Shown: positions 1 through 64,000 of the stretch, in pieces | Numbering within the stretch: the first letter of the stretch is position 1 | Layout: each line of letters opens with the position of its first letter | Assembly: GCF_000423705.1 (NCBI RefSeq) | Contig: NZ_KE384083.1 | Location: forward strand, 186,001-250,000 | Length of the DNA stretch: 64,000 nt | Source of the DNA: Stappia stellulata DSM 5886 | GTDB taxonomy: Bacteria > Pseudomonadota > Alphaproteobacteria > Rhizobiales > Stappiaceae | Reading direction: 5' to 3' | Translations under genes and position numbers: made by a program | Notes under the pieces: model-generated | Seen by the model: only the letters and a program-made list of their open reading frames with translations | Told to the model about the DNA's origin: nothing | Databases searched by the model: none

Positions 1-2
1 CC

Positions 3-701
3 GGGATGATCACCCGCTTTGCGAAGGAACTCGCCGTCTACAATCCGGCCGTCGGCATCGTGTTCCTGCTGGCGCTCGCGAAATGGATCGCCGATGCGCC
101 GAAGCACTGGCGTTCGCCGCTTCACCTTACCTTCGCGATGGTCACCCTGGTCACCGTCGTCATATTCTCCTCACGCGGGATCGCCGGCAATCATGCCATC
201 CCGCTCGCTGCCGTCAGTCTCATCCTCGCCGCGACAGCCGTTTCCGGCCGCCCGGTCGAACGCCGTGTCCTGACAGGGGGCTTTTCGGTCCTGAGCCTCA
301 TTCTCCTCGCCTGCTGGATGCCGGGCGTGCCGTCGCCGCTCAAGACCATCCGCGAGGACGCCGTCCCGACCATCGCCGAAATCAGGAGCAAGGTGGATCG
401 CTGGCTGCCCGAAAACGGACTGCTGGCCTCCGAAAACCCCGCCTTCGCGATCGTCGCGGGCGAGCGGGCGTTCGTGCTCGACGCCTTCAGCCTCGCCACC
501 TTCATCCGCAACGGGCAACCGGCGGGCCTGGACTTTCTGGAGCGCATCCGGACGCAAGACTTCGACGTGCTGATCGGCTTCAATCCGAACGCGCGCTGGT
601 CCCCAAAGGGTGGCAACCCGATAGTGCTGTCGACCCACTACATGGCCGTGGACACCCTCGGGCGGCGAACGATCCTGATCCCCCGTCCGCCCGGCCAGTG
701 A
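3..701 (+). CDS. C-terminal part of a polytopic membrane protein (GT-C glycosyltransferase-like), 5' end outside window
   Basis: The frame is open to the left edge, so the ATG at 6 may be internal. The visible 232 residues begin with about four hydrophobic segments, roughly residues 10-110. A soluble tail of about 110 residues follows, containing the phrase ENPAFAIVAGERAFVLDAF. A membrane bundle plus a short soluble tail of this type resembles the C-terminus of GT-C (ArnT/PMT-like) glycosyltransferases, but no catalytic motif is visible because the N-terminal half is missing. It runs convergently towards arsH with a 46-bp gap. Membrane protein is secure; the glycosyltransferase assignment is weak. 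Confidence 0.55.
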   Translation, partial: GMITRFAKELAVYNPAVGIVFLLALAKWIADAPKHWRSPLHLTFAMVTLVTVVIFSSRGIAGNHAIPLAAVSLILAATAVSGRPVERRVLTGGFSVLSLILLACWMPGVPSPLKTIREDAVPTIAEIRSKVDRWLPENGLLASENPAFAIVAGERAFVLDAFSLATFIRNGQPAGLDFLERIRTQDFDVLIGFNPNARWSPKGGNPIVLSTHYMAVDTLGRRTILIPRPPGQ

Positions 702-747
702 CGCCGTTGCCGCAGGCCTGCGGAATGGGGCCTCGGCCGATCCAGCC

Positions 748-1476
748 TCAGATCGCGCGCTGGTTGACCCGTTTCGACAAGTCCGCACGCGTCTCGACCC
801 GTTCGGAATAGCGGTCGACGAGATAATCGGAGCGGCCGCGCAGCATCCAAGTGAATTTCACCAGTTCCTCCACCACATCGACGATGCGGTTGTAGAAGGG
901 CGACGGCTTCATCCGGTCGTCCTCGCCGAACTCGGTGAAGGCCTTGGGCACCGAGGACTGGTTGGGGATCGTCACCATCCGCATCCAGCGGCCCAGAATG
1001 CGCATCTGGTTGACCGCATTGAAGCTTTGCGACCCGCCGCAGACCTGCATCACCGCCAGCGTTTTTCCCTGCGTCGGGCGCACGCCCCCAAGCGACAGCG
1101 GCAGCCAGTCGATCTGGGCCTTCATGATGCCGGTCATGGCGCCGTGACGTTCCGGCGAGACCCACACCATGCCTTCCGACCACATGGCAAGGTCGCGCAA
1201 TTCCTTGACCTTGGGATGGTCGGGTTCTTCCGCATCGGGAAGCGGGAGACCGCCGGGATCGAACACCCGCGTCTCGCAGCCGTGCCATTTCAGCAGCCGC
1301 TCGGCCTCTTCCGCCACAAGCCGCGAGAACGAGCGCTTTCGCAGCGATCCGTAGAGCAACAGGATGCGCGGGCGATGGCCCGGATCGCCGGGGCTTGCGA
1401 GCGCGGAGACGTCGACGGGAGCGAGATGCCGCGGATCGAGTGCCGGCATGTCGTGCACTGCGTCGGGATCGCTCAT
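748..1476 (-). CDS. arsH: ArsH, NADPH-dependent FMN reductase / organoarsenical oxidase
   Basis: 242 aa. Flavodoxin-like ArsH family: the FMN phosphate-binding loop [14 protein letters not shown] is near residue 45, followed by [20 protein letters not shown] and a [20 protein letters not shown] segment, all typical of ArsH. The family oxidises trivalent methyl- and aromatic arsenicals using NADPH and FMN. I chose the ATG at 1476 because it lies one base after the stop of arsC; a longer open frame would overlap arsC. It is the last gene of the arsR-phosphatase-arsC-arsH operon. Family assignment is firm; the substrate is inferred from context. Confidence 0.93.
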
Positions 1477-1477
1477 C

Positions 1478-1891
1478 TCATGCACCGGGCGTCGCGACCA
1501 GCGGCGCGCCATCTTCCTTGCGGAAATCGCCAAGCCTGGAGGCATCGATCAGCTCCAGCACGGCTTCGGAGGGGCGGCACAGGCGCACGCCCTTCGGGCT
1601 CGCCACGATCGGGCGATTGACCAGCACCGGATGCTCCAGCATCGCGGCCAGGATCGTGTCGTCGCCGACGGTCGGGTCGGTGAGGCCGAGTTCCTCGGCA
1701 AGCGACTTGGAGGTCCGCAATGCGGTGCGCGGGGTCAGGCCGGCGGCCGCGAAGAGCGCAAGCAGTTGCGGGCGGGTCCAGCCCTCCTTGAGGTATTCGA
1801 TCACGACCGGCTCCTCGCCGCTGGCGCGGATCGCCGCCAGCACGTTGCGCGAGGTGCCGCAGTCCGGGTTGTGATGGATCACGATGGTCAT
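1478..1891 (-). CDS. arsC: Arsenate reductase, glutaredoxin-dependent (ArsC/Spx family)
   Basis: 137 aa, about the usual length. The N-terminal [10 protein letters not shown] motif holds the catalytic cysteine (Cys11), and the conserved VLVNRPIV with the later arginine appears near residue 90. The family reduces arsenate to arsenite with glutathione/glutaredoxin. The start ATG overlaps the stop of the upstream phosphatase-type gene by 4 bp, indicating translational coupling. Together with that gene the operon encodes two unrelated arsenate-reductase folds. Confidence 0.95.
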
Positions 1892-2403
1892 GTCAGGCTT
1901 TCCTTGGCGTCGATACGTCCGATGTCATCGAGGGTGGTCTTCAGCGACAGACCGTCGATGCTCGCAAGAGGCAGGCTGGCGAAGACGGAGATCCGCGCAT
2001 CGAGCATGCGATAGGCATCCGCGAAGGCATAGCGGCGCTCGGCTTCCGAGCCTTCTGCGGCGGCCGGATCGGGCACACCCCAATGGGCGGTCATCGGCTG
2101 TCCCGGCCAGACGGGACAGGTTTCGCCGGCGGCGTTGTCACAGACCGTAAAGACGAAATCGAGCTTCGGCGCGCCGTCGGCCGCGAATTCGTCCCAGGAC
2201 TTGGAGCGCGCGAAGGCGGTGTCGAACTCCATCTTGCGCAGCAGGTCGAGCGTATAGGGATGCACCTCTCCCGTCGGGGTAGATCCGGCAGAGAACGCGC
2301 GAAACGTCCCCGCGCCCACCCTGTTCATGATTGCTTCGGCCATGATGGAGCGCGCGGAATTTCCCGTGCACAGAAACAGCACGTTGTATGTCGATGCGGT
2401 CAT
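1888..2403 (-). CDS. Low-molecular-weight tyrosine phosphatase-like arsenate reductase
   Basis: 171 aa. The P-loop LFLCTGNSARS (C-x5-R, about residues 10-20) and the general-acid region WGVPDPAAAEG are those of the LMW-PTPase fold used by thioredoxin-type arsenate reductases. The longer frame begins at 2490 and would overlap the end of arsR, so I place the start at the internal ATG (2403), just before the conserved YNVLFLCTGNSARS strand. It is the second gene of the ars operon, 26 bp after arsR. It may act as an arsenate reductase or as a protein phosphatase; context favours arsenate. Confidence 0.85.
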   Translation of the reverse strand: MTASTYNVLFLCTGNSARSIMAEAIMNRVGAGTFRAFSAGSTPTGEVHPYTLDLLRKMEFDTAFARSKSWDEFAADGAPKLDFVFTVCDNAAGETCPVWPGQPMTAHWGVPDPAAAEGSEAERRYAFADAYRMLDARISVFASLPLASIDGLSLKTTLDDIGRIDAKESLT

Positions 2404-2429
2404 CGCAGGTTTCCTTGTCGTTTCCGCGC

Positions 2430-2762
2430 TCAGCACTCGCAGGCGAGCGCGTCGAGCACCGGCTGGCACATCTGCGGATTGCCGCCGCAACAGTCTTCCA
2501 TCAGGAACGCGAGAAGCCCGCGGATCCCTTCCATGTCCGCGACATAGCGGATGGTGCGTCCCTCGCGCTCGTTGCGCACCAGCCCCGCGCGCAGCAGAAC
2601 GGCGAGATTGGCGGACATGGTGTTCTGGCGCACGTTGAGCGCCTCGGCGATCTCGCCGGCATGCATGCCGTCCGTCCCCGCCTTTACCAGCAGGCGGAAC
2701 ACCTCAAGCCGCGTCTTCTGGCCGAGCGCGGCCAAAGCGTCCAATGCGTGATTCATATCCAT
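2430..2762 (-). CDS. arsR: ArsR-family arsenic-responsive repressor
   Basis: 110 aa winged-helix protein. The recognition helix is around HAGEIAEALNVRQNTMSANL and the wing around REGRTIRYVAD. The C-terminus carries a cysteine cluster (DCCGGNPQMC, then ACEC). This resembles the C-terminal As(III) site of Acidithiobacillus-type ArsR rather than the helix-3 site of plasmid R773 ArsR. Start 2762 (or 2756, since M-D-M) is immediately downstream of an AT-rich palindrome. No clear Shine-Dalgarno is seen. It is the first gene of the ars operon and probably autoregulates it. Confidence 0.92.
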   Translation of the reverse strand: MDMNHALDALAALGQKTRLEVFRLLVKAGTDGMHAGEIAEALNVRQNTMSANLAVLLRAGLVRNEREGRTIRYVADMEGIRGLLAFLMEDCCGGNPQMCQPVLDALACEC

Positions 2763-2767
2763 AAATC

Positions 2768-2784
2768 TTGATATATCGATACAA
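2768..2784. promoter_or_regulatory. Candidate ArsR operator
   Basis: AT-rich imperfect palindrome centred on TATCGATA (2774-2781), about 11 bp before the arsR start and between arsR and the divergent cobC. ArsR repressors bind short AT-rich inverted repeats over the promoter. The position fits autoregulation. Its sequence stands out against the surrounding GC-rich DNA. Confidence 0.5.
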
Positions 2785-2902
2785 TAACCGCTTTGCAATC
2801 CCTTTTTCCCGTGTTGGACACGGGGGACCTCCATCGCGCTTGGCATGGAGCCAAAGCCGCTTTACCGTCCGCCGGAACGAATTCGGGAGCCTGTTCGAAA
2901 CG

Positions 2903-3913
2903 ATGAAACACGGCGGCGATCTTGGCGCGGCAATCGCGCGGCATGGTGGACTTGCACAGGACTGGCTGGACCTCTCCACCGGCATCAACCCGCATGCCTA
3001 TCCGCTCGACTGGCCGCTGTCGCAAGCGGCCTGGACCCGGCTTCCCGCGCGCGGCGCACACGACCGCATGCTGGAGGTGGCACGCGCAGCCTATGGCGTG
3101 CCCGACCACCTCCGGCTGGTCGCGGCCCCGGGCACCCAGGCGCTCCTGCCGCATTTGCCCGCCTGTCTTCCAGCCGGGGATGTCGCCATCGTCGGACCGA
3201 CCTATTCCAGCCACGGCGATGTCTGGCGGCGGGCGGGTCGACAGGTCACCGAGGTCACCTCGCCCTATTTCGAGCCGACGCATGACACGCGCGTGATCGT
3301 CATCGTCAATCCGAACAATCCGGACGGACGCCTGGTCGACCCGAAGAGCCTGCGCCACCATGCCGAGACAATGGCCGCACGCGGCGGTCTGCTGATCGTC
3401 GACGAGGCTTTCGCCGATTGTGTTCCGGGCGCCAGCGTGTTGCCGCACCTGGGCGACGTTCCGGTGCTGGTGCTTCGCTCCTTCGGCAAGTTCTACGGAC
3501 TGGCCGGCGTGCGCCTCGGCTTCGCCGCCGCACCTCCCGGTGTTGCAGCGGCTCTGTCCGCCTCGCTGGAAAGCTGGGCGGTGTCCGGCCCGGCCATCGA
3601 GATCGGCACGCGCGCCCTCGCCGACAAAAGTTGGCAGAACGCCATGCGCACGCAGCTTGCCGACGAAGCCGCCGATCTGACCCTGATGCTGCAGATGCGC
3701 GGCTTGAGCGTCTTCGGCGGCACGCCGCTTTATGTGCTTGCCGGCACGCGCAACGCGGCCGCTGTTCATGAGGCGCTGGCGCGACAGCGGATCTGGACGC
3801 GGACCTTCGACTATGCCCCGACCTGGCTCAGGATCGGGCTTCCCGGTGGCGCGGCCCCGCTCGCGTGGCTGGACGATGCGCTCGCCCGCGCCCTTTCACC
3901 GGCGACGGGATAG
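2903..3913 (+). CDS. cobC: Threonine-phosphate decarboxylase (CobC), PLP-dependent
   Basis: 336 aa, fold-type I aminotransferase family. It shows the N-terminal MKHGGDL...LDLSTGINPH typical of CobC/CobD(enteric), the VIVNPNNPDG loop, IVDEAF, and the Schiff-base lysine in VLRSFGKFYGLAGVRLGF. The enzyme makes (R)-1-aminopropan-2-ol phosphate for the nucleotide-loop arm of cobalamin. The longest frame starts at 2768 inside the ars operator; I use the ATG at 2903, which begins the conserved MKHGG. The next gene cobD starts 6 bp downstream, so the two are co-transcribed. Confidence 0.93.
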   Translation: MKHGGDLGAAIARHGGLAQDWLDLSTGINPHAYPLDWPLSQAAWTRLPARGAHDRMLEVARAAYGVPDHLRLVAAPGTQALLPHLPACLPAGDVAIVGPTYSSHGDVWRRAGRQVTEVTSPYFEPTHDTRVIVIVNPNNPDGRLVDPKSLRHHAETMAARGGLLIVDEAFADCVPGASVLPHLGDVPVLVLRSFGKFYGLAGVRLGFAAAPPGVAAALSASLESWAVSGPAIEIGTRALADKSWQNAMRTQLADEAADLTLMLQMRGLSVFGGTPLYVLAGTRNAAAVHEALARQRIWTRTFDYAPTWLRIGLPGGAAPLAWLDDALARALSPATG

Positions 3914-3919
3914 GCGGCG

Positions 3920-4900
3920 ATGCTGCTCTTTTCCGACACGGCCCTTCTGGTCCTCCTTGCGCTTCTGCTCGACGCGCTCGTCGGAGATCCCCCGTGGCTG
4001 TGGCGGCATGTTCCCCATCCGGTGGTGCTCTTTGGCAAAATCATCGAGATCGTCGATCAGGATTTCAACACGCCCGACGCGCCGGAGAGCCGGCGAAAAC
4101 TCTACGGTGCCATCTTCCTGTTCGCGCTTGTTGCCTGCACGCTGCTCACCGGCGCTTTGCTGGAGGTGATTTTTCGCGGGCTTCCCTTTGGCGAGATCGG
4201 GATCGTTCTGGTTGGCGCCGTCTTCATTGCCCAACGCAGTCTCTACGATCATGTCGCGGCCGTGCGCGACGGTCTCTCGCAGGGCGGACTTGAAGGCGGG
4301 CGCAAGGCGGTCGCCATGATCGTCGGCCGCGACCCCGAACAGCTTGACGAGGCCGGAGTCGCACGCGCCGCAATCGAATCCTGCGCCGAAAACCATGCCG
4401 ACGGCGTGGTCGCACCGGCTTTCTGGTTCCTGCTGCTCGGGCTTCCGGGCCTTCTTGCCTACAAGGCGGTCAACACCGCCGATTCCATGATCGGCCACAA
4501 GACGGACCGCCACCGCGCCTTCGGCTGGGCCTCCGCGCGTTTCGACGATCTGGTCAATCTTCCGGCATCGCGGATCGCCGGATGTCTGCTCGCCCTCTCC
4601 GCCCCGCTCTTCGGCAAGAGCATCGGCGCCTCTCTCGCGATCATGCGCCGCGACGCCGCGAAGCACCGTTCGCCCAATGCCGGCTGGCCGGAAGCGGCGA
4701 TGGCAGCCGTTCTCGGACTGGCGCTCGCCGGGCCGCGCGCCTACGCTGGCTACAACGTCGACGACCCCTATATGAACGCGGACGGGCGCCGCGATGCGAC
4801 AGCCGGGGATATCGCCCGCGCGCTAAAGGCGATGATCTTCGCCTGCGCCTTGCAGATCGGCCTCGTCGCGCTTCTGGCTGTCCTTTCGCTCAGCCTTTGA
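3920..4900 (+). CDS. cobD: Adenosylcobinamide-phosphate synthase (CobD/CbiB)
   Basis: 326 aa integral membrane protein of the CbiB family: ALLLDALVGDPPWLWRHVPHPV at the N-terminus, the SCAENHADGVVAPAFWF motif and the YKAVNTADSMIGHK motif mid-protein, and several transmembrane segments. It joins the aminopropanol phosphate made by CobC to adenosylcobyric acid. It starts 6 bp after cobC and is separated by only 10 bp from the following methyltransferase. The two cobalamin genes here lie outside the riboswitch-controlled cob operon on the other strand. Confidence 0.95.
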   Translation: MLLFSDTALLVLLALLLDALVGDPPWLWRHVPHPVVLFGKIIEIVDQDFNTPDAPESRRKLYGAIFLFALVACTLLTGALLEVIFRGLPFGEIGIVLVGAVFIAQRSLYDHVAAVRDGLSQGGLEGGRKAVAMIVGRDPEQLDEAGVARAAIESCAENHADGVVAPAFWFLLLGLPGLLAYKAVNTADSMIGHKTDRHRAFGWASARFDDLVNLPASRIAGCLLALSAPLFGKSIGASLAIMRRDAAKHRSPNAGWPEAAMAAVLGLALAGPRAYAGYNVDDPYMNADGRRDATAGDIARALKAMIFACALQIGLVALLAVLSLSL

Positions 4901-4910
4901 AAGGATCGAC

Positions 4911-5525
4911 ATGCTCCCCCACGCCCCCGCTGCCGAGCGCAACAAGGACGCCATCCTCGACGCCATCCGCCCGCATCTCGCGGCCCGCGCGCGCGTCCTG
5001 GAAATCGGCAGCGGCACGGGCCAGCATGCGGTGCATGTCACAAAGGCCCTGCCCCATATCGTCTGGCAGTGCAGCGACCTCGCCGACGCCGTTCCCGGCA
5101 TCGCCGCGCGGCTTGAAGCGGAGGGCAACCCGCGCACGCCGCCACCGCTTGCCCTCGATGTCGCCGCCCCGCCCTGGCCCGTTCCGGAAGCCGTGAGCCC
5201 GGAAGCCTTCGACGCGATCTTTACCGCAAACACCTTGCACATCATGTCGTTTACACATGTGGAGCACTTCTTCGCGCGTGTCGGAGAGGTGCTTGCGCCG
5301 GGCGGAATTTGCTGCGTCTACGGGCCGATGAAATACGGTGGCGACTTCACGACGCAAAGCAATGCGGACTTCGATGCCCAGCTAAGAACCCGTAACCCCG
5401 AAAGCGGCATTCGCGACTTCGAAACCCTCGACGATCTCGCCTACGAGCAGGAAATGACGCTCGCCGCCGACACCGCGATGCCGGCGAACAACCGGCTGCT
5501 GGTCTGGCAGCGCGGCACGGGCTGA
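4911..5525 (+). CDS. DUF938 family SAM-dependent methyltransferase
   Basis: 204 aa. Rossmann methyltransferase with motif I VLEIGSGTGQHA near residue 38 and the DUF938-typical N-terminus (PAAERNKDAIL) and FTANTLHIMSF segment. The substrate of this family is unknown. It directly follows cobD with a 10-bp gap and a purine-rich ribosome site, so it is probably in the same transcript. Nothing else ties it to cobalamin synthesis. Confidence 0.85.
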   Translation: MLPHAPAAERNKDAILDAIRPHLAARARVLEIGSGTGQHAVHVTKALPHIVWQCSDLADAVPGIAARLEAEGNPRTPPPLALDVAAPPWPVPEAVSPEAFDAIFTANTLHIMSFTHVEHFFARVGEVLAPGGICCVYGPMKYGGDFTTQSNADFDAQLRTRNPESGIRDFETLDDLAYEQEMTLAADTAMPANNRLLVWQRGTG

Positions 5526-5543
5526 CGCACAGGCGGCCTACGC

Positions 5544-6062
5544 CTAAGCCTTTTCCTGCCCCGGCCGCCAGTTTCGGAGCGCACGCAGCATGCCGGCGAC
5601 CTTGCCGGGACCGAGGATCAATATGCCCCCTGCGAGCGCAACCAGAATGCTTCCGACCAGACCCGGCCATTGCTGCGCCACCCAGTCGGACGCAGCGTTT
5701 CGATAGGTTGCCTGACTTTCAATCGAAAGATAGGTCACGGCCCAGACAACGACATCCCTCATGCTGATGACGAGCAAATAGAGACCCAGCAGCGCAACGC
5801 AGACAACTTCGAAACCGTCCGCGAGACCCGGCTTTCCATCAGCGTCAGCACGGCCGAAGCCAAGCCCGAGCAGAAAGCTGCGCGGGAAGAGCATCAGCAC
5901 GATCGAGAACAGCAGAACAGCCAGAATCAGGGTCGAGGACGCGAGTCCGGCCAATCCGGCCCCGACACCGTAGCCAAGTCTGAGTCCGTGGGGGACAACA
6001 CCAAGCAGAGCCACAAAGACATAAGCCGCGAAAAAACGTACCAGCAACAAGGCAAATGGCAT
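5544..6062 (-). CDS. Hypothetical integral membrane protein
   Basis: 172 aa with about four hydrophobic segments (approximately residues 1-25, 35-60, 85-110 and 140-160). I recognise no family. The longest frame begins at 6086, but the ATG at 6062 has an AGGAG six bases upstream and is preferred. It is convergent with the DUF938 gene and lies 67 bp downstream of cobQ on the same strand, so it could be the tail of the cob operon or have its own promoter. Confidence 0.6.
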   Translation of the reverse strand: MPFALLLVRFFAAYVFVALLGVVPHGLRLGYGVGAGLAGLASSTLILAVLLFSIVLMLFPRSFLLGLGFGRADADGKPGLADGFEVVCVALLGLYLLVISMRDVVVWAVTYLSIESQATYRNAASDWVAQQWPGLVGSILVALAGGILILGPGKVAGMLRALRNWRPGQEKA

Positions 6063-6129
6063 AAAAACTCCTGAAAATTTCAACATCCCGTGACTGGAAT
6101 CTTAGAAGGATGATCCCCCGACACGATTT

Positions 6130-7605
6130 CTATTTCCCTGCAATCTCCAGAAGCGCCTCAATGTCCATGCATCCTTCCAGATGCCCGGCAAGCGCATCCA
6201 GCGTCGCGTCGATCTCGCGCTCGTAGCCGAGCGACGATCCAGCCCCCAGTTCCTTCAGGAATCCTGCGCGGAAGTCGTCCGAGCCGAACAGTCCGTGGAG
6301 ATAGGTTCCGCAGATACGCCCGTCAGGTGACACCGCACCATCCGGGTGTTTTGGGTCGCCGCCCGACATCACATGCGCGAAGGGCCGCGCGCAATCGCCG
6401 CCTTGCGTTCGTCCGATATGGATCTCGTAGCCTGACAGCGCCGCACCGCTTGGCGCGTGCCGGCCCGTCACCTCGACCAGCCGCTTGTCGGGGGTGAGCA
6501 CCGTCTCGACATCGAGCAGCCCCAGCCCTTGAACCGTGCCGGACGGCCCCTCGATACCATCGGGGTCCGAAATGGTCCGGCCGAGCATCTGATAGCCGCC
6601 GCAGATCCCGACGACCCGTCCGCCACGCCGAACATGGGCGGCAAGATCGACGTCCCAGCCCTGTTGGCGAAAGAAGGCGAGATCGCCGACCGTGGATTTC
6701 GACCCCGGCAGCAGCACGACATCAGAGTCTCCCGGCAGCGGGTCGCCCGGCTGCACCAGCCTGAGCGAGACGCCCGGCTCCAGCCTGAGCGGGTCGAGAT
6801 CGTCGAAATTGGCGATCCGGCTGATCACCGGCACGACGATTGTCACCTCGCCCTTGCCCGTTCCGTCTTCCAGCCCGAGCGCATCCTCCGCCGGCAGCTT
6901 GCGGGCGTCGGCGAACCACGGGACCACACCAAGCGACGCCCAGCCGGTCCGTTTTGCGATTTCCGCGACGCCCTCGTCGAAGAGCGTGACATCGCCCCGG
7001 AAGCGATTGACGAAAAACGCCTTTATCCGTGCGCGCTCGTCGTCGGGCAGGATCGTATGCGTGCCGACCAGCGAGGCGATCACTCCGCCCCGGTCGATAT
7101 CGCCGCAAAGGGCGACGGGAATGTCGGCGGCTTCCGCAAAGCCCATGTTGGCGATATCGCCGGCCCTGAGATTGATTTCCGCCGGCGAGCCCGCGCCCTC
7201 GACCAGCACGAGATCCGCGCCGTCGCCCATGCGCGCGAAACTCTCCAGCACCTTCGGCAGAAGCTCCGCCTTGCGGCTTCCGTATTCGCGCGCGCGCATG
7301 GTGCCGGCGCGCCTGCCCTGCACGATCACCTGCGCGCCGACGTCGGTTTCCGGCTTCAGCAGCACCGGGTTCATGTGAACGGTGAGCGGCAGCCGCGCGC
7401 CCAGCGCCTGCAGCGCCTGCGCACGGCCGATCTCTCCGCCGTCGGAGGTCACGGCAGCGTTGTTCGACATGTTCTGCGGCTTGAAGGGGCGCACCGTCAT
7501 GCCCCGGTTGGCGAAAAGCCGGCACAGCCCGGCGACGATCAGGCTCTTGCCGACGTTCGAGCCAGTGCCCTGGATCATCAGGGCGGGGGTGCGGGTCCTG
7601 CTCAC
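6130..7605 (-). CDS. cobQ: Cobyric acid synthase (CobQ/CbiP)
   Basis: 491 aa, full length. The N-terminal dethiobiotin-synthetase-like domain has [18 protein letters not shown]. The C-terminal class I glutamine amidotransferase domain has the nucleophile in [12 protein letters not shown] and the catalytic His in CGTYLHGLF. It amidates four side chains of adenosylcobyrinic acid a,c-diamide with glutamine and ATP. Its start overlaps the stop of the YrhK gene by 4 bp. It is the last recognisable cobalamin gene of the riboswitch-led operon. Confidence 0.96.
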
Positions 7606-7913
7606 GTGCGATCCTGTGTTTCCGGTCGCGCACCATAGGGGCGAAACTCGTCCGGCACGGGCAGACGCGTCAGATGCAGTTCGAGCGCAAGACGGATCGT
7701 CGGGCGCACCGCGAAGAGGATCGAGCCGATGAGGAACAGCCAGGTCCCGGCGAAAAGCAGGCTGTCGGAAAAGAAGAGCACGCTCCCGATCACGAACATC
7801 AGCGCCGCGAGAAACTCCACGACCGTGCGAAAGAGCTCGTAGCGGCGCACCAGCTCCGCGTGCTTGGGCGAGGCACGGCGAAGATCGGAGCTGAAGAGCT
7901 TCATTGCGGTCAT
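7602..7913 (-). CDS. YrhK-domain small membrane protein
   Basis: 103 aa. Two hydrophobic segments (about residues 33-53 and 55-75) carry the YrhK signature [10 protein letters not shown]...GSVLFF and [20 protein letters not shown]. The function of YrhK proteins is not established. It sits between cobO and cobQ and overlaps cobQ by 4 bp, so it is translated as part of the cobalamin operon. A membrane role in corrinoid or cobalt handling is possible, but only by context. Confidence 0.8.
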
Positions 7914-7950
7914 TCCATCCGGATATTGACGGGAAGCGCGCGTAGGCGCC

Positions 7951-8583
7951 TCAAAACTCGATCCCCTCCTGCGGCTTCACGCCGGAGCGGAAGGGGTGCT
8001 TGATCTGGGTCATCTCGGTCACCAGGTCGGCGGCCTCGATCAGTTCGTCCTTGGCGTTGCGACCGGTGATGACGACATGGACATCCTCGGGCTTTTCATC
8101 GCGCAGGAAGGCAACAACCTCGTCGATCGGCAGGTAATCGTAGCGCAGCACGATGTTGAGTTCATCGCAGAGCACAATGCGATACTCGCGCGAGCGGATC
8201 ATGTCCTTGGCCGCTTCCCAGGCCTGACGCGCCGCATCGATGTCGCGCTGGCGGTCCTGGGTTTCCCAAGTGAAGCCCTCGCCCATGCGCTTGATCGTCA
8301 CGAGATCGGAGAAGCGGTCGAGCGCCATGCGTTCGCCGGTTTCGATCCGCCCCTTGACGAATTGCACGACGGCGACCTTGTGGCCGTGTCCGAGCGAACG
8401 GAAGATCATGCCGAAACCGGCCGTCGACTTGCCCTTGCCCTTGCCGGTGTGGACGATCAGCAGCCCCTTCTCGATGGTCTTGGTCGCCATGATCTTGTCA
8501 CGCGCGGCCTTTTTCTTGCGCATCTTGTCGGCGTGACGGGCGTTCAGTTCCTCTTCGGTCATTTCCGCTTTTTTGTCGCTCAC
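7951..8583 (-). CDS. cobO: Cob(I)yrinic acid a,c-diamide adenosyltransferase (CobO/BtuR)
   Basis: 210 aa. Walker A loop HTGKGKGKSTAGFG near residue 47, VVQFVKG, the LCDELNI strand and VVITGRNAKDELIEAADLVTEM are all diagnostic of the CobA/CobO/BtuR family. It transfers the adenosyl group of ATP to Co(I) corrinoids. The first 30 residues are lysine/glutamate rich, as is common in this family. The ATG overlaps the stop of cobN by 4 bp. Confidence 0.95.
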   Translation of the reverse strand: MSDKKAEMTEEELNARHADKMRKKKAARDKIMATKTIEKGLLIVHTGKGKGKSTAGFGMIFRSLGHGHKVAVVQFVKGRIETGERMALDRFSDLVTIKRMGEGFTWETQDRQRDIDAARQAWEAAKDMIRSREYRIVLCDELNIVLRYDYLPIDEVVAFLRDEKPEDVHVVITGRNAKDELIEAADLVTEMTQIKHPFRSGVKPQEGIEF

Positions 8584-11500
8584 CCGATCGTCTCCCCTTG
8601 TGTCAAAGTCAGTGCCGCGCGCGTCGAATTGCGCCGCGGCGTCCAGAGGCCGCGCTCCACCGCCTCGCGGAAGCGCGCCGTGATTTCCTCAAGCGCCTTG
8701 GGATTGGCATCTGCGAGAAAATCCCGCACCGCCTCGTCATCCAGATAGGCATCATACAGCTGGTCGAAGTGATGGTCCCCGACCGCATGGGTCGTCGCCG
8801 CGAAGGCGAAAAGATAGTCGACCGTCGCCGCGATCTCGAAGGCCCCCTTGTAACCGTGGCGCATGACGCCGGCGATCCATTTCGGGTTGGCCGCGCGCCC
8901 GCGCACCACCCGGCCGATCTCCTCCGACAGCGTACGGATCACCGGACGCTCGGGCCGCGAATGGTCGTTGTGATAGACCTTCGGCGCATCGCCCTTCAGC
9001 GTTTCAACCGTCGCCGCCAGTCCGCCCTCGAACTGGTAGTAGTCGTCGCTGTCGAGAAGATCGTGCTCGCGGTTGTCCTGATTGTGCAGAACCGCATCGA
9101 CCTGCGACAGGCGCGTCTCCAGCGCGTCCCGAGCGCCCTCGCCCTGAGCGCCGCCGCCATAGGCGTAACCGCCCCACGCCAGAAACGCATCGGCGAAGTC
9201 GGCGCGGTTCGACCACACGCCCTCGTCGATCAGCGCCTGAAGGCCCGCACCATAGGCGCCGGGCTTGGAGCCGAAGACGCGGTAGACGGCCTTGCGCGCC
9301 GCACCGTCCGCCGGTTCGCCGGCTTCCGTCAGCCGCTTCGTCTCGACCCGCACCGCGTGGGCCAGTGGATTGGCGTCCGCCGGCTCGTCGAGCGCCGCGA
9401 TTGCCGCGACGGCCGACTGGAACAGGTCGATCTGATGCGGGAAGGCGTCGCGGAAAAAGCCGGAGATCCGAAGCGTCACGTCGATGCGCGGCCGTCCGAG
9501 ATCCGAGAGCGACAGGATGTCGAAGCCGGTCACTCGCCCCGAGCCCGGCTCCCATTTCGGCCGCGTGCCGATCAGCGCCAGCGCCTGCGCCACATCGTCG
9601 CCGCCGGTGCGCATGTTGGCCGTGCCCCAGCAGGTCAGCACCACGGCCTGCGGATACTCGCCCTCGTCCTGGAAATGCCGCTCGACCAGCCGTTCCGCGC
9701 TGGCCGCGCCGATCTTCCAGGAGGTCTGTGTCGGCACCGCGCGCACGTCGACGGAGTAGAAATTGCGCCCCGTCGGCAGCACATCCGGGCGCCCCCGCGT
9801 CGGCGCGCCGGAAGGACCGGGCGGCACGAAGCGTCCGCCAAGCGCGTCGAGAAGCCCTCGCATCTCGCCCGCGCCGGAGGAAACCACCGCCGGAGCGATC
9901 CGCGTCTCGATCTCGCCAAGCACCGCGCGCGTCGCGGTCCAGCCCTCAGGCGCCTCGCCGCGTGCGATCACGTCAGCGGCCAGCAGCTCCAGCCGCTCCA
10001 CCGTATCGCCCGCACTGCGCCAGGGCGCATCAGAGACACGGGCCAGCGCATCTGGCCTTGCTCCCTGCCAGGCCGCCTCGAAAGCGCAGTCGAGCGGATC
10101 GAACGCCTCGCCGTCTTTCGTCATCCCGGACGGAGCGTCAGCGGAGATCCGGGATCGGGGAGCCACGGTCCCCTCATCGTCTTCCGGCTCTCCGATCCCG
10201 GCTCGCGCGTTGCTTGGCCGGGATGACGCCGAGGTGAGTCCCAGATCCTGCGTCAGCGCGCGGGTGATCCCGGCGTTTTCGGCGCCCTCGCCACGCGGAA
10301 CGCGCACCATCGCCGACAGCAAATCGGTCAGAAGCCGCCCTTCGGGCGCATGGCCCAGAACATGCAGCCCGTCGCGGATCTGCAATTCCTTGAGATCGCA
10401 GAGATGCGCGTCGAGCCGCGCCAGGCGCGTTTCCTCGTCCATGTCGTCGGTGAGGCCGATATCGCGGTCGAGACCGTGGCGGGTCGCGGTGTCCAGAATG
10501 TCGCGGGTCAGCGCCTTGAGGCGGCGCGGATCGACCCCTTGCGCCAGATAATACTCGTCGAGCAGCACCTCCAGGTCACCGGAAACGCCGTGACTTTCAG
10601 CCCGCGTCATCGGCGGCGTCAGGTGATCGACGATGACGGCGGCATTGCGCCGTTTCGCCTGTGCGCCCTCGCCCGGATCGTTGACGATGAAGGGATAGAC
10701 GTTCGGCACCGGCCCGAGCACGGCTTCGGGAAAACAGTCTTGCGACAGTGCCAGCGCCTTGCCGGGCAGCCATTCCAGATTGCCGTGCTTGCCCAGATGC
10801 ACGACCGCATGGACGCCGAGCACCTCGCGCAGCCAGATGTAGAAGGCGAAATAGTGATGCGGCGGAACGAGATCCGGGTCGTGATAGGTCGCTTTCGGAT
10901 CGATGTTGTAGCCACGCGCGGGCTGAATGCCGACAACCGCATTTCCGAAGGCCGTGACCGCGAGACGGAACGCACCGTTGTCGACATGAGGGTCGTCTTC
11001 CGGCGCACCCCAGCGCTGCGTCACCGCATCGCGCACCGACTTCGGCAGTCGGTCGAACTGAATTGCGTAATCCGCGAGCGCAAGCGCTGCTCCGCCGTGA
11101 CGCGCGCGGCGGTCTTCCAGCGCGTTGGTCGGCCCGGAGCTGATCGCCTCCATCAGCGCGGCCGAATCCCGTGGTACACCCGAAACCGCGTAGCCCGCGT
11201 CTTGAAGCGCCGTCAGCACCGCAACGCAGGAAGCGGGCGTATCGAGCCCGACGCCATTGGCGAGCCGCCCGTCCTTGTTGGGATAGTTGGCGAGGATCAG
11301 CGCGAGTTTCTTTTCCGCCGCCGGCGTGCTGCGCAGCGCTGCCATGCGCGCGGCAAGCTCGGCGACGAAATCGATGCGGTCGGCCTTGGGCACGAAACGC
11401 ACCGGCAAGGACTGGGTGAGCGGGTCGCGCTCGCCCTGCTCCTTGAAAGAAACGGCGCGGGTGGTGATGCGCCCGTCGATTTCCGGCAGCACCACATGCA

Positions 11501-12449
11501 TCGCCAGATCGCGGATCGAAAGTCCCTGGTCGGCGGACTGCCATCCCTCTTCCGAGGAGGAGGAAAACACCACCTGCAGCACGGGCGCGCCGGGCGCATC
11601 GAGCGGCGTCGGCCGATGCGCGACACCCGCCTTGGAGACGGCAAAGGCCGTGGCGTTGAGCACGACGGCGGGGGCGGCCTCCTCGAACAGCGAGGCGAGA
11701 ACGGCGGCGGATTCGGCATCCTTCAGCGAAGCGACAAAGACCGGCAGCGGGTTCAGCCCGCGCGCGGCAAGCGCTGCGGCAAGCGCCTCCACCGGCTCCG
11801 TGGCCGCACTTTGCATCAGCGCGCGGTAAAAGACGATGGCGGCCACCGGCGCATCCGGATCGCGCCACGCCGCCTTGAGGTCGTCGAATGCGGCAGCGGT
11901 TGCCCCGGGGCGAAACAGACCGGCGCGCGGCAGGGTGCGCGGCGGATCGGGTTCCCTCGTCCCGTCGAGCAGGTGACGGGCATGGGACAGGAGATTGGCG
12001 AGATTGTCCGCGCCCCCTTCCGCGCAATAACGCCACAACCGGTGCACCTCGTCGGTGTCCAGCGTGGAGCGTGCGGCAAGATCGGCGTCCCAGCGGTCGT
12101 CGCCCGGCATCACGGCGAGCTTGACGCCATAGCCATTGGCAAGCTCGCCGAGCCGCTCCAGACCGTAGGGCCAGTATTCCGCACCGCCCAGCAGCCTGAC
12201 GATCACCAGCCGCGATCCCCTGAGCGTCGCATCCGCGTAGAGATCGACCGAATAGGGATGCGACAGCGCAAGCAGGCTGGCAAGGCGCAGCGAAGGTGCC
12301 TCCCCGCCCAGACGACGCGCAGCGCCCGCAAGCGAGGCAAGCTCCGTATCGGCTGCGGAGAGAAAGACGACATCGGCGGGCGTCTGCTCCAGATCGACCG
12401 CCTCGTCGCCCTCGTCGATGCGCCCGCTGCGCCCGGCCAGGATATGCAT
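8580..12449 (-). CDS. cobN: Cobaltochelatase subunit CobN
   Basis: 1289 aa, close to the family size. It shows the invariant HLGKHGNLEWLPGK motif near residue 550 and the C-terminal DYYQFEGG and NPKWIAGVMRHGYKGA segments of CobN/BchH-type large chelatase subunits. It inserts Co(II) into hydrogenobyrinic acid a,c-diamide with CobS and CobT, which are not in this window. The start is the ATG at 12449 (MHILAGRSG); the longer frame runs back into cobW. Residues about 741-777 are encoded by a palindromic repeat inserted in frame (10119-10228), giving a Ser/Arg/Asp-rich low-complexity stretch absent from the usual family sequence. Confidence 0.96.
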   Translation of the reverse strand: MHILAGRSGRIDEGDEAVDLEQTPADVVFLSAADTELASLAGAARRLGGEAPSLRLASLLALSHPYSVDLYADATLRGSRLVIVRLLGGAEYWPYGLERLGELANGYGVKLAVMPGDDRWDADLAARSTLDTDEVHRLWRYCAEGGADNLANLLSHARHLLDGTREPDPPRTLPRAGLFRPGATAAAFDDLKAAWRDPDAPVAAIVFYRALMQSAATEPVEALAAALAARGLNPLPVFVASLKDAESAAVLASLFEEAAPAVVLNATAFAVSKAGVAHRPTPLDAPGAPVLQVVFSSSSEEGWQSADQGLSIRDLAMHVVLPEIDGRITTRAVSFKEQGERDPLTQSLPVRFVPKADRIDFVAELAARMAALRSTPAAEKKLALILANYPNKDGRLANGVGLDTPASCVAVLTALQDAGYAVSGVPRDSAALMEAISSGPTNALEDRRARHGGAALALADYAIQFDRLPKSVRDAVTQRWGAPEDDPHVDNGAFRLAVTAFGNAVVGIQPARGYNIDPKATYHDPDLVPPHHYFAFYIWLREVLGVHAVVHLGKHGNLEWLPGKALALSQDCFPEAVLGPVPNVYPFIVNDPGEGAQAKRRNAAVIVDHLTPPMTRAESHGVSGDLEVLLDEYYLAQGVDPRRLKALTRDILDTATRHGLDRDIGLTDDMDEETRLARLDAHLCDLKELQIRDGLHVLGHAPEGRLLTDLLSAMVRVPRGEGAENAGITRALTQDLGLTSASSRPSNARAGIGEPEDDEGTVAPRSRISADAPSGMTKDGEAFDPLDCAFEAAWQGARPDALARVSDAPWRSAGDTVERLELLAADVIARGEAPEGWTATRAVLGEIETRIAPAVVSSGAGEMRGLLDALGGRFVPPGPSGAPTRGRPDVLPTGRNFYSVDVRAVPTQTSWKIGAASAERLVERHFQDEGEYPQAVVLTCWGTANMRTGGDDVAQALALIGTRPKWEPGSGRVTGFDILSLSDLGRPRIDVTLRISGFFRDAFPHQIDLFQSAVAAIAALDEPADANPLAHAVRVETKRLTEAGEPADGAARKAVYRVFGSKPGAYGAGLQALIDEGVWSNRADFADAFLAWGGYAYGGGAQGEGARDALETRLSQVDAVLHNQDNREHDLLDSDDYYQFEGGLAATVETLKGDAPKVYHNDHSRPERPVIRTLSEEIGRVVRGRAANPKWIAGVMRHGYKGAFEIAATVDYLFAFAATTHAVGDHHFDQLYDAYLDDEAVRDFLADANPKALEEITARFREAVERGLWTPRRNSTRAALTLTQGETIG
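10119..10228. repeat. Palindromic repeat element inside cobN
   Basis: 110-bp inverted-repeat element. The left end CGTCATCCCGG (10119-10129) is the exact reverse complement of the right end CCGGGATGACG (10218-10228). The inner parts of the arms, such as GATCCGGGATCGGGGAGCC against GGCTCTCCGATCCCGG, also pair, giving two arms of about 45 bp around a 20-bp centre. GTCATCCCGG-type palindromes are familiar intergenic repeats in alphaproteobacterial genomes. Here the element is translated in frame as part of CobN. Confidence 0.85.
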
Positions 12450-12489
12450 GTCGTCTCCTCCTGCCGCGACGGATCGCGTGCCGTTTGGC

Positions 12490-13608
12490 TCAGGCCGCCA
12501 GCGCGTCGGTGAGGATCGCGCGGGCGCGACCGAGGTCGAAGCCGGCGAGGCCAATCACCACCAGCTGCCCCGTGCCGCGCGCATCGCGGGCGAACCAGGT
12601 TTCCACGCGCGGGCCGACCGCCTGCACCATCGCCGGTGCCGCCTTGCCGTCGATCGCCACCGCGCCCTTGATCCGAAGCACGCCGGGGGTCGCCATCGCC
12701 GCTTCCACCCGCGCCTTCAGGTCGGCCAGCGAGGCAACCGACGGAAGCGCCACGACATGGCTTTCGAAGGCATCGTGGTCATGATCGTGATGATGGTGAT
12801 GGTGGTCGTGGTCGTGGTCGTGATCGTGATCATCGTCATGATCGCGGTGATGGTCGTGCTGCGCCTCGTGATGGCTCTTGCGGCCGTCCATGTCGTCTTC
12901 CGCGGCACTTGCCCGGCCAAGCAGCACGTCGGCTGCGAGAATGCCCTTTTCCGCCGTGACGATCTCAACCGCCGGGCGCAGGCGCGCCGCGACGCGGGTC
13001 CGCACCGCTTCAAGCGCTGCGGCATCGACCAGGTCCGCCTTGTTCAGCACCACGAGGTCGGCACAGGCGAGCTGGTCTTCGAAGAGTTCCTCGACCGGAC
13101 TGTCATGATCGAGCGCATCATCTGCGGCGCGTTGCGCTGCGACTGCCGCCTCGTCGCTCGCAACGCGCCCTTCCGCGACCGCCGCCGTATCGACCACTGT
13201 CACCACGGCATCGACGGTCACGCGGGTTTTCACGCTCGGCCAGGAAAACGCCCGCACCAGCGGCTGCGGCAGCGCCAGGCCGGACGTCTCGATGACGATG
13301 TGATCGGGTGCGTCGTCGCGCGCAATCAGCATCTCCATGGTGGGGAGGAAATCGTCGGCCACCGTGCAGCAGATGCAGCCATTGGTGAGTTCCACCACAT
13401 CCTCCGCCGCGCAATCGGGGTCCGCACAGCCGTCGACCAGCGAACCGTCGAAGCCCATGTCGCCGAACTCGTTGACGATCAGCGCGATGCGCTTTCCCTT
13501 GGCCTCGCGCAGCAGGTTGGACAGCAGCGTCGTCTTTCCCGCTCCCAGAAATCCGGTAATGATCGTGGCGGGAATTTTCGGCTTCGGCGTTTGAGAGGAC
13601 GCGGTCAT
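12490..13608 (-). CDS. cobW: CobW, G3E-family GTPase metallochaperone of cobalamin synthesis
   Basis: 372 aa. P-loop ITGFLGAGKTTLLSNLL at the N-terminus, the metal-binding CxCC motif in NGCICCTVADD near residue 80, and LNKADLVD as the G4 motif. A histidine/aspartate-rich linker of about 35 residues lies near residues 235-275, followed by the CobW C-terminal domain. The protein is thought to deliver Co(II) to the CobNST chelatase, which matches its place between cobP and cobN. The ATG overlaps the cobP stop by 4 bp. Confidence 0.95.
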   Translation of the reverse strand: MTASSQTPKPKIPATIITGFLGAGKTTLLSNLLREAKGKRIALIVNEFGDMGFDGSLVDGCADPDCAAEDVVELTNGCICCTVADDFLPTMEMLIARDDAPDHIVIETSGLALPQPLVRAFSWPSVKTRVTVDAVVTVVDTAAVAEGRVASDEAAVAAQRAADDALDHDSPVEELFEDQLACADLVVLNKADLVDAAALEAVRTRVAARLRPAVEIVTAEKGILAADVLLGRASAAEDDMDGRKSHHEAQHDHHRDHDDDHDHDHDHDHHHHHHDHDHDAFESHVVALPSVASLADLKARVEAAMATPGVLRIKGAVAIDGKAAPAMVQAVGPRVETWFARDARGTGQLVVIGLAGFDLGRARAILTDALAA

Positions 13609-14156
13609 AGGCGGATCTCCGGTTGAGCGTGGGACGGTTTGAGCACGAGCGGCAGGCCGGCGGCGATCAGCACCACCGCGTCCGCCGCCTCGGCAATGGA
13701 TCTGTTGAGGCGCCCCTGCGCATCGCGAAAGCGGCGCGCCAGGGCATTTTCCGGCACGATGCCCGAGCCGACTTCATTGGTGACGCAAACGACGGGGCCG
13801 GCTGCCGCGGCAAGGGCCGACACCAGCGCAGCCGTTTCCGCCTCGATATCGGCCTCGGCGAACATCAGGTTGGAGAGCCAGAGCGTCAGACAGTCGACGA
13901 GGATCGCGCGTTCGGGCGTGCTTTCGCGCGCGATCACATCGGCGATGGCGCGCTGTTCCTCGATCGTTGCCCAGCCGTCGCCGCGCTGGATACGGTGACG
14001 CGCCACACGCTCTTCCATTTCTGCGTCATGGGGGGTGCAGGTCGCCACATAGACGGGCGCGAGCCGGCTGTCGCGAATCAATGCTTCCGCATAGACGCTC
14101 TTGCCCGAGCGCGCGCCGCCCGTCACCAACACGCAATGCGCGGCGGGAACGGTCAT
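13605..14156 (-). CDS. cobP: Bifunctional adenosylcobinamide kinase/guanylyltransferase (CobP/CobU)
   Basis: 183 aa. N-terminal Walker A VTGGARSGKSVYAE, the guanylylation region RVARHRIQRGDGW with the candidate His, VDCLTLWLSN and VTNEVGSGIVPE are diagnostic. It phosphorylates adenosylcobinamide and converts it to the GDP derivative. It is the first gene after the cobalamin riboswitch, starting about 125 bp downstream of the aptamer, and its stop overlaps the cobW start. Confidence 0.95.
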   Translation of the reverse strand: MTVPAAHCVLVTGGARSGKSVYAEALIRDSRLAPVYVATCTPHDAEMEERVARHRIQRGDGWATIEEQRAIADVIARESTPERAILVDCLTLWLSNLMFAEADIEAETAALVSALAAAAGPVVCVTNEVGSGIVPENALARRFRDAQGRLNRSIAEAADAVVLIAAGLPLVLKPSHAQPEIRL

Positions 14157-14671
14157 GGATGCCGCACGCCCGACGGCAGACGAATTGCGGGACAGGAGCC
14201 GACGGAAAATGCCCGTCCGGCGAAATGCGAAATCATATGGCAGGCCTCCTGCCGTCCACCCGACGGCTTGCGACGTTTTTCCCGTTCCGGCTCGTCTCCT
14301 GGCTTACGGGTCGTCGCCGGTCCTTGCCCTTCCCGGACACGATGCGTGTCCAGTGGTCTGCGCAAGGGGGCTCGCCGCTCACAGTTGCGGGGGCAGCTGC
14401 GGATTCGGGAGCCCGGATTGGGTCCTCCCCCACCGCATTCCGACTTTCCCCTTCCCTTGAGGCTTGAGCCTGCGCGGGAAGGACCGGAGGCCAAGTCATA
14501 ACCCGGCACGGTCCGCGCAACAAGCGCAGGTGCATTTCCCGCCACATGCGCGCGCAATGCGTTGAAAACCCCGCTTGTGGAAAAGTTTTTGGGACAAGGC
14601 CCTTGGCAAGGCGGGCATCCGTTTGCTATATGCTCGCCACCGACGCGATGCAGGACATCGCTCGAGAGTGT
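14157..14671. other. Intergenic region between cobP and tRNA-Asn
   Basis: 515 bp with no convincing coding frame. It holds the minus-strand cobalamin riboswitch, the leader between aptamer and cobP, the cob operon promoter (somewhere above about 14480), and the tRNA-Asn promoter close to 14600-14671. Confidence 0.7.
14283..14470 (-). ncRNA. Cobalamin (AdoCbl) riboswitch
   Basis: Read on the minus strand, the leader contains, in order, GGGAAAGTCGGAATGCGGTG, CTGCCCCCGCAACTGTGAGC, ACCACTG, GGGAAGG and the B12 box AAGCCAGGAGACGAGCC. The core of the box occupies 14289-14304. This is the full conserved series of the cobalamin aptamer. It precedes cobP and should lower expression of the cobP-cobQ operon when adenosylcobalamin is abundant. 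I did not define the expression platform; boundaries are approximate. Confidence 0.93.
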
Positions 14672-14747
14672 TCCCCGGTAGCTCAGTTGGTAGAGCAAGC
14701 GGCTGTTAACCGCTGGGTCGCTGGTTCGAGTCCGGCCCGGGGAGCCA
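14672..14747 (+). tRNA. tRNA-Asn (anticodon GTT)
   Basis: 76-nt cloverleaf. Acceptor TCCCCGG pairs with CCGGGGA, with discriminator G and encoded CCA (14745-14747). The D-arm is GCTCAGTTGGTAGAGC, the anticodon stem GCGGCT/AACCGC has GTT at 14705-14707, and the T-arm contains GGTTCGAGTCC. It lies immediately upstream of the Roco-TIR gene, and tRNA genes are common island integration sites. I saw no second copy of its 3' end within the window. Confidence 0.97.
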
Positions 14748-14899
14748 TTCTCCTTTTTCCAAAAATTCTTCCGTACTCACGTCTTGCAAGCGTTGACCCC
14801 CAACGGATTGCACGTCAGGCGTTTCCCGTTCCATTGCGTGGACTTCCGGCTGTATGCTTTGAATTCGTCATTCGATTCAAGCATTGAGGGGGTCTTGCC

Positions 14900-17800
14900 T
14901 TGCGCGACCGAGATCACGCCGCCTCGGCTTCCGGGACCGAGGAGGCTCTGCGCCGGATCGCGATATGCAAGACCGACAGAAGCGAAGACCTCGACCTTGG
15001 CGGCCTCGCCTTGCAGGACGTCCCGGAAGAGATCTTGGAGCTGACATGGCTGAAACGGCTTTACCTCGGCCTTGCGGCAGACGCCCGCAAAAAGCCGGTC
15101 GTTGAGCTTTCCGACACAGAATCATGCAACGCGTTCCGCGCATTGCCGAATGCTCTCTCCTCTGCGCTGCCGCACCTGGAAGAGCTCGACTGCTCCTACA
15201 CCGAAGTGACCGACCTCACTCCGCTCACCGGCCTGACCGCGCTGCAGAACCTCGACTGCTACGACACGAAGGTGGACGACCTCACTCCGCTCACGGGAAT
15301 GACCGCACTGCAAAGCCTCGACTGTTCCGTCACGAAGGTGGCCGACCTCACTCCGCTCACAGGCCTGACCGCGCTGCAGAGCCTCGCCTGCTTCAGCACG
15401 AAGGTGGCCGACCTCACTCCGCTCACAGGCCTGACCGCGCTGCAGAGCCTCGCCTGCTTCAGCACGAAGGTGGCCGACCTCACTCCGCTCAAAGGCCTGA
15501 CCGCGCTGAAGAGCCTCAGCTGCTCCGGCACGAAGGTGGACGACCTCACTCCGCTCACGGGAATGACCGCACTGCAAAGCCTCGACTGTTCCGTCACGAA
15601 GGTGGCCGACCTCACACCGCTCAAGGGACTGACGTCGCTGCAAAGCTTCGAATTCTTCGAAACCCCGGTGGCTGACCTTGCCCCGCTCACCGGGCTCACC
15701 GCGCTGCAGAGCCTTGTCTGCTCCGACACGAAAGTCACCGATCTCACCCCGCTCTCGGGCCTGACGGCGCTGCGGCGCCTTGTTTGCTGCGAAGCACAAA
15801 TCGAGGTCCCGCCACCGCACCACGTCTGGATGGGGAACGCGCTGGAAAACCTCCATCTTTTTCGAACGAGCATCCCGGGGATCCCGTCGGAAGTCCTCTC
15901 CTCCAGCTATGGCGACAACTGTCTCGATTCGTTGCGCGCCCATCTCGCCGATCTCGGCGACACGCCGGTCGAGATGACCGATGCCAAGCTCATGATCCTC
16001 GGCAACGGGCGCGTGGGAAAAACCCAGGTCTTGCGCCGGTTGCGCGGTGCGGCCTTCGAGGAAAATGCGGATTCCACCCACGGCATTCTCGTGGCCGATC
16101 TCCCCGTTCCGGAGCGTGCCGCCGGCGATCCCGCGCGGTTTCATGTCTGGGATTTCGGCGGACAGGATATCTATCACGGCACGCATGCGCTCTTCCTGCG
16201 CAGCCGCGCGGTCTTCATCATCTGCTGGACCCCGGAGATGGAAGACAGCGCAACCCATGAGTATGACGGCCTGCGCTTTCGCAATTATCCGCTCGCCTAT
16301 TGGCTCGATCACGTGCGCCAGTTCGCCGGCGTCGATGCGCCCGTTCTCGTCGTGCAGACGCAATGCGACGAGATCAAGGATGAGCGCGGTCTTCCGGAGG
16401 CGGCCCGGGACGCCCTCGAGGCGTTTTCCGGTTTCAAGCGCGCCCTTCATACCAGTGCGCGCGAGGGTCACGGATTTGCAAGCCTCAAGGAGGCTTTGAA
16501 CCGGGCCTATACGTACTTCAACCCGCCCCTGATCGGGCCGGGTCGCGCAAGCGTGAAGGCACAGATCGAGGCCTGGCAGGCAGAAGACAGCGGGCGACCC
16601 GCCAACAAACGCAAGCACCAGACGCTGAGCTACACGGCCTATCGGCAGCTATGCGAGAGGACCGGCACTGTCTCAGACCCGGCGATGCTCCTGAAGTTCC
16701 TGCATAACGCGGGAACCGTGTTCCACCGGGACGGCATCCTGCACGACAAGATCATCCTCGATCAGCAATGGGCGCTGGAAGCGATCTATGCCGTCTTCCA
16801 CCGGGAGCTGTGCTACCGCGCGCTCAAGAACGCGGGCGGGCGCTTCAACCGGCAGGATCTGGGGCTGTATCTGTGGGACGCGACCTATTCGCTCGAGGAG
16901 CAGCGGCTGTTCCTGTCGATGATGCAAAGCTGCGGGATCTGCTTTGCGCATCGCACCGCCCATGACCTCGATCCCGACACGACCGAGTATATCGCGCCGG
17001 AACTTCTGCCCGCAGGGCGTCCGGGCCACGTGACGCGACTGTGGGAGGTCGAGAGCGAGCGGGAGCGAGAAATCGAGTTCGCCTGCGATGTCCTGCCCGA
17101 GACGCTCATCCGCGGCATCATCTCGAAAATCGGACAACGGGCCGGCATCGACGGCGACTACTGGGCAAGCGGGCTCTCCGTCTTCGAAGCGGGATCGGGC
17201 ACGCACATCCTGATCGAACAGATGCGCTCCGGACCGGACAGCTGGGGCGGACGCATCGTCCTGCGCCTGCGCCCGCAGGACGACTCGTCCACGCTCAGCC
17301 CGGTTGCAGTGGAGCTCCTGGTCGAGACGATAGAACGGGAGGCCGCACGATTTGGCATTTCGCTCGACATCGAGGGAGATGAGATGCGGGCTCGTCTCCG
17401 AAGCGCACAGGAAGAGCCCGCCCTGGCGTTTTCGCAACCCGGGTCGGACGTCCCCGAATGCTTCGTGTCCTATGCTTGGGCGGATGACAAGACGCCCGAG
17501 GGGCGCGACCGCGAGGCCGGCGTCGACCGTCTTTGCGAGGCGTATGAAGGGCGCGGCATTCACATCATCCGCGACAAGGCCAATCTCGGCTTCGGCGACA
17601 GCATCCCGAAATTCATGAAGCGCATCGGCGGCGGGGACCGTGTCTTCGTGTTCCTGAGCGACAAATACCTGACGTCACCCAATTGCATGTTCGAACTGTC
17701 GGAGATCTGGCGCACCGCGCGACGCGACGACGACGCCTTCATGGACCGCGTCCGCGTGTTCACGGTCGGGACGGTCGACATCTGGAGCCCGGCCGGACGG

Positions 17801-18031
17801 CTCACGCACGCCGCGCACTGGGAGGCCGAATTCGAACGGTTCAACGGTCTCGTCAAGGAGCATGGCGCGCATCTGCTGCCGGAGAAGGATCAGGCAGCTT
17901 TGCGGCGCATGCGCGAGTTCGCCCATTCAACCGGCGACATCCTGTCGACAATCGCCGACAGGGTGCAGCCGCGCGATTTCGACGGTTTCCTGAAATGGGG
18001 CTTCGACGATCCGCCGAACGAGGGTGATTGA
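14900..18031 (+). CDS. LRR-Roc-COR-TIR protein (bacterial Roco with C-terminal TIR domain)
   Basis: 1043 aa. Residues about 104-301 hold nine 22-residue leucine-rich repeats (consensus DLTPLTGLTALQSLxC). A Roc GTPase follows with P-loop GNGRVGKT (368-375), DFGGQ (418-422) and TQCD (487-490), then a COR-like region to about 840. A TIR domain from about 853 starts CFVSYAWADD and contains YLTSPNCMFELSEIW, where Glu932 aligns with the catalytic glutamate of NADase TIRs. Start is TTG at 14900, seven bases after GAGGGGG. The gene is monocistronic, between tRNA-Asn and a terminator. Family architecture implies GTP-controlled signalling with NAD cleavage as a possible output; a defence role is inference. 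Confidence 0.93.
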   Translation: MRDRDHAASASGTEEALRRIAICKTDRSEDLDLGGLALQDVPEEILELTWLKRLYLGLAADARKKPVVELSDTESCNAFRALPNALSSALPHLEELDCSYTEVTDLTPLTGLTALQNLDCYDTKVDDLTPLTGMTALQSLDCSVTKVADLTPLTGLTALQSLACFSTKVADLTPLTGLTALQSLACFSTKVADLTPLKGLTALKSLSCSGTKVDDLTPLTGMTALQSLDCSVTKVADLTPLKGLTSLQSFEFFETPVADLAPLTGLTALQSLVCSDTKVTDLTPLSGLTALRRLVCCEAQIEVPPPHHVWMGNALENLHLFRTSIPGIPSEVLSSSYGDNCLDSLRAHLADLGDTPVEMTDAKLMILGNGRVGKTQVLRRLRGAAFEENADSTHGILVADLPVPERAAGDPARFHVWDFGGQDIYHGTHALFLRSRAVFIICWTPEMEDSATHEYDGLRFRNYPLAYWLDHVRQFAGVDAPVLVVQTQCDEIKDERGLPEAARDALEAFSGFKRALHTSAREGHGFASLKEALNRAYTYFNPPLIGPGRASVKAQIEAWQAEDSGRPANKRKHQTLSYTAYRQLCERTGTVSDPAMLLKFLHNAGTVFHRDGILHDKIILDQQWALEAIYAVFHRELCYRALKNAGGRFNRQDLGLYLWDATYSLEEQRLFLSMMQSCGICFAHRTAHDLDPDTTEYIAPELLPAGRPGHVTRLWEVESEREREIEFACDVLPETLIRGIISKIGQRAGIDGDYWASGLSVFEAGSGTHILIEQMRSGPDSWGGRIVLRLRPQDDSSTLSPVAVELLVETIEREAARFGISLDIEGDEMRARLRSAQEEPALAFSQPGSDVPECFVSYAWADDKTPEGRDREAGVDRLCEAYEGRGIHIIRDKANLGFGDSIPKFMKRIGGGDRVFVFLSDKYLTSPNCMFELSEIWRTARRDDDAFMDRVRVFTVGTVDIWSPAGRLTHAAHWEAEFERFNGLVKEHGAHLLPEKDQAALRRMREFAHSTGDILSTIADRVQPRDFDGFLKWGFDDPPNEGD
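15206..15799 (+). repeat. Tandem 66-bp repeats encoding the leucine-rich repeats
   Basis: Nine consecutive 66-bp units. GTGGCCGACCTCACTCCGCT recurs at 15338 and 15404, and the 66-bp units starting there are identical in DNA sequence. A two-unit block containing GGAATGACCGCACTGCAAAG also recurs (about 15270-15350 and 15536-15616). Identity at synonymous sites indicates recent expansion or gene conversion. Confidence 0.92.
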
Positions 18032-18085
18032 CCCGTCCTGAGCGACGGACCATGCGCAACGCCCACAGCGCCTTTCCCAAACGCA

Positions 18086-18118
18086 AAACGACGCGGGAGG
18101 CCATCTCCCGCGCCGTTT
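18086..18118. terminator. Bidirectional terminator-like hairpin
   Basis: Arms AAACGACGCGGGAG and CTCCCGCGCCGTTT pair over 14 bp with one mismatch around a 5-nt loop. A-rich and T-rich flanks make it usable from both sides. It lies between the convergent Roco-TIR gene and ask. Confidence 0.75.
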
Positions 18119-18162
18119 CGTTCCTGTCTTTTGCTGAGGCCGTTTCCGCCTCAAATTGCCTC

Positions 18163-19719
18163 TCAGGCCGCCTGCGACAGCGCTGCGGGCCTGCTGGTGT
18201 CGGCACCGGTGTCATCGGTTGCGGCCGGACTCAATGCGTTGGCGTCACCTTCGCAAAAAGCCTGGTGCAGCGCCTTGACCGCCTTGTCCTTGTCCTTGCC
18301 GCCGACGACGAACTGGACGTCCACCTTGCGGCCGGTGTCCTGCGAGGAGATCACCTCGATGCCGGCGGCGTCGAGCGCCTGCAGGCCCTGCAGCATGACG
18401 CTGAGACCGGTCAGGTCGCGCCCGATCACCGACACGATGGCCGAGCGACGGGTGGCGATCCGCGCGGACGGATAGCGCTTCATCAGGTCCTGCTCGACCC
18501 GCTTCAAGAGCTTCAGCGGCGCCTCGACGTGGTGCACGATCGAGTTGGCGTTCGACACCTTGGACACAATCCGCACGTTGTGGCGCGTCAGCACGTCGAG
18601 AATCGCGGCGTCATAGCCTTTCACGCCGACCATATCCTGCTCGAACAGCTCAAAGGAGGTGACCGGAATGCCGGTGACCATCTCCACGCCCGGCGTTTCC
18701 GCCGGTTCGGCGTCGATCAGCGTGCCCGGATCCTCCGGCTCGAACGCATTGGTGACGCGCAGCGGCACGCCCGCCTGGCGAAGCGTCTTGGCGGCGTTGG
18801 GGTGGATTGCCTCCATGCCCATGTTGGACAGCTGATCGGCGACGTCGTAGTTCGTCCGGCCGATCTTGCGCACCGCATCCGTTCCCACCAGGCGCGGATC
18901 GGCGCTGGAGAGATGGAACTCCTTGTGAATGATCGCCTCGCGGGCACCCGACAGGGCGGCGATCTGCGCGAAAGTAACCTCGGAGTAACCCCGGTCATAC
19001 TCCCGCATCAGGCCTTCGCGGCACTGGGCATAGCCCGTAACGATCGCCAGCTCGCGGCCTACGTCGATCTTTGAGAACGCCGTCTCGATGCGCTCGTCGA
19101 GGCTCGGCTGGCTCTCGTCGCGCCAGCCCGAAAGGTCGACGAACCGCGCGTTGACGTTGTGGCGGCGCAGGAGCAGCGTCAGGCTGTTGGCCGAATGCGC
19201 CTCGCCCAGGCCCGACAGCAACTCGCGCGTCGTCATCATGTGTTCCGACAGGTTGAAATGACCGTAGGAGCACAGACGCTGCAGATCGAGAAGGCAGCCG
19301 CGCGCGCCCTCGATGCGCTCGCGCACGAATTCGTCGGCGGAATCGCGGTCGGCGGATTCATCGAAAATCTCGCCGTTGATGCGATACATCTCGCGCGCGA
19401 CGTCGTTCAGGGCCTCCATCCAGCCGTGATCCTCGTCGGCATCCGCAAACAGCGCATAAACGCCCGGCTTGCCGGTCTTCTTGTCTTCCAAGAGCTTGTT
19501 GGTGATGCCGCCGAAGGCCGACACCACGAAGACACGGTTGTACAGGTCGTCCTCGCCGCGATTGCCGACCAGGATCGTGTCGACAAGCTCGCGGGCGCGG
19601 CTCATCGAGGTGCCGCCGATCTTTTCAACGGTGTGCGCGCCGGCCGGCGAAGGCGTCGCTGCATCCACCGGGGCGGCCTGGTGAGAAGAAGAACCGGTCT
19701 GTTCATTGAAGTTGGTCAT
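18163..19719 (-). CDS. ask: Ectoine-associated aspartate kinase (Ask_Ect)
   Basis: 518 aa. The kinase domain starts at HTVEKIGGTSMSRARELVDT (about residue 29), with FVVSAFGGITNKLL and later the two C-terminal ACT domains (…VSNANSIVHHVEAPLKLL…, …VSVIGRDLTGLSVMLQGLQALD…). The HTVEKIGGTSM type is the specialised aspartokinase found behind ectABC. It supplies aspartyl phosphate for aspartate semialdehyde, the ectoine precursor. The first 28 residues are low-complexity, so the true start may be further in. It is separated from ectC by 177 bp. Confidence 0.93.
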   Translation of the reverse strand: MTNFNEQTGSSSHQAAPVDAATPSPAGAHTVEKIGGTSMSRARELVDTILVGNRGEDDLYNRVFVVSAFGGITNKLLEDKKTGKPGVYALFADADEDHGWMEALNDVAREMYRINGEIFDESADRDSADEFVRERIEGARGCLLDLQRLCSYGHFNLSEHMMTTRELLSGLGEAHSANSLTLLLRRHNVNARFVDLSGWRDESQPSLDERIETAFSKIDVGRELAIVTGYAQCREGLMREYDRGYSEVTFAQIAALSGAREAIIHKEFHLSSADPRLVGTDAVRKIGRTNYDVADQLSNMGMEAIHPNAAKTLRQAGVPLRVTNAFEPEDPGTLIDAEPAETPGVEMVTGIPVTSFELFEQDMVGVKGYDAAILDVLTRHNVRIVSKVSNANSIVHHVEAPLKLLKRVEQDLMKRYPSARIATRRSAIVSVIGRDLTGLSVMLQGLQALDAAGIEVISSQDTGRKVDVQFVVGGKDKDKAVKALHQAFCEGDANALSPAATDDTGADTSRPAALSQAA

Positions 19720-19896
19720 TGTCGGATCAAACCCTTTTGTTGATCATTGTCCGGCTGCGGGCGTGCCCTTTCGCGGACCAGCGACCGGGGGCCTGTCTGG
19801 GCGGCCCCGAGGCAGACGGCGCAAGCGCCGCCGTGCATTGCATCCTTGAAGGGAAGACGACGACGATGCCGTCTCCCCCATTGTCGTTCAGCCGCC

Positions 19897-20292
19897 TCAG
19901 ACGGCCTCGTTTTCCGGCGCGTAGGAGCCGTCCTCGCGGTGCACCTCGTTGCCGGTGACCGGCGGATTGAACACGCAGGCGAGGATCATGTCCTCCTTGC
20001 CGCCGCGCAGGATGTGCTTGTCGTGCTTGTCGAGCGCATACATCACGCCGGGGCGGATCTCATGCGTCTCGCCGGTGGCGAGATCGGTGATCGCTCCGTC
20101 TCCCGAGACGCAATAGACGCTTTCGAAGTGATGCTTGTAATGAAACTGGCTCTCACTTCCCGCCTTGATCGTCGTGATGTGAAAGCTGAAGCCCATGTTG
20201 TCGTCCTTGAGCAACAGGCGAACGCTTTCCCAGTTTCCGGCAGCGACCCTTCGGTCGGTCTTCTTGGCTTCGTGAAAATCCCGGACAATCAT
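19897..20292 (-). CDS. ectC: L-ectoine synthase (EctC)
   Basis: 131 aa cupin, full length. [16 protein letters not shown] at the start, [27 protein letters not shown] and [16 protein letters not shown] match EctC, including the conserved metal-site Glu/Tyr/His set. It cyclises N-gamma-acetyl-diaminobutyrate to ectoine. It follows ectB by 6 bp. There is no ectD hydroxylase in the window. Confidence 0.97.
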
Positions 20293-20298
20293 ACTTTC

Positions 20299-21588
20299 TT
20301 ACTCCGCAGCAATGCTTGTGGACTGGACGCTGCTCGCGACCGCTTCCTCGAGGATGTCGAGGCCGCGCTCAAACAGCGCCTTGTCGATATTCAACGGCGC
20401 CAGCACCTTGACGACTTCATCGTAGGCACCCGACGTTTCAATGATCAGACCGTGCTCGAAACAGCGCGCACAAATGTCGCTGGCAAGCTCGCCGGATCCG
20501 ACATCGACGCCGCGCATCATGCCGCGCCCCTTGAGACGCGCATTCGGCAACATGGCGCGCACCTTCTCCAGGCGCTTTTCGAGAAGCTCGGCCCGCTCGT
20601 TGACGCTCTTCTGGAAGGCATCGTCGGACCAGTATTTCTCGATGGCGACACGGGCCGTCACGAAGGCATGATTGTTGCCGCGGAACGTGCCGTTGTGCTC
20701 CGCCGGACCGAAGATGTCATACTCCGGCTTGATCAGCAGCGCGGCGAACGGAAGACCGTATCCCGAAAGCGACTTGGCCATCGTGACGAGGTCCGGAGAC
20801 ACGCCCATCTCCTCGAAGCTGAAGAAGCTGCCCGTGCGACCGACACCGGCCTGGATGTCGTCGATGATGAACAGCGCACCATTGTCGCGCGCGATCTGCT
20901 CGACGCGGCGGACCCATTCGGCGCTCGCGGCATTGAGGCCGCCCTCGCCCTGGACGGTTTCGAGCAGGATCGCGGCCGGCGCATCGATGCCGCCCGACGG
21001 ATCGCTCAGCATGGCTTCCAGCAGGTCGGCCGCATCGCCACCCGACTTCAGGTAGTTGTCGAAGGGCATGCGCGTAACGTCCGGAAGCGACACGCCACCG
21101 CCACCACGGTGGTAGCCGTTGCCGGTCGCCGACAGGGCGCCCAGCGTCACGCCATGGAACCCATTGGTGAAGGTGATGACATTGGTGCGCTTGGTCACCT
21201 TGCGGGCAAGCTTCAGCGCGGCCTCGACAGCGTTGGCGCCGGTCGGCCCCATGAACATGACCTTGTGGTCCATGCCGCGCGGCTCGAGAATGTGCTTCTC
21301 GAACGCGCCGAGGAACTCCGCCTTGGCCCGCGTGTGCATGTCGAGGCCATGGGTCACGCCATCGGCGCTGATATAGTCGATCAGCGCCTGCTTCATGTCC
21401 GGGTCGTTGTGCCCGTAGTTCAGCGAGGAGCAGCCGGCGAGAAAATCGATGTACTCGCGGCCTTCGCCGTCGCTGAGAAGAGCGCCGGAGGCCTTGGTGA
21501 ACACCGTGGGGAAGCTGCGGCAATAGCTGCGGGCTTCCGACTCGCGGCGCGCGAAAATCGTACGGTCGTCAGTGTTGACGGTCGTCAT
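20299..21588 (-). CDS. ectB: Diaminobutyrate-2-oxoglutarate transaminase (EctB)
   Basis: 429 aa class III aminotransferase. It shows FTNGFHGVTLGALSATGN, LFIIDDIQAGVGRTGSFFSF and the PLP lysine in VTMAKSLSGYGLPFA. It converts aspartate semialdehyde and glutamate to diaminobutyrate. It is flanked by ectA (66 bp upstream) and ectC (6 bp downstream) in the standard order. Confidence 0.97.
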   Translation of the reverse strand: MTTVNTDDRTIFARRESEARSYCRSFPTVFTKASGALLSDGEGREYIDFLAGCSSLNYGHNDPDMKQALIDYISADGVTHGLDMHTRAKAEFLGAFEKHILEPRGMDHKVMFMGPTGANAVEAALKLARKVTKRTNVITFTNGFHGVTLGALSATGNGYHRGGGGVSLPDVTRMPFDNYLKSGGDAADLLEAMLSDPSGGIDAPAAILLETVQGEGGLNAASAEWVRRVEQIARDNGALFIIDDIQAGVGRTGSFFSFEEMGVSPDLVTMAKSLSGYGLPFAALLIKPEYDIFGPAEHNGTFRGNNHAFVTARVAIEKYWSDDAFQKSVNERAELLEKRLEKVRAMLPNARLKGRGMMRGVDVGSGELASDICARCFEHGLIIETSGAYDEVVKVLAPLNIDKALFERGLDILEEAVASSVQSTSIAAE

Positions 21589-21654
21589 GTCGCATCCTTT
21601 CGAGATGTCTCATGCTGAGAAGAGCTTGGGAGAATGAAGTGGCGGCGGCGCGCG

Positions 21655-22200
21655 TCACGCAGCGCTGCGCGCCCTCTCCTCGAAGCGCAGTGTCACCATG
21701 TGCTCGGTGGCGTGTTCGCCATCGAAGTGCGCATCGCGACGGAAATACGGCTCACGCAGCAGCTTCGCATCACGGCGGCGCGCGAGAGACGTGAACAATG
21801 CCCAGCTGGCATCATTGTCGGAGGTGATCGTGGTTTTCAGGTGCCGAACCTCGGAACAGGCATCCCTGTTCAGCAACTCGGCGAGCACACGCTTGCCAAG
21901 CCCCTGCCCCTGGGCCGCTTCCGCGACCGCGACCTGCCACACGAAGACCGTGTCCGGCTGATCGGGGATGATGTAGGCAGACACCCAGCCGACAATCTCG
22001 CCGTCGCTCTTGCGTTCGGCGACGACACAGGTGTCGGCGAAGTGGTCGCACTGCAAGAGATTGCAGTACATGGAATTTTCGTCGAGAGGGCCGCATTCGC
22101 CGATCAGGCGCCAAATATTGGCTCCATCTTCGGCGGTCGGCTTTCGAAAGACGACGTCGTCGTCCTTCCGGCGAGCGGATTTAATCGGGGTAAGGGACAT
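21655..22200 (-). CDS. ectA: Diaminobutyrate acetyltransferase (EctA)
   Basis: 181 aa GNAT protein with the EctA pattern FRKPTAEDGANIWRLI, LDENSMYCNLLQCDHF, CoA loop VAEAAQGQGLGKRVL and TTITSDNDASWALF. It acetylates diaminobutyrate. The start is the ATG at 22200, preceded by AGGA at a good distance. The longer frame from 22260 enters the regulatory region. First gene of the ectABC-ask operon. Confidence 0.96.
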   Translation of the reverse strand: MSLTPIKSARRKDDDVVFRKPTAEDGANIWRLIGECGPLDENSMYCNLLQCDHFADTCVVAERKSDGEIVGWVSAYIIPDQPDTVFVWQVAVAEAAQGQGLGKRVLAELLNRDACSEVRHLKTTITSDNDASWALFTSLARRRDAKLLREPYFRRDAHFDGEHATEHMVTLRFEERARSAA

Positions 22201-22388
22201 GGAATCCTCTTGTCTGTTCGAGAGGGATATTACGTTTATCGAACTAGTTTTCAACCTCAAGCGCCAAAAAAATTGGCAAAACGGCGGAAAACCAAGCGTT
22301 TCCCATACCCTACGACGGTCAAAAAATTCGCTTATCGAATAATAATTAGTCTGCTACCTAACGGGGAATCGCGTCAAAGAGCCATTTC
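22201..22388. promoter_or_regulatory. Divergent ectA/ectR control region with repeated TTATCGAA boxes
   Basis: 188-bp AT-rich region between ectA and the MarR gene. The 8-mer TTATCGAA occurs at 22236-22243 and 22332-22339, both on the plus strand. The second is part of the inverted repeat TTCG-CTTAT-CGAA (22327-22339). MarR-type EctR repressors of ectoine operons bind such a region; these boxes are the best candidates. Confidence 0.55.
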
Positions 22389-22868
22389 ATGGAAAACCGG
22401 GTCCAGACCAGTCTCATCGCGCTGCGGCGCATCCTGCGGGCAACAGAGTTGAACGCGCGCACACTCGCGCGCGCGACGGGTCTGACAACGCCGCAATTCA
22501 TCGTGCTGTCGATCGTGGCCGAGTCGGACGAGATTTCGCCGAAGGGGATCGCCGCGCGCGCCGGTGTCGGGCAGGCGACCGCCACCTCGCTGCTGGACAA
22601 GCTCGAGGCCCGTGGCCTGGTGAAGCGCACGCGCGGCGAGATCGACCGGCGCGTGGTCTGGGTCACGGCCACGGATGCCGGACGCGAAACGCTCGACACC
22701 GCTCCCGATGCCCTGCAGGAGGTTTTCGCCTCGCAGTTCCATCGGCTGCAGGACTGGGAACAGGCCATGATCGTCGCCGTCCTGGAAAAGGTCGGCTCCA
22801 TGCTGAACGCCGGCACGATCGACGCCTCTCCGATGCTCGACGTGGGCGCGGTCGACCGCAAGCAGTAG
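22389..22868 (+). CDS. ectR: MarR-family regulator of the ectoine operon (EctR-like)
   Basis: 159 aa. MarR winged helix: LTTPQFIVLSIVAE, recognition region PKGIAARAGVGQATATSLLDKLEARGLVKR and wing EIDRRVVWVTATDAGRE. Transcribed divergently from ectA, the usual placement of EctR regulators in halotolerant bacteria. The gene symbol rests on position and family. Terminates near the hairpin at 22999-23024. Confidence 0.85.
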   Translation: MENRVQTSLIALRRILRATELNARTLARATGLTTPQFIVLSIVAESDEISPKGIAARAGVGQATATSLLDKLEARGLVKRTRGEIDRRVVWVTATDAGRETLDTAPDALQEVFASQFHRLQDWEQAMIVAVLEKVGSMLNAGTIDASPMLDVGAVDRKQ

Positions 22869-22998
22869 CGAGGGCGCGGCCCGGGGAACAGTCCCTTGCA
22901 CCCGGCCCTTGCACCCCGCTCGCATCGCAATATCGCTATGCCGGCGACGCATCGAAGCGATCCGCTTTTCCGCAGGACAGATCTGGCGAACATGCAAA

Positions 22999-23024
22999 AG
23001 GCCACACGACTTGACGTGCGGCCT
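22999..23024 (-). terminator. Rho-independent-like terminator for the FAS1 gene
   Basis: On the minus strand AGGCCGCACG pairs with CGTGTGGCCT (one G-T wobble) around a 6-nt loop, followed by TTTT. It lies about 110 bp past the FAS1 stop. Confidence 0.75.
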
Positions 23025-23134
23025 GGCAGGGGTTCGCGAAAACCCGACCGCACGGGGCAAGAGGCAAGCGATGTCGCCCCGCGCGGCCGGCCGGCCCGCC
23101 CTCATTCCTGACGGCGGGCCGTAGACAGGACCGA

Positions 23135-23707
23135 TTACGACTTCGGCAGAAGCACGCCGTCGATCACGTGGATGACGCCGTTCGACTGGTCGACATCCGC
23201 AATCGTGACGGTGGCCATGTTGCCCTGGCCATCCTCGATCATGATCTTTCCGTCCTTGGTGCGGGCGGTGAACTCGCAGCCGCCGACCGTCTTGACCGGA
23301 TGGGCGCCGCCGTCATCGGCGATCATCTTGTTGATGGCATCGGACATCGCGTCCGCGGCCACCACGTGGCAGGTCAGGATCTTCGTGAGCTGGTCCTTGT
23401 TCTCAGGCTTCAGCAGGGTTTCGACAGTGCCGGCCGGCAGTTCCGCAAAGGCCTCGTTGGTGGGCGCGAACACGGTAAACGGTCCTTCGCCCTGAAGCGT
23501 CTCGACGAGGCCGGCAGCCTTCACCGCCGCGACCAGCGTGGTGTGATCCTTCGAGTTGACGGCGTTTTCCACGATCGTCTTGTCGGCATACATTTCCGCG
23601 CCGCCAACCATCGGGTTGGAGGCCTCGGCGGCCCCCACGGCGACGGCAGCGGTGAGCATCGCGGCGATTGCCGTCGTGGATGCGATCGTCTTGAATTCGG
23701 TGATCAT
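23135..23707 (-). CDS. Secreted fasciclin (FAS1) domain protein
   Basis: 190 aa. A hydrophobic signal segment covers residues about 10-28. One FAS1 domain follows: VENAVNSKDHTTLVAAVKAAGL, the first box GPFTVFAPTNEAFAELP, KILTCHVV, and the second box NGVIHVIDGVLLP at the end. FAS1 proteins act in adhesion or cell-envelope functions. Two cysteines (TCHVV, GGCEF) could pair in the periplasm. The upstream sequence has the same ECF-type promoter as the DUF7282-like gene across the sigma-factor operon. Confidence 0.92.
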   Translation of the reverse strand: MITEFKTIASTTAIAAMLTAAVAVGAAEASNPMVGGAEMYADKTIVENAVNSKDHTTLVAAVKAAGLVETLQGEGPFTVFAPTNEAFAELPAGTVETLLKPENKDQLTKILTCHVVAADAMSDAINKMIADDGGAHPVKTVGGCEFTARTKDGKIMIEDGQGNMATVTIADVDQSNGVIHVIDGVLLPKS

Positions 23708-24040
23708 AGATCTCTCCTGTCAAATCGAAACTTGAAACACCGCGGCTGACGACCCTGTCGGTCGGCGCGGTCAGGAGAGTTACCGGGCACGGGCGGGGAA
23801 AGTTTCGCAGCGGACGATCACACCCACGTGAACGGGGCGCGCACACCGGCTGCGGACACGAAAAGGACCGCACCTGGCGGCACGGCCCCGGTTTGTTTGC
23901 AGCGCCTTCGACAGCCGTCCTCCCGGACGGGGCGAAGGCACGGACCGCGATGACGCGGCGGCGCGTTTGCCCCTTGGCATCACAGCCGGGCCGCAGCGTG
24001 AAAGCGCGGCCCTCGCACCCTCCGGCTGCGCGCCTTGCGC
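23708..24040. other. Intergenic region between FAS1 gene and anti-sigma factor gene
   Basis: 333 bp. It contains the FAS1 promoter and, at 23988-24012, a GGGCCGC/GCGGCCC hairpin that may end the sigma/anti-sigma transcript. I see no coding frame or other structure here. Confidence 0.6.
23777..23806 (-). promoter_or_regulatory. Candidate ECF-sigma promoter of the FAS1 gene
   Basis: Read on the minus strand: GAAACT, 16 bases, GGTAACTC, then TCCTGA. The same boxes with the same 16-base spacing occur upstream of the DUF7282-like gene at 25470. The inferred start site would lie about 60-70 bp before the FAS1 ATG. Confidence 0.65.
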
Positions 24041-24730
24041 TTATTCGCGGATCAACTGGCCGGAATAGACCACGGGGCCGGTCGGCGCGCCGGTTGGCGA
24101 TCCGCCGCGCGGCTCGAGGCTGACGGCAAGCACGCCGTCGGGCGCGATTGCGCCCTGCCCCAGGTCGGCCTTGAGCGGTGTCGCCACATCGATCACACCG
24201 AGCGAGCGTGGCGCTTCTTCCGGGCCGACGTACCAGAGCTCAAGATCGTTGTCCGCGGGCTTCTCCGCCGAAACGGGGCGCACGCTGACCTGCCGTCCGG
24301 CAAGGTCGACCCGAACGATCAGCGCCGGAAGCCCGGCATCGCGGTTGACCACCGCGATATAGGAGTCATCCGCCGGCGGCGGCAGCACGTCGCGCACATA
24401 GTAGCCGGACCCCAGGCCGATCATCAGCGCGACCACCGCTGCGGCATAGGCAAGACGCGCCCGGCCATGCCCGCCCCGCGGTGCGTCCTCGATGGACACC
24501 GTCACGGCCTCGCGATCGAGCTCCGCCTCGATGCGCGCAAGCACGCCATCCGGGACGGAGACGTCCTCGAAGGTCTGCGAAAGCGGTGAAAGACGCGCTT
24601 CCCAGGCCTCTATCTCGCCGTCGAGCCGTGTGTCGGAGACACGCAGACGCTCAACCTGGCGCCGGTCCGCGGAAGAAAGCGTGCCAAGAACATATTCCCC
24701 GGCCAGTGCCGTGCATTCGTCGTCCGTCAT
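24041..24730 (-). CDS. Membrane anti-sigma factor (RskA-like)
   Basis: 229 aa. The N-terminal cytoplasmic part begins TALAGEYVLGTLSSADRR, as in RskA-type anti-sigma domains. One transmembrane helix spans about residues 93-112 (AYAAAVVALMIGLGSGYYV). The C-terminal domain, with ELWYVGPEEAPRSLGVID and LAVSLEPRGGSPTGAPTGPV, matches the RskA extracytoplasmic domain. The ATG overlaps the sigma-factor stop by 4 bp. It should hold the adjacent ECF sigma factor inactive until an envelope signal releases it. Confidence 0.9.
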   Translation of the reverse strand: MTDDECTALAGEYVLGTLSSADRRQVERLRVSDTRLDGEIEAWEARLSPLSQTFEDVSVPDGVLARIEAELDREAVTVSIEDAPRGGHGRARLAYAAAVVALMIGLGSGYYVRDVLPPPADDSYIAVVNRDAGLPALIVRVDLAGRQVSVRPVSAEKPADNDLELWYVGPEEAPRSLGVIDVATPLKADLGQGAIAPDGVLAVSLEPRGGSPTGAPTGPVVYSGQLIRE

Positions 24731-25317
24731 GTGGTGCCCAAACACGCTTTGAGAGCGGACAGCCCTCGATACAGCCACGTCTTGATCGTCCCGACCGGGC
24801 GGTCGAAACGCTCGCTCAGATCCTCGCGGGAATAGCCTTCGTAATAGGCGAGCAGGACGCACCGCCGATGCTCGGCCTCAAGCCCGGCAAGACAGGTCCT
24901 GAGCGCTTCAAGATCCCAGGGCGCGGGATGTTCGGTCGGATCCGCGACCCGCATCATCGGATCCTCCTCGTTCTCGTCCCGCGCACCGTCGAAAACCGGG
25001 CTCGTTCGTCCGCGCGCGCGCACCGCGTCGATCGCGGCGTTGCGGGCGATGGTCGCAAGCCAGGTCACCGGAGAGGCGCGCGAGGCGTCAAACCCGTCCG
25101 CGTACCGCCAGACCCGGAGATAGGCCTCCTGCATGACATCCTCGGAAAGCGTCCGGTCCTTGCAGATACCAAGCACCACGCCGAAAAGTTTCGTGCTCGT
25201 TCGCCCATAAAGGTCGCGGAACGCCATTCGGTCGCCGACGGAGACCGCGTCGAGCAGCCCGGCAAGGTCGACCTTGGAAGATGTCGCATCGGCAGATGCA
25301 CCAGAAGCAATTGTCAT
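24727..25317 (-). CDS. ECF-family RNA polymerase sigma factor
   Basis: 196 aa. Region 2 is FRDLYGRTSTKLFGVVLGI…LSEDVMQEAYLRVWRYADGF. Region 4 is EHRRCVLLAYYEGYSREDL…PVGTIKTWLYRGLSALKACL. Start is the ATG at 25317, in front of region 1.2/2; an upstream in-frame ATG has no conserved sequence. It is paired with the RskA-like anti-sigma gene. Flanking genes on both sides share a promoter type, which makes them its probable targets. Confidence 0.93.
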   Translation of the reverse strand: MTIASGASADATSSKVDLAGLLDAVSVGDRMAFRDLYGRTSTKLFGVVLGICKDRTLSEDVMQEAYLRVWRYADGFDASRASPVTWLATIARNAAIDAVRARGRTSPVFDGARDENEEDPMMRVADPTEHPAPWDLEALRTCLAGLEAEHRRCVLLAYYEGYSREDLSERFDRPVGTIKTWLYRGLSALKACLGTT

Positions 25318-25469
25318 TCGGCTCGAACTCCCGTCTGCACAACCTATGACAAGAAACAACGTGTCTGTCGATTGTCGAGAGTTGGCAAGCCGATCGTCAG
25401 GGGCCGGCACAGCCCTGCGACCGGCGAGGACGCCCCGAGCCCGGCAAGGACATTTTTTTCAAGGCCGGT

Positions 25470-25499
25470 GAAACCTTTTGGGTCCGGGGGCGGTAACTC
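25470..25499 (+). promoter_or_regulatory. Candidate ECF-sigma promoter of the DUF7282-like gene
   Basis: GAAACC (25470-25475), 16 bases, GGTAACTC (25492-25499), then CCCTGA. It matches the FAS1 promoter at 23777-23806 in both boxes, in spacing and in the CCTGA just downstream. Confidence 0.65.
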
Positions 25500-25565
25500 C
25501 CCTGAGCACGGTGAAACACCGTCGCTTCTTCCGAATCTTTTTCGCAAGCAAAAGCAGGAGACGTC

Positions 25566-25970
25566 ATGAAGCGCATTCTTCTCTCCCTCGCCCTGGTCGC
25601 CGCCGCAGGCGCCGCCTCCGCCGATGACCACATGATGGGCGTCGAGGCGATGGACCAGTCGGTCGCCAACGGCATCGTGTCCGCCGACAAGGTCACCGCG
25701 GACAAGAACGGCTGGCTGGTGGTGCACCGCACGGACGGCAACAAGCCCGGCCCCGTCGTCGGCCACGCGCCGATCCGCGCCGGCGAAACGAATGACGTGG
25801 CCGCGATCCTCAGCGAGCCGGTCGCTCCCGGCGACAAGCTGATGCTCATGGTCCACGGCGAAGACGGCGGCATGAAAACCGGCGCCTTCGAGTACACGCT
25901 TGGCGCCAAGGAAGACGGCCCGGTCAAGGTCGACGGCAAGCTGGTGATGACCATCGTCACCGCACAATAA
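25566..25970 (+). CDS. Secreted DUF7282-like protein
   Basis: 134 aa. A short signal peptide (about residues 1-19, ending …AGAASA) precedes one small domain with VSADKVTADKNGWLVVHRTDG, GPVVGHAPI and VAPGDKLMLMVHGEDG. These phrases recall DUF7282 proteins of unknown function. AGGAG lies 6 bases before the ATG. Divergent from the ECF sigma gene and preceded by the shared ECF-type promoter, so it is likely induced with the FAS1 protein. Confidence 0.75.
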   Translation: MKRILLSLALVAAAGAASADDHMMGVEAMDQSVANGIVSADKVTADKNGWLVVHRTDGNKPGPVVGHAPIRAGETNDVAAILSEPVAPGDKLMLMVHGEDGGMKTGAFEYTLGAKEDGPVKVDGKLVMTIVTAQ

Positions 25971-26556
25971 GCCCGCGCGCCAAGCCGGTCGCGCGGGGTG
26001 CATCTGCCCCATCGGCTTCCCCTCCCGGCCCCGCGCGACCGAACGAAAAAGGCGCCCGCAAGGCGCGCCTTTTTCGTTCCCTTTTCCGTTTTGAAGATCG
26101 CGGCCCTCACCATGGCCCGGCGCATCGACCTGATGCCGGGCGCATGCATGCCCGCGCAGCCGCCCAGCCGCAAGGCCGGCCGGGAAAAGCCCGAAAGGCT
26201 ACCGTCGTCGTTCGGTGTTTCCGGTGTGTTTTTCAAAAAAACCCGGCGTTTTGCCAAGCACGAATGTCAACGTTTCCGAATCCGGCATTCGCTCCGGGGT
26301 TGCTTCTCCCCGCCAAACACTGTTCCTCGATCAATAATTTTATTTAATTGCGAATATATAAAAATAAATATACTCGTCGGACATTATGCACGGGCCGGCA
26401 CCGGCAATCGGTAAAATGCCAATATATACAATGAGGATATCATTTTTTTCGTTTAGGGTATGGTTAATTTTTACAGTTAAATTAATTATTGCCAGCCCGG
26501 TTTTTAGCCCCCCCCCACCCCGAGATTTCCTTCGCCCATCAGTTGAGAGTCCCTGA
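25971..26556. other. Long intergenic region before the PAS-GGDEF gene
   Basis: 586 bp. After the terminator at 26041-26079 there is no convincing gene. From about 26325 to 26500 the DNA becomes very AT-rich, probably the promoter region. A run of nine C (26508-26516), then A and four C, lies about 40 bp before the ATG at 26557. Confidence 0.65.
26041..26079. terminator. Strong bidirectional terminator
   Basis: Perfect 15-bp stem (GAACGAAAAAGGCGC against GCGCCTTTTTCGTTC) with a 9-nt loop, 70 bp after the DUF7282-like gene. Confidence 0.9.
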
Positions 26557-27831
26557 ATGGCATTTGTTCCCGACGATCAGAAGTCCCTCACGTCCCTTGT
26601 CAACGCGATCGGGGCAAGTGCTGCGATCTTCAGCGCCGACTCACGTGACAATTTCAACATCCTGGCGGCCAACCGGCCCTTCGCGACGATGCTCGATCGC
26701 GACACGGACAACATCGCCGGCGCACGGCTCTCCGACGTGTTTCCCCGGTATCTGATTGTCTCGCTTTCGGAGCGGATCACCGAGTGCCTCGTGACGCAGA
26801 GCACGACGGAGACGGAAATCGTGATCGATCGCGGCGGGCGGGTCTCCTGGTGGCGCCTGGTCTATGCTCCCATCCTGTCGGGAGAAGGCGCAACGCACCG
26901 CGTCCTGAACACCTGCATCGACATCACCGAGAAAAAGCTTCTGGAAGCGTCTTTGAGTCAGTCGCGAAGCCGTTTCGAAGCAGTCGTGGAGGCCGCTTAC
27001 GACGGCATCATCTCCGTCGACCGCGACCATCGCATCGTCTTGTTCAACAGCGCCGCTTGCGAGATTTTCAAGATCGAGCAGGAAGACGCCGTCGGGCGGG
27101 CACTGGAATCGCTGATCCCCTCCCGTTTCCGCGACCGTCATTCGGGTTACCTCGACGGCTTCGGCCGCTCGCCGATCAATTCGCGACCGATGGAATCGCG
27201 TGTCGCGGTCATGGGGCTGCGCTCGGACGGAACCGAATTTCCCGCCGAGGTCACCATCGCCAAGATCAAGGTCGGCGAAGAGGTCGAATACACCGCCGTT
27301 GTGCGCGACATTTCCGAACGCGCGAAACTGATCGACGAATTGCAGCGCGCCGCAATCAAGGACCCCCTTACCGGCGTCTACAATCGCCGCCAGCTGTCCA
27401 AGATCCTGCGCGACGAGGTCGAGCGCTGCCGCCGCTTCGATCATCTGATGACGGTCGCGATGATCGACCTCAACGGCTTCAAGGAAATCAACGACACTCA
27501 CGGTCACCACGTCGGCGACGAGGTTCTCACCGCCTTCACGCATTGTGTCCAGGCAAACCTGCGCGATGTCGACACGCTCGGGCGCTGGGGCGGCGACGAA
27601 TTCATGGTGATCTGGCCGGAAACCGGGGAAGCGGCCGCGGCCGCAATCGTGGACCGCGTTCGCGCGACCCTGAACAGCTCGGCCAGAAAGCTATCGATAC
27701 CCGACATCGCAGTCTCCTTCAGCGTCGGCCTGCAGGAAACAGACGGGACGATCGAGGCGGAGGAGATGATCCTGCGTGCCGACAAGCTGCTTTACCGTGA
27801 CAAACGAAACCGCGACCTGAACCCGGCCTGA
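26557..27831 (+). CDS. PAS-PAS-GGDEF diguanylate cyclase
   Basis: 424 aa, soluble. A first PAS-like domain spans residues about 15-125 (ending VLNTCIDITEKK), a second PAS about 140-255 (AAYDGIISVDRDHRIVLFNSAA … VVRDISERAK). The GGDEF domain starts at IKDPLTGVYNRR, with the intact active site GRWGGDEFMV near residue 350. No RxxD inhibitory site is obvious immediately upstream of GGDEF. It should make c-di-GMP under PAS control. No EAL domain. Confidence 0.92.
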   Translation: MAFVPDDQKSLTSLVNAIGASAAIFSADSRDNFNILAANRPFATMLDRDTDNIAGARLSDVFPRYLIVSLSERITECLVTQSTTETEIVIDRGGRVSWWRLVYAPILSGEGATHRVLNTCIDITEKKLLEASLSQSRSRFEAVVEAAYDGIISVDRDHRIVLFNSAACEIFKIEQEDAVGRALESLIPSRFRDRHSGYLDGFGRSPINSRPMESRVAVMGLRSDGTEFPAEVTIAKIKVGEEVEYTAVVRDISERAKLIDELQRAAIKDPLTGVYNRRQLSKILRDEVERCRRFDHLMTVAMIDLNGFKEINDTHGHHVGDEVLTAFTHCVQANLRDVDTLGRWGGDEFMVIWPETGEAAAAAIVDRVRATLNSSARKLSIPDIAVSFSVGLQETDGTIEAEEMILRADKLLYRDKRNRDLNPA

Positions 27832-27929
27832 CCCCCGGCACGCCCGGCGGGTTTCGAACCCGACAGGAAGATGTCCAGGGGATCCGGGCTCAAAGTCCGG
27901 CCACCCTCTCATCGCCTGTAGATTATCGC

Positions 27930-27941
27930 GCATTTTTATGC
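27930..27941. promoter_or_regulatory. Palindrome upstream of tupB
   Basis: GCAT-TTTT-ATGC inverted repeat 33-44 bp before the preferred tupB start, in an AT-rich patch. Possibly a metalloregulator or promoter element; a small site with modest support. Confidence 0.3.
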
Positions 27942-27973
27942 ATTATTTCCGCGAGGACGGAGAAAATGCATTC

Positions 27974-28681
27974 ATGCAAGATTTCGGGACAACGCTTGCG
28001 GAGGCCATCGGCCTGATCCTTTTGGCCGATGGCGACCTGATCGAGATCATCACGCTGTCGCTGCGCGTCACGCTGAGCGCAGTGATCATTGCCTGTGCGA
28101 TCGGCCTGCCGTTCGGTGCGCTTGTCGGTGCGTTCCGCTTTCCCGGGCGCGCCGTCGTGACCGTTTTCCTGAACGCGCTGATGGGGCTTCCGCCCGTCGT
28201 CGTCGGCCTCGTTGTCTATCTGATGCTGTCCGCTGCCGGGCCGCTCGGCCCGTTGCGACTGCTCTACACACCGACGGCGATGATCATCGCCCAGACCATC
28301 CTCGTCACGCCAATCGTCGCGGCGCTGACGCGCCAGGTGATCGAGGATCTCCAAACGGAATATAGCGAACAGTTCGCCTCGCTCGGCGTCGGCCCGCTCG
28401 ACCGGATCGCTGCCCTTTTGTGGGACGCGCGCTACAGCCTCCTGACCGTCGCGCTTGCCGGCTTTGGCCGGGCCGTTGCCGAGGTCGGCGCCGTGATCAT
28501 CGTCGGCGGCAACATCAATCACGTCACCCGGGTCATGACGACGACCATTGCGCTGGAGACGTCGAAGGGAAACCTCGAGCTCGCGCTGGCACTGGGCGTC
28601 GTGCTTCTGGCAATCGCGGTGATCGTCAATGCCGCGGTAATGGCACTGCGCGCCTCCGCCGTGAGGTCCGCCTATGCCTGA
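27974..28681 (+). CDS. tupB: Tungstate ABC transporter permease (TupB)
   Basis: 235 aa with five or six transmembrane helices. The inner-membrane ABC permease pattern is clear: LPPVVVGLVVYLMLSAAGPLG, SLGVGPLDRIAALLWDARY (EAA-like loop) and GFGRAVAEVGAVIIVGGNI. The TupB family pairs with TupA/TupC. I use the ATG at 27974 because GGAG precedes it; an in-frame ATG at 27938 has no ribosome site. The next gene overlaps by 8 bp. Confidence 0.88.
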   Translation: MQDFGTTLAEAIGLILLADGDLIEIITLSLRVTLSAVIIACAIGLPFGALVGAFRFPGRAVVTVFLNALMGLPPVVVGLVVYLMLSAAGPLGPLRLLYTPTAMIIAQTILVTPIVAALTRQVIEDLQTEYSEQFASLGVGPLDRIAALLWDARYSLLTVALAGFGRAVAEVGAVIIVGGNINHVTRVMTTTIALETSKGNLELALALGVVLLAIAVIVNAAVMALRASAVRSAYA

Positions 28682-29480
28682 TGCACGGCTGAAGACGATC
28701 GAGGGCGGACGGACAAGTCCCGAAGCCGCACAAGCGCCACTGCTGATGCAGGCCCGCAAGCTGTCGTTTTGTCCGAACGGCAAGCCGCTGGTCGACACCG
28801 TCGATCTCGACATTCGCGAAGGCCGCCGCCTTGTCGTCATGGGCGCGAACGGCGCCGGGAAAAGCCTGCTGCTGCGTCTGCTGCACGGGCTGCTGCCGCC
28901 CTCCGGCGGCGAGGTCGTCTGGCAGGGAAAACCGCTCGACCGTGCGGCCATGCGCGAGCAGGCGATGGTGTTCCAGCGCCCGGTGATGTTGCGCCGGTCG
29001 GTGATCGCGAACCTCCAGTTTGCCCTGGCCGTGCGCGGCATCGGCGGGACGGAACGCCGCCGGCGCGTGGAGGAAGCGCTGGAGCAGGCGCGCCTCGGCG
29101 ATCTGGCCAGACATCCCGCGCGGGTGCTTTCGGGCGGCGAACAGCAGCGGCTTGCGCTGGCGCGCGCACTCGCCTGCACCCCGCGACTGCTGTTTCTGGA
29201 CGAACCGACCGCCAGTCTCGACCCCGCATCGACGCTCGCGATCGAAAACCTGATCGCCACCGCCCATGCCCGCGGCATCACCATCGTCATGATCACCCAT
29301 GACAAGGGCCAGGCGCGGCGCCTGGGTGACGACATCGCCTTTCTGCATGGGGGACGCCTGGTCGAGACCGGCCCGGCGGCCCGCGTGCTTGAAACCCCGA
29401 ACTCGGGCGCCGCGCGCGCCTGGCTGGAGGGGCGTCTGTATCTGGACGACCTCTCTTCGACCCCATCCCCGACACCCTGA
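28674..29480 (+). CDS. tupC: Tungstate ABC transporter ATP-binding protein (TupC)
   Basis: 268 aa ABC ATPase with Walker A MGANGAGKSLLLRLLHGLLP, Q-loop MVFQRPVMLRRS, signature LSGGEQQRLALARAL, Walker B LLFLDEPTASLD and switch His in MITHD. The preceding and following genes encode its permease and binding protein. A 30-residue N-terminal extension precedes the domain. Confidence 0.92.
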   Translation: MPDARLKTIEGGRTSPEAAQAPLLMQARKLSFCPNGKPLVDTVDLDIREGRRLVVMGANGAGKSLLLRLLHGLLPPSGGEVVWQGKPLDRAAMREQAMVFQRPVMLRRSVIANLQFALAVRGIGGTERRRRVEEALEQARLGDLARHPARVLSGGEQQRLALARALACTPRLLFLDEPTASLDPASTLAIENLIATAHARGITIVMITHDKGQARRLGDDIAFLHGGRLVETGPAARVLETPNSGAARAWLEGRLYLDDLSSTPSPTP

Positions 29481-29497
29481 ACACACGGGAGCATCAC

Positions 29498-30343
29498 ATG
29501 TTCAGACGTCAGTTCCTTTCCCTCGCCCTCGCCGGCACCGTTGCGGCAACCCTGTCGGCCGGACTGTCGGCGCCGGTCGCGGCGGCCGATGACTTCATCA
29601 TCGTGCAGTCGACGACCTCGACGCAGAACTCCGGCCTTTTCGACCACCTGCTGCCGATCTTCACCGACAAGACCGGCATCGAGGTCCGCGTCGTTGCCGT
29701 GGGAACCGGTCAGGCGATCAAGAACGCAGCCAATGGCGACGGCGACGTGCTTTTCGTGCATGCTCGCCCGGCGGAGGAAAAATTCGTCGCTGCCGGTCAC
29801 GGCGTGAAGCGTCATGACGTCATGTACAACGACTTCGTGATCGTCGGACCGCCGTCCGACCCCGCCGGCATCGCCGGATCCTCCGACATCGTCAACGCAC
29901 TCACCAAGATCGCCTCGACCAAGGCGCCGTTTGCCTCGCGCGGCGACGACAGCGGCACCAACAAGGCAGAACTGCGCCTGTGGAAGGACGCCGGCATCGA
30001 TGTCGGCGAGGCCTCGGGCGACTGGTACCGCGAAACCGGCTCCGGCATGGGCGCGACGCTCAACACGGGCACGGGCATGGGCGCCTACATCATGACCGAC
30101 CGTGCGACCTGGATCGCCTTCGGCAACAAGGGCGACTACGAGATCGCGGTCGAGGGCGACAACCGCATGTTCAACCAGTACGGCATCATCCTGGTCAACG
30201 CCGAGAAGCACCCGAACGTGAAAAGCGAACTCGGCAAGTCCTTCGTCGACTGGGTGATTTCGGAAGACGGCCAATCCGCCATCGCCAACTACAAGGTGGA
30301 CGGCCAGCAGCTGTTCTTCCCGAACGCACCCGCCGGCAGCTGA
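29498..30343 (+). CDS. tupA: Tungstate-binding periplasmic protein (TupA)
   Basis: 281 aa. Signal peptide about residues 1-29 (…APVAAADD). The mature protein begins with the oxyanion motif VQSTTSTQNSGLF, followed by GTGQAIKNAANGDGDVLFVH and SRGDDSGTNKAEL, all typical of TupA rather than ModA. It binds tungstate for TupBC, which would supply W-dependent enzymes such as formate dehydrogenase. The order tupB-tupC-tupA differs from the common tupABC. Confidence 0.93.
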   Translation: MFRRQFLSLALAGTVAATLSAGLSAPVAAADDFIIVQSTTSTQNSGLFDHLLPIFTDKTGIEVRVVAVGTGQAIKNAANGDGDVLFVHARPAEEKFVAAGHGVKRHDVMYNDFVIVGPPSDPAGIAGSSDIVNALTKIASTKAPFASRGDDSGTNKAELRLWKDAGIDVGEASGDWYRETGSGMGATLNTGTGMGAYIMTDRATWIAFGNKGDYEIAVEGDNRMFNQYGIILVNAEKHPNVKSELGKSFVDWVISEDGQSAIANYKVDGQQLFFPNAPAGS

Positions 30344-30350
30344 TCGGCAA

Positions 30351-30378
30351 GCCTGCGCCGGTCGGATCCGGCGCAGGC
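30351..30378 (+). terminator. Terminator-like hairpin after tupA
   Basis: Perfect 11-bp stem GCCTGCGCCGG/CCGGCGCAGGC with a 6-nt loop and a pyrimidine-rich tail. It lies 8 bp after the tupA stop. Confidence 0.7.
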
Positions 30379-30491
30379 CCTCTCTCCCCGGGCGCCCTGC
30401 GGCACACTCGCCGCCCCCCCGACAGGGCACTGCGCCCGGCCTGTTCCTCCCGCCGCCCCTCTCTTCCTTCAAGCCTTTTCGGAGACCAGCG

Positions 30492-31301
30492 ATGCGCCTT
30501 GCGCTTGCGACCGCCGTTGTCCTGTCCCTCTTCACGATCCCCACGATGGCCGACACATCCGTCAAACTGCATGCCGCCGGCAGCCTCAAGGCCGCCATGA
30601 GCGATATCGCCGATCTTTACCAGGAAACCCACGGCCGCCCCGTGGACCGCACGTTCGGCCCCTCCGGCCTGCTGCGCGAGCGCATCGAGGGCGGCGAGGC
30701 GGCCGAGGTCTACGCCTCCGCCAACATGAAACACCCGACGACCCTCTCCAAAGCCGGCACGACCGGTCCGGTTGCCCTCTTCGCCCGCAACCGGCTTTGC
30801 GCGCTCGTGCAGGCGGACCTGACGGTGAAACCGGACACGCTGCTTGCCACCATGCTGGATCCGCAAGTTCGGGTCGGAACCTCGACGCCCAAGGCGGACC
30901 CGGCCGGCGACTACGCCTTCCAGGTGTTCGACAAGGCGGAGACCGTTTCAAGCGGTGCGGGCGAGACCCTCAAGGCCAAGGCGCTTCAGCTTACCGGCGG
31001 CAAGGACAGCGCCAAGGCACCGGAGGGACGCAATCCCTACGGCTGGGTGATGGAAACGGACAAGGCCGACCTCTTCCTGACCTATTGCACCAATGCAGTC
31101 CTCGCGCAGCGGGACGTTCCGGCCTTGCGGATCGTTCAGCTTCCGCCCGTCCTTTCCGTCGGCGCTGCCTACGGCCTCACAGTCGTGAAGGATGCGCCGG
31201 AGGCTGCGTGGCAGCTCGCGTTTTTCATCCTGTCTCCCGCGGGGCAGGAGATCCTGGCCTCCTACGGCTTCTCGGTCGCCGGCACCCCCGACGCGCCCTG
31301 A
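30492..31301 (+). CDS. ModA-like periplasmic solute-binding protein (orphan)
   Basis: 269 aa with a signal peptide (residues about 1-20). The mature start SVKLHAAGSLKAAMSDIADLYQ and the loops TFGPSGLLRERIEGG and VEVYASAN-like EVYASANM are those of ModA/extracellular oxyanion-binding proteins. The DLFLTYCTNAV region is near the C-terminal lobe. There is no modBC partner here; it lies 148 bp after tupA behind a hairpin. It may bind molybdate or another anion, or share TupBC. Confidence 0.8.
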   Translation: MRLALATAVVLSLFTIPTMADTSVKLHAAGSLKAAMSDIADLYQETHGRPVDRTFGPSGLLRERIEGGEAAEVYASANMKHPTTLSKAGTTGPVALFARNRLCALVQADLTVKPDTLLATMLDPQVRVGTSTPKADPAGDYAFQVFDKAETVSSGAGETLKAKALQLTGGKDSAKAPEGRNPYGWVMETDKADLFLTYCTNAVLAQRDVPALRIVQLPPVLSVGAAYGLTVVKDAPEAAWQLAFFILSPAGQEILASYGFSVAGTPDAP

Positions 31302-31707
31302 GGGACGAATATCCCGGCCTTGCGCATTCTTGAGCTATCCGGCATCGACGGCGCGCAAAGCCGAAACCGTTGAAAAAAGGCCGCAGACAACAAAAATCCG
31401 GGCCGATCACGAAAACGTGACGTTTACCGTGTCACGATTACGCCTCATGTCCGCCCCATTCCCGCCTGCATGAAAATCGAATTTCTTTCAACGACTTGCA
31501 TAGCCAGGAACTGTTTCGGTTAAATTTTTACAAACGAGAACCCTTCAGTTTGTGATCCATATTACGGTTTCGTCAGGATGTTTGAGCAAGTCTCGTCAGT
31601 GTGGCGTCTAGAATAAACCGACGTCGGACACCAGATCTTAACGGTATCGACATTCAGGCGCTCACCGATGCGTAAAAGTCGGGAGCGCCAGGCCTTGGGA
31701 GGCGCGA
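31302..31707. other. Intergenic region
   Basis: 406 bp with no credible gene. The AT content rises from about 31470 to 31570, presumably for the promoter of the next gene. I see no clear repeat or terminator. Confidence 0.5.
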
Positions 31708-32349
31708 ATGTTTGGCATGAAGAGACTTGGGCGACACACGGCACTTGCCGCTGCACTCGCCATGACACTTGCAGGCGGCAGCGCGATGGCGCTGGACGTC
31801 ACCAATGAGCGCGACCTGAAGAAACAGGACAGGGAAACCTTCCTGCTTCCCAGCGACCGTCTCGCCGTCACGCTTGGAATCCCTGAAGGCACGTCTTCGG
31901 GATCGGATGACTACGCGATCTGGGTCGGCGAGGTCGAGCTGAACGGTCGCACCGCCGTCTGGGTCGAGCTGATCGACGAACACGGCGAGGTCGTCTACGA
32001 CAGCGAGGTTTCGCACAACGAGACCCATTTGCTGCCGAACGGTCGGGCCGTCGTCGTACGCGCCCTTCTCGACGACAGCGCCGATCCCGCGCAAACCGTC
32101 GCGAAAACCGACGAGTCGCGCGTCGCCCCCGATGCCCGGCTGGTGGTCACGCGCCGGGTCGTCGACGCGCCCTCCGTCCAGACCGCGATCGAGTTCGTGG
32201 AACAGACGCCGACGCAGGAATCGACCGCGATGATGCGGATCGCCGCCTTCGGCGAACGCATCTGGACAGCCATCGTTGCAAGTCTCGCTGCCGCGACCGA
32301 TGGCGTGCTTGTTGCGTGGAACTGGCTTACGGAACCCTTCCGGGCCTGA
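31708..32349 (+). CDS. Hypothetical exported protein
   Basis: 213 aa. A signal peptide (about residues 1-28, ending GGSAMALD) precedes a domain of unknown type with FLLPSDRLAVTLGIPEG and VWVELIDEHGEVVYDSEV. A second hydrophobic segment near residues 187-205 may anchor the C-terminus. GGGAGG lies just before the ATG. I do not recognise the family. The gene is isolated between two long spacers. Confidence 0.65.
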   Translation: MFGMKRLGRHTALAAALAMTLAGGSAMALDVTNERDLKKQDRETFLLPSDRLAVTLGIPEGTSSGSDDYAIWVGEVELNGRTAVWVELIDEHGEVVYDSEVSHNETHLLPNGRAVVVRALLDDSADPAQTVAKTDESRVAPDARLVVTRRVVDAPSVQTAIEFVEQTPTQESTAMMRIAAFGERIWTAIVASLAAATDGVLVAWNWLTEPFRA

Positions 32350-32555
32350 CGGGTTTACATCACGCGCCCCACGACCGGTTTTGGCAGGCCGTCTTCGCGG
32401 CCTGCCGGAACAACCGACGAGATTTTCAGGTTCCGGCCCGGAGAAGCTTCCCCGCGACCCGACGCCGGCCTCCCCTCACGGGCCACCGTTTTCCGCAGCA
32501 TCGCGCGCGGCGAGCGGTGGCCCGAAATCTTTTCGCGTCCTGGTGCCAAAAACGC

Positions 32556-32583
32556 TAATCCATCAAGGACAAGCGGCCGTAAG
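32556..32583 (+). promoter_or_regulatory. Candidate RpoE (ChrR-type) promoter of the photolyase operon
   Basis: TAATCC (32556-32561), 18 bases, TAAG (32580-32583). The published consensus of the Rhodobacter sphaeroides singlet-oxygen sigma factor is TGATCC-N18-TAAG, so one base differs and the spacing is exact. It precedes phr by about 40 bp, and a ChrR-like gene lies 7 kb downstream. Confidence 0.6.
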
Positions 32584-32624
32584 AAGGAATTGCAAGCGCC
32601 CCTGGACCCGGACTTTCACGGACA

Positions 32625-34103
32625 ATGGTCGAAAAAGAAATTCCCGCCGCAACCGTCGTCTGGTTTCGAAACGATCTGCGCATCGATGACAACCCTGCCC
32701 TGGCAGCCGCCCTCGACGGCGGCGGTCCGGTCATCGCACTCTATGTCCTCGACGACGAGACACCCGGCCCTCGCCCACTCGGCGCGGCAAGCCGCTGGTG
32801 GCTGCACCATTCTCTGACCGCACTTCGCGACGCCCTCGAGACACTCGGGATCGCTTTGATCCTGCGGCGCGGCACGGCCGGGGATGTCGTATCCGAGGTC
32901 GTTGGCGAGGTCGCCGCCGCCCGCGTCGTGTGGAACCGCCGATACGATCCCGGCGGCGTCGCGACCGACACGCGGATCAAGGCGGACCTGAAGCGAAACG
33001 GCGTGGAAACGTCAAGTTTCAACGCCGCGCTTCTTGTCGAACCCTGGGAGGTGAAAACCGGCAACGGCGCCCCCTACAAGGTGTTCACTCCGTTCTGGCG
33101 GGCCGCACGTGCCCTTGGGGCGATGCCCCATCCCGCCGGCAAGCCCGACCCGGCACCCCGCCCGACGACGGGCCGGGACGATCTTCCGCACAGCGAGCGC
33201 CTTGCAGACTGGGCGCTTCTTCCCACCCGCCCCGACTGGGCAGGCGGATTGCGCGAGACCTGGACTCCGGGCGAGTCCGGTGCGCTTGCGCGGCTTGAGA
33301 GTTTTCTGTCCGACCGGCTTGCCGACTACGCCGGCCACCGCGACGAGCCGGCTGCCGCCGTCACCTCGATGCTGTCGCCACACCTCAGGTTCGGCGAGAT
33401 TTCGCCACGCCGCATTTGGGCCGCAGCGGAGCATCGCGCCGACGACGGCCGCACGGCGGTTGGCGACACGACGCTTGCCAAATTTCAGGCGGAGCTCGGC
33501 TGGCGGGAGTTTTCCCACCACCTGCTGTTCCACTTTCCAACCCTCCCCCACGAGAACTTCCAGCCGAAGTTCGACGCCTTCCCCTGGCGCGAGAACGCGG
33601 CGGAGTTCCACGCCTGGACCAAGGGCCAGACCGGCTATCCGCTGGTCGATGCCGGCATGCGCGAGCTTTGGCACACGGGCTACATGCACAACCGCGTGCG
33701 CATGGTCGTCGGCTCCTTCCTGGTAAAACACCTTCTTATGGACTGGCGGGCGGGCGAGGCATGGTTCTGGGATACGCTCGTCGACGCCGACGACGCCAAC
33801 AATTCGGCAAGCTGGCAGTGGATTGCCGGTTCGGGCGCGGATGCCGCCCCCTATTTCCGGATCTTCAACCCGACCACCCAGGGCGAGAAGTTCGACAAGG
33901 CCGGCGACTACACGCGCCGCTGGGTGCCCGAACTGGCGAACGTCCCCGACAAATACCTCTTCAAGCCGCATGAGGCGCCCGCGTCCGTTCTGGTGGATGC
34001 AGGCGTGCGTCTGGGCACCACCTATCCGCGCCCGGTCGTCGATCACGGCAAGGCGCGCCAGCGCGCCCTTGACGCATTCCAATCCATAAAAAACGCTGCA
34101 TAA
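32625..34103 (+). CDS. phr: Deoxyribodipyrimidine photolyase (CPD class I)
   Basis: 492 aa. Photolyase/cryptochrome fold: N-terminal VVWFRNDLRIDDNPALAAAL, then AWTKGQTGYPLVDAGMREL, GEAWFWDTLVDADDANN and GSGADAAPYFRIFNPTTQGE in the FAD domain. It repairs UV-induced pyrimidine dimers in light. First gene of a plus-strand run (phr, FAD oxidase, DUF1365, cfa, MFS) with gaps of 2-29 bp. Photolyase is a classic member of the alphaproteobacterial RpoE-ChrR regulon. Confidence 0.95.
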   Translation: MVEKEIPAATVVWFRNDLRIDDNPALAAALDGGGPVIALYVLDDETPGPRPLGAASRWWLHHSLTALRDALETLGIALILRRGTAGDVVSEVVGEVAAARVVWNRRYDPGGVATDTRIKADLKRNGVETSSFNAALLVEPWEVKTGNGAPYKVFTPFWRAARALGAMPHPAGKPDPAPRPTTGRDDLPHSERLADWALLPTRPDWAGGLRETWTPGESGALARLESFLSDRLADYAGHRDEPAAAVTSMLSPHLRFGEISPRRIWAAAEHRADDGRTAVGDTTLAKFQAELGWREFSHHLLFHFPTLPHENFQPKFDAFPWRENAAEFHAWTKGQTGYPLVDAGMRELWHTGYMHNRVRMVVGSFLVKHLLMDWRAGEAWFWDTLVDADDANNSASWQWIAGSGADAAPYFRIFNPTTQGEKFDKAGDYTRRWVPELANVPDKYLFKPHEAPASVLVDAGVRLGTTYPRPVVDHGKARQRALDAFQSIKNAA

Positions 34104-34117
34104 GAAAAGGACACGCC

Positions 34118-35422
34118 ATGCGCATTGCCGTCATCGGATCGGGCATCGCCGGAAACAGCGCCGCCTGGGCCCTGAGCGAACGCCACGACGTGACGCTTTA
34201 CGAAAAACGCGCGCGCCCGGGTGGCCACAGCGCGACGGTCGATATTGATCATGGCGGCACACCCCTGTCCGTGGACACGGGCTTCATCGTCTACAACGAG
34301 CTGAATTATCCGAACTTCACCGCGCTTCTCGACCATCTCGGCGTGGGAACGGAAGGCAGCAACATGAGCTTCGCGTTTTCGCTCGATCGCGGCGTGCGCG
34401 AGTGGGCAGGCTGCAATCTCAACACCGTGTTCGGTCAGCGGCGCAACGCCGCCTCGCCGCGCTTTTTGTGGATGCTGCGTGAAATCCTGCGGTTCAACAA
34501 GCTAGCGGTGCTCGACCGGGCGTCGGGCATGCTGGCGGGCCTCTCGCTTGAGGCCTATCTCGCCAAACGCCGCTTTTCCAAGAGTTTCACCGGCGACTAC
34601 CTGCTGCCGATGGGGGCGGCAATCTGGTCGACCCCACCCTCCGACATGCTGGCCTTCCCGGCGGAAAACTTCATCGCGTTCTTTGAAAACCACCGGCTGG
34701 TCAACCGGGACCGGCCGATCTGGAGAACGGTGTCGGGCGGCAGCCGCAGCTATGTCGACCGGCTGGTTTCCCCGTTTCGCGACAACATCCGGCTTTCGAC
34801 ACCGGTCGCCGAGGTCACCCGCAAGGCCGGCAAGGTGCATGTGCGCGACACCCACGGGCATGAGGATGTCTTCGACCGGGTCGTCATGGCCGCGCATTCC
34901 GACCAGACGCTGGCAATGCTGGGCGATGCGACGCCGGAGGAACGCAATATCCTGGGGTCGGTCCGCTACCGGCCGAATGCGGTCTATCTGCATCGCGACC
35001 GCGCGCTGATGCCGCGCCGCCGCCGGGTCTGGGCCTCGTGGAACTACCTTGCGTCGAGCGATTCCGACGCGCCTTTCCGCGACGCCTCGGTCACCTACTG
35101 GATGAACCGCCTGCAGAACCTTCCCGAGGACAAGCCGGTGTTCGTCAGCCTCAATCCGGTCGAGCCCCCGCATCCCGACCTCACGTTTGCCACCTTCGAG
35201 TACGATCATCCCCAGTTCGACGGTGCGGCGATTTCCGCGCAAAACGCGCTCGGCCAGATCCAGGGAAGCGGCAACACCTGGTATTGCGGAGCGTGGTGCG
35301 GCTACGGATTCCACGAGGACGGCCTGAAGGCAGGGCTTGCGGCCGCAGAGGCCATCGGCGCGGAGATCCCGTGGCGCATCGACGCCGACGGCACGGCGCG
35401 CGCGGCAGAAGCGGCGGAGTGA
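34118..35422 (+). CDS. FAD-dependent amine-oxidase-like oxidoreductase
   Basis: 434 aa. N-terminal dinucleotide fold AVIGSGIAGNSAAWAL, then VDTGFIVYNELNYPNF and, near the C-terminus, NTWYCGAWCGYGFHEDGLKAG closing the FAD site. This flavoprotein type recurs beside DUF1365 and Cfa-like genes in proteobacteria. In that setting it has been linked to modification of membrane fatty acids under singlet-oxygen stress. The exact reaction here is not shown by the sequence. Confidence 0.88.
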   Translation: MRIAVIGSGIAGNSAAWALSERHDVTLYEKRARPGGHSATVDIDHGGTPLSVDTGFIVYNELNYPNFTALLDHLGVGTEGSNMSFAFSLDRGVREWAGCNLNTVFGQRRNAASPRFLWMLREILRFNKLAVLDRASGMLAGLSLEAYLAKRRFSKSFTGDYLLPMGAAIWSTPPSDMLAFPAENFIAFFENHRLVNRDRPIWRTVSGGSRSYVDRLVSPFRDNIRLSTPVAEVTRKAGKVHVRDTHGHEDVFDRVVMAAHSDQTLAMLGDATPEERNILGSVRYRPNAVYLHRDRALMPRRRRVWASWNYLASSDSDAPFRDASVTYWMNRLQNLPEDKPVFVSLNPVEPPHPDLTFATFEYDHPQFDGAAISAQNALGQIQGSGNTWYCGAWCGYGFHEDGLKAGLAAAEAIGAEIPWRIDADGTARAAEAAE

Positions 35423-35424
35423 GC

Positions 35425-36255
35425 ATGCGGCATGTTGCGACAACCTGGCCCGACAACGGCCCGCCCCCGGCGGACGCGGCAGCGCTCTATCCCGGCAAGG
35501 TCATGCATGCGCGGCTGAAGCCCTTCGGCCACCGGTTCACCTATACCGTTTTCACCCTGTTGATCGATCTCGACAGGCTGGAGGAGGCGGCGCGCAGGTC
35601 GCGGGCATTTTCGGTCGGGCGGTTCAATCTTCTGAGCTTTCGCGAGACCGACCACGGTCCGCGCGACGGAACATCCCTGCGCGCGCACGTCGATGCCCAA
35701 CTTGCAGCGCATGGCGTAACGACCACGGCGTCGCGGGTGCTTCTCTTGTGCTATCCGCGCGTGTTCGGCTTCGTCTTCAATCCGCTTTCTGTCTATTTTG
35801 CCTATGACGCCGACGACCGGCTGATCGCGCTGATCTACGAGGTGCGCAACACCTTTGGCGACATCCACACCTATGTGGAGCCGGTGAAGGATGGCCAGAG
35901 TGGGCCGGAAGGCATCCGGCAAACCCGCGACAAGGCGTTTTACGTCTCGCCTTTCCTCGACATGCAGCAGACCTACCGCTTTCGCATCCTGCCGCCCGGC
36001 GACGCCGTTCGTCTGCGCATCCTTGAAAGCGACGCGGACGGCCCCATTCTTTCTGCCAGTTTCGCGGGCACGCAACGCGCTCTGACCACACGCAATGCGG
36101 TAGTTGTCTGCTTGAAAATTCCGTTCATGACACTCAAAGTGGTGGCAGGCATCCACTGGGAGGCTCTCAAACTGTGGTGGAAAGGGGCACCATTTCACTC
36201 GCCGTCAAAACGCCCAAGCGCGATTTCGCGCACCACCGCTTCCCCCAGGGTTTGA
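35425..36255 (+). CDS. DUF1365 family protein
   Basis: 276 aa. Conserved DUF1365 features: ALYPGKVMHARLKPFGHRFTY, LLLCYPRVFGFVFNPLSVYF, EVRNTFGDIHTYV and DKAFYVSPFLDM. The biochemical role is unknown. It starts two bases after the stop of the FAD protein and is followed 29 bp later by cfa, the usual trio. The longer frame overlapping the FAD gene is rejected in favour of the ATG at 35425. Confidence 0.9.
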   Translation: MRHVATTWPDNGPPPADAAALYPGKVMHARLKPFGHRFTYTVFTLLIDLDRLEEAARRSRAFSVGRFNLLSFRETDHGPRDGTSLRAHVDAQLAAHGVTTTASRVLLLCYPRVFGFVFNPLSVYFAYDADDRLIALIYEVRNTFGDIHTYVEPVKDGQSGPEGIRQTRDKAFYVSPFLDMQQTYRFRILPPGDAVRLRILESDADGPILSASFAGTQRALTTRNAVVVCLKIPFMTLKVVAGIHWEALKLWWKGAPFHSPSKRPSAISRTTASPRV

Positions 36256-36284
36256 CCGCCCCGGCCGTTTGACGAGGTTTGACC

Positions 36285-37514
36285 ATGTCGACTGCAATTC
36301 ATCTCACACCTGACAACGCGCGCCATGCGCTCGCCGGCCTTCCGCGGCTGGCGCGCCTCGGCATGCGCGTCGCGCTCAACCTCAAGGTCGGGTCGCTGAC
36401 CATCGAAACGCCGGAGGGACACCGCTATGTGGTGCGCGGCGAGGAACCGGGGCCGGACGCGGACGTGACGATCCATTCCTGGCGCTTCATCCGCCGTCTG
36501 CTGAGCGGCGCGGACGTGGGCGTCGGCGAAGCCTATATGGCCGGCGAATGGACCAGTTCCGACGTCACCACGTTTCTGGAGCTGTTCTGCCGCAACCGCG
36601 ACGCCACCGCCGACATGCTGCGCGGCACCCGCGTCTACCGCATGCTGATCCGTCTCCGGCACTGGCTGAACCGCAACACGAAGTCCGGGTCGCGGCGCAA
36701 CATTTCCTCGCACTACGATCTGGGCAATGCGTTCTATAGCGAGTGGCTCGATCCGACGATGACCTATTCGTCCGGGCTGTTCGACGGAGGCGTCAACGAT
36801 CTGGAGCAGGCACAGCGCCTCAAGTACCAGTCGCTCGCGCGCGAGACCGATATCCGTTCCGACCACCACGTGCTCGAGATCGGCTGCGGGTGGGGCGGGT
36901 TCGCAGAGTTTGTCGCGCGCGAGATCGGTGCGAATGTCACCGGCCTGACCATCTCGCAGGAGCAATACGACTTCGCCTGCCGGCGCATGCAGGAGGGCGG
37001 CCTCAACGACAAGGTCACCATCAAGCTGCAGGACTACCGCGACGAAACGAACCAATACGACCGGGTCGCCTCGATCGAAATGTTCGAGGCGGTCGGCGAA
37101 CAGTACTGGCAGACCTATTTCCACAAGATCGCGGGTTGCCTGAAGGACGGCGGACGCGCCGGCCTGCAAATCATCACCATCCAGGACGCGCTGTTCGACG
37201 ACTACCGCAAGACGCCGGACTTCATTCAAAGGCATGTGTTTCCGGGCGGAATGCTGCCGCCTCCGCGCACGCTCGACGAGCTTGGCTCGCGCAGCGGCAT
37301 GACGCTGGCGGCGCAGAAAATCTTCGGCCACGACTATGCGCGCACGCTTGAGGAGTGGCGTCAGCGCTTCTGGGCCGCCTGGCCGCGCATCCGCCCGCTC
37401 GGATTCGACGAGCGCTTCAAGCGGCTTTGGGAGTTCTACTTCCACTACTGCGAAGCGGGCTTTCGCTCCGGCAACATCGACGTGCGGCAGATGATCTACG
37501 TGAAGGCACCCTGA
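36285..37514 (+). CDS. Cyclopropane-fatty-acyl-phospholipid synthase family methyltransferase
   Basis: 409 aa. It has an N-terminal lipid-binding part and the methyltransferase domain with SSHYDLGNAFYSEWLDPTMTY, motif I LEIGCGWGGFAEF and IEMFEAVGEQYW, as in CfaS. It methylates unsaturated acyl chains of phospholipids using SAM. A cfa gene is part of the known singlet-oxygen regulon in Rhodobacter. In this DUF1365-FAD context it may make a methylated or furan fatty acid rather than a cyclopropane. ATG 36285 is preferred over TTG 36279. Confidence 0.9.
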   Translation: MSTAIHLTPDNARHALAGLPRLARLGMRVALNLKVGSLTIETPEGHRYVVRGEEPGPDADVTIHSWRFIRRLLSGADVGVGEAYMAGEWTSSDVTTFLELFCRNRDATADMLRGTRVYRMLIRLRHWLNRNTKSGSRRNISSHYDLGNAFYSEWLDPTMTYSSGLFDGGVNDLEQAQRLKYQSLARETDIRSDHHVLEIGCGWGGFAEFVAREIGANVTGLTISQEQYDFACRRMQEGGLNDKVTIKLQDYRDETNQYDRVASIEMFEAVGEQYWQTYFHKIAGCLKDGGRAGLQIITIQDALFDDYRKTPDFIQRHVFPGGMLPPPRTLDELGSRSGMTLAAQKIFGHDYARTLEEWRQRFWAAWPRIRPLGFDERFKRLWEFYFHYCEAGFRSGNIDVRQMIYVKAP

Positions 37515-37517
37515 TCC

Positions 37518-38864
37518 GTGGCGATGAGTCCCGCGGGTCGCGGCGTCTCCTTCACGCAGCTGGCGGCCTACGCAGGACCGGCCCTGCCGCTGGCCGCGCT
37601 CACGCTGCCGCTCTACGTCATCCTGCCGACGTTCTACGCCGAGAGCATCGGCCTGCCACTGGCGCAAGTCGGGATCATCCTGCTTGCCGTCCGGCTGATC
37701 GACGCGCTGTCGGACCCGGTCGTCGGCGTGCTCTCCGACCGGCTCCACCCGCCGCTCGGACGGCGCAGGGGCTGGTTTCTCGCAGCCTCCCTGCCGGCCG
37801 CCCTTGCCGCCTACATGATCCTTACCCCGCCGGAGGGGGCGAGCGGCGTCTATCTGCTTGGCTGGGGCATCGCGCTGTCGCTCGGCTACACGGCCTGCGT
37901 CATTCCCTATACCGCCTGGGGCGCCGATCTCGTGTCGGACTATCACGGGCGCAGCCGGATCGCCGGCGCGCGCGAGGGGATGGTGCTCGTCGGCACGCTG
38001 CTTGCGGTTTCCGTTCCCGGGATCGCCGAAGCGCTCGGCGCGAAAGGCCAGGCGCTGTCGCTCCATATCCTCGCCCTCTTTGTGGCGCTCGCGTTACCGC
38101 TGCTGACGCTTGTCGCCGTCTGGAGGTTGCCGGAACCCGCAGACACCGGGCGCGTCGCACCGCCCTTGCGCGCGGGGCTGAAGCATGTGCGCGCCAACCG
38201 GCCGTTCCTGCGCCTGCTCGCCGCCTTCGTGCTCAACGGCTTCGCCAACGGCCTTCCGGCGACGCTGTTCCTGTTTTTCGTGGCGCGCGTGCTGGAAGCG
38301 CCGCAAATGCAGGGGCCGTTCCTGTTTCTCTATTTCCTGTGCGGAGTCGCCGGCGTGCCGCTGTGGCTTGCGGTGAGCCGGCGCTTCGGCAAGCACCGCA
38401 CCTGGTCTGTCGCGATGCTGGGCGCCTGCGCGGTCTTCATCACCGTGCCGTTGCTCGGCCCCGGAGACCTTTGGGGGTTCGCCGTCATCTGCGTGCTCAC
38501 GGGACTTGCACTCGGTGCCGATCTCGCCCTGCCCTCCTCCATCCAGGCCGATGTCATTGACGTCGACACGGTGTCGTCCGGCGCGCGCCGCTCCGGGCTT
38601 TACTTCGCGCTCTGGGGACTGGCGACAAAACTGTCGCTGGCGCTCGCCGTCGGCCTGGCGTTTCCCGTGCTGGAACTTTCGGGGTTCGAAACGAACGCCG
38701 AAAGCGGCGCGACCGGGGGACTTGCCGTTCTGGTGGCCCTTTACGCCATCGTTCCGGTGATCCTGAAGCTTGCCGCCATCCTGCTGATGTGGCGGTTTCC
38801 GCTCGACGCGCGGGAACACGCCCGCCTCTCGGAGCGGATTGCGGCCGAACAGGCCCGCGCCTGA
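37518..38864 (+). CDS. MFS transporter, GPH (glycoside-pentoside-hexuronide) type
   Basis: 448 aa with about 12 transmembrane helices. The loop LIDALSDPVVGVLSDR, followed by GRRRGWFL, and the IPYTAWGADLVSDYHGRSRI region are GPH-type signatures. It starts three bases after cfa (GTG 37518, or ATG 37524). A substrate cannot be read from the sequence. In this operon a lipid or flippase-like role is as plausible as sugar transport. Confidence 0.85.
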   Translation: MAMSPAGRGVSFTQLAAYAGPALPLAALTLPLYVILPTFYAESIGLPLAQVGIILLAVRLIDALSDPVVGVLSDRLHPPLGRRRGWFLAASLPAALAAYMILTPPEGASGVYLLGWGIALSLGYTACVIPYTAWGADLVSDYHGRSRIAGAREGMVLVGTLLAVSVPGIAEALGAKGQALSLHILALFVALALPLLTLVAVWRLPEPADTGRVAPPLRAGLKHVRANRPFLRLLAAFVLNGFANGLPATLFLFFVARVLEAPQMQGPFLFLYFLCGVAGVPLWLAVSRRFGKHRTWSVAMLGACAVFITVPLLGPGDLWGFAVICVLTGLALGADLALPSSIQADVIDVDTVSSGARRSGLYFALWGLATKLSLALAVGLAFPVLELSGFETNAESGATGGLAVLVALYAIVPVILKLAAILLMWRFPLDAREHARLSERIAAEQARA

Positions 38865-38873
38865 AGGCGCGGC

Positions 38874-39722
38874 TTATTCGGCGGCGTCGGCGACATCCGC
38901 GCGCGCGGCGGAGGGCGGCCCCTTTTTCGACCACCCCGTCGTCCGGCCGAGCAACGCGAAATACCAACGGTAAGGCAGCAGCTGCAGCGCCTTCAATTGC
39001 CATGTGAAGCGGCGTGGGAAAGTGATCTCGAAAACGCCGCGGCGCTTGAGCCCGGCATGCAGCCGCGCCGCCGCCTCCTCGACCTGCATCAGATGCGGCA
39101 TCGGAAAGGGATTGTTCTTGGTCGCCGGCGTGTCCACGAAGCCCGGCGAGACGATCTGGATGCGCACGCCGATGCGGTCGAGGTCGAATTTCAGCGCCTC
39201 GGCCAGGTTGATCAGTCCGGCCTTGGTCGCGCCATAGGCCGCCGACGTCGGCAGGCCGCCGTATCCTGCGACCGAGGCGACGAGCGCGACCTGTCCGCGA
39301 CCGTGCCCGCGCATCGCCTCGACCAGCGGCACCAGCGAATTCACCGTGCCACCGAGATTGACGTCGAAGGACTTGTGAAACGCCTTGAGATCCGGATTCG
39401 TGCCGTCGACCGGCAGATAGACGCCGGCGTTGAGCACCGCCAGAGCAATCGGACCGGCATCGGCCTCGATCTCGGCGACGGTCTGCGCCATGCGCGCGGC
39501 ATCGGTGGTGTCGCCTGGGTAAACACGGATCTCGCCGGAGGCGCCGGCGCAGTCCGCGGCAAGGGCGTGCAGGTCGTCGGCCGAGCGCGCCGTCACGGCG
39601 ACGCGCCATCCCTCGCCGGCAAGCTTGCGGGCAAGGGCCGCTCCGATGCCGGAACTCGCGCCGGTGATCCAGGCGACGCCGTCATCGGGCGTCGCGGTAA
39701 AGTCGGATGGGTTGAACGTCAT
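38874..39722 (-). CDS. Short-chain dehydrogenase/reductase
   Basis: 282 aa classical SDR: AWITGASSGIGAALA cofactor loop, LNAGVY, catalytic YGATK in SAAYGATKAGLINLAE, and the PGFVDTPAT segment. A C-terminal extension of about 50 residues is hydrophobic and basic. ATG 39722 has GGAG upstream. It runs convergently to the MFS gene and 104 bp after the ChrR-like gene on the same strand. SDRs of this type occur with the DUF1365/Cfa set. Confidence 0.9.
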   Translation of the reverse strand: MTFNPSDFTATPDDGVAWITGASSGIGAALARKLAGEGWRVAVTARSADDLHALAADCAGASGEIRVYPGDTTDAARMAQTVAEIEADAGPIALAVLNAGVYLPVDGTNPDLKAFHKSFDVNLGGTVNSLVPLVEAMRGHGRGQVALVASVAGYGGLPTSAAYGATKAGLINLAEALKFDLDRIGVRIQIVSPGFVDTPATKNNPFPMPHLMQVEEAAARLHAGLKRRGVFEITFPRRFTWQLKALQLLPYRWYFALLGRTTGWSKKGPPSAARADVADAAE

Positions 39723-39826
39723 TGGATCTCCTCGCTTCATACAGATGTACGAACATGCGCGAAGACGGATCGCTTCGGATCAGGTGCGAGGTGCGAAAAC
39801 CGGGCTGAAGTCCGGGTTGCCTCGCG

Positions 39827-40474
39827 TCAACCGCGCAGGAAAGGCGCGAAAAACCGCCCGACGGGGCCGGTAAGGCGCAGACTTCCCTCGGTAACCGCGA
39901 AACACAGGCAGTCCTCGCCCTCGTCGGCGATCGGACGGTGGTCGACATCGTCATCGGCATAGGCGACATCGCCCCGCACGAAATGACCGCCCTCGTCGCT
40001 GAAACCGCCTTCGAGCACCAGGGTCAGTTCCGTGCCGTGGTGGGTGTGGGTCGGCATCGCCTGCCCCGCGCGGATCCACAGAAGGCTTGCGTTGCACCCG
40101 TCGATCTCGCCGACGCGATATTCGCGCAGCCCGGGAAGTTTCGTCTTCCACGCCAGCTCGTCGAAGTCCTTGCCGATAAAGTCGACCAGGGTTTGCGGAA
40201 GGCGCGTCTTTCCGGCGGGCTTCGGCGCAACCGAAATCCGCTCCTCTTCGGGGCTGTCGAAGATGGCCTGAAGCATGGCATCCCGGTCGGCAAGCGGCAT
40301 TGGCGCCACGTCTTCCAGCATGCGTCCGCCGGTGGCCTCGAGATCGCGGACGAATGCGCGATTGACAGGCGACAGGTCGAGATGAGACCGCACCAGAAGC
40401 CGTGCCGGCTCCGCAAGCGTTCCCGCGACATAGCCGGCAAGCAACGCATCGAAGTGCTGATGTGACTGGTCCAT
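39827..40474 (-). CDS. ChrR-family anti-sigma factor with cupin domain, Zn-site cysteines missing
   Basis: 215 aa. The N-terminal anti-sigma segment is MDQSHQHFDALLAGYVAGTL…LLVRSHLDLSPVNRAFV. The C-terminal cupin has PTHTHHGTELTLVLEGGF and the later DHRP histidine. In Rhodobacter ChrR the zinc site is His6, His31, Cys35 and Cys38; here the HxxxCxxC stretch reads HLDLSPVNR, so both cysteines are absent while the cupin metal residues remain. No sigma factor gene is adjacent, although rpoE-chrR is normally a pair. A 44-residue upstream extension is open but not conserved. Confidence 0.85.
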   Translation of the reverse strand: MDQSHQHFDALLAGYVAGTLAEPARLLVRSHLDLSPVNRAFVRDLEATGGRMLEDVAPMPLADRDAMLQAIFDSPEEERISVAPKPAGKTRLPQTLVDFIGKDFDELAWKTKLPGLREYRVGEIDGCNASLLWIRAGQAMPTHTHHGTELTLVLEGGFSDEGGHFVRGDVAYADDDVDHRPIADEGEDCLCFAVTEGSLRLTGPVGRFFAPFLRG

Positions 40475-40856
40475 TCCCGCAAACACCTTTGTCTCAAGCG
40501 CAGACGCCCGCCAAACACAGATCGTGCGGGACCCGTCATACCGGATCGCGGGCATCGCGCCAAATTCCAAATCCAACGGCTTCAGCAGAGACTTCGCGCC
40601 GTTCATATCCCGTGCTACGCTCTCCACCCGGCGCCGGATCAGCGCAGAATGGCTTAATTTCCAAATTCTATGGATTGAACGAACATTGATCGAGCAGCTT
40701 TGAAGAACAGCCAGCCGCGAATTATCAACACGGGTCCGGCCAATCGCTCCCCCGCTTGAGACGGAACGCTCCACCGCCTATCTTCGAAGCCCAGCGCAGA
40801 CACGCATCTCGCCCGGCGGCATCCGTTCCGCCGGCCAAACCGGAATGACGATACGC
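40475..40856. other. Divergent intergenic region between the ChrR-like gene and cysteine synthase gene
   Basis: About 380 bp. On the minus strand TGATCC is followed at an 18-base distance by TAGC (about 40610-40640). This matches the RpoE -35 box but only half of the -10 box, and could be a weak or relic rpoE/chrR promoter. No sigma-factor coding sequence remains between it and the ChrR-like gene. Confidence 0.4.
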
Positions 40857-41897
40857 ATGGATATCAAGGCTTCTGTCATCGACGCCATCGGCAACACGCC
40901 GCTCATCAGGCTCAACCGCGCCTCGGAAATGACCGGATGCGAGATCCTCGGGAAGGCGGAGTTCCTCAATCCCGGCCAATCGGTGAAGGATCGCGCGGCG
41001 CTTTACATCATTCGCGACGCCGAGGCCCGCGGCGCGCTGAGGCCCGGCGGCGTGATCGTCGAGGGAACAGCGGGAAACACCGGCATCGGACTGGCGCTGG
41101 TCGGCAATGCGCTCGGCTACCGTTCGGTGATCGTCATTCCCGAGACGCAGAGCCAGGAAAAGAAGGACATGCTGCGCCTGGCCGGCGCGGAACTCGTCCA
41201 GGTGCCCGCCGCGCCCTACAAGAACCCGAACAACTACGTGAAGATTTCCGGCCGGCTGGCCGAACAGATGAACAAAAGCGAACCGAATGGCGCGATCTGG
41301 GCCAACCAGTTCGACAATGTCGCCAACCGGCAGGCGCATGTCGAAACGACGGGTCCGGAAATCTGGCGCCAGACCGAGGGGAAGGTCGACGGCTTCATCT
41401 GCGCGGTCGGCTCCGGCGGCACACTCGCCGGCGTCGGCATGGCGCTGAAGGAGCGCAGCCGCGACGTGAAGATCGGCATCGCCGACCCGATGGGGGCCGC
41501 GCTCTTCAACTACTACGCTCATGGCGAACTGAAGGCCGAGGGCTCCTCCATCACCGAGGGGATCGGCCAGGGCCGGATTACCGCCAATCTCGAAGGCGCC
41601 CCGGTGGACATGCCTTTCCAGATTCCGGATGCCGAGGCGCTTCCCGTCGTCTTCGACCTTCTGGAACACGAGGGCCTGTGCCTTGGCGCCTCCTCGGGGG
41701 TGAACGTTGCCGGCGCGATCCGCATGGCGCGCGAGATGGGGCCCGGGCATACCATCGTGACGGTCCTGTGCGACTACGGCACGCGCTACCAGTCCAAGCT
41801 GTTCAATCCGCAATTCCTGCGCTCCAAGGACCTTCCCGTTCCCGCCTGGCTCGACCGCGAGAGCGACGTTTCCGTGCCCTTCGAAGAGACGACATGA
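40857..41897 (+). CDS. cysK: Cysteine synthase (CysK-type, PLP-dependent)
   Basis: 346 aa. The PLP lysine lies in LNPGQSVKDRAALYII, the phosphate loop near GTAGNTGIGLA, and AVGSGGTLAGVG closes the cofactor site. The family makes cysteine from O-acetylserine and sulfide. At about 345 residues it is longer than minimal CysK and near CBS-like paralogues. ATG 40857 (MDIKASVI) is chosen; 40845 is an in-frame alternative. The adjacent sulfurtransferase at 44.2 kb gives a loose sulfur context. Confidence 0.87.
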   Translation: MDIKASVIDAIGNTPLIRLNRASEMTGCEILGKAEFLNPGQSVKDRAALYIIRDAEARGALRPGGVIVEGTAGNTGIGLALVGNALGYRSVIVIPETQSQEKKDMLRLAGAELVQVPAAPYKNPNNYVKISGRLAEQMNKSEPNGAIWANQFDNVANRQAHVETTGPEIWRQTEGKVDGFICAVGSGGTLAGVGMALKERSRDVKIGIADPMGAALFNYYAHGELKAEGSSITEGIGQGRITANLEGAPVDMPFQIPDAEALPVVFDLLEHEGLCLGASSGVNVAGAIRMAREMGPGHTIVTVLCDYGTRYQSKLFNPQFLRSKDLPVPAWLDRESDVSVPFEETT

Positions 41898-41910
41898 GCA
41901 GGCGCCGGTG

Positions 41911-43359
41911 ATGCAGGACCTGGACCTGATCGGGCTGTTTCTCGACAATCTGCCGATCATCGCCGCCCTCACGCTTGCGATCTATGTTCTCGCCGCGGTC
42001 TGCGCGGTGCGGGAGATCCTGCATTCGCGCACCGCGCAAGGCTCCATCGGCTGGCTGATGGCCCTGCTCTTCCTGCCGTTTCCCACCGCCTTCGTCTATC
42101 TGGTGTTCGGCTGGAAACACTTCGGCGACTACAAGGAAGTGCGGGCCTACGCCGGGCGCGACACCCGCGCGGAACGCGCCCGCAACATGAAGCTCGCCGA
42201 TGCCGACACGAGCACAAGCTGGCCCGTGCTCACGAAAATCGCGCAGATACCGTTTCTGGCCGGAAACAGGGTCGAGGTGCTGATCAACGGCCCCGACACG
42301 TTCGATTCCATCCTCGCAGGCATTGCCTCGGCAAAGCGCACCGTCCTCGTCCAGTTCTTCATCGTGCGCGACGACGGCATCGGCCAGCGACTCGCCGACA
42401 GCCTGATCGAACGGGCAAGGGCGGGCGTGCGCATCCATCTGCTTTACGACGACGTCGGCAGCAAGAGCCTGTCGCGCGGATATGTTCAAAAGCTGCGCGA
42501 CGCCGGCGTTCATGTGGCAGGGTTCAACGAACGCTTCAAGCTGCTGCGCCTCAGCGGCCCGATGCGCCTCAACTACCGCAATCACCGCAAGATCGTCGTG
42601 GTCGACGGGGAAACCGCCTGGGTCGGCGGGCACAATGTCGGCGACGAATACCTCGGCCTGTCGCCGGAATTCGGCCACTGGCGCGACACCCACGTGCGCG
42701 TCGAGGGCCCGGCGGCAAGCGCCTGTTCGCTGTCCTTCGGCGAGGACTGGCACTGGGCGACCGGAGAGCCGATCGATCCCAGCCTGCCGGACCCCATCCC
42801 GCAACCGGGCGACGAGCCGGTTTTGACCATGCCGACGGGTCCGGCGGACACTTTCGAGGACTGCGGCATCGCTTTCGCCGAGGTCATCGCCAGGGCGCGC
42901 AAGCGCCTTTGGATCGTCAGTCCCTATTTCGTGCCCGAACAGGCGATGCAGACCGCACTGCTTGCCGCTTCCATGCGCGGCGTCGACGTGCGCATCCTCC
43001 TGCCCGAAAAGGCCGACCACCGTCTCGTCTGGCTGGCAAGCTACGCCCATGCCGACGACATGACGGAATATGGCATCAAGGTCTATCGCTACACGTCCGG
43101 CTTCCTGCACCAGAAGGTCATCCTGGTCGACGATGCGCTCGCCGGAATCGGCACGGTCAATTTCGACGCCCGCTCCTTCCGCATCAACTTCGAGGTGATG
43201 CTGTGGTTCACCCATCAGCGCACGATCACGCGGGTCGCGGACATGCTGGCCGAGGACTTCTCCCGGTCGCGCGAGGCGACTCAGGAAGACCTGGCATCGC
43301 GGTCCTTCGCCTTCCGTCTCGTCGCGCAGGCGGCGCGGCTGTTCTCGCCGATCCTGTAA
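41911..43359 (+). CDS. cls: Cardiolipin synthase (PLD superfamily)
   Basis: 482 aa. Two N-terminal membrane segments (about residues 8-30 and 45-68, the latter GWLMALLFLPFPTAFVYLVF) are followed by two HKD motifs, HRKIVVVDGETAWVGG and HQKVILVDDALAGIGTVNFD. It condenses phosphatidylglycerol to cardiolipin at the inner membrane. It starts 13 bp after cysK, possibly co-transcribed. Confidence 0.93.
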   Translation: MQDLDLIGLFLDNLPIIAALTLAIYVLAAVCAVREILHSRTAQGSIGWLMALLFLPFPTAFVYLVFGWKHFGDYKEVRAYAGRDTRAERARNMKLADADTSTSWPVLTKIAQIPFLAGNRVEVLINGPDTFDSILAGIASAKRTVLVQFFIVRDDGIGQRLADSLIERARAGVRIHLLYDDVGSKSLSRGYVQKLRDAGVHVAGFNERFKLLRLSGPMRLNYRNHRKIVVVDGETAWVGGHNVGDEYLGLSPEFGHWRDTHVRVEGPAASACSLSFGEDWHWATGEPIDPSLPDPIPQPGDEPVLTMPTGPADTFEDCGIAFAEVIARARKRLWIVSPYFVPEQAMQTALLAASMRGVDVRILLPEKADHRLVWLASYAHADDMTEYGIKVYRYTSGFLHQKVILVDDALAGIGTVNFDARSFRINFEVMLWFTHQRTITRVADMLAEDFSRSREATQEDLASRSFAFRLVAQAARLFSPIL

Positions 43360-43441
43360 GCGCAGGGTGCGCCCTCGGCATTTGAATGCCGCAAGCGATC
43401 GGCTAGTCTTGCTCCTCAATCGGAATCGGCCCGGGGACTTC

Positions 43442-44158
43442 ATGACAGAATTGCTTTTTCGCGACGACGCCTACCTTCGCACCTGCGAGGCAACCGTCTC
43501 CGCCATCACGGATCGCGGCGGCATCGTGCTCGACCGGACCGTGTTCTATGCAACCGGCGGCGGACAGCCCGGCGACAGCGGCACGCTGGAGCGTGCCGAT
43601 GGCGAGGCGGTGACCCTGGCGACCGCCGTCTACGGCGAGGACCGGTCCCAGATCGTGCATGTGCCCGCCGAAGGCAGCGCCCTTCCGCACGTCGGCGAGA
43701 AAGTGGTGCTGCATCTCGACTGGGCACGGCGTTACCGTTTGATGCGGGTGCACACCGCGCTTCATCTTCTGTCCGTGGTGCTCCCCTTCCCCGTCACCGG
43801 CGGGCAGATCTCCGACGGCGACGGACGGCTCGATTTCGACCTGCCCGAGGCGGTGCTGGACAAGGAGGAGATCGCGGCAAAGGTGAACGAGATCTCCGCC
43901 GGCGATCATGCGATCACCAGCGAATGGATCACCGACGCCGAACTCGAGGCGAACCCCGACCTGGTGAAGACCATGAGCGTCAAGCCGCCGATGGGCTCTG
44001 GCCGCGTGCGCCTCATTCGCATCGGTGCGGACATCGATCTCCAGCCCTGCGGCGGCACCCACGTCAGCCGCACCTCGGAGATCGGGCCGATCGAGGTACC
44101 CAAGATCGAAAAGAAGGGCCGGCAGAACCGCCGGGTCCGCATTCGCCTTATCGACTGA
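43442..44158 (+). CDS. Alanyl-tRNA editing protein AlaX
   Basis: 238 aa, stand-alone editing domain. The Zn site is formed by HTALHLL (HxxxH) and CGGTHVSRTSEIG. The N-terminal FYATGGGQPGDSG loop matches AlaRS editing domains. It hydrolyses Ser- or Gly-tRNA(Ala). The start ATG at 43442 is preferred because the upstream frame overlaps the spacer without conserved sequence. Confidence 0.93.
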   Translation: MTELLFRDDAYLRTCEATVSAITDRGGIVLDRTVFYATGGGQPGDSGTLERADGEAVTLATAVYGEDRSQIVHVPAEGSALPHVGEKVVLHLDWARRYRLMRVHTALHLLSVVLPFPVTGGQISDGDGRLDFDLPEAVLDKEEIAAKVNEISAGDHAITSEWITDAELEANPDLVKTMSVKPPMGSGRVRLIRIGADIDLQPCGGTHVSRTSEIGPIEVPKIEKKGRQNRRVRIRLID

Positions 44159-44195
44159 TCCGCCCTGCCAGCCGCTTTTCCGGAGCTCGTCCTTC

Positions 44196-45038
44196 ATGTC
44201 CAGTTCGCCCCTCGTCTCCCCCGCCTGGCTCGCCGGCAAGCTTGCCTCCCCGGATGTCGTCGTGGTCAACGCCTGGCTGCCGCCGGTCGGAGAGCCCGAC
44301 GCCCAGCCGGAATACGGCACGGGCCACATTCCCGGCGCGGTGTTCTTCGACGTGAACGCGATCAGCGATCCGGCAAGCGACCTGCCGCACATGCTGCCGC
44401 CGGCGCATGTCTTTTCTTCCATGATGCGCAAGCTCGGCATCGGCGACGGCCAGACCATCGTCATCTACGACGGCGTCGGCCTGTATTCCGCCGCGCGCGT
44501 GTGGTGGATGTTCCGCGCCATGGGGGTGGAGGATGTCTTCGTGCTCGATGGCGGCCTGCCGCGCTGGCAGGCCGAGGGCCATCCGGTCGAGGACATGGAC
44601 CCGGCCCCGCGTGGCGACCGGCATTTCACCGCCCGCCTCAACCACGGCCTGGTCGCCGACCGCGCCAAGGTCGCCCGTACGCTGGAGGCCGGCGGACAGG
44701 TGCTCGATGCCCGCTCGCGCGGCCGGTTCGCCGGAAGCGACCCCGAACCGCGCGCGGGGCTTCGCGGCGGACATATGCCGGGTGCGATGAACCTGCCCTT
44801 CAGCGAGCTGATGCGCGACGGTCGGCTGAAAGACACGCAGGCGCTCAAAGCCGCCTTCGATGCGGCGGGCGTCGACCGTTCGAAACCGGTCGTCACCACC
44901 TGCGGATCCGGCGTCACCGCCGCGATCCTGTCGCTGGCGCTGTCGGTCACCGGACAGAACAAGGCGCCTGTCTACGACGGTTCCTGGACCGACTGGGGCG
45001 GGCGCGAGGATACGCCCGTTGCCACCGGCGACAGCTGA
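44196..45038 (+). CDS. sseA: 3-mercaptopyruvate/thiosulfate sulfurtransferase (SseA-type, two rhodanese domains)
   Basis: 280 aa with two rhodanese domains. The inactive first domain covers about residues 10-130, and the second carries the active-site loop TTCGSGVTAAILSLAL (Cys near residue 232). The CGSGVTA loop is typical of 3-mercaptopyruvate sulfurtransferases rather than thiosulfate rhodaneses. It follows alaX by 37 bp. Confidence 0.92.
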   Translation: MSSSPLVSPAWLAGKLASPDVVVVNAWLPPVGEPDAQPEYGTGHIPGAVFFDVNAISDPASDLPHMLPPAHVFSSMMRKLGIGDGQTIVIYDGVGLYSAARVWWMFRAMGVEDVFVLDGGLPRWQAEGHPVEDMDPAPRGDRHFTARLNHGLVADRAKVARTLEAGGQVLDARSRGRFAGSDPEPRAGLRGGHMPGAMNLPFSELMRDGRLKDTQALKAAFDAAGVDRSKPVVTTCGSGVTAAILSLALSVTGQNKAPVYDGSWTDWGGREDTPVATGDS

Positions 45039-45190
45039 CCCCGACACGGCGGTCCGCCACGTCGATTGTGGGACAAGGGCGCGTCGCAAATTCAACACTG
45101 CCGGCGCGCCGGGTCTTCTAGCCTCGCGCCGGCTCTCACGAAGAAAACCGCCGGGCCCTGTCGAAACCCGGCCGCAGGAGGACTGGGGTT

Positions 45191-46861
45191 ATGGCGAGCG
45201 ATATCGAGATTGCGCGCGCGGCGAAGACACGGCCGATTGCGGAGATTGGTGAAAAACTCGGCATTCCCGCCGAAGCCCTGGAGAGCTACGGCTCCACCAA
45301 GGCAAAGGTGCGCTCCGACTTCATCAAGAGCCTTTCCGACCGTCCCGACGGCAAGCTCGTGCTCGTCACCGCAATCAACCCGACACCCGCCGGCGAAGGC
45401 AAGACGACAACCTCGGTCGGCCTGGGCGACGGCCTCAACCGCATCGGCAAGAAAGCCGCGATCTGCCTGCGCGAACCCTCGCTCGGCCCCTGCTTCGGCA
45501 TGAAGGGTGGCGCTGCCGGCGGCGGCCATGCCCAGGTCGTGCCGATGGAAGACATCAACCTCCATTTCACCGGCGACTTCCACGCCATCACCTCGGCCCA
45601 CAATCTGCTGTCGGCCCTGATCGACAATCACATCTACTGGGGCAATGCGCTGGACATCGACGTACGTCGCATCACCTGGCGCCGCGTGATGGACATGAAC
45701 GACCGCTCGTTGCGCCAGATCGTGTCCTCGCTCGGCGGCGTTGCCAACGGCTATCCGCGCGAGGCCGGCTTCGACATCACCGTGGCCTCCGAGATCATGG
45801 CCATCTTGTGCCTTGCGGCCGATCTTGACGACCTGCAAGCACGGCTCGGCGACATCGTCGTCGGCTATCGCCGCGACCGCACGGCCGTCACCGCCCGCGA
45901 TCTGGAGGCCGATGGCGCCATGACCGTCCTGCTCAAGGAGGCGATGCAGCCGAACCTCGTGCAGACGCTGGAAAACAACCCCGCCTTCATCCACGGTGGC
46001 CCCTTCGCCAACATCGCCCACGGCTGCAATTCCGTCGTGGCGACGAAGACCGCGCTGAAGCTCGCTGACTATGTGGTGACGGAGGCCGGCTTCGGAGCGG
46101 ACCTCGGCGCGGAGAAATTCTTCGACATCAAGTGCCGCAAGGCGGGCCTTTCGCCTTCGGCCGCCGTGATCGTGGCCACCATTCGCGCCCTGAAAATGAA
46201 CGGGGGCGTCGGCAAGGACGATCTGGGCAAGGAAAACGTCGAGGCTCTGAAAAAGGGCTGCGTGAACCTCGGACGCCACATCGAGAACGTGAAGCAGTTC
46301 GGCGTGCCTGTCGTCGTGGCGATCAACCACTTCGTCACCGACACGGACGCCGAGGTCGCCGCGATCCGGGAGTATGCGAAGGAGCAAGGCGTGGAGGCCA
46401 TCCTGTGCCAGCACTGGGCGAAGGGGTCGGAGGGAACCGAAGAGCTTGCCCGCAAGGTGGTTGAAATGGTCGACGGCGACAGTGCGCAATTCGCCCCGCT
46501 CTACGAAGACGACCTTCCGCTGTTCGAGAAGATCCAGACCGTCGCGCGGCGCATCTATCGTGCCGACGAGGCAATCGCGGAAAAGACGGTGCGCGACCAG
46601 TTGCACAAGTGGGAGGCCGACGGCTTCGGTCATCTGCCGGTGTGCATGGCCAAGACCCAGTATTCCTTCTCAACCGACCCGAACCTGCGCGGCGCACCGA
46701 CGGGACACACCGTGCCGGTGCGCGAGGTGCGCCTGTCGGCCGGGGCCGGCTTCATCGTCGCAATCTGCGGGGAAATCATGACGATGCCGGGTCTGCCGAA
46801 GATCCCTTCGGCGAACCACATCCGGCTTGACGACGCCGGATCGATCGAGGGCCTTTTTTAG
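45191..46861 (+). CDS. fhs: Formate-tetrahydrofolate ligase
   Basis: 556 aa, full length. ATP loop [56 protein letters not shown] and IATVRALK-like regions are diagnostic of Fhs. It makes 10-formyl-THF from formate, ATP and THF. AGGAG lies 10 bases before the ATG, and a perfect terminator follows the stop. It links to the methyl-THF genes 7 kb downstream and to tungsten uptake through formate metabolism. Confidence 0.97.
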
Positions 46862-47162
46862 AAACCCTACGTCAGAAACATAATGAGCGCGGCCCGGGCC
46901 GCGCTTTTTTCCGGCCGGGGACCGACGCGGACCGGCACAACCGTTCCGTTTTTTCGCAAAATCGAATACACAGTGATATTTCTACCGATAATACAATTTA
47001 CAGGTCTTTAGACGCAGCGAATTCCCCACCTCAAAAACAAGATACATAAACAATATATACATTAAAATACTAGTGATTTTAAAATCTACTTCCTGTTTAT
47101 ATCAAATTAACTTTCTCGGTTGCAAGATCTTCGCAATTCGATTTCTTTCGAAAGGCTTGAAG
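46862..47162. other. AT-rich intergenic region before the PDC/MCP pair
   Basis: 301 bp: the fhs terminator, then about 200 bp of unusually AT-rich DNA (46960-47110), presumably the promoter of the chemoreceptor pair. No gene seen. Confidence 0.6.
46886..46910 (+). terminator. Rho-independent terminator of fhs
   Basis: Stem AGCGCGGCC/GGCCGCGCT around CG, then TTTTTT; 25 bp after the stop. Confidence 0.93.
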
Positions 47163-47765
47163 ATGCGCTTCCGACTTGCTGCTGTTAGTTTTGCGGTATT
47201 GACCCAAACCGTCCTGGCCGCCGACACGGCGCCAGACGCCACCGCGCTTCTGACACCGGACGTGGTCTCCGAGGTCCGCTCCTGGCTTGCCAATCCGATC
47301 GTCGCGCTGTCGGTGAACGCGCAGAACGACCTGCGCGGCCAACTCGCTCAGGGCGAGATCGATGCCCTCGACACCCAGTGGCGCAGTGAACGCGAAGCGG
47401 ACGACAAGCCGCTGATCGCCGCGACGCTGTCCGCTCCCCTGTCGATCTACCTGCTTCGCATCCAGGCAAAGTCGGTCGGCCTCTACCCCGAGATCTTCAT
47501 CATGGACGCAAACGGGCTGAACGTCGGCCAGAGTTCCATCACGGGCGACTACTGGCAGGGCGACGAGGCCAAGTTCCAGAAGACCTTCCCCAATGGCCCG
47601 GACGCCGTGTTCGTCGACGAACCGGAGTGGGACGGCGACAACAAGATCTGGCGCGCCCAGATGAACATGTCGATCGCCGACCCGCAGACCGGCAAGGCAA
47701 TCGGGGCGGCCACCATCGAATTCAACCTGACCGAACTCCAGCGGCGCATGTCCACCGGCTCTTAA
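47163..47765 (+). CDS. Exported PDC-like sensor protein
   Basis: 200 aa. Signal peptide (about residues 1-20, ending VLAADT). The remaining 180 residues resemble a periplasmic PDC/Cache sensor: [35 protein letters not shown] and the final [15 protein letters not shown] strand. There is no transmembrane anchor or signalling domain. The MCP gene starts 14 bp downstream. The ATG at 47163 is chosen over the upstream 47073, which lies in the AT-rich promoter. A periplasmic ligand-binding partner of the MCP is an inference. Confidence 0.8.
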
Positions 47766-47779
47766 GGCGAAAGAAGATT

Positions 47780-49465
47780 ATGTTTCGAAATTTGTCAGTT
47801 AGCAAAAAGGGTGCGACTGCGTTTTTCGCACTCGCCCTCATCGGCGCGGCGTCGGGGATCGTCACCGCCGTGAACACCTCCGGCGCCCTGACCGAAGTCG
47901 GGACGGCGAACGAGCTTTCCCAGATGAGCGAAAAGGCCTATTCGCTCGACGCGCTGATCGTCGAGCAGGCGCTCGCGGTCAAGACGTTCCTGCTGACCGG
48001 CAACCGCGACTGGCTTGCCGAGGCCAACACGCACCGCACAATGATCCAGAGCGAGTTCCAGAACATCGGCGCGATGGTCTCTGCCGACCTGCCTTCCGAA
48101 ACGGCGCGCCTCGCCGACGTGCAAGGCGCATGGACGGACTGGAACAACAGGATCGCCGCGAAGCAGATCGAATACATGCGCAAGCCCGAGACTGTCGACC
48201 TGGCGCGCGCCATCGAGGTCACGAAGGACAGCACCGAGCTGCTGGAAGCGGTCCGCAACCGCTCCGAGGCCTTTTCCAACGCCATCGCCTCGCATCGGGC
48301 GGAATCGGTAGAACTCCAGAACGCGGCACTGTCGCTGGTCTGGGTGATCGCGGTCGCAAGCGCGGGCCTGATCACGACGGTCGCGATCCTTCTTGGTTTC
48401 CTCAACCACGCACTCGTCTCGCGGCCGCTGACCCAGCTTTGCGACATCACGCAAAAACTAGCCAAGGGCGACACGGACCAGAGCGTCGACTTCGGCAAGC
48501 GCACCGACGAGATCGGCTCGATGGGCCTGGCGCTCGACGTGTTCCGCGACAACCTGATCCGGACCCGTCAGCTGGAGGCCGATACCAGCCAGCAGCGTCT
48601 CGATGCGGAACGCCAGAAGCGCGATGAGATGGAACAGGTCGCCAGCGACTTCGAGGCGACCGTGATGACCATTTCGGATGAAATCATCGCGATGCTCGAC
48701 CGGTTGAGCGGCTCCTCGACGTCGCTCTCCGACATTGCCAACCAGACGAACGAGCAGTCCGTCTCCGTGTCGGCCGCGGCCGAACAGGCCACCACCAACG
48801 TCAACACGGTCGCCAGTGCCACGGAAGAGCTTTCCGCATCGATCCGCGCCATCACCGAGCAGGTGCGCACCTCCTCGGAGATCGCGCGCAAGGCGGAAAC
48901 CGAAGTCGGGCGCTCCAGCGAGGCGGTCGGAACCGTGCAGCGCGTCGTCGCGCGCATCGGCGACGTCACCAAGCTGATCACCGACATCGCCGAACAGACA
49001 AACCTCTTGGCGCTGAATGCCACCATCGAGGCGGCGCGTGCCGGAGAAGCAGGCAAGGGCTTCGCCGTCGTTGCCTCCGAGGTCAAGGCGCTCGCCGAAC
49101 AGACGGCAAAGGCGACCGAGGAAATCGATCGCCAGATTTCCGAAATGCGCGACGCGGCAGACGCCTCGACCTCCGCCTCGGACGTGGTCGCCGGCCTCGT
49201 GCAGGAGATCTCGGAAAACACCAACGCCATGTCGGGGGCAGCCGAAGAGCAGAATGTCGCGACCACGGAGATCGCCCGCAGCGTCGCCGAGGCCGCGCAG
49301 GGGACAGCCAGCGTGTCGGCATCGATCTCCCAGGTCAGCCATGGCGCCGGCGAAACGGGTCGCCTCAGCTCGGACATGAAGGCGTCTGTCGGCCAGTTGC
49401 ACGAACGCTCCGACAATCTCCAGCTGGCGATGCGCGAGTTCCTGACCAAAGTCCGCGCGGCGTAA
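47780..49465 (+). CDS. Methyl-accepting chemotaxis protein
   Basis: 561 aa. The first membrane helix covers residues about 12-32, then a periplasmic helical domain of about 160 residues, and the second helix lies near residues 190-212. A HAMP domain follows ([18 protein letters not shown]) and the cytoplasmic signalling domain with the hairpin tip [30 protein letters not shown] split here as two conserved blocks. No C-terminal CheR pentapeptide is present (ends TKVRAA). It is encoded directly after the PDC-like protein. Confidence 0.95.
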
Positions 49466-49488
49466 GCCGTCCGCACCCCGTAACGACG

Positions 49489-49517
49489 AAAGGCGGAGCC
49501 CCGGCTCCGCCTTTTTT
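49489..49517 (+). terminator. Rho-independent terminator of the MCP gene
   Basis: AAAGGCGGAGCC / GGCTCCGCC hairpin followed by TTTTTT, 24 bp after the stop. Confidence 0.93.
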
Positions 49518-49546
49518 CGTTCCGGGATCAGGCGTCCCCCGCCCTT

Positions 49547-49728
49547 TTGCCTACCTTTCGGCACCGACAGGCATACACTCTTTTCGACGGCGGCAAGACC
49601 GACAAGGTCACCCTGCCCGGGCCGATCCCGGCCAAGGCGTTCTGGTCCTTCGTCGCTTACGATAACCAGACGCGATCGCTGCTCGAAACGTCGCAGAAAC
49701 TGGCAGGCATCGACAGCAACGACACATC
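49547..49728 (+). pseudogene. Remnant of a DUF1254/DUF1214 family gene
   Basis: About 60 codons read LFDGGKTDKVTLPGPIPAKA, then FWSFVAYDNQTRSLLETSQK. These are the core phrases of the C-terminal DUF1214 domain, which in intact proteins is preceded by several hundred residues. Here nothing of the family lies upstream, and the C-terminal NWIQT-like ending is missing. The frame continues into unrelated sequence overlapping the next gene, so this is a decayed fragment. Confidence 0.7.
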
Positions 49729-49866
49729 GCTGAAAATCGGGCGACTTCGAACCGGAGACCTGGGTGTGGCCCCGGAAATGGGGGCGACATGGCATCCGAA
49801 AACGGCAATGCGCATCGCAAGAAACGGCAGGCCGGGCGGTCTTATTGCCCGGTCGCGGTGCTCGTC

Positions 49867-50934
49867 TCACCGCCCCAGGCTTGCACTCACCACGAGGTCC
49901 GCTGCCGCCGGTGAACAGGCAATCGGCGTGTCGTGCAGGATCGCAAGCCGTGTCAGCGCCATCAGGTCGACGTCGCTGGCGTGATGGCCGTGCGGATCGG
50001 CGAAAAAGATCACCGCATCGAGTTCACCGGTGGCAACAAGCGCGCCCAGCTGCTGGTCACCGCCGTGAGAGCCGCGCTGCAGCCGGTGGATGGCGAGATC
50101 CGGCACAGCCTCCAGCAGCATCGCGCCGGTGCCGCCGGTGGAGATCAGCTTCTGGCGCCGCAGGACGTCGGCGTGACGGGCGACCCAGGCGCGCAATTGC
50201 GTCTTGCGGGCGTTGTGCGCGACGAGTGCGATGCGGCGCGGGGCGGTGGAGCGGGCGCGGGCCTTGAGCGTCAGCGCCAGGATCGCGCGCACCTGGGCCG
50301 TCAGCCCCTCTTCGGGGGCTGCGAACTGGCCCTTGAGCGCCGCCGTGCCGACGGTGAAGCCGGCGCCGCCCGCTTCCGCCACCGCCTCGATACGCTCTGC
50401 CCGGTCGATGCTGCCGGCCATGATCACCGGCTTGTCGACCGCGGAGCAGACGCTGGCCATCAATGCGCGCACATCGCCGTCGAAGCGGTAGGCGAGCAGA
50501 TCGAAGCCGTCGACGCTTTCCAGGTCCGCAAGGCGTCGGGCGCTGTCGGTGATGGTTTCGACGGTGCCGGAGAGAACGCTCGGATGACCGACGATGTCAC
50601 CGGGAAAGGGATAGTAGCGCACCGGATGGGGTTTCAGCATCGGCGCGATCTCGGCCGCGCGCGTGCCGCCGAGCAGGCAATCCACCTCCAGTTCGATGGC
50701 AGCGCGCGCCGAACGCCGCTCGCTTTCGCCATCGAGGCTGACGACCTCGAGATAGGCGCGCCCTCCGGCCGAACGGATCTCCCGTGCCAGCGCCTTCAGC
50801 TCGCCGACGGGCAGGCCGACGTCCTTGAAACCGATGTGCCGCGCGCCGCCGGCCAGCACCTCGTCCAGCCGGCGCCGCGCGTCGGGGACCGTGCTGTCGT
50901 CCTCTGTCAGCATGAAGATGAAATCGAAGGCCAT
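49867..50934 (-). CDS. Fusion of a TIM-barrel-like domain and a methylglyoxal-synthase-like domain
   Basis: 355 aa in one uninterrupted frame. Residues about 1-220 look like a (beta/alpha)8 barrel (HIGFKDVGLPVGELKALARE, YLEVVSLDGESERRSARAAI, ending GGAGFTVGTAALKGQF). Residues about 232-355 match methylglyoxal synthase: IALVAHNARKTQLRAWVARH, STGGTGAMLLEAV, RGSHGGDQQLGALVATGELD, IFFADPHGHH and ACSPAAADLVVS, with GDQQ and the His of the active site kept. Divergent from the corrinoid-protein gene. The combined activity is unknown. Confidence 0.82.
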   Translation of the reverse strand: MAFDFIFMLTEDDSTVPDARRRLDEVLAGGARHIGFKDVGLPVGELKALAREIRSAGGRAYLEVVSLDGESERRSARAAIELEVDCLLGGTRAAEIAPMLKPHPVRYYPFPGDIVGHPSVLSGTVETITDSARRLADLESVDGFDLLAYRFDGDVRALMASVCSAVDKPVIMAGSIDRAERIEAVAEAGGAGFTVGTAALKGQFAAPEEGLTAQVRAILALTLKARARSTAPRRIALVAHNARKTQLRAWVARHADVLRRQKLISTGGTGAMLLEAVPDLAIHRLQRGSHGGDQQLGALVATGELDAVIFFADPHGHHASDVDLMALTRLAILHDTPIACSPAAADLVVSASLGR

Positions 50935-51127
50935 CTGGTTTCGGTTCCTTCCGTCGTGCCGGCGAAATCCGGGCTCGAAGGCCACACGGCCGCGAAGCCG
51001 GTGGCTCGCAGCAGCCTCTGTCGCACCGGAGACCCCGCATGTCGCTTTGACGATATCGACGCGGCGGCGCAGCGCTCACAGTAATATCACCTAGATATAC
51101 ATGTCCCTCCCGCATGTGGAGCGCCGA

Positions 51128-51835
51128 ATGTCGGAAGAAGAAGACCTCGATCTCGCGTCCCTGTCCGACGATGATCTCGTCGAGCAGATGCATGACGATC
51201 TTTATGACGGCCTCAAGGACGAAATCGTCGAGGGCGTGAACATCCTGCTGGGCCGCGGCTGGACACCCTACGAGGTGCTGACCAAGGCGCTTGTCGAGGG
51301 CATGCGCATCGTCGGAGTCGACTTTCGCGACGGCATCCTCTTCGTGCCGGAAGTGTTGATGTCGGCCAATGCCATGAAGGCCGGCATGCTGATCCTGCGC
51401 CCGCTTCTGGCGGAAACCGGCGCGCCGAAGGTCGGCAAGATGGTGATCGGCACCGTCAAGGGCGACATCCACGACATCGGCAAGAACCTCGTCTCCATGA
51501 TGATGGAGGGCGCCGGCTTCGAGGTGATCGACATCGGCATCAACAACCCGGTCGAGAACTATCTGGCGGCGCTCGAGGAGCACAAGCCCGACATCCTCGG
51601 CATGTCGGCGCTGCTCACCACCACCATGCCCTACATGAAGGTGGTGATCGACGCGATGGTCGAGAAAGGCATTCGCGACGACTACATCGTCATGGTCGGC
51701 GGAGCGCCGCTCAACGAAGAATTCGGCCAGGCCGTCGGCGCGGACGCCTATGGCCGCGATGCCGCCGTCACCGTCGAACTCGCCAAGGACCTGATCGCAC
51801 GGCGGCACAACCAGTTGGCCGCCCGCGCGGGCTAG
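51128..51835 (+). CDS. Corrinoid (B12-binding) methyltransferase protein, MtbC/MetH-module type
   Basis: 235 aa. The N-terminal helical cap spans about residues 1-90, followed by the cobalamin-binding Rossmann domain with the DxHxxG motif in GTVKGDIHDIGKNLVSMMM and the conserved SALLTTTMPYMKVVI and MVGGAPLN segments. The His ligates cobalt of the methyl carrier. I place the start at ATG 51128, preceded by GGAG, rather than 51101. It begins the plus-strand methyl-transfer cluster. Confidence 0.93.
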   Translation: MSEEEDLDLASLSDDDLVEQMHDDLYDGLKDEIVEGVNILLGRGWTPYEVLTKALVEGMRIVGVDFRDGILFVPEVLMSANAMKAGMLILRPLLAETGAPKVGKMVIGTVKGDIHDIGKNLVSMMMEGAGFEVIDIGINNPVENYLAALEEHKPDILGMSALLTTTMPYMKVVIDAMVEKGIRDDYIVMVGGAPLNEEFGQAVGADAYGRDAAVTVELAKDLIARRHNQLAARAG

Positions 51836-51838
51836 GAC

Positions 51839-52468
51839 ATGAGCCGCCCGGCCCCGGACACGCAGTCGCCCGGCCCCGTGCCGGGCGGTCGCGTTCTGGT
51901 CATCGCCTGCGGCGCGCTGGCCAACGAGGTGCTGGCGATCACGCGCCAGCACGGATTGACCCACATCGACCTTCAGTGCCTGCCCGCCCAGCTTCACAAC
52001 CGGCCGGAAAAGATCCCCGACGCCGTGCGCCGGGCAATCCACGTCGCGCGCCACGACTATGAGCGTATCCTGATCGGCTACGGCGATTGCGGCACCGGCG
52101 GGCTTCTCGACAAGGTGCTCGAAGACGAAGGCGTGGAGCGGATCGAGGGCGCGCATTGCTATGCGTTCTTCGCCGGCCTCGATGTCTTCGACGCGGAAGC
52201 GGAGAGCGAGCCCGGCACCTTTTACCTCACCGACTTTCTCGCCCGCCACTTCGAGACGCTGGTGATCCGGCCGCTCGGCCTCGACACCCACCCGGAGCTG
52301 CGCGACGCCTATTTCGGCAACTACACGCGCCTGCTCTATCTGGTCCAGGCGCCCGACCCGGCCCTCGAGGCGCGGGCGCGGGCGGCGGCCGAGCGCATCG
52401 GCCTTGCCTATGCGCAGCGCCACACCGGCTACGGCCTCCTGGAGGCCCGGCTCAGGCAGCACGCCTGA
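51839..52468 (+). CDS. DUF1638 family protein
   Basis: 209 aa. It contains VLVIACGALANEVLAITRQHG, PAQLHNRPEKIPDAVR, ILIGYGDCGTGGLLD and EGAHCYAFFAGLDVF, typical of DUF1638. Members of this family are regularly next to corrinoid methyltransferase genes. The Cys in YGDCGTGG and the HCYAF motif suggest a metal or corrinoid-related role, which is unproven. It starts three bases after the corrinoid protein. Confidence 0.9.
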   Translation: MSRPAPDTQSPGPVPGGRVLVIACGALANEVLAITRQHGLTHIDLQCLPAQLHNRPEKIPDAVRRAIHVARHDYERILIGYGDCGTGGLLDKVLEDEGVERIEGAHCYAFFAGLDVFDAEAESEPGTFYLTDFLARHFETLVIRPLGLDTHPELRDAYFGNYTRLLYLVQAPDPALEARARAAAERIGLAYAQRHTGYGLLEARLRQHA

Positions 52469-52519
52469 CGACGGCGACGCCTGACCTTCGATGTCGGACA
52501 CCCGCCGGCAGGCAGCCCG

Positions 52520-52540
52520 GCGGGGCGTCTCAAGCCCCGC
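52520..52540 (+). terminator. Hairpin after the DUF1638 gene
   Basis: GCGGGGC/GCCCCGC, 7-bp stem with a 7-nt loop and no T run. It lies 52 bp after the stop, within a 259-bp spacer before the next gene. Possibly an attenuator or processing site splitting the cluster. Confidence 0.4.
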
Positions 52541-52727
52541 TCCCAAGTGTTCCCGCCCCGGTTTTACGACGCACTACGGAACACGCGCGCCCCAATACAT
52601 GGCCTCCAAGAAAAACGGCGGCGTCATCCTGTCGCATTCAGGATTACGCGTGTCGTCTGTGCACCGATGACATGCCGGTTCGCGGGCATCATGGCCTTGA
52701 TGGCAACACGGCTCACGGAGCGGCCCG

Positions 52728-53027
52728 GTGGCGCAGAAGACAATCGTTTTTTGGCGGGACATCCCCGCCCAGGTGCTGGTCAGGGCCGGGCGCAAGACCG
52801 CTCGGCGCGAGTTGCCCGAGCGCTTCATTCACGCAATCGACCGGTGCGCCATGACGATCGGCGCGAAGGACAGCGATGCCTATCTGGCCGAATGGCGACG
52901 CGGCGCGCCCGAGAGCGTCGGCGACGACCTTGAGCAGGAGGCGGACGCCGCCCTTGCGGATCTCGATGCGACCTACACACAAGAGCGTTTGAAGGCGCTC
53001 ATCACCTCCGGAGGGCATGCGACATGA
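52728..53027 (+). CDS. Small 'virulence factor' family protein of the methyl-transfer cluster
   Basis: 99 aa, GTG start with GGAG upstream. It begins AQKTIVFWRDIPAQVLVRAG and continues RRELPERFIHAIDRCAM with AYLAEWRR, the pattern of the short pfam 'Virulence_fact' family. That name is historical, and the function is unknown. Its stop overlaps the MetF-like ATG by 4 bp, so the two are translationally coupled, as in other corrinoid/folate clusters. Confidence 0.82.
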   Translation: MAQKTIVFWRDIPAQVLVRAGRKTARRELPERFIHAIDRCAMTIGAKDSDAYLAEWRRGAPESVGDDLEQEADAALADLDATYTQERLKALITSGGHAT

Positions 53028-53920
53028 CCGATCCCCGCCTCAATGCCCAGGGGCGCTTCACCGCCTCCACCGAGGTCTCGCCGCGCCAGGCGCTGGAAAA
53101 GCCAGAGATCCTCGCGCTGGTCCCGCGGCTGACGCGCGTCTATCTCACCGATCTCGGCAATTCGGGCGAGGACGACATCGTGCGGGCCGCCCTTGCCATT
53201 CACGACCAGGGGCTGGTGCCTGTACCGCATATGGCCGCGCGCCGCTATCAAAGCCTTGACGCCTTCGACCGCCGTCTGCGCCGGCTCGTCGGCGAGGCGG
53301 GCGTGCGCGAGGTGCTGGCGATTGCCGGCGAGGCGGAAACGCCCGGCCCCCTCACCTCCTCCGTTGCCATGCTGGAGACCGGCCTCTTCGACGAACTCGG
53401 CATCGAGCGGATCGCCATTGCCGGTCATCCGGAAGGCGCGCCCGACATTCCGTCCGACACGATCCGCGCCTTCTTGATGCGCAAGCACGAGATCGCCGCG
53501 CAGAGCGACGCGCATTTCCATATCGTCACCCAGTTCGGCTTCGATCCGCAGCGGGTGAACCTGTGGCTCGACGAGATCGCGTCTTGGGGCAACCGCTTCC
53601 CGGTGCACATCGGCGTTGCCGGTCCGGCCAAGATGACGACGCTTTTGAAGTACGCCGCCTTCGCCGGCGTCGAAAACTCGCTCGCCTTCCTCAAAAAGCG
53701 CGGCGGCGCGGTGGTCTCCCTGCTGTCGGGCTACGATCCGGAGAGCATGATCGGCCCGCTCGAGACCCGCATCGAGACCCGCCCGCACACGCAGCTCGAA
53801 CAGATCCACGTCTTTCCCTTCGGCGGCCTGACAAAGACCTCCGAATGGCTCCTTCAGCGCGGGAGCTGGTCCTATCAGCCCATCCCCCTGCGCCCGTACC
53901 CCGCGGAGATAGCGCAATGA
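53024..53920 (+). CDS. Methylenetetrahydrofolate reductase-like protein
   Basis: 298 aa MetF-like barrel: FTASTEVSPRQ near the start, YLTDLGNSGEDDIVRAALAI, VLAIAGEAETPGPLTSS, FHIVTQFGFDPQRV and FPVHIGVAGPAKMTTLLKYA. The family interconverts methylene- and methyl-THF using FAD. It is shorter than or divergent from E. coli MetF at the N-terminus, so oxidising methyl-THF may be its main direction here. It overlaps the methyltransferase gene by 4 bp. Confidence 0.88.
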   Translation: MTDPRLNAQGRFTASTEVSPRQALEKPEILALVPRLTRVYLTDLGNSGEDDIVRAALAIHDQGLVPVPHMAARRYQSLDAFDRRLRRLVGEAGVREVLAIAGEAETPGPLTSSVAMLETGLFDELGIERIAIAGHPEGAPDIPSDTIRAFLMRKHEIAAQSDAHFHIVTQFGFDPQRVNLWLDEIASWGNRFPVHIGVAGPAKMTTLLKYAAFAGVENSLAFLKKRGGAVVSLLSGYDPESMIGPLETRIETRPHTQLEQIHVFPFGGLTKTSEWLLQRGSWSYQPIPLRPYPAEIAQ

Positions 53921-54870
53921 CACGCACCATCGTGGCCTCGGCCACACGAGAGATCATCATCGGCTTCGACCAGCCCTTCTGCGTCATCGGCGAGCGCATC
54001 AACCCGACGGGCCGCAAGAAGCTCGCCGCCGAGATGATCGCCGGCGACTTTTCGACCGTGGAAAAGGACGTGCTCGCCCAGGTCGCGGCGGGCGCGACCA
54101 TGCTCGACGTCAACGCCGGCGTGACCGCCGTCAATCCGAACGAGACCGAGCCGCCGCTGCTGGTCAAGACGCTGGAGATCGTGCAGGGGCTCACCGACGT
54201 GCCGCTTTCGATCGACAGTTCGGTGACGGCGGCCATCGAGGCGGGCCTGCGCGTCGCCAAGGGCCGTCCGCTGGTCAATTCCGTCACCGGCGAGGTGGAG
54301 AAGCTGGAAGCGATCCTGCCGCTCATCAAGAAGTACAATGTTCCGGTCGTCGCGATCTCCAACGACGAGACCGGCATTTCCGAGGATCCGGACGTGCGCT
54401 TCGCGGTGGCGAAGAGGATCGTCGAGCATGCCGCCGACTACGGCATTCCCGCCCATGACATCGTTGTCGACCCGCTGGTCATGCCGATCGGCGCCATGGG
54501 CAGCGCCGGCAAGCAGGTGTTCCAGCTCCTGCGCCGGCTGCGCGAGGAACTCAAGGTCAACACCACCTGCGGCCTGTCGAACATCTCCTTCGGCCTGCCG
54601 CATCGTCACGGTATCAACGCCGCCTTTATTCCCATGGTGATCACCGCCGGCATGACCAGCGCGATCATGAACCCTTGCCGCCCCCAGGAAATGGAAGCCG
54701 TGCGCGGCGCCAACGTGCTGACCGGCGCCGATCCCAACTGCCATGACTGGATCATGACCTATCGCGATCACACGCCGGGCGCGGTCGCCGCGGCGGCTCC
54801 CTCCGGCGGCGATACCGCCGGCGGCCGCCGGCGCGGCGGACGCGAGGGGCGTCGGCGCGCGGCCGTTTGA
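53917..54870 (+). CDS. Methyltetrahydrofolate:corrinoid methyltransferase (pterin-binding, AcsE/MtvA-like)
   Basis: 317 aa. DHPS-like pterin-binding barrel with FCVIGERINPTGRKKLA, AGATMLDVNAGV, PLSIDSSVTAAIEAGL, VNSVTGEVEKL and LSNISFGLPHRHGINAAF. It moves the methyl group between the corrinoid protein and THF. The C-terminus ends in an Arg/Gly-rich tail (GGRRRGGREGRRRAAV), also seen in two other proteins of this locus. It is coupled to the MetF-like gene upstream. Confidence 0.92.
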   Translation: MTRTIVASATREIIIGFDQPFCVIGERINPTGRKKLAAEMIAGDFSTVEKDVLAQVAAGATMLDVNAGVTAVNPNETEPPLLVKTLEIVQGLTDVPLSIDSSVTAAIEAGLRVAKGRPLVNSVTGEVEKLEAILPLIKKYNVPVVAISNDETGISEDPDVRFAVAKRIVEHAADYGIPAHDIVVDPLVMPIGAMGSAGKQVFQLLRRLREELKVNTTCGLSNISFGLPHRHGINAAFIPMVITAGMTSAIMNPCRPQEMEAVRGANVLTGADPNCHDWIMTYRDHTPGAVAAAAPSGGDTAGGRRRGGREGRRRAAV

Positions 54871-54903
54871 ACCGCACCACCCGGACAGGAACGGACACCG
54901 GGC

Positions 54904-56964
54904 ATGACATCACAACCGCCAACCGCCCCCGCGACGACCAAACTGGCCCGCGTCGTCTTCCAGCCGAGCGGACGACGGGGAACGTTTGCGCCCGGCACGC
55001 CGCTGCTCGATGCGGCGCGCGCGCTCGGTGTCTATGTGGAATCCGTGTGCGGCGGGCGCGGCATCTGCGGCCGCTGCCAGATCTCCGTCTCCGAAGGCGC
55101 CTTCGCCAAGGAGAAGCTGACCAGTTCCGCCGACCATCTCGGCCCCGTTACCGAGGCGGAAGCGCGCTACGCGTCCCTGCGCGAGCTCAAGTCCGACCGG
55201 CGTTTGTCCTGCCAGGCGACGATCCAGGGCGACATGGTGGTCGATGTCCCGACCGACGCCCAGACCAACCGCCAGGTGGTGCGCAAGCGCGCCGAAGCCG
55301 TGAAGGTCGCCGCCGACAGCGCCATCCGGCTTGTCACCGTGGAGATCGCGGAACCGGACATGGACATGCCGCTTGGCGATGCCGACCGGCTTCTGGAGGC
55401 GCTGGCGATAGCGGGCGGATTGCCCGGCCTCACCTTCGACACGCCGCTCCTTTCGCGCGTGCAGTCGGTGTTGCGCGCCGGCGACTGGCGCGTCACAGCC
55501 GCCATCTGGCAGGACGGCGAGGCACGGCCCTGCGTCACTGCACTGTGGCCCGGCGAGAAGAGCACGGTCTACGGGCTTGCCGTCGACATCGGCTCCACCA
55601 CCATCGCCGCTCATCTGTGCGACCTGACCAGCGGACGCACGGTAACGTCGGCCGGCACCTCCAACCCGCAGATCCGCTTCGGCGAGGACCTGATGTCGCG
55701 GGTCTCCTATGTGCAGATGAACCCGGCGCGGCTGCCGGATCTCATCTCCACGGTGCGTGCCGCTGTCGACGCATTGGTCGCCAAACTCGTCGCCGATGTC
55801 GGCGCAACGCGCGGTGACGTGCTGGATGCCGTCTTCGTCGGCAACCCGATCATGCATCACCTGTTTCTGGGCATCGACCCGACGGAGCTTGGCGGCGCGC
55901 CCTTCGCGCTGGCTGTTTCCGGCGCCGTCCATACGACCGCGCGCGCGCTCGACCTGGAGCTGAACCCCGGCGCGCGCGCCTATGTGCTTCCCTGCATCGC
56001 CGGTCATGTCGGGGCGGACGCCGCCGCCGCCACGCTCTCCACCCGCCCATTCGAGGCGGAGGCGCTGACGCTGATGGTCGACATCGGCACCAATGCGGAG
56101 ATCGTGCTCGGCACCCACGCGCGCCTGCTTGCGGCAAGCTCTCCGACCGGTCCCGCCTTTGAGGGGGCGGAAATCTCCAGCGGCCAGCGTGCAGCCCCCG
56201 GCGCCATCGAGCGCATCCGCATCGACAAGGACACGCTTGAGCCGCGCTTCAAGGTGATCGGCCTCGACGAATGGTCGGACGATCCGGAATTTTCAGCCAA
56301 AAAGGATCAGGTCGGCGTCACCGGAATTTGCGGGTCCGGCATCATCGAGGCGGTGGCGGAGCTCTATCTTGCCGGCGTTGTTACCGAGGACGGACGCATC
56401 GACGGGCGGCTCGCCGCCAGGAGCCCGCGCATCGTCCAGAAAGGCCGCACCCATGCGTATGTGGTGGCAAGCGAGGGCATCGAGCTTGTGATCACCCAGA
56501 CCGACATCCGCGCGATCCAGCTCGCCAAGGCCGCGCTTTATGCCGGCGTGAAACTGCTGCTCGACAAGCTCGGCAATCCGCAGATCGAACGCATTCGCCT
56601 CGCCGGGGCCTTTGGCAGCTACATCGACACCAAATACGCGATGATCCTCGGGCTGATCCCCGATTGCGAGCTTTCCGAGATCTCAAGCGTCGGCAATGCG
56701 GCGGGCACCGGCGCCCGCATGGCGCTGGTCAACCGGGGCGAACGGCGCACCATCGAGCGCGTGGTGCGCGAAATCGAAAAGATCGAAACCGCCCTGGAGC
56801 CGAAGTTCCAGGAGCATTTCGTCAATGCCATGGCCTTCCCGAACAAGGTCGATCCCTTTCCGCGCCTGCGCGCCGCCGTCGCACTGCCCGAGCCGGCGGC
56901 GGAGGACGAAACGCCCGAGGGCCAGGACGACACGGGACGCAGGCGTCGTCGCCGACGGGCTTGA
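54904..56964 (+). CDS. RACo-type corrinoid activation protein (2Fe-2S plus ASKHA ATPase)
   Basis: 686 aa. An N-terminal ferredoxin domain has the cluster ligands in ESVCGGRGICGRCQ and a fourth Cys in RRLSCQ. The C-terminal ASKHA-like domain contains AVDIGSTTIAAHLCDL, VGNPIMHHLFLGIDP, MVDIGTNAEIVLG and GLIPDCELSEISSVGNAAGTGARM. Such proteins reduce inactive Co(II) corrinoid back to Co(I). The last residues, DDTGRRRRRRRA, form a basic tail. It follows the methyltransferase by 33 bp and should reactivate the 51.1-kb corrinoid protein. Confidence 0.92.
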   Translation: MTSQPPTAPATTKLARVVFQPSGRRGTFAPGTPLLDAARALGVYVESVCGGRGICGRCQISVSEGAFAKEKLTSSADHLGPVTEAEARYASLRELKSDRRLSCQATIQGDMVVDVPTDAQTNRQVVRKRAEAVKVAADSAIRLVTVEIAEPDMDMPLGDADRLLEALAIAGGLPGLTFDTPLLSRVQSVLRAGDWRVTAAIWQDGEARPCVTALWPGEKSTVYGLAVDIGSTTIAAHLCDLTSGRTVTSAGTSNPQIRFGEDLMSRVSYVQMNPARLPDLISTVRAAVDALVAKLVADVGATRGDVLDAVFVGNPIMHHLFLGIDPTELGGAPFALAVSGAVHTTARALDLELNPGARAYVLPCIAGHVGADAAAATLSTRPFEAEALTLMVDIGTNAEIVLGTHARLLAASSPTGPAFEGAEISSGQRAAPGAIERIRIDKDTLEPRFKVIGLDEWSDDPEFSAKKDQVGVTGICGSGIIEAVAELYLAGVVTEDGRIDGRLAARSPRIVQKGRTHAYVVASEGIELVITQTDIRAIQLAKAALYAGVKLLLDKLGNPQIERIRLAGAFGSYIDTKYAMILGLIPDCELSEISSVGNAAGTGARMALVNRGERRTIERVVREIEKIETALEPKFQEHFVNAMAFPNKVDPFPRLRAAVALPEPAAEDETPEGQDDTGRRRRRRRA

Positions 56965-57180
56965 TGCTTTCGCCGACGGCGCTACGCCTCATCCGGCAAC
57001 CCTGAAGCGCATTGCATGCCCTTTCTCCACCATCAGGAGGTGGCGACATGTGGATAATCGCACTGATTTTCAAAACATGATCTAAAAACTCATATTTTTC
57101 GGCCGCACGCATGGACGCGCCGGATAAAACATGCACTTTGCAGTCAAGTTTTATTCGTCACCCGCTTTCGCGCCGCCATC

Positions 57181-58119
57181 ATGATCCGCCTCCTGCTCAT
57201 CCGGCTTGCCTCCACCTGCGTCCTGCTCCTCGCGATCTCGATCGCGGGCTTTGCGCTGCTGCGCCTTCTGCCGGGTGACTTCGCCGAAATCCTGCTTATG
57301 TCCCAGATGGATGGCACCCTGCCAAGCGAAGAGGCGGTGGCCCGGTTTTCGGCAGAACACGGTTTCGACGCGCCCCTTCCGCTGCAATACCTGCGCTGGC
57401 TCGGCCGGCTGCTGACCGGCGATTTCGGCGTTTCCATGGTGACCGGCGCGCCGGTTCTAGACGATCTCGAACTGCGCGTGGGGGCATCGCTGAAGCTTGC
57501 GCTGGCCGCGCTCGGTCTGGCGCTCGTGATCTCGCTTCCGGTCGGTGCGCTCTGCGCCGCCTTTCCCGGCAGCACGCTCGACCGGGCGCTTGCGGCCTTC
57601 GCGGTCGTCGGCATGTCGATCCCCAATTTCTGGTACGCGCTTCTGCTGGCCCTCTTCTTCGCGCTGACACTCGGCTGGCTGCCCAGCACCGGCCACGGCA
57701 CGGCGGCGCATATCGTGCTCCCGGCCATCGCCATCGCGACGTCGATCTCCGGCATCCTCGCGCGCTATGTGCGCGGCTGCCTGCTGGAGGAACTGTCGCA
57801 ACCCTATGTGCGCACGGCCCGCTCCAAGGGGCTGTCGCAGCCGCGGGTGCTGCTCGGTCACGCCGCGCCCAACATCCTTCCTGCCGTCCTCACGCTGACC
57901 GGCATGCAGCTGGCGCGCATCTTCGACGGCATGATCATCGTCGAAACGCTGTTTGGCTGGCCCGGCATCGGACGGATGATGGTCGAGGCGCTGCTGGCGC
58001 GCGACTATGCCGTCATCCAGGCCTGTTTTCTCGTGGTTGCCGGCGGCTATGCGGTCGTGAACCTCGCGGTCGACTATGCCATCGCCCTCTACGATCCGCG
58101 CGTGCGGGAGATGGTGTGA
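57181..58119 (+). CDS. Peptide/nickel-type ABC transporter permease (DppB-like)
   Basis: 312 aa, about six transmembrane helices. N-terminal LLRLLPGDFAEILL and ALPLQYLRWLGRLLTGDFG-like sequence are typical of DppB. The EAA loop is RTARSKGLSQPRVLLGHAAPNI and ETLFGWPGIGRMMVEALLAR follows. Its stop overlaps the next permease gene. It is 216 bp downstream of the RACo gene, so it may have its own promoter. Confidence 0.92.
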   Translation: MIRLLLIRLASTCVLLLAISIAGFALLRLLPGDFAEILLMSQMDGTLPSEEAVARFSAEHGFDAPLPLQYLRWLGRLLTGDFGVSMVTGAPVLDDLELRVGASLKLALAALGLALVISLPVGALCAAFPGSTLDRALAAFAVVGMSIPNFWYALLLALFFALTLGWLPSTGHGTAAHIVLPAIAIATSISGILARYVRGCLLEELSQPYVRTARSKGLSQPRVLLGHAAPNILPAVLTLTGMQLARIFDGMIIVETLFGWPGIGRMMVEALLARDYAVIQACFLVVAGGYAVVNLAVDYAIALYDPRVREMV

Positions 58120-58997
58120 TGACCCGGATCGCGCCCGCCCGGCCCCGTGCGGGACGCGCCCGCATCGCGCGCGCCGCCGCGCGCCACGGCACGGGGCTTG
58201 CCGTCGCGGTCGCACTGTTTCTTGCGCTGGTGCTTGCCGGTCCGCTGCTTGCCCCGCACGATCCCCATGCCGCCGACATCCTCAACCGCCTGGCCGCGCC
58301 CAGCCTCGACTATCCGCTGGGCACCGACGCCATGGGCCGCTGCCTGCTATCGCGCCTGCTGCACGGCGCAAGGCTCACGACCCTTTCCACACTTGCCGTC
58401 GTTCTCGCGGCCGCCTCCGTCGGCACCCTGACCGGCGCGGTCAGCGGCTATGTCGGCGGCACGGCGGACCGGGTGCTGATGCGCCTGTGCGAAGGCGTCT
58501 CGGTTTTGCCGGCACTCGCCGTCGCCATGATCATCGCCGGCGTCCTCGGCCTGGGCCTCAAGGCCGTGATCCTTGCCCTCGCCGCCGTGCACTGGACCGA
58601 ATACGCCCGGCTCGTGCGCAACGTCACGATGGTGGAACGGGCGAAGACCTATGTGGTCGCCGCCGAGGCGCTCGGCGTGCCGCGCCTTGCGATCATACGC
58701 CGGCACCTCCTGCCCAACATTCTCGGCCCGCTCTTGGCGATGGGCAGCTACTCCCTGTCCTGGGTCATCCTGTCCTTCGCCGGGCTGAGTTTTCTCGGCC
58801 TCGGCGTCGAGCCCGGCGCGCCCGAGTGGGGCCGCATGATCGCAGAATCCCGCAACCATCTCCGCGAATATCCGAGGCTCGTGCTCGTGCCGGGCCTCAC
58901 CATCATGGCCTTCGTGATCCTGATCAATCTCCTCGGCGATGCCCTGGGAGACCGGTTGCGCGACGGCCGCACCAACCACCTCGCAACAAGGAGCTGA
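58119..58997 (+). CDS. Peptide/nickel-type ABC transporter permease (DppC-like)
   Basis: 292 aa. DppC signature: HDPHAADILNRLAAPSLDYPLGTDAMGRCLLSRLLHG near the N-terminus in two adjacent blocks, then the EAA loop VVAAEALGVPRLAIIRRHLLPNI and FLGLGVEPGAPEWGRMI. The first ATG pair (GTG 58116/ATG 58119) overlaps the preceding stop. Confidence 0.92.
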   Translation: MTRIAPARPRAGRARIARAAARHGTGLAVAVALFLALVLAGPLLAPHDPHAADILNRLAAPSLDYPLGTDAMGRCLLSRLLHGARLTTLSTLAVVLAAASVGTLTGAVSGYVGGTADRVLMRLCEGVSVLPALAVAMIIAGVLGLGLKAVILALAAVHWTEYARLVRNVTMVERAKTYVVAAEALGVPRLAIIRRHLLPNILGPLLAMGSYSLSWVILSFAGLSFLGLGVEPGAPEWGRMIAESRNHLREYPRLVLVPGLTIMAFVILINLLGDALGDRLRDGRTNHLATRS

Positions 58998-58998
58998 C

Positions 58999-60546
58999 AT
59001 GACCCTTCGCCTCACCCGGCTGCGCAAGCTCGCGCTCGCCGCGCTCGCCACCGCGACGCTGCTCGCACCCGGCGCGGCAGCGACCGCCGACACACCGTCC
59101 GACACGCTCGTCGTCGCCACCATGTGGGAAGCGCTGCCGCTGTCGATGAAGCCGCGCCGCAGCCGCTTCTTCAACGAAAGCGAAATCCTCGACACGCTGG
59201 TCAAGCTCGACTTCGACATGAAGCTGGTGCCCGGCCTCGCGACCTCCTGGGAGCGCGTTGCGCCGACCGTCTGGCGTTTCACCCTGCGCGACAACGTCGC
59301 CTTCCACGACGGCACACCCTTCGATGCGAGAGCCGCGAAGTTCTCGCTCGAGCGCGTCATCGCTCTGCTGCCCTATGCCGCCGACCTGCTTTCCATCAAG
59401 TCGATGACCGCCGTCGAACCGCTCACGCTTGAAATCGAAACCCTGGGCCCCTTCGCAGCACTTCCCAACCAGCTCACCGACGCCATCACCGGGATTTACG
59501 CCAAGGCCTCCTTCAATGAAGCCGGCGACTTCGTCAAGCCTGTGGGCACCGGCCCCTGGGCCTTCGCCGACTATCGCAAGCAGGACCGCACCATCGTCGA
59601 GCGTTTCGACGGTTACTGGGGCGAGGCTCCCGCGCTGAAGACCATCGAGTACCGCTACATCCCCGACCACAACGCCCGCGCGCTGGCGTTGGAGACCGGC
59701 GAGGTCGACTTCGTCGTCCACCTTCTGCCCTCCGACGCCGCCCGTCTGTCGCGCGACGACAGTTTCAAGGTCTACAAGGACGAAAGCGCCGGCCTTTACT
59801 ACGGCGCCTTCAACGCCGGCGAGAAAAGCGTCCTGAACGATGTGCGCATCCGCAAGGCGGTGAACCTGCTCGTCGACCGCGAGCTTGTCGTCAAGGGCGC
59901 GCTCGACGGCATCGGCTCGCCGGCCTGGACCTTCTTCCCGCCCTCCTTCCCCTGGTCGAGCGAGAAGGTCGAGCCGCATGAGGTCGACGCGCAGGCCGCC
60001 GCCGCGCTGCTGCGCGAGGCCGGCTACGAGAAGACCGACGGCACCTGGACGAAGGACGGCACACCGCTGACCCTGCGCATCCTCAGCTACTCCAGCCGCG
60101 CCGAAATGCCGACGATCACCGAGGCGATGGCCATTCTGCTCCAGCAGCAGGGCATTGCCACGGATGTGAAGATGTACACCTGGGACGGCATGCTCGAGCG
60201 CGTCCGGCAGGGCGACTACGACGTCTCCGTCGTGTTCTGGACCCCGGAAATGACCGGCCATCCGGACCTTCACCTGAAGTCGCAGTTCCACTCGAAGGCC
60301 GGCCTCAACCACCAGTTCTGGTCGAATGCGGAATTCGACGCGCTCGTCGACAAGGGGCGCACCCTCGACGCCGGCCCCGAGGCCTTCGCCACCTACGAAC
60401 GCGCCCAGCAGATCCTGCAAGCCGACGCCCCGATCATTCCGCTGGTGCACAAGGTCTATGTCGCCGCCTCCAGCGCGGCGGTCGACGGCTACAAGGTTCA
60501 CCCGTCGGGCTTCTTCTACGACTTCAAGACCGTCACCAAGAACTGA
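58999..60546 (+). CDS. Periplasmic solute-binding protein, family 5 (peptide/nickel type)
   Basis: 515 aa. Signal peptide (about residues 1-31, ending AAATADT). SBP_bac_5 features: LVPGLATSWERVAPTVWRF TLRDN-type start, FHDGTPFDARAAKFSLER, GTGPWAFADYRKQ and IRKAVNLLVDRELVVKGAL. AGGAG precedes the ATG. The ligand is unknown, though its position beside C1 genes suggests a methylated compound or a metal chelate. Confidence 0.92.
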   Translation: MTLRLTRLRKLALAALATATLLAPGAAATADTPSDTLVVATMWEALPLSMKPRRSRFFNESEILDTLVKLDFDMKLVPGLATSWERVAPTVWRFTLRDNVAFHDGTPFDARAAKFSLERVIALLPYAADLLSIKSMTAVEPLTLEIETLGPFAALPNQLTDAITGIYAKASFNEAGDFVKPVGTGPWAFADYRKQDRTIVERFDGYWGEAPALKTIEYRYIPDHNARALALETGEVDFVVHLLPSDAARLSRDDSFKVYKDESAGLYYGAFNAGEKSVLNDVRIRKAVNLLVDRELVVKGALDGIGSPAWTFFPPSFPWSSEKVEPHEVDAQAAAALLREAGYEKTDGTWTKDGTPLTLRILSYSSRAEMPTITEAMAILLQQQGIATDVKMYTWDGMLERVRQGDYDVSVVFWTPEMTGHPDLHLKSQFHSKAGLNHQFWSNAEFDALVDKGRTLDAGPEAFATYERAQQILQADAPIIPLVHKVYVAASSAAVDGYKVHPSGFFYDFKTVTKN

Positions 60547-60596
60547 TCCTGCAACCCGGCCGGCACGCCGCCGGCCGGGCCACTTCGGAGCGACCG

Positions 60597-61199
60597 ATGG
60601 CTTCCTGCCTTTTCCTCAAGCCGATCAAGGGTGCGGGCGGCGACCTGCCGGACATTTCCGGCTTCGTCGCCGACCTCGAGCAGATCGACCACTACGCCCT
60701 CGCCGAGGTCGACCTGTCCCGCTACCGCGCCCTGCTCGTCCCCGCCCATCTCGACCAGCGGTTCTTCGGAACGCTGACGCAAAAGATTACCCGCTTTCTC
60801 GACGGCGGCGGAACGCTGGTCTTCAACGGCCATGTCGCCTGGCCGATGCTCCCCGAGTTCCGTCCCTTCGAAGTGCTGCCCAAGGTGACCCTGGAAACGC
60901 TGGAGGTGCACCGCCTCGCCGAGCATCCCGTGTTTGCCGGCGTTGAAGCGCACGATCTCACCTATCGGCGCGGCGTCGCCGGTTTTTACGCGCGCGGCCA
61001 CAATCCCCCGCCGGCCGGCGCCGTCGCGCTCAACGGTCTGGGGCCTGAGCGCGTGCCCTGCGACTGGGTTTATGAGCGCCCCGACGGCGGGCGCATTCTC
61101 ATGCACGCGGGCAATGACCTGTGGATGTATGCAGGCGCGTCCGACAGCAGCGCCCGCATCGTTCCGCAATTGTGCCGCTGGGCGGCAGGAGAGGATTGA
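60597..61199 (+). CDS. Amidotransferase-like small protein 1 of the transporter operon
   Basis: 200 aa. It starts MASCLFLKPIKGAGGDLPDI and shows an alternating strand/helix pattern with YRALLVPAHLDQRFFGTL and FLDGGGTLVFNGHVAWPML, as in class I glutamine amidotransferase-like (ThuA-like) folds. No canonical Cys-His-Glu triad is evident. It follows the binding protein by 50 bp and precedes a similar-sized relative. I cannot assign a function. Confidence 0.6.
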   Translation: MASCLFLKPIKGAGGDLPDISGFVADLEQIDHYALAEVDLSRYRALLVPAHLDQRFFGTLTQKITRFLDGGGTLVFNGHVAWPMLPEFRPFEVLPKVTLETLEVHRLAEHPVFAGVEAHDLTYRRGVAGFYARGHNPPPAGAVALNGLGPERVPCDWVYERPDGGRILMHAGNDLWMYAGASDSSARIVPQLCRWAAGED

Positions 61200-61202
61200 C
61201 CC

Positions 61203-61802
61203 ATGGCCCAAATCACCGTTCTCGACAGCGGCACCTATTATCACCACCGCACGATCCACGAGGAGCGCTACCGCGCGCATTTCGACGAAATCGTCTACAT
61301 CCGCGACCTTCCCCGCACCGATCTCTCAGACCATGACCTCGTGCTCGTCTCCTGCCGCACCGATCCCTCGCAACTCATACCCTGCCGCGCGCAATTCGCC
61401 GACTATCTGGCCGGCGGCGGAACGGTCGTCGCGATGGGGTCGACGGGGCAGCCGTCCTGGCTTGACGGCGTTGTCTGGCACGACACGCCGACGAATTTCT
61501 GGTGGTGGAAGGAAGGCGGAAGCCTCGGTCTGGAGACGGTCGCGCCCGGTCATCCGCTGTTTTCCCATATCACCCTGGAGGACGCGACCTGGCACCATCA
61601 CGGTCATTTCGACGTGCCGGAGGGCGCGACCAGCCTGATCGACGTCGCCGGGACCGGATCCGTGCTTTATGACGACAGGGACACCACCCCGGGCCGGATG
61701 ATCGTGACCGCGCTCGATCCGATGTACCATCACGGCAGCCACTTCATGCCGGCCACGACCCGGTTTCTCGACGGTTTTCTGCCGTGGCTGCGCACACTGT
61801 AG
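61203..61802 (+). CDS. Amidotransferase-like small protein 2 of the transporter operon
   Basis: 199 aa. ITVLDSGTYYHHRTIHEERY, HDLVLVSCRTDPSQLIPC, FADYLAGGGTVVAMGSTGQP and the histidine-rich segment WHHHGHFDVPEGATSLI. The general layout matches protein 1 (60.6 kb), so the two may be diverged paralogues. The Cys in VSCRTD is at the place of an amidotransferase nucleophile elbow, but the motif is not canonical. Three bases separate it from protein 1. Confidence 0.6.
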   Translation: MAQITVLDSGTYYHHRTIHEERYRAHFDEIVYIRDLPRTDLSDHDLVLVSCRTDPSQLIPCRAQFADYLAGGGTVVAMGSTGQPSWLDGVVWHDTPTNFWWWKEGGSLGLETVAPGHPLFSHITLEDATWHHHGHFDVPEGATSLIDVAGTGSVLYDDRDTTPGRMIVTALDPMYHHGSHFMPATTRFLDGFLPWLRTL

Positions 61803-61823
61803 GGGCGCCGGCGACAGCCCCGC

Positions 61824-62657
61824 CTACCAGCCGCGCTGGCGCCAGATCTTCTCGCCGATCAGGCAATCGTAGGGCGGAGCGAAATCGAACTGCGCCGGCA
61901 TCACGCGGGCGCGTTCGGTGGCCGTGGGCATCGGCTCCAGAGCGCCGATCTCCAGCACCAGCTTGCGCCGCACGGCCTCGGCGAACTGGTCCCAGTCGTT
62001 GACCGGGATCATGAAGGCGCCCGGCCCGCCGATCACGCAGCGGCGGTAATATTCGTCGAGATCGGGGATGTTGAACTGCGAGCCGTAACCGCCCTCGGTC
62101 ATCAGCGGCAGGCCGTTGATGGTGATGCCTTTGCGGACGGCTGCATCGCGCGCCATCGTTACCGGCAGGCCCTGATTGTTCGGCCCGTCGCCGGAGACGT
62201 CGATCACCCGCCGGTCGGCCAGGAACGGCACCGCCTCAAGCAGGCGGACAGCGTGATCGATCCCGCCGGAAATCGAGGTCCGCCGTTCGCCCCGGCTGTG
62301 CTGTGACAGCAGCGTGGCCGCAATGGCCTGCGCGTCCGCGCGCGTTTCGATCACGGTCCAGGCGACGATCTCGCGGGCATGATAGTCGGCGGCCCATTCG
62401 AACAGCGTCACGGCAATGCGCCCATGCGGGCCTTGCGAGATCGCGCGCAGCACCTGCGGGCTTGAAATCGCATCCGCATATCCGCGCCGCTGGATGCGCA
62501 TCTCCTCATGCGACATCGACCGCGACACATCGACAGCCAGCACCAGCGCCACATCGACAGCGACCTCGGCGCGCGCGGACGGGACAATCGCCGCAGATAC
62601 GATTGCGGAAAGGAAGAAGGCCCGCAGCACCGGACCGATCTGGCCGAGCGTTCGCAT
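61824..62657 (-). CDS. DUF1194 family protein with von Willebrand factor A fold
   Basis: 277 aa. A signal peptide (residues about 1-29, ending SARAEVA) is followed by a VWA-like domain whose metal site is intact: LVLAVDVSRSMSHEEM (DxSxS), with RRTSISGGIDHAV and VIDVSGDGPNN. DUF1194 proteins are secreted proteins of unknown role. The ATG at 62657 is chosen; longer frames lack conservation. Transcribed opposite to the amidotransferase-like pair. Confidence 0.88.
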   Translation of the reverse strand: MRTLGQIGPVLRAFFLSAIVSAAIVPSARAEVAVDVALVLAVDVSRSMSHEEMRIQRRGYADAISSPQVLRAISQGPHGRIAVTLFEWAADYHAREIVAWTVIETRADAQAIAATLLSQHSRGERRTSISGGIDHAVRLLEAVPFLADRRVIDVSGDGPNNQGLPVTMARDAAVRKGITINGLPLMTEGGYGSQFNIPDLDEYYRRCVIGGPGAFMIPVNDWDQFAEAVRRKLVLEIGALEPMPTATERARVMPAQFDFAPPYDCLIGEKIWRQRGW

Positions 62658-63024
62658 CCCTTCAGAGTACCGCAACGGCGCCCGCACGCCAGCCTCGATT
62701 GCTGTCAGACGGGAACAGGCGCGGCATGATCCTTGCCCCGTCCGCCGGTCAATGGGCGCTCGCGATGACACCGGAAATGAGGAGGGAGAACGCCGGCGCA
62801 GGCAAACCCTACGTTCTCGCTGATCAGCGAGACCGGCTGCTACAGCGGCGTCGGCGGATGCCGCAAGTGCGCAGCGCCCGTGGACGGTGCAGCTGGACGC
62901 CGGATGTTTTCATGGCGACAGGCGAGCGACTGTATGGCAGCGCGCCCATCGGTGGCGTTGCAGGGAGTGAAGGGGGCAACCAGAAGCCGAGAGGGGCATT
63001 GCGCAATGTTTCACCGCCATCCCC
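62658..63024. other. Intergenic region between DUF1194 and methyltransferase genes
   Basis: 367 bp. Apart from the perfect palindrome at 62815-62832 I see no coding frame or terminator with a T run. It should contain the DUF1194 promoter. Confidence 0.5.
62815..62832. repeat. 18-bp perfect palindrome
   Basis: TCTCGCTGATCAGCGAGA reads the same on both strands. It lies in the 367-bp gap between the homocysteine methyltransferase and DUF1194 genes, 158 bp before the DUF1194 start. Candidate dimeric-regulator operator. Confidence 0.5.
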
Positions 63025-64000
63025 TCACCCCCGCCGGCGTCTCCCACGCCGCCCGGTGCTTTCGCCGTCTTCGCCTCCCGTCTCCGCCGCTGGCGGGGAA
63101 ACCAGCGGGCCGAGGTGGGCGACCACCTCCCCGACGCTCGGGCGCGTGCCCGCCCGATGCGCGTCTATCGCTGAACGCATTGCCGCCAGATGCGCATAGG
63201 AGGTGCCGCAGCAGCCGCCGATGATGCGCGCGCCGGCGTCCATCGCGAGCTTTGCATAATCGCCCATCAGCTCCGGGGTGCCGGTGTAGACCACAGCGTC
63301 GCCCTGAATGACCGGAATGCCGCAGTTCGCCTTGGCGATCACGACAGCCTCCGGAAAGGCTTGCGTGATTTCCAGGATCGCGGCCAGGAGGTCGGAGGCC
63401 CCCACGCCGCAGTTGGAGCCATAGGCGACCGGGGTGCAGGCGAAATCGCCCGTGAGCGCGCCCAGCGCCGCCGGTTTCAGACCCATCATCGTGCGTCCGG
63501 CGGTGTCGAAACTGGCCGTCACCACGAAGGGCATGCCGACGGCAGCCGCCGCCTCGGCTGCGGCTTTCATCTCTTCCGCCGCCGACATGGTCTCGATCCA
63601 CAGCACATCTGCGCCACCGTCCTTCAGACCTTGCGCCTGTTCGGTGAAGGCTGCGACCGCGTCTTCGTGGGTGAGCGCGCCGAGCGGCACGAAAAGCTCG
63701 CCCGTCGGGCCGATGGAGCCGCCGACGATCACGGCGCGCCCGGCGCTGTCCGCAACCTCGCGCGCCAGACCGGCGGCGGCGGCGTTCAACTCATGCACGC
63801 GGTCTTGAAGCTTGTGCAGCTTCAAACGGTCCCGGTTGGCGCCGAAAGTGTTGGTGAGGATGATGTCGGCGCCGGCCTCGACGAAATTTCGGTGCAGCGC
63901 GCGGATCTTGTCCGGCTGGGTGACGTTCCATTCCTCCGGCGGATCGCCGGACGTCAGCCCCATGTCGAAGAGGTTGGTGCCCGTCGCCCCGTCGGCGAGC
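63025..64000 (-). CDS. Homocysteine S-methyltransferase (betaine-homocysteine type), 5' end outside window
   Basis: The frame runs through the right edge; the last codons at the edge read LADGATGTNLFDMG, the known N-terminal motif of the Hcy_methyl family, so only a few residues are missing. Zinc ligands are present: YGSNCGVGASD and GGCCGTSYAHL. It transfers methyl groups to homocysteine to make methionine. The C-terminus ends [11 protein letters not shown], a basic tail shared with the methyltransferase and RACo proteins upstream. It probably belongs functionally with the methyl-transfer cluster. Confidence 0.9.
   Translation of the reverse strand, partial: LADGATGTNLFDMGLTSGDPPEEWNVTQPDKIRALHRNFVEAGADIILTNTFGANRDRLKLHKLQDRVHELNAAAAGLAREVADSAGRAVIVGGSIGPTGELFVPLGALTHEDAVAAFTEQAQGLKDGGADVLWIETMSAAEEMKAAAEAAAAVGMPFVVTASFDTAGRTMMGLKPAALGALTGDFACTPVAYGSNCGVGASDLLAAILEITQAFPEAVVIAKANCGIPVIQGDAVVYTGTPELMGDYAKLAMDAGARIIGGCCGTSYAHLAAMRSAIDAHRAGTRPSVGEVVAHLGPLVSPPAAETGGEDGESTGRRGRRRRG

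Follow-up and report, generated by a model that had tools for sequence, protein, structure and literature searches.

An LRR-Roc-COR-TIR gene alone in a variable tRNA-Asn slot of Stappia stellulata: a candidate GTP-gated anti-phage receptor

Introduction

Bacterial AP-GTPase-COR proteins form a class that, in the available passages of Kaur et al. (2021; PMC8195603), combines fast-evolving LRRs with C-terminal domains of at least 24 kinds, including TIR, and is predicted to counter invaders. In fact, proteins with the LRR-Roc-COR-TIR plan have belonged to this predicted counter-invader class since 2021 (PMC8195603). Passages of another paper place all prokaryotic Rocos known in 2019 in a simple LRR-Roc-COR group (PMC6337361). 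For the Roco of Chlorobium tepidum (CtRoco), two reports describe GTP-driven monomerisation with the LRR-Roc linker as a hinge, and a GTP-dependent dimer-monomer cycle (PMC11052575, PMC5714945); in the first of these, CtRoco also serves to model the structure of the LRRK2 switch (PMC11052575). A further single-gene system, the TIR-STAND-TPR "TIR-NLR" of P4-like satellites, is presented in passages of PMC9122126 as a defence protein of a mobile-element hotspot that was tested in E. coli. The literature searched, outside which subscription papers mostly lay, yielded no experiment that tests a bacterial Roco in immunity or phage defence.

The gene described here lies in a window of 64,000 nucleotides of Stappia stellulata DSM 5886 (contig NZ_KE384083.1, positions 186,001 to 250,000); coordinates below are those of the window. 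Its product has the plan of the class of Kaur et al., with N-terminal LRRs, an AP-GTPase/Roc domain, a COR domain and a C-terminal conflict effector, and the gene is the sole match in its own 4.6-Mb genome.

Gene and domain layout

The LRR-Roc-COR-TIR gene (14900..18031, + strand) is an intact open reading frame of 1043 aa with a TTG start. There is little room for any other start, because the whole open frame around the gene has 1047 codons. The sequence GAGGGGG, read as a probable ribosome binding site, lies 7 nt before the TTG (14886..14892, +), and a homologue from the same genus aligns with the window protein starting at residue 1, both in agreement with the GAGGGGG/TTG start proposed in the sequence-only reading. 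The LRR, Roc, COR and TIR domains assigned in that reading proved right in all parts, as judged from Pfam, the repeat array and alignment with the Roc-COR of CtRoco. The Pfam matches on the protein (LRR_4 1.2e-34, Roc 8.9e-19, COR-A 5.7e-22, TIR_2 1.2e-8) are all above the curated cut-offs.

The nine LRRs counted earlier correspond to a tandem 66-bp array of nine internalin-type, 22-residue repeats (15181..15780, +), recognised by Tandem Repeats Finder, by comparison of the units, by Pfam LRR_4 and by likeness to PDB internalins and the CtRoco LRR. The array has 9.1 copies of the 66-bp unit with 81% matches. Since units 4 and 5 have 64 of their 66 bases in common and a 95-base stretch is repeated exactly at an offset of one unit, part of the array has changed recently. 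Considering the LRRs as a fast-changing sensor, the sequence comparisons give a mixed picture: the protein of the same-genus genome G008 would fit (identity LRR 55%, Roc 85%, COR 69%, TIR 74%), whereas that of G021 would not, its LRR identity of 47% being no lower than that of COR (35%) or TIR (41%).

The Roc GTPase domain occupies residues 363-526 (15986..16477, +), as delimited by Pfam Roc (363-490) and Ras (363-526) and by PDB matches to the Roc domains of CtRoco and LRRK2. The intact G1, G3 and G4 motifs of the sequence-only reading were recovered as G1 GNGRVGKT from residue 368, G3 WDFGGQD from residue 417 and a G4-like TQCD at 487-490. The P-loop itself, residues 368-375 with Lys374 (16001..16024, +), overlaps a scan motif of the relatives search. 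Gly373, Lys374 and WDFGGQD are invariant in 66 of 66 aligned proteins, an invariance that is partly a selection effect because such motifs served as scan patterns for the relatives, and G4 varies among them.

COR directly follows Roc, so that on sequence profiles the protein has the two marks of a Roco, a Roc GTPase domain and a COR domain immediately after it. COR-A covers residues 569-703 (16604..17008, +; Pfam 5.7e-22) and COR-B residues of about 704-842 with approximate borders (17009..17425, +). The Pfam COR-B model is matched by several relatives but is absent from the families listed for the window protein; the COR-B assignment therefore leans on the alignment with the CtRoco Roc-COR structure 3dpu, which the profile of relatives matches over profile positions 3-451 of 677. 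That alignment, together with the COR-A match, makes the segment first described as COR-like a real COR domain.

The TIR domain and Glu932

The TIR domain with its C-terminal extension spans residues 854-1043 (17459..18028, +), on the evidence of Pfam TIR_2 (855-942), an AlphaFold2 model of residues 843-1043 (pLDDT 92.7) and VIA-align. In the VIA-align comparison the predicted model has a clear TIR fold, which matches scaffold TIRs of animals as well as enzymatic TIRs, and enzyme and scaffold are indistinguishable from this predicted fold alone. The TIR profile gave 47 matches, and those fitting best are the TIRs of plant TIR-NLRs. Membership in bSEFIR was considered and rejected, as the match of the TIR region (8.2e-7) covers only profile positions 37-105, or 69 of 412.

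The candidate catalytic residue is Glu932 (codon 17693..17695, +), the Glu of CMFEL in the pattern S-x-x-C-x-x-E-L, placed by alignment of the relatives and of plant TIR-NLRs. Its counterparts in alignment are the Glu residues of Roq1, L6 and RUN1, and it is conserved without exception in 66 of 66 aligned proteins, a count that takes in the window protein and all 65 proteins whose TIR was found by tblastn, near copies included. Two reduced sets hold the window protein with 61 of the 65 (A3, four near copies dropped) and with 52 of the 65 (A4). The catalytic-type glutamate noted in the sequence-only reading is thus borne out, neither a predicted TIR fold nor the glutamate having been lost. NAD-cleaving TIRs have a WxxxE tryptophan motif, which we do not know to be essential. 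Its tryptophan is missing here, the position being Asn928 in the window protein, and Trp occurs in 1 of the 66 aligned proteins. Judged from the sequence, the TIR domain probably cleaves NAD+ using Glu932.

A variable slot between tRNA-Asn and ask

The gene sits between a tRNA-Asn (GTT) found by ARAGORN (14672..14747, +), which forms the left border of a variable slot, and ask (18163-19719 in the ORF list), which runs on the strand opposite to it. No convincing gene besides the LRR-Roc-COR-TIR gene occurs between tRNA-Asn and ask in the window; the gene stands alone, right after tRNA-Asn, as had been claimed, and is the whole content of the slot. Local alignments of both flanks with locus L034 of G005 place the variable segment at 14758..18075, with approximate borders, the right one from a gappy alignment. 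The segment, about 14758-18075 in the window, corresponds to about 204 bp in G005.

Comparison of this interval in related genomes, proposed along with the sequence-only reading, showed that its content varies across five genomes. Within the genus, cobU is found in 14 of 14 genomes with a tRNA-Asn 0.5-1.6 kb away in each, and an ask match in 6 of the 14, beyond the tRNA in five and on another contig in G001. Among the five slots so defined, two hold a TIR-Roco, two hold other genes and one is empty. The TIR-Roco is alone in the window genome, while in G008 a 1268-aa TIR-Roco is accompanied by an ATP-grasp-like gene, a GNAT-like gene and a weakly matched polysaccharide-synthesis gene; the same slot position in both fits common inheritance within the genus. 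The slot of G007 has a weak alpha/beta-hydrolase match and a second protein without an assigned family, and in G005 the tRNA is 317 bp from ask with no such gene between them. Clearly, then, the gene is not fixed and syntenic in all relatives, being present in 2 of 14 same-genus genomes. In the nine other genomes of the genus, the ORFs behind the tRNA (mechanical ORF calls) also differ, some being common to a few genomes.

The slot of G011 (L033:3154-7328) holds a 1117-aa protein with about 11 TPRs and sub-cut-off matches to P-loop NTPases (AAA_16, nSTAND_NTPase5), next to a 223-aa protein with no Pfam match and no PADLOC hit. Together these two could be an undescribed two-gene defence system. 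PADLOC gave no hits on the seven slot proteins of G007, G008 and G011.

An integrase-made island with an att repeat was also considered for the slot and rejected: the last 12-20 bases of the tRNA do not recur within 14000-19000, and no integrase was recognised by reading in the variable segment.

Relatives in phage-like contigs

A scan of viral contigs found four relatives (L138, L139, L140 and L141). Two of them, L138:4264-8064 and L140:4276-8064, encode LRR-Roc-COR-TIR proteins of 1266 and 1262 aa on contigs that are 97% alike. In L138 a CI repressor (Pfam Phage_CI_repr 4.3e-15, Phage_CI_C) stands on one side of the gene and an integrase on the other; an ORF of 276 aa precedes the gene, one of 299 aa follows it, and a CII-like activator lies beyond the repressor. 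The neighbours in L140 look the same by reading. L139 carries a 706-aa Roc-COR-TIR protein without recognised LRRs, an integrase and a protein of the origin-nicking family, and L141 has a Roc-COR match only. Directly downstream of the Roc-COR-TIR gene of L139 lies a 143-aa phrog_19896 protein (L139:2357-2788), a possible partner. We read the phage-like contigs with TIR-Rocos as P2-like elements.

Passages of PMC9122126 describe the layout of CI repressor and integrase as an anti-phage hotspot in Vibrionaceae. The occurrence of this one hotspot layout in two near-identical contigs, together with L139, is the strongest contextual support and suggests a role in defence. INPHARED phage genomes gave no match, a viral scan with the TIR alone gave partial, weak matches at two loci, and a re-scan with the L138 protein found only the same two contigs.

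Distribution and effector exchange

At E 1e-20, the Roc-COR-TIR profile matches 5 of 87 genomes of the family, three reaching the TIR end, and at least 10 of 385 genomes of the class, at least seven reaching it; both counts take in the window genome, and those for the class are lower bounds, with at most three candidates scored per genome. The gene is sporadic within the Alphaproteobacteria. On plasmids, 12 of 72,556 records match, one of them covering at least 80% of the query. The wider collection gave 318 confirmed relatives, many of them from metagenome bins, of which the best 80 were kept as loci.

A tree was built from the window protein, the G008 protein and 78 of these 80 loci (without L118 and L119); the LG+G4 search was quick, which leaves the finer branches of the tree uncertain. 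Pseudomonadota account for 48 of the 80 rows, and the others belong to Planctomycetota, Verrucomicrobiota, Nitrospirota, Acidobacteriota, Cyanobacteriota and Myxococcota, with two further phyla contributing one row each. Phylum changes on the tree number 12, where the minimum would be 8 and shuffling gave a mean of 27.0. The tree thus groups phyla more than chance would, and exchange between phyla therefore looks occasional in this sample.

Among the best 80 of the 318 loci, effectors are exchanged on related cores, as Kaur et al. (2021) describe for the class. The C-terminal part is TIR in 68, GT4-conflict in two, a weakly matched NAD/FAD-binding Rossmann region in two and unassigned in eight, a TIR share that is biased upward, since the relatives were sought with a Roc-COR-TIR query and the 80 best of the 318 were kept. 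The TIR was called by tblastn at 65 loci and by Pfam at three more (L106, L109, L114), where L106 ends inside the TIR and L114 scores exactly at the Pfam cut-off; of the 15 loci where tblastn gave no TIR, Pfam covered 10, the other five being L053, L089, L094, L118 and L119. Two Roc-COR cores, L115:6016-8628 and L120:6031-8691, end in a Pfam GT4-conflict glycosyltransferase domain and cluster with two TIR members at support 92 in the quick tree. The Rossmann region stands at the effector place of two Verrucomicrobia Roc-COR proteins (L103:338-3205 and L117:6016-8841) and is possibly another NAD-related effector. In the tree these two proteins group at 97 with four Chromatiaceae rows, of which three have a TIR. 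L121 has a C-terminal end without an assigned domain. No TIR was found in L053, L089, L094, L095, L098, L118 and L119, several of which are shortened, L118 by the contig end.

In G014 a TIR-less LRR-Roc-COR gene (L039:6250-13784), whose LRR part is divided between two ORFs, has RNA repair genes on either side, one for a T4-type RNA ligase and the other for an RtcR regulator.

Interpretation

The reading that we consider rather probable is that the gene encodes an accessory, single-gene, intracellular anti-phage receptor in which the LRRs sense, Roc-COR gates and the TIR cleaves NAD+. By analogy with CtRoco, the LRRs would be the sensor, Roc-COR the switch and the TIR the acting part. What the LRR array would recognise is a sign of infection, such as a phage product; recognition would shift the GTP cycle and assembly state of Roc-COR, which would in turn bring TIR domains together. 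The assembled TIRs would cleave NAD+ via Glu932, and the infected cell would stop growing or die before phage release. Context and conservation support the defence interpretation of the sequence-only reading, from which we infer NAD cleavage and phage defence.

A second means by which a GTP-gated TIR might act is by making a cyclic-ADPR-type signal for an unlinked effector, as in Thoeris, with no direct depletion of NAD+. Plant TIR-NLR TIRs signal with small molecules, and these are the TIRs that the profile fits best. Passages of PMC10022894 indicate that both plant and bacterial TIRs can make such signals. Against this, the slot holds a single gene and no effector gene adjoins it in the window; with no partner gene adjoining the TIR-Roco, direct NAD+ depletion is favoured and the cyclic signal seems to us unlikely. 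Relatives could still have a partner, since the gene in L139 has its 143-aa neighbour.

The protein might also be a housekeeping or developmental signalling Roco with a TIR that mediates protein interaction. In animals, TIRs often act as scaffolds, and scaffold and enzymatic TIRs match the model equally well. Dictyostelium Roco proteins have roles in chemotaxis, division and development, according to passages of PMC4104024. Sporadic presence, an empty form of the slot, carriage on phage-like contigs and an invariant Glu all speak against such a role, which ranks next and is likewise improbable. Finally, the internalin-like LRR sequence might suggest a protein acting on other organisms, such as a TIR effector delivered into a host, a very improbable reading given an N-terminus that by reading is unlike a signal peptide, a core GTPase of the cytosolic type, and an internalin likeness that reflects the repeat type because the same query matches CtRoco from residue 90, through the LRRs.

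The single-gene receptor proposed above can be extended, more doubtfully, to prokaryotic Rocos in general: they may be GTP-gated anti-phage receptors in which GTP makes Roc-COR open or monomerise, leaving the TIR free to assemble and to burn NAD+. If so, the switch logic of Roc-COR would differ from that of NLR resistosomes, which ATP drives to oligomerise, and the LRRK2 switch would have its origin in anti-viral immunity. The window protein's Roc GTP switch is of the same type as that of LRRK2, the Parkinson's protein. Should TIR-Rocos defend against phage, this GTP switch could be read out directly, as loss of NAD+, in a small system of one gene, and an immune class known from prediction would become testable; the empty-slot relative and the copies on phage-like contigs offer natural constructs and controls.

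Comparison with known systems

Plant TIR-NLRs (Roq1, RPP1, RUN1, L6) likewise join an LRR sensor, a nucleotide switch and a TIR in one protein. Their order is TIR-NB-ARC-LRR, and their switch is a STAND ATPase. The window protein, in contrast, has a Roc-COR GTPase as its switch and its TIR at the C-terminus. It is not an NLR, because Roc-COR stands where NLRs have the STAND ATPase; none of the 12 Pfam families listed up to E 1 is NB-ARC or NACHT. The "TIR-NLR" of P4-like satellites, as passages of PMC9122126 present it, is also a single-gene combination of repeats, switch and TIR, but with a STAND NTPase and TPRs where the window protein has Roc-COR and LRRs.

Among solved structures the best match is CtRoco (6hlu, 8r4b, 3dpu), which has the LRR-Roc-COR part in common with the window protein. 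The match ends before the TIR, and CtRoco is absent among the 47 matches of the TIR profile. Closest of all is the class of Kaur et al. (2021), which has the same order of LRRs, AP-GTPase (Roc), COR and C-terminal effector and from which the window protein shows no difference of kind; as a member of that class, the gene stands alone in its tRNA-Asn slot.
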